A stretch of 8,002 nt of DNA from Myxococcota bacterium (lineage in GTDB: Bacteria; Myxococcota_C; UBA6777), in contig JAKLKB010000206.1 in assembly GCA_023150835.1 (NCBI GenBank), positions 1 to 8,002 on the forward strand, in the 5' to 3' direction. The position numbers were made by a program, and so were the translations under genes. Positions 1-8,002 of this stretch are shown piece by piece. The stretch's first letter is position 1, and the number at the start of each line of letters is the position of its first letter. The notes beneath the pieces were generated by a model, which had not been told where the DNA came from, did not search any database, and was given only the letters and a program-made list of their open reading frames with translations.

Positions 1-2
1 AA

Positions 3-107
3 ACCCTCGCCACTTCCGTCAATGTCAAGAAGGCCACCACTCGGCTGGCCGCACGAACCACCACCCTCACAACACAAAGAAAGGGCGGCGCTTCCTCCCC
101 CCTCTAA
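3..107 (+). CDS. Possible C-terminal tail of an upstream gene (partial)
   Basis: Frame 3 is open from the window edge to a TAA at 105-107 and would encode about 34 residues rich in Thr, Ala, Lys and Arg, ending SSPL. Third codon positions are rich in C, as in the genes that follow, which is the only support. No domain can be recognised. The last four codons lie inside the palindromic repeat at 93-126, so the repeat would supply the stop codon. Frame 2 is also open to 129, so coding status is uncertain. Confidence 0.25.
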   Translation, partial: TLATSVNVKKATTRLAARTTTLTTQRKGGASSPL

Positions 108-126
108 AGAAGGGGGTCTCCGCGCC
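93..126 (+). repeat. Short palindromic dispersed repeat, copy A
   Basis: A 6-bp stem, CCCCCT (98-103) with AGGGGG (111-116), encloses a 7-base loop and is followed by TCTCCGCGCC. A closely matching copy lies on the minus strand at 7165-7199. It has the same TCCTCCCCCCTC left part and AAGGGGG right part, a different loop, and two substitutions in the 3' flank. The shared arms with a divergent loop suggest a REP-like dispersed element rather than chance. It could also act as a weak terminator for whatever gene ends at about 105, but no strong T-run follows. Confidence 0.5.
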
Positions 127-135
127 TTAAAAACG

Positions 136-1161
136 ATGAAACGGACTCGTGTAGGAATGTTGGCTGCTTTGATTCTATCTTTGATGATGGCTGCTTGTGG
201 TCCTCCCCCCCCACCGACGGCCCCCACAGGACTCAAGACCAATCTTGAGCTGAACGTCGAAGGCGTGATCGTGTTGTCATGGGACGCACACGCCGACGAG
301 ACCGTCACTTTGTACCGCATCTTCCGTGATACCAAAGGAGACGGGGCGTTCAGCGAAAAAGTCTATGAAGGCTCGGAGTTGCAGTTCTTCGACCGCAACG
401 TGCTTCCCGGTGGAAAATACGAAGTCGAATTCTTTTATAAGATCGCTGCCGTGCGCAAGGTTCCCGGTCAAGCCGAACAAGAAGGCCCTAAAAGTACCGC
501 TGTCCCCGCCAAGACCACAAACTTATTGCCACCCAAGCCCCCCGAAGGTTTGACGATCCGCGCAGAAAACCTTGCGGGTGAATCCCCCCGCATCACTATC
601 CTTTGGCAGCCCAACAAAGAGATCGATATCAAAGGTTACTATGTCTTCCGCAAAGAAGGCCAAGATCAGCAGTTCATCGGAACCGACCGCGACCCCAATA
701 AGGCCATCTCCCGCTTGCTCGATCACAAAACCCAAGGCCCCTTGTTCTTCCAAGACACCGCAGCCGAAGTCGGAAAGCCTTACAGTTACACCGTTCTGGC
801 TGTGGACTTTGATGATCTTTACAGCCAAAACCCCTCCAGCATCCGCGTGTCTGACCTCTTGCTGAGCCAAGTCGAACCCGTATCCCCCGACAACAACGCT
901 ACTGTCGCCGCAAGCAACTTGTCTTTTTCGTGGAAAGCCGTTCAAGGCGCAGCCGCTTATGTGGTGGTGATCCGCAACGCCGCCAACGACCAAGTCTGGC
1001 GCTCCGCTGTCACCAAAGAAACCACCGCCCAATACGGCGGTCCCACCCTCGATCCCACCCGCACCTATAGCTGGAGCGTCAACGCTTTCAGCAAAAACCC
1101 CGCCGACAACAAAGCCGACAGCAACGCCAACTCCCCAAGTCGAACCTTCAAAGTGCAATAA
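136..1161 (+). CDS. Fibronectin type III-domain lipoprotein
   Basis: A predicted 341-residue exported lipoprotein. Residues 1-20 form a signal peptide (MKRTR, then a hydrophobic stretch) ending MMAAC, with Cys21 as the lipidation site. The +2 residue is Gly, so outer-membrane sorting is likely. A proline-rich linker follows (residues 22-30). Three beta-sandwich segments of fibronectin-III character lie at about 31-125, 133-240 and 246-340. Each has an ...LSW or ...FSW strand and a later Y-x-Y/W-x-V strand (for example PYSYTVLAVD and RTYSWSVNAF). The reading frame extends upstream to 22, but the ATG at 136 is preferred because it begins a classical signal peptide and the upstream part overlaps the repeat at 93-126. 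The ribosome-binding site is weak. The role is probably adhesion or scaffolding at the cell surface; no ligand can be inferred. The sirtuin gene follows on the same strand after 111 bases. Confidence 0.85.
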   Translation: MKRTRVGMLAALILSLMMAACGPPPPPTAPTGLKTNLELNVEGVIVLSWDAHADETVTLYRIFRDTKGDGAFSEKVYEGSELQFFDRNVLPGGKYEVEFFYKIAAVRKVPGQAEQEGPKSTAVPAKTTNLLPPKPPEGLTIRAENLAGESPRITILWQPNKEIDIKGYYVFRKEGQDQQFIGTDRDPNKAISRLLDHKTQGPLFFQDTAAEVGKPYSYTVLAVDFDDLYSQNPSSIRVSDLLLSQVEPVSPDNNATVAASNLSFSWKAVQGAAAYVVVIRNAANDQVWRSAVTKETTAQYGGPTLDPTRTYSWSVNAFSKNPADNKADSNANSPSRTFKVQ

Positions 1162-1175
1162 TACAAGATCTGCCC

Positions 1176-1240
1176 GTTGTGTACTGTAAAGACGCAGGGG
1201 CAGCCCTTTGTGACTGCCCAAGAACAGGGCGTCTCCGCGC
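1176..1240 (+). repeat. Dispersed stem-loop repeat, second family, copy 1
   Basis: This stretch contains GTAAAG, a hairpin GGGCAG (1198-1203) with CTGCCC (1214-1219), an outer pair GACGC (1191-1195) with GCGTC (1229-1233), and GTCTCCGCGC at the end. The minus strand at 5633-5688 aligns with it through GTAAAG, AGGGGC, CTGCCC, AGAA and AGGG, with a divergent loop. The final GTCTCCGCGC also matches the end of the repeat at 93-126. It fills the gap between the lipoprotein stop and the sirtuin start, and it contains a TTG (1177) that would otherwise extend the sirtuin frame. Confidence 0.5.
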
Positions 1241-1272
1241 TCTCCTTCGATCACACATCACTCGGATATCGT

Positions 1273-2169
1273 ATGATGCCCCACAGTCCCTATCTATCCG
1301 AAGAAACCGAAGGCGCTTCTGCCCTTCGATTTTACAACCACGAGCGTGCAGAAGAAGGCATCCGAGAGCTTGCGACGTGGCTTCAAGGCCGACGCATCGC
1401 GGTCCTCACAGGGGCAGGATGCAGCACAGACTCAGGGATCCCCGATTATCGGAGCGAAGAAAGCCTCAAGCGCAAGCGTAACCCGATCCAATACAACCAA
1501 TTTCTGCGTGATCTGTCGGCACGTCGGCGGTATTGGGCGCGCAGCTTTGTGGGCTGGCCGAGGTTTCGCGACAAAGAACCGAATCTCACGCATCAGATCT
1601 TGGCCCGCATTGAACAACAAGGCCGAATGACGGGCTTGATCACGCAAAACGTCGATCGGCTTCATCACAAAGCAGGGTCCTCTCGGATCGTCGAGCTTCA
1701 CGGCGCACTCGCCGACGTTCGCTGTCTGGATTGCGGTTTGTTTGAACCACGCGATGATGTGCAAGCCCGTCTTGCCGAATGCAACGCAGCGTGGCATGCA
1801 GAAGTCCTCTCGATCGCTCCCGATGGTGACGTCGATCTGCCACAAGAAGCCTACGACAGCTTTGAGATGGTGAGTTGTTTGCGCTGTCACGGCCCCCTCA
1901 AGCCCCATGTGGTCTTCTTTGGCGAGAATGTCGCCCAAGAGGTCGTCCAAGCAGCATGGGAGATCGTCTTACAAGCCGATGCGCTGCTTGTCTTGGGTTC
2001 CTCGCTCACGGTCTATTCGGGTTATCGCTTTGTGAAAGGGGCCGCCGAGCAAGAAAAGCCCGTAGCCATCGTCAATCTCGGCGCAACACGTGGCGATCCC
2101 CACGCTTCTTTGCGCCTCGATCTACCGCTCAAAACAGTGATGCCTCACCTCGAAACGCTACTGTCCTAG
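1273..2169 (+). CDS. Sir2-family NAD-dependent protein deacylase (class II-like sirtuin)
   Basis: A 298-residue sirtuin. It would remove acetyl or other acyl groups from lysine using NAD+, releasing nicotinamide and O-acyl-ADP-ribose in the cytoplasm. The NAD-binding motif GAGCSTDSGIPDYR lies at residues 47-60 and TQNVDRLHHKAGS at 124-136. The general base is His143 in ELHG. A Zn ribbon is formed by Cys151/Cys154 and Cys202/Cys205, with a long 47-residue spacer. Further Rossmann motifs are GSSLTVYSG (242-250) and NLGATRGD (268-275). The STDSGIPDYRS and KAGS forms resemble the SIRT4-like bacterial class. Length is normal. ATG 1273 (or 1276) is chosen because the longer TTG-initiated form would begin inside a dispersed repeat. 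No acyltransferase or acyl-CoA synthetase neighbour reveals the substrate. The gene converges on the response regulator and shares its last four bases with that gene. Confidence 0.93.
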   Translation: MMPHSPYLSEETEGASALRFYNHERAEEGIRELATWLQGRRIAVLTGAGCSTDSGIPDYRSEESLKRKRNPIQYNQFLRDLSARRRYWARSFVGWPRFRDKEPNLTHQILARIEQQGRMTGLITQNVDRLHHKAGSSRIVELHGALADVRCLDCGLFEPRDDVQARLAECNAAWHAEVLSIAPDGDVDLPQEAYDSFEMVSCLRCHGPLKPHVVFFGENVAQEVVQAAWEIVLQADALLVLGSSLTVYSGYRFVKGAAEQEKPVAIVNLGATRGDPHASLRLDLPLKTVMPHLETLLS

Positions 2170-3506
2170 GAACGAAACTGATCGGGATGAAGGTCGTGGC
2201 GTTTCATCATATCGTAGATGGCTTTGCGTGAGATGCCAGCGATCTCGGAAGTGCGGTTGATGTTGCCTCGCGTGATGCGCAGAAGGTAAGTGATATAACG
2301 GCGTTCAAAGCTGGATTTGGCGCGTTCGTAGGAAAGCGGCATATCGTTGGCGAGGGGATCTTCGGGGAGGGAGATGTGGTGGGCATCGATCCAGCTTTGT
2401 TCGGTGGCGAGGAGTGCTTCGTGGACGCGGTTTTTGAGTTCGCGAACATTGCCGGGCCACCCATAAGACAACAGTTTTTCTTGGGCTTGGGGCGTAAAGT
2501 CGATCACGTCGATGGATTCTTCACGAGCGAGATCTTCGAGGAGATGGCGGGCAAGGGGGACGATATCGGAGGGGCGTTCGCGCAGAGGCGGTATCTCGAC
2601 GGAGATCACGGCGAGGCGGTAGTAGAGGTCTTCGCGGAAGGCTCCTTCTTTGACAAGGCGTTGGAGATCGCGGTGAGTCGCGGCGATCAGGCGAAAGTCG
2701 ACGGGATAGGCTTTTTTGGCTCCGAGGGGTTGGACTTTGCGTTCTTCGAGCAAGCGCAAGAGCTTGGCTTGAGAAGTCAGCGAGAGGTCGCCGATCTCGT
2801 CCATGAATAGGGTGCCACCGTCGGCAAGGCGAGCGTATCCGTCGTGATCGCGGATGGCGTCGGTAAATGCGCCTTTTTGATAGCCAAAAAACTCCGCTTC
2901 AAACAAGGTTTCGGGGATAGCGGAGACGTTAACGCCGACAAATCGGCCTTGTTCGCTGCGTTGCGAACATTCGTGGAGCATATTGGAGAGCACTTCTTTT
3001 CCAGTTCCGCTTTCGCCGGTCAACAAGATACTGGCCTTGCTACGGGCGATGCGAGACAGCTTACGCAAGATCTCTTGCATCTGTGGGCTACGGGCGATGA
3101 TGGTGCGTCCAAGTCGGTTAAACAGAACCTCTTCTTCGAGGGTTTGTTTTTCGATGTAAGCGCTGACCTTGCGCAAGAGTTCTTCGCGAGAGACGGGCTT
3201 GAGGACATAATCGGCGACACCCGATTTGAGGGCTTGAACGGCCACATCGAAATTCCCAAAGGCCGTCATCAAGAGGAAAGGGCAATGTAGCCCGATTTTG
3301 CGGGCGCTGAGATAGGTTTGGAAGCCATTTTGTGCGGGCAAGATGTAGTCGCAAAGGACGAGGGCATAGCGTTCGTTGTCTCTTTGGAGACTGCTGAGGA
3401 AGTCTTCTCCACAAGCAAAAGTAGCGACTTGATAGCCTTCGATCTGGAGAAAGTTGGTGAAGAGCAGGTTGAGATCCTGATCGTCTTCGATCAAAGCAAT
3501 CAGCAT
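2166..3506 (-). CDS. Sigma-54-dependent response regulator, NtrC/AtoC class
   Basis: A 446-residue three-domain activator. The receiver domain spans about 2-118, with acidic pocket E7/D8/D9, phospho-acceptor Asp53 (LCDYILPAQNG), Thr81 and Lys103 (LKP). The AAA+ domain spans about 133-365. It has Walker A GESGTGKE (164-171), a sigma-54 contact loop GAFTDA (212-217), Walker B GTLFMDEIGD (231-240), arginine-finger region REDLYYRL (291-298) and sensor II GNVREL (353-358). A Fis-type helix-turn-helix lies at about 393-440 (NRTSEIAGISRKAIYDMMKR). Phosphorylation by a partner kinase should license ATP-driven opening of sigma-54 promoters; no kinase is encoded here. The start at 3506 is preferred over a longer frame because it begins the receiver fold exactly and has GGGAG six bases upstream (3513-3517). 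The contact loop has Asp in place of the usual second Gly. Upstream lies a ten-base C tract. Confidence 0.95.
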   Translation of the reverse strand: MLIALIEDDQDLNLLFTNFLQIEGYQVATFACGEDFLSSLQRDNERYALVLCDYILPAQNGFQTYLSARKIGLHCPFLLMTAFGNFDVAVQALKSGVADYVLKPVSREELLRKVSAYIEKQTLEEEVLFNRLGRTIIARSPQMQEILRKLSRIARSKASILLTGESGTGKEVLSNMLHECSQRSEQGRFVGVNVSAIPETLFEAEFFGYQKGAFTDAIRDHDGYARLADGGTLFMDEIGDLSLTSQAKLLRLLEERKVQPLGAKKAYPVDFRLIAATHRDLQRLVKEGAFREDLYYRLAVISVEIPPLRERPSDIVPLARHLLEDLAREESIDVIDFTPQAQEKLLSYGWPGNVRELKNRVHEALLATEQSWIDAHHISLPEDPLANDMPLSYERAKSSFERRYITYLLRITRGNINRTSEIAGISRKAIYDMMKRHDLHPDQFRS

Positions 3507-3529
3507 AGCTTTCTCCCATCGTGTGCTTT

Positions 3530-3539
3530 GGGGGGGGGG
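3530..3539 (-). repeat. Ten-base homopolymeric C tract upstream of the response regulator
   Basis: Ten consecutive G on the plus strand (C on the coding strand) begin 24 bases upstream of the response-regulator start codon, between the ribosome-binding site and the presumed promoter. Tracts of this length are prone to slipped-strand length change. Whether it lies in the leader or between promoter elements cannot be told, because no clear promoter is visible in the 249-bp gap at 3507-3755. Confidence 0.5.
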
Positions 3540-3755
3540 TGAGCATGGGGCGCGTGGCGAAGGCATCGCAGAAGCGTTGTACGCAGAAACTACAAAAGAA
3601 AAAAAGCCCCTCAAAGCGCGCCGTGTTGCGGCCTGTTGGTTGGGTCCGATCATCAAGGATAATCTGTCGTAGTGTAGAGAAGACGCCCAGCGATGCGCAA
3701 GAGGCATCTCCAAGATCGCGATGGTTTGGGGAGAAACAAAAGCAAACAAGAAAGT

Positions 3756-5522
3756 TCAAGGAGAGGGCGGGCAGACGAGGATAGTGCCTTGGATGCTGAC
3801 TCGTGCGCATTGTCGGTTGTTTCCGACGTTAAAACACTGATAACCGACGGGGCAGGTGGTGGTGCTGCAATCTTGTCCACAAAAGGAGCCGAGATTGTTG
3901 GGATAGGTCAAGCAGAGATCCTTGGTTGTGCCGCATTCAAGGGCATTTGTGCAAGGGTCACACAGCTTTTTGCTGCTTGGGACAAGACAAGTGCCAGAGG
4001 CGGGGACACAAACTTCTTTGGGTTGTGTGCAGGTGACGCCTTTGCACTTGTTTCGACAGGAGCCGATCAGAGGCAAACAAAAGGGGATATTGTTTTGAAC
4101 ACAGGTATTTTGGGTGGTGTCGCAAGTGAACCCCGCAGCGCACTGTCCCGCGACACAGCTTCCGCCCGTGAGGTTGATGCGAACGCACTCAAAGTTTTTG
4201 GAATCCGTGCAAGATCCGCTGTCACAGCGCTCGATGCAAAACCGATCGTCAGGCGTATTTCCGAGCCCACCAAGGCACACCGAAGTAGGGTTGGCGCAAG
4301 TGCCTGTGGCATCGCAAGCTGTGCAAGGAGGATCATCGACAGGGGGGGGTTCGCAAAGCCCTGTGGTGGTGTTGCAAGAATAAAGAGCAGGGCAAACGAC
4401 TTCGGTGGGGCAGCGTTTTTTGCGGCAACGGCCTGTTTCGCAGAGTTCGTCTTGTGCGCATTTGAGCCGTTCGCAAGGAAGGGGAGGATCACAACGCCCG
4501 TTGTTGCAGAGAAATCCGTCAGGGCAAGGTCGCCCGGGTCCGCAGGGATCGCGCTCTTCGACACAAGAGAATTGTTTTTCGTTGGTCTCATAGCATTCTT
4601 CGCCCGGGCTACAGCGCGATCGAGCAGGATCGCAAGGGAGCGAGCAGACTTTTTTTGCTTTCCAAGAGATGCACAACAGATCGCGTTCGCAAGGAGCGGC
4701 GTCACAGGCCTCCCCGGGCTGTTTTCCGCCGTTGCGAGGGAGACAGACGCCCTCGTTTCCTTGGAGTTGACGACAAGCAAAAGTGGCGGAGCATTGGGGT
4801 TGGAATGTCGGGCATTTGAGGCGGCAGAGGCTGTCTGCTGCGCCTGTATCTTTGAAACAAAGCATCGATTCTGCGCAAGGTTTGGATTGCGGATCGCATA
4901 CTTGGCCTTCTTTGGGCCGATTGTCTGCGGAGCAGCGTTGCGTGAGGCAAAGCGGCTTGCTTGGGTCTTTGCAGTCGTCGCTGCTTTCGCATCCGTCGGT
5001 GGCAAGGCAATTTCCGCGCAAGCACTTGGGTTTGGTGGTGTCGGTGCAATCCTTGTTTTCAAGACATTCGGTGTTGGGTGGGAAGCAGCGATTGTTTTGG
5101 CACTTGGGTTTGGTGATGTCGGTACATTCGGCGTCTTGGGTGCATTCGGGGCTGCACTTGTTTTGGCGGCATTTGGGCTTGGTGGCGTCTTTGCATTCGG
5201 CGTCCGTTTCGCACTCAGGGCGAGGTTCACAACGGGATTGTCGGCAACGTTGTTCCGTTGGGCAATCGCTGTTGACTTGGCAGGTGTTGTTGGCGCAACG
5301 CTTTTTGCTTGCATCACAACGCCATCCCTCGCGGCAATCGGCGGCGGTTGAACACTCGATATCAACGCACTTTCCGGTTGTTGTGTCGCAGCGTTGCGCA
5401 AGGTTGGTACATTCGCCATTTCGCACACATCCCGGTTCAGGGGGTTTGGTTTCACAAGCCAAAGAAACACACAACAACGCGAGGATGGCCAAACGCCATC
5501 CTGTCCAAAAAACAACGCGCAT
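3756..5522 (-). CDS. Large cysteine-rich surface lipoprotein with tandem cysteine modules
   Basis: A 588-residue exported protein with well over 80 cysteines. Residues 1-22 form a signal peptide (MRVVFWTGWR, then a hydrophobic core) ending VSLAC, so Cys23 is the probable lipidation site; Ser at -3 is less usual. The mature chain is a string of short disulfide modules of the C-x(n)-C-x(4-6)-C type. Residues 107-197 hold four clear repeats with the core DC(T/K)DxTKPKC. Looser modules follow to residue 572, and the C-terminus is ILVCPPSP. Such proteins are common among predatory or social delta-proteobacteria and fold by disulfides outside the cytoplasm. The function is unknown, with adhesion or binding the usual guess. 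The start is set by GGAGGA at 5532-5537, nine bases from ATG 5522 but only three from ATG 5528. An eight-C run in codons for the PPP stretch (4342-4349) is a possible slippage site. The minus-strand neighbour at 6076-6933 is of the same general type. Confidence 0.88.
   Translation of the reverse strand: MRVVFWTGWRLAILALLCVSLACETKPPEPGCVRNGECTNLAQRCDTTTGKCVDIECSTAADCREGWRCDASKKRCANNTCQVNSDCPTEQRCRQSRCEPRPECETDAECKDATKPKCRQNKCSPECTQDAECTDITKPKCQNNRCFPPNTECLENKDCTDTTKPKCLRGNCLATDGCESSDDCKDPSKPLCLTQRCSADNRPKEGQVCDPQSKPCAESMLCFKDTGAADSLCRLKCPTFQPQCSATFACRQLQGNEGVCLPRNGGKQPGEACDAAPCERDLLCISWKAKKVCSLPCDPARSRCSPGEECYETNEKQFSCVEERDPCGPGRPCPDGFLCNNGRCDPPLPCERLKCAQDELCETGRCRKKRCPTEVVCPALYSCNTTTGLCEPPPVDDPPCTACDATGTCANPTSVCLGGLGNTPDDRFCIERCDSGSCTDSKNFECVRINLTGGSCVAGQCAAGFTCDTTQNTCVQNNIPFCLPLIGSCRNKCKGVTCTQPKEVCVPASGTCLVPSSKKLCDPCTNALECGTTKDLCLTYPNNLGSFCGQDCSTTTCPVGYQCFNVGNNRQCARVSIQGTILVCPPSP
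4342..4349 (-). repeat. Eight-base C tract inside the cysteine-rich lipoprotein gene
   Basis: Eight consecutive G on the plus strand encode part of the EPPPV stretch (about residues 391-395) on the coding strand. A one-base slip would shift the frame and truncate the protein about two-thirds of the way through. A similar eight-C run occurs in the fibronectin-III lipoprotein gene at 205-212, just after its lipobox. Confidence 0.5.
4932..5204 (-). repeat. Four tandem coding repeats in the cysteine-rich lipoprotein
   Basis: Residues 107-197 of the lipoprotein contain four copies of a unit about 23-25 residues long. The copies are DAECKDATKPKC, DAECTDITKPKC, NKDCTDTTKPKC and SDDCKDPSKPLC, each followed by four residues and another Cys. 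The DNA is also visibly similar between copies (recurring CACTTGGGTTTGGTG on the plus strand), which suggests recent duplication and possible copy-number variation between strains. Confidence 0.7.
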
Positions 5523-5531
5523 CTCCATAAT

Positions 5532-5537
5532 TCCTCC
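5532..5537 (-). promoter_or_regulatory. Ribosome-binding site that decides the cysteine-rich lipoprotein start
   Basis: On the minus strand GGAGGA precedes two in-frame ATGs, at 5528 (3-base spacing) and 5522 (9-base spacing). An upstream GTG at 5540 would overlap the site itself. The 9-base spacing favours ATG 5522, which also begins a conventional signal peptide. Confidence 0.6.
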
Positions 5538-5548
5538 CACAAACCGAC

Positions 5549-5565
5549 ATGGGGCAGCGCCCCAT
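5549..5565. promoter_or_regulatory. Perfect 7-bp inverted repeat in the lipoprotein leader
   Basis: ATGGGGC (5549-5555) and GCCCCAT (5559-5565) form a perfect 7-bp stem with a 3-base loop. It begins 26 bases upstream of the cysteine-rich lipoprotein start codon, just beyond its ribosome-binding site. It could be an operator or a leader hairpin affecting translation. Nothing in the sequence says which. Confidence 0.35.
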
Positions 5566-5632
5566 CCAACAGAGCCACCGCGTCATACGCCATCCGAGGG
5601 ATCTGTGCTCGATGGTCGGTGCGATCCGCTAT

Positions 5633-5688
5633 GACCCCCTATTCTCGGGCAGCCCCCTGTGGCCCCTACACCTTTACGATCACACCAC
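5633..5688 (-). repeat. Dispersed stem-loop repeat, second family, copy 2
   Basis: Read on the minus strand, this aligns with 1176-1240: G-T-G/T-G-T-G-T, then GTAAAG, AGGGGC, a variable middle, CTGCCC, AGAA and AGGG(G/C)GTC in the same order and nearly the same spacing. The stem half AGGGGC is kept but its partner is degraded, so the hairpin is weaker than in copy 1. It lies 110 bases upstream of the cysteine-rich lipoprotein start, in the same orientation relative to that gene as copy 1 has to the sirtuin. Confidence 0.5.
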
Positions 5689-5791
5689 AGACGGATTTCG
5701 TACACGTCCTCTGGTTGTACGTCGAGATCCGCTTGGAATCAAGAACGAGGATGAAAACGTGGCTTGTTTTATCAGCTTCGCTGTGGGGGAG

Positions 5792-6035
5792 GGAGTATCG
5801 GGGCAGATCGGTGTGAAGCGAAAGGCGGAGTATCGGGGCAGATCGGTGTGAAGCGAAAGGCGGAGTATCGGGGCAGATCGGTGTGAAGTGGAGGGCGGAG
5901 TATCGGGGCAGATCGGTGTAAAGTGGAGGGCGGAGTATCGGGGCAGATCGGTGTGAAGTGGAGGGCGGAGTATCGGGGCAGATCGGTGTGATGCGAAAGG
6001 CGGAGTATCGGGGCAGATCGGTGTGAAGTGGAGGG
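5792..6035. repeat. Seven-copy 35-bp tandem direct repeat
   Basis: Units start at 5792, 5827, 5862, 5897, 5932, 5967 and 6002. The last unit is one base short. The first 24 bases (beginning GGAGTATCGGGGCAGATCGG) are identical in all copies except one G-to-A change in copy 4. The last 11 bases come in two versions: CGAAAGGC endings in copies 1, 2 and 6, and TGGAGGGC endings in copies 3, 4, 5 and 7. Copy 6 also has an A-to-T change (GATG). Each unit contains two ATCGG motifs ten bases apart. There are no unique spacers, so this is not a CRISPR array. The 35-bp period is not a multiple of three, which argues against a coding repeat. The array lies downstream of the MopE-like gene and 270 bases upstream of the lipoprotein start. 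Confidence 0.96.
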
Positions 6036-6075
6036 GGAGTGTTCGAGCCGATGTAGCGGGCGTGAGGGAAAGAGA

Positions 6076-6933
6076 TCAGGGGCAGGTGATCCCGTCGTCG
6101 ACGAGGCCGTTGCAGTCGTTGTCTTTTTTGTCGCAAGTCTCGGTCGCGGGGATGACTTGGCCGAGGCAGATCGGTTTGTCGTCTTTGCACGAAGTCAGTC
6201 CAGCGCGGCACTCGCCCCGTCCAAGGGTTCCCGAAGCGCCTTCGTAGCAAGGATTGGGCGTGATGTTGTCGACAAGGCCGTCGCAGTTGGTGTCTTTGCC
6301 GTTGCAAAATTCGACGGCGTTGGGATTGCGTGCGGGGTCGTTGTCGTCGCAATCGCGGTCGTTGGTAAAGCCGTCTTTGTCGGCATCTTGGAGGGTGCGG
6401 CAGGTACCGTTTTGGCAAAATTGGCCTTTGGTGCAATCGGGGTTGCAGCGTTTTTGGCAGACGCCGTCAACGCAAACTTCGCCGTTGGCGCATTCAGGAG
6501 CGCAGATGCGTTTGCACAAGCCGTTGTCGCAGATATAGCCGAGTTGCGGGCAAGGCGGATTGCATTCGACGCGAAGAACACAGCTTCCACGGAAGCAAGT
6601 GTATCCTTGGGGACAGGCCGACTTACAACCTTCGACGGAGACGCAACGACCGAGCTTTTCATCACAAAAGAACCCGGCCTCGCAAGGTGTAGCGCAAGCG
6701 ATGGTGTTGCTGTCTGGATAACGATCTACGCACTTACCGTCGAGGCAACGTTGATCGGCGGGGCAATCGGGGTTGCAGATGACTGCGGTTAACTCACAGC
6801 CCTTGGAGGTCAAGGTGTAGCCGGGGCCGCAATTTTGGACGGGAGGATCGCTGATGATGGCGCAGTTGAGGAGCCAAAGGCCCATCGTAAACAAAGAGAC
6901 GCGAAGAGCAATACTGCGAAACGCAAGCTTCAT
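6076..6933 (-). CDS. Cysteine-rich MopE-like lipoprotein with putative metal-binding repeats
   Basis: A 285-residue exported protein. Residues 1-23 form a signal peptide (MKLAFRSIALRVSLF, then MGLWLLN), with Cys24 a probable lipidation site; Asn at -1 is atypical. Six modules of four cysteines each, pattern C-x3-C-x5/6-C-x4/6-C, run from Cys53 to Cys178. A MopE-type motif follows at about 184-222: DADKDGFTNDRDCDDNDP, then AVEFCNGKDTNCDGLVD. A second, shorter copy lies at 267-280 (CDKKDNDCNGLVDD). In the MopE family this acidic Asp/Cys motif is annotated as metal (copper or calcium) binding; which metal applies here is not evident. The start at 6933 is chosen for its signal peptide and for AGGA nine bases upstream (6943-6946), over a longer frame from 6975. 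It is likely a cell-surface protein. The other cysteine-rich gene lies downstream on the same strand, separated by the 35-bp array. Confidence 0.9.
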   Translation of the reverse strand: MKLAFRSIALRVSLFTMGLWLLNCAIISDPPVQNCGPGYTLTSKGCELTAVICNPDCPADQRCLDGKCVDRYPDSNTIACATPCEAGFFCDEKLGRCVSVEGCKSACPQGYTCFRGSCVLRVECNPPCPQLGYICDNGLCKRICAPECANGEVCVDGVCQKRCNPDCTKGQFCQNGTCRTLQDADKDGFTNDRDCDDNDPARNPNAVEFCNGKDTNCDGLVDNITPNPCYEGASGTLGRGECRAGLTSCKDDKPICLGQVIPATETCDKKDNDCNGLVDDGITCP

Positions 6934-6986
6934 GATGTGGATTCCTACATCTTTTTTGCGCAAGGTGCGCAACATCCAAAAGGAGA

Positions 6987-7015
6987 GGTATCTCGCCAGA
7001 GGGCGCGAGGGTCAA
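6987..7015 (-). promoter_or_regulatory. Candidate sigma-70-type promoter of the MopE-like gene
   Basis: On the minus strand, TTGACC (7015-7010) is followed after exactly 17 bases by GATACC (6992-6987), 53 bases upstream of the start codon. The -35 matches five of six consensus bases, but the -10 matches only three. The spacer contains an imperfect inverted repeat (CTCGC/GCGAG) that could be an operator. This is a weak prediction. The rest of the gene-free stretch at 6934-7151 shows only a small hairpin, AGAAGA/TCTTCT at 7067-7082. Confidence 0.25.
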
Positions 7016-7151
7016 AACAAAGTTAGCAAAACGAAGGTCTATTCAGCGAGATGATTTTATCGAAGGAGAAGACATTTCTTCTGAACGCACCCAGAGGGAT
7101 GGATTGCTTTTGCAGAACCCAAACGATTTGTCAAGTCTTTTTGGCTGCTCG

Positions 7152-7784
7152 TCATCGACTCTTCGGCGTGGAAACCCCCTTATGGGCGAGGGGGGAGGAA
7201 ACGCCGTCATGTCTTCGTGTGTAAGCGTATCCATCGGTGTGTTGAAGGATACGACAATGTTTGTAAGAAATGCCTTGTGTGGTACCATTTCGGGTTTTGA
7301 TGTTGAAGCTGCCGGAACTTCGCACCGCCACTCTTCCCACATAACACCCTGCTTTCTTTCCCTTGACGATGACAGCTTTCACCATGTCTCCTGTTTGAAA
7401 GCCATGCACCTTCTTTTGTCTTGTTTTCGGGCCTGTTCGGGGGAAGACGACCCTTGGGAGTCTCGCGCTTCGCAACCCGAACAGATCCATTCTGCACTTC
7501 TGCCGACTTCCCCGTCCCATCGCCTTGATCTCCGGCACTTCTTGCTCTGCCTCCACGAGCACACGTTCTCCCGACACGCCCACACACACCGCATCGAGCC
7601 AGTGTGTTTTCGCATACCCTTGTCGGCTACCGTTGTACTTCGTCTGCCCACCGCTGCCGACTTCCAACGGTACACCCAACCCACACAACCGCTCTCGCGA
7701 TGCCAGTTGGCGAGCGCGAGCAGGATGACAAGGCATCAGGGGTTGATGGTTGAAGTCCAAGACGAGGACTCTGTTTTGTGCCAT
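7152..7784 (-). CDS. iscB: Internally deleted IscB (OMEGA RNA-guided nuclease remnant)
   Basis: A 210-residue open frame that joins the two ends of an IscB protein. Residues 1-28 are the PLMP domain (VLVLDFNHQPLMPCHPARAR). From about residue 32 the chain resumes in the RuvC-III region (GVPLEVGSGGQTKYN, then KTHWLDAVCVG with His61 and Asp64). It continues through the C-terminal region IKAMGRGSRQKCR (87-98), GFQTGDMVKAV (128-138), GRVAVRSSGSFNI (150-162) and QGISYKHCRILQHTDGY (170-186). Full-length IscB is usually about 400-500 residues. Missing are RuvC-I with its catalytic Asp, the arginine-rich bridge helix, RuvC-II with its Glu, and the whole HNH domain, so nuclease activity is not expected. 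Residues 104-113 look like an extra insertion between LFG and FPRT. The last 15 or so codons come from a dispersed repeat. The omega RNA is directly upstream. It could be a decayed pseudogene or a small RNA-binding protein; no frameshift is present. Confidence 0.85.
   Translation of the reverse strand: MAQNRVLVLDFNHQPLMPCHPARARQLASRERLCGLGVPLEVGSGGQTKYNGSRQGYAKTHWLDAVCVGVSGERVLVEAEQEVPEIKAMGRGSRQKCRMDLFGLRSARLPRVVFPRTGPKTRQKKVHGFQTGDMVKAVIVKGKKAGCYVGRVAVRSSGSFNIKTRNGTTQGISYKHCRILQHTDGYAYTRRHDGVSSPLAHKGVSTPKSR
7165..7199 (-). repeat. Short palindromic dispersed repeat, copy B
   Basis: On the minus strand this reads TCCTCCCCCCTC, a six-base loop, AAGGGGG and TTTCCACGCC, nearly the same as copy A at 93-126. 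The stem is CCCCCT (7175-7180) with AGGGGG (7189-7194). It forms the last codons before the iscB stop (SSPLAHKGVSTP), which have no counterpart in usual IscB C-termini as I know them. The natural iscB end was therefore probably replaced by insertion of, or recombination at, the repeat. Confidence 0.55.
7433..7484. repeat. Nine-bp perfect inverted repeat inside the iscB remnant
   Basis: CTGTTCGGG (7433-7441) and CCCGAACAG (7476-7484) are perfect inverted arms around 34 bases. The enclosed stretch encodes residues 104-113 (LRSARLPRVV), which interrupt the usual CR-D-(Y/F)GFPRT motif of IscB proteins between G103 and F114. The frame is kept. It may be a tiny palindromic insertion or a hairpin-mediated duplication. 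Confidence 0.5.
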
Positions 7785-7789
7785 GAAGA

Positions 7790-7957
7790 CGTTACCTTTC
7801 CCCGTGTTGACGGGGTGTTCTCGAAACTTGCGTTTCGGTCAAGTTCTTAAGGCCCGGTTGGGCGAGAGGTTTTGAAGACACGAAGCAGCCTTACCCAAGG
7901 ACTGTCCGCGTGTCGCGCAGAGGCATCGGACTGGAGAAGCATCCGACTGTGCCTCTC
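7790..7957 (-). ncRNA. Omega RNA (HEARO-type) scaffold upstream of iscB
   Basis: Read on the minus strand, five hairpins run without interruption up to the iscB start. (1) AGAGGCA/TGCCTCT plus TCGGA/TCCGA with a CAG bulge (7956-7919). (2) GACACG/CGTGTC enclosing CAG-CCTT/AAGG-CTG with a one-base bulge (7914-7877). (3) GCCC-AACC-GGGC (7863-7852). (4) CGAAAC with GTTTCG closed by a GCAA tetraloop of GNRA type (7837-7822), alternatively AACTTG/CAAGTT (7845-7825). (5) CCCCGT-CAAC-ACGGGG (7815-7800). Position, strand, length (about 170 bases) and dense pairing match omega/HEARO RNAs, which carry the guide at the 5' end and bind IscB. The exact ends are not determined. The iscB ribosome-binding site GAAAGG (7800-7795) touches the 3' arm of the last hairpin, ten bases from the ATG. 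Confidence 0.65.
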
Positions 7958-8002
7958 TATTCTCTCCCAACGTTTCCTCCACCAAAGTTTCCCTCGGCTT
8001 CT

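What the first reader, a model, noticed from the sequence alone, without database searches (positions are those of the whole stretch)
7152..7784. A 210-residue IscB that has lost its whole nuclease core but keeps an open frame
Sequence shows the PLMP N-terminus joined within a few residues (about 27-32, near 7690-7710) to the RuvC-III strand, followed by the complete C-terminal region. RuvC-I, bridge helix, RuvC-II and HNH are gone. Known IscB families include HNH-less IsrB, and TnpB has nuclease-dead regulator relatives, but I know of no form reduced to these parts. No stop or frameshift has accumulated and the guide RNA remains folded. This is either a very recent deletion or a retained mini-protein that binds omega RNA without cutting.
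Basis: partly seen in the sequence, partly recalled or inferred. Interest (0 to 1): 0.85.

Follow-up and report, generated by a model that had tools for sequence, protein, structure and literature searches.

The report
Internally deleted, non-autonomous IscB transposon copy
This short gene is what remains of an RNA-guided DNA-cutting gene (IscB) after an in-frame deletion removed its cutting core; intact copies exist in the same genome, and the shortened copies look like ordinary decaying or hitch-hiking transposon copies rather than a new protein.

Summary
The 210-codon minus-strand ORF at 7152-7784 encodes IscB residues 1-26 (PLMP) fused in frame to the segment starting 32 residues before the RuvC-III KTHWLDA motif, plus the C-terminal region. 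RuvC-I, bridge helix, RuvC-II and HNH are gone. A HEARO/omega RNA lies upstream, cut by the contig end.

It is an internally deleted copy of an IS200/605-like ISC element. The same genome carries two full-length relatives; the deletion is exactly 756 nt with an ACTG microhomology. The identical junction occurs at three places in this genome and nowhere in the four related genomes held. The sister species has the empty site, so the insertion is probably recent. The sister also carries a different in-frame IscB deletion, and other copies here are startless or truncated.

Changes private to the two complete shortened copies are 11 replacement to 3 silent, as expected without selection (omega 0.2 gives P = 0.0014; omega 0.5 is not excluded). 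Two of the window's changes hit columns otherwise invariant across genera. The open frame is expected by chance. A retained mini-protein is not supported, though not excluded. Most likely it is a non-autonomous deletion derivative, recently transposed: ordinary biology.

The parts
7152..8002 (-). Part of the ISC element present in the window, from its right end (7152) to the contig end; the left end (about 60 bp more) lies on contig C129
   Evidence: Copies C135, C68 and C225 stop matching the window at 7152. The C129 flank matches the empty site in the sister genome
7152..7784 (-). Shortened IscB ORF, 210 codons
7707..7784 (-). Codons 1-26: start of the PLMP domain, including the PLMP motif
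   Evidence: RRXRR PF14239 positions 1-26; IscB structure paper PMC9640706 for the domain layout
7704..7707 (-). Deletion junction: ACTG microhomology; 756 nt (252 codons) missing relative to full-length copies
   Evidence: same junction at C135 and C225
7590..7610 (-). RuvC-III motif KTHWLDA, the only part of the RuvC active site kept
   Evidence: NF040563 277-314
7236..7421 (-). TAM-interacting (TI) beta-barrel domain, about residues 122-183
   Evidence: Only confidently predicted part of the model; best Foldseek hits include HfmIscB and IsrB, weak
7838..8002 (-). HEARO / omega RNA, 3' part (5' part cut by the contig end)
   Evidence: RF02033, 29.6 bits, E 5e-4. The same RNA is complete in same-junction copy C135, 61.1 bits. 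Fold z-score -2.6
7175..7195 (-). Right-end hairpin (CCCCC...GGGGG) close to the transposon end, inside the last codons of the ORF
   Evidence: Read from sequence; similar hairpin in most copies aligned

Best explanation
This is a non-autonomous, internally deleted copy of an IS200/605-like ISC element. A full-length parent encoding omega RNA plus IscB lost 756 nt between two ACTG repeats (shown by comparison with intact copies). The deletion kept both transposon ends and the omega RNA, so the short form could still be mobilised in trans by a transposase supplied elsewhere (inferred). It reached at least three places in this genome and recombined with full-length copies (shown: C135 is a mosaic). 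The open frame persists because the deletion happened to be a multiple of three and too few mutations have followed (inferred from counts). The protein, if made, cannot cut DNA, since the RuvC-I aspartate, the RuvC-II glutamate and the whole HNH domain are absent. It is most likely without function.
For: Full-length copies C172 (441 aa) and C226 (458 aa) are in the same genome. The identical junction is at C171, C135 and C225 and absent from four related genomes. Flanks differ between copies and both ends are defined. The empty site is in the sister genome: left flank C129 and the window's right flank are contiguous at G001 C67. The family is a mixture of full-length, internally deleted, startless (C68) and 5'-truncated (C225) copies, with assembly breaks at its ends. 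Private changes in C171 and C135 are 11 N: 3 S; neutral expectation 0.74 N; omega 0.2 rejected at P 0.0014. The full-length pair C172/C226 has dN/dS 0.22 and N:S 81:91; Fisher P 0.022 against the short copies. L84P and R52G fall at otherwise invariant columns. P of no stop after 8 random substitutions is 0.71.
Against: Both complete copies with this junction keep an open frame, and a sister-species copy has a different in-frame deletion that keeps the same parts (164 aa); if each deletion had a 1/3 chance of being in frame, both would be with chance about 1/9. Only 14 private changes were counted, so omega near 0.5 is not excluded (P 0.10). Some private changes may belong to unsampled full-length branches. 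No clear Y1 transposase was found in the genome, so mobilisation in trans is inferred.
Confidence: 0.86

Rival explanations
1. Retained mini-protein: the PLMP start, RuvC-III, WED and TI parts bind omega RNA or TAM DNA without cutting, acting as a dominant-negative regulator of full-length IscB or of transposition, in the manner of the nuclease-dead TnpB relatives (TldR).
For: Open frame in two complete copies and a different in-frame deletion of the same region in a sister species. The TI domain is still predicted to fold. Omega RNA kept. In OgeuIscB the nexus pseudoknot is contacted partly by WED, and the PLMP motif contacts the RNA (PMC9640706).
Against: Private changes at the neutral ratio, including at invariant columns. 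No bridge helix and about half of PLMP lost. Startless and truncated sibling copies are also kept. TldRs are described as having lost the nuclease by mutation of RuvC without apparent loss of guide RNA and DNA binding (PMC13418256), unlike this large deletion.
Confidence: 0.06
2. Assembly artefact: the junction was created by mis-joining reads across repeat copies.
For: The window contig ends inside the element, at a repeat shared with C129 and C179. In the sister genome the shortened copy G001 C14 shares its right flank, but not its left flank, with C172.
Against: The same exact junction is on three contigs, and C135 carries the complete element with both flanks. The two parental sequences share only 4 bases at the junction, too short for an assembler overlap.
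Confidence: 0.03
3. Omega RNA reservoir: the shortened copies are kept because their omega RNAs guide full-length IscB, supplied in trans, to the insertion sites; the shortened ORF itself is irrelevant.
For: Omega RNA kept in full in C135 and aligned over its length in the other copies. Full-length IscB in the same genome. From established IscB biology, the guide is taken from the flank of the left end, so each new copy brings a new guide.
Against: HEARO scores of the shortened copies (61.1 and 71.5 bits) are lower than for C226 (96.7) and G001 C139 (84.9), though all are recognisable. Expression cannot be tested here. Omega RNA may be kept simply because it overlaps the left end.
Confidence: 0.05

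Closest known systems
Full-length IscB of ISC (IS200/605-group) elements, NF040563
   Same: Same N-terminus, RuvC-III, C-terminal region and upstream HEARO/omega RNA; intact relatives in the same genome
   Different: 252 codons removed: rest of PLMP, RuvC-I, bridge helix, RuvC-II, HNH
IsrB (HNH-less IscB relative)
   Same: Lacks HNH
   Different: IsrB keeps a complete RuvC and bridge helix; here RuvC-I, RuvC-II and bridge helix are also gone
TldR (nuclease-dead TnpB-like repressors)
   Same: Nuclease lost in a transposon-derived RNA-guided protein
   Different: TldRs derive from TnpB, keep RNA and DNA binding, and many are tied to new neighbour genes (PMC13418256); none of that is shown here
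Non-autonomous, internally deleted IS derivatives (MITE-like)
   Same: Both ends kept, coding core deleted at short direct repeats, several copies, full-length relatives in the same genome
   Different: Reading frame happens to stay open

Membership tests
RNA-guided nuclease IscB (NF040563) | Whole-protein score above the curated cut-off (175 bits) | tested here: not met
   45.1 bits; parent C172 scores 433
RNA-guided nuclease IscB (NF040563) | Complete RuvC (I, II, III), bridge helix and HNH | tested here: not met
   Only RuvC-III present
IsrB | Complete RuvC and bridge helix without HNH | tested here: not met
   RuvC-I, RuvC-II and bridge helix absent
ISC element (IS200/605-like), deletion derivative | HEARO/omega RNA upstream of the ORF, beginning at the left end | tested here: met
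   RF02033 in C135 starts at the left end, L048 2434; 3' part in the window
ISC element (IS200/605-like), deletion derivative | Defined ends with subterminal hairpins, different flanks per copy, no long target-site duplication | tested here: met
   empty site CCATCCTG|TGACGAAG in the sister genome
ISC element (IS200/605-like), deletion derivative | Full-length parent with intact coding region in the genome | tested here: met
   C172 and C226
ISC element (IS200/605-like), deletion derivative | Y1 (HUH) transposase able to mobilise it | tested here: inconclusive
   Only two marginal PF01797 matches in a 93% complete genome
TldR-like nuclease-dead regulator | Purifying selection on the inactive protein | tested here: not met
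   11 N: 3 S private changes, omega 0.2 rejected P 0.0014; omega 0.5 not excluded
TldR-like nuclease-dead regulator | Retained guide RNA and DNA binding | not testable with these tools
   Needs biochemistry; structure prediction was inconclusive

The most novel reading that the evidence does not exclude
IscB can be cut down repeatedly to PLMP start + RuvC-III + WED/TI as a small, non-cutting omega-RNA- or TAM-binding protein that regulates full-length IscB or transposition. Two different in-frame deletions in sister species would then be convergent.
Probability: 0.06. Interest if true: 0.75.

Novelty: new member of a known kind. Interest (0 to 1): 0.2.

Why it matters
It shows how internal deletions at short repeats produce open-frame, nuclease-less IscB relics that look like a new mini-protein class, and how a naive pairwise dN/dS (0.26 here) misleads when copies recombine with functional relatives. 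If a mini-IscB were real, it would be the IscB counterpart of TldR; the present data give no support for that.

Tried and rejected
Pairwise dN/dS between the two complete shortened copies is 0.26, which looks like purifying selection. It was rejected as evidence: from nt 250 on, C135 is 98-99% identical to full-length C226, so the differences were largely inherited from full-length lineages through recombination; only private changes are informative. Structure prediction of the shortened protein gave only the TI barrel, but the full-length control with the same 8-sequence alignment also failed in the RuvC region, so it says nothing about foldability. Wider searches (genome contigs, plasmids, phages, viral contigs) gave no other copy recognised as having this junction; the plasmid hits were not inspected one by one. 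The phylum holds only five genomes, so wider phylogenetic tests were not possible. Literature searches found no paper on IscB reduced in this way; the founding ISC and OMEGA papers are not held, so earlier description of non-autonomous ISC derivatives could not be checked. Short IscB frames in G004 (C46, C41, C111) lie next to contig ends, so they are not deletions that could be shown.

Full report
The reading of the sequence is right. On the minus strand, 7784 to 7152 is an open frame of 210 codons. Its first residues match the start of the RRXRR/PLMP profile. The IscB model NF040563 matches in two stretches with E 6.8e-12, the better one being residues 32-69 on the model's last 38 positions, which hold RuvC-III. 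Against the full-length IscB copies of the same genome, residues 27-278 are missing: exactly 756 nt, with ACTG present at both breakpoints. What is missing contains the rest of the PLMP domain, RuvC-I (VDPGSR at 60), the bridge helix (from 101), RuvC-II (158), and HNH (201-244). What is kept is the first 26 residues, the linker before RuvC-III, KTHWLDA, and the WED and TI regions (domain layout from PMC9640706).

The window is the whole of contig C171 (8002 bp), and the element runs off its end. The right end is at 7152: copies on C135, C68 and C225 lose similarity to the window there, each with its own flank. The left end is a hairpin starting GTCAACGACCC, seen on C135, C179, C129, C172 and C226. 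In the sister-species genome G001 (the Myxococcota MAG KLAP109, by matching contig sizes), the flank of contig C129 and the right flank of the window are contiguous at C67, reading CCATCCTG|TGACGAAG with no element between them. So C129 carries the left end of this element, the sister has the empty site, and the insertion postdates the split or was lost cleanly in the sister.

A HEARO/omega RNA lies upstream of the ORF. In the window it is cut by the contig end (29.6 bits, E 5e-4). In C135, which carries the complete element with the same deletion, it scores 61 bits from the exact left end. The guide segment is upstream of the left end and so not in the window.

The genome has two full-length IscBs of the same subfamily, C172 and C226, plus one of another subfamily at C193. 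The junction sequence occurs three times, on C171, C135 and C225, with no match in four related genomes at up to 3 mismatches. C225 lacks everything upstream of the last few bases before the junction, including the start codon. C68 has a different deletion that removes the start codon, and C151 is a small fragment. Many more contigs start or end in the element's ends in both genomes, as expected for a multi-copy element that breaks assemblies. In the sister species, G001 C14 has another in-frame deletion, giving 164 aa with the N-terminus joined almost directly to RuvC-III. Its right flank is the same as that of C172 here but its left flank is not, so recombination between copies or a mis-join affects that locus.

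Is the shortened protein kept by selection? The simple pairwise dN/dS of C171 and C135 is 0.26, but C135 from nt 250 onward is 98-99% identical to full-length C226, while C171 resembles C68 and C225. The differences therefore come mostly from full-length lineages. Changes private to C171 (7 N, 1 S) and C135 (4 N, 2 S) total 11 N to 3 S. Random mutation would give about 74% N. An omega of 0.2, close to the value between the full-length copies C172 and C226 (0.22), gives P 0.0014; an omega of 0.5 gives P 0.10 and is not excluded. The comparison with the full-length pair (81 N to 91 S) gives Fisher P 0.022. Two of the window's private changes, R52G and L84P, hit residues identical in all the other sequences compared that have the position, including a different genus. 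About 4% of random substitutions in this frame make a stop, so no stop after 8 changes has a probability of 0.71. The open frame is therefore no evidence of function. Caveats: counts are small, some of the private changes are adjacent and may be single events, and unsampled copies could make some private changes older.

Structure prediction did not decide the matter. The shortened protein's model is confident only for the TI barrel, about residues 122-183, whose best Foldseek hits include HfmIscB and IsrB at weak E-values. The full-length control with the same shallow alignment was as poor in the RuvC region.

The best explanation is a non-autonomous deletion derivative of an ISC element. Shown: parents, junction, ends, three copies, empty site, mosaicism, neutral-looking change. 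Inferred: the deletion arose by slippage or end-joining at ACTG, and the copies were moved by a transposase in trans. A transposase could not be pinned down: only two marginal Y1 matches were found in a 93% complete assembly. [quoted passage not shown] The rival of a mini-IscB regulator is kept at 0.06, mainly because of the second in-frame deletion in the sister species.

Noticed in passing
window 5792-6028: Tandem array of a 35-bp unit, 6.8 copies, 95% matches, between two lipoprotein-like genes
   Followed up: no
window 7104-7850 (+): A 248-codon open frame antisense to the shortened IscB; the full-length C172 and C226 loci have long antisense frames too, probably a by-product of codon use
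   Followed up: no
L052 2200-2370 (G000 C225): The right end of the element is duplicated in tandem (about 90 bp twice) after the shortened copy
   Followed up: partly
L048 2434-3344 (G000 C135): Mosaic copy: junction and 5' half related to the window and C225, 3' half 98-99% identical to full-length C226, pointing to recombination between copies
   Followed up: yes
L081 / L050 (G001 C14 and G000 C172): Same right flank for more than 1 kb but different left flanks around an IscB element, shortened in one species and full-length in the other
   Followed up: partly
window 6076-6975 (-): Gene with MopE-type metal-binding motifs (PF11617) next to the element
   Followed up: no
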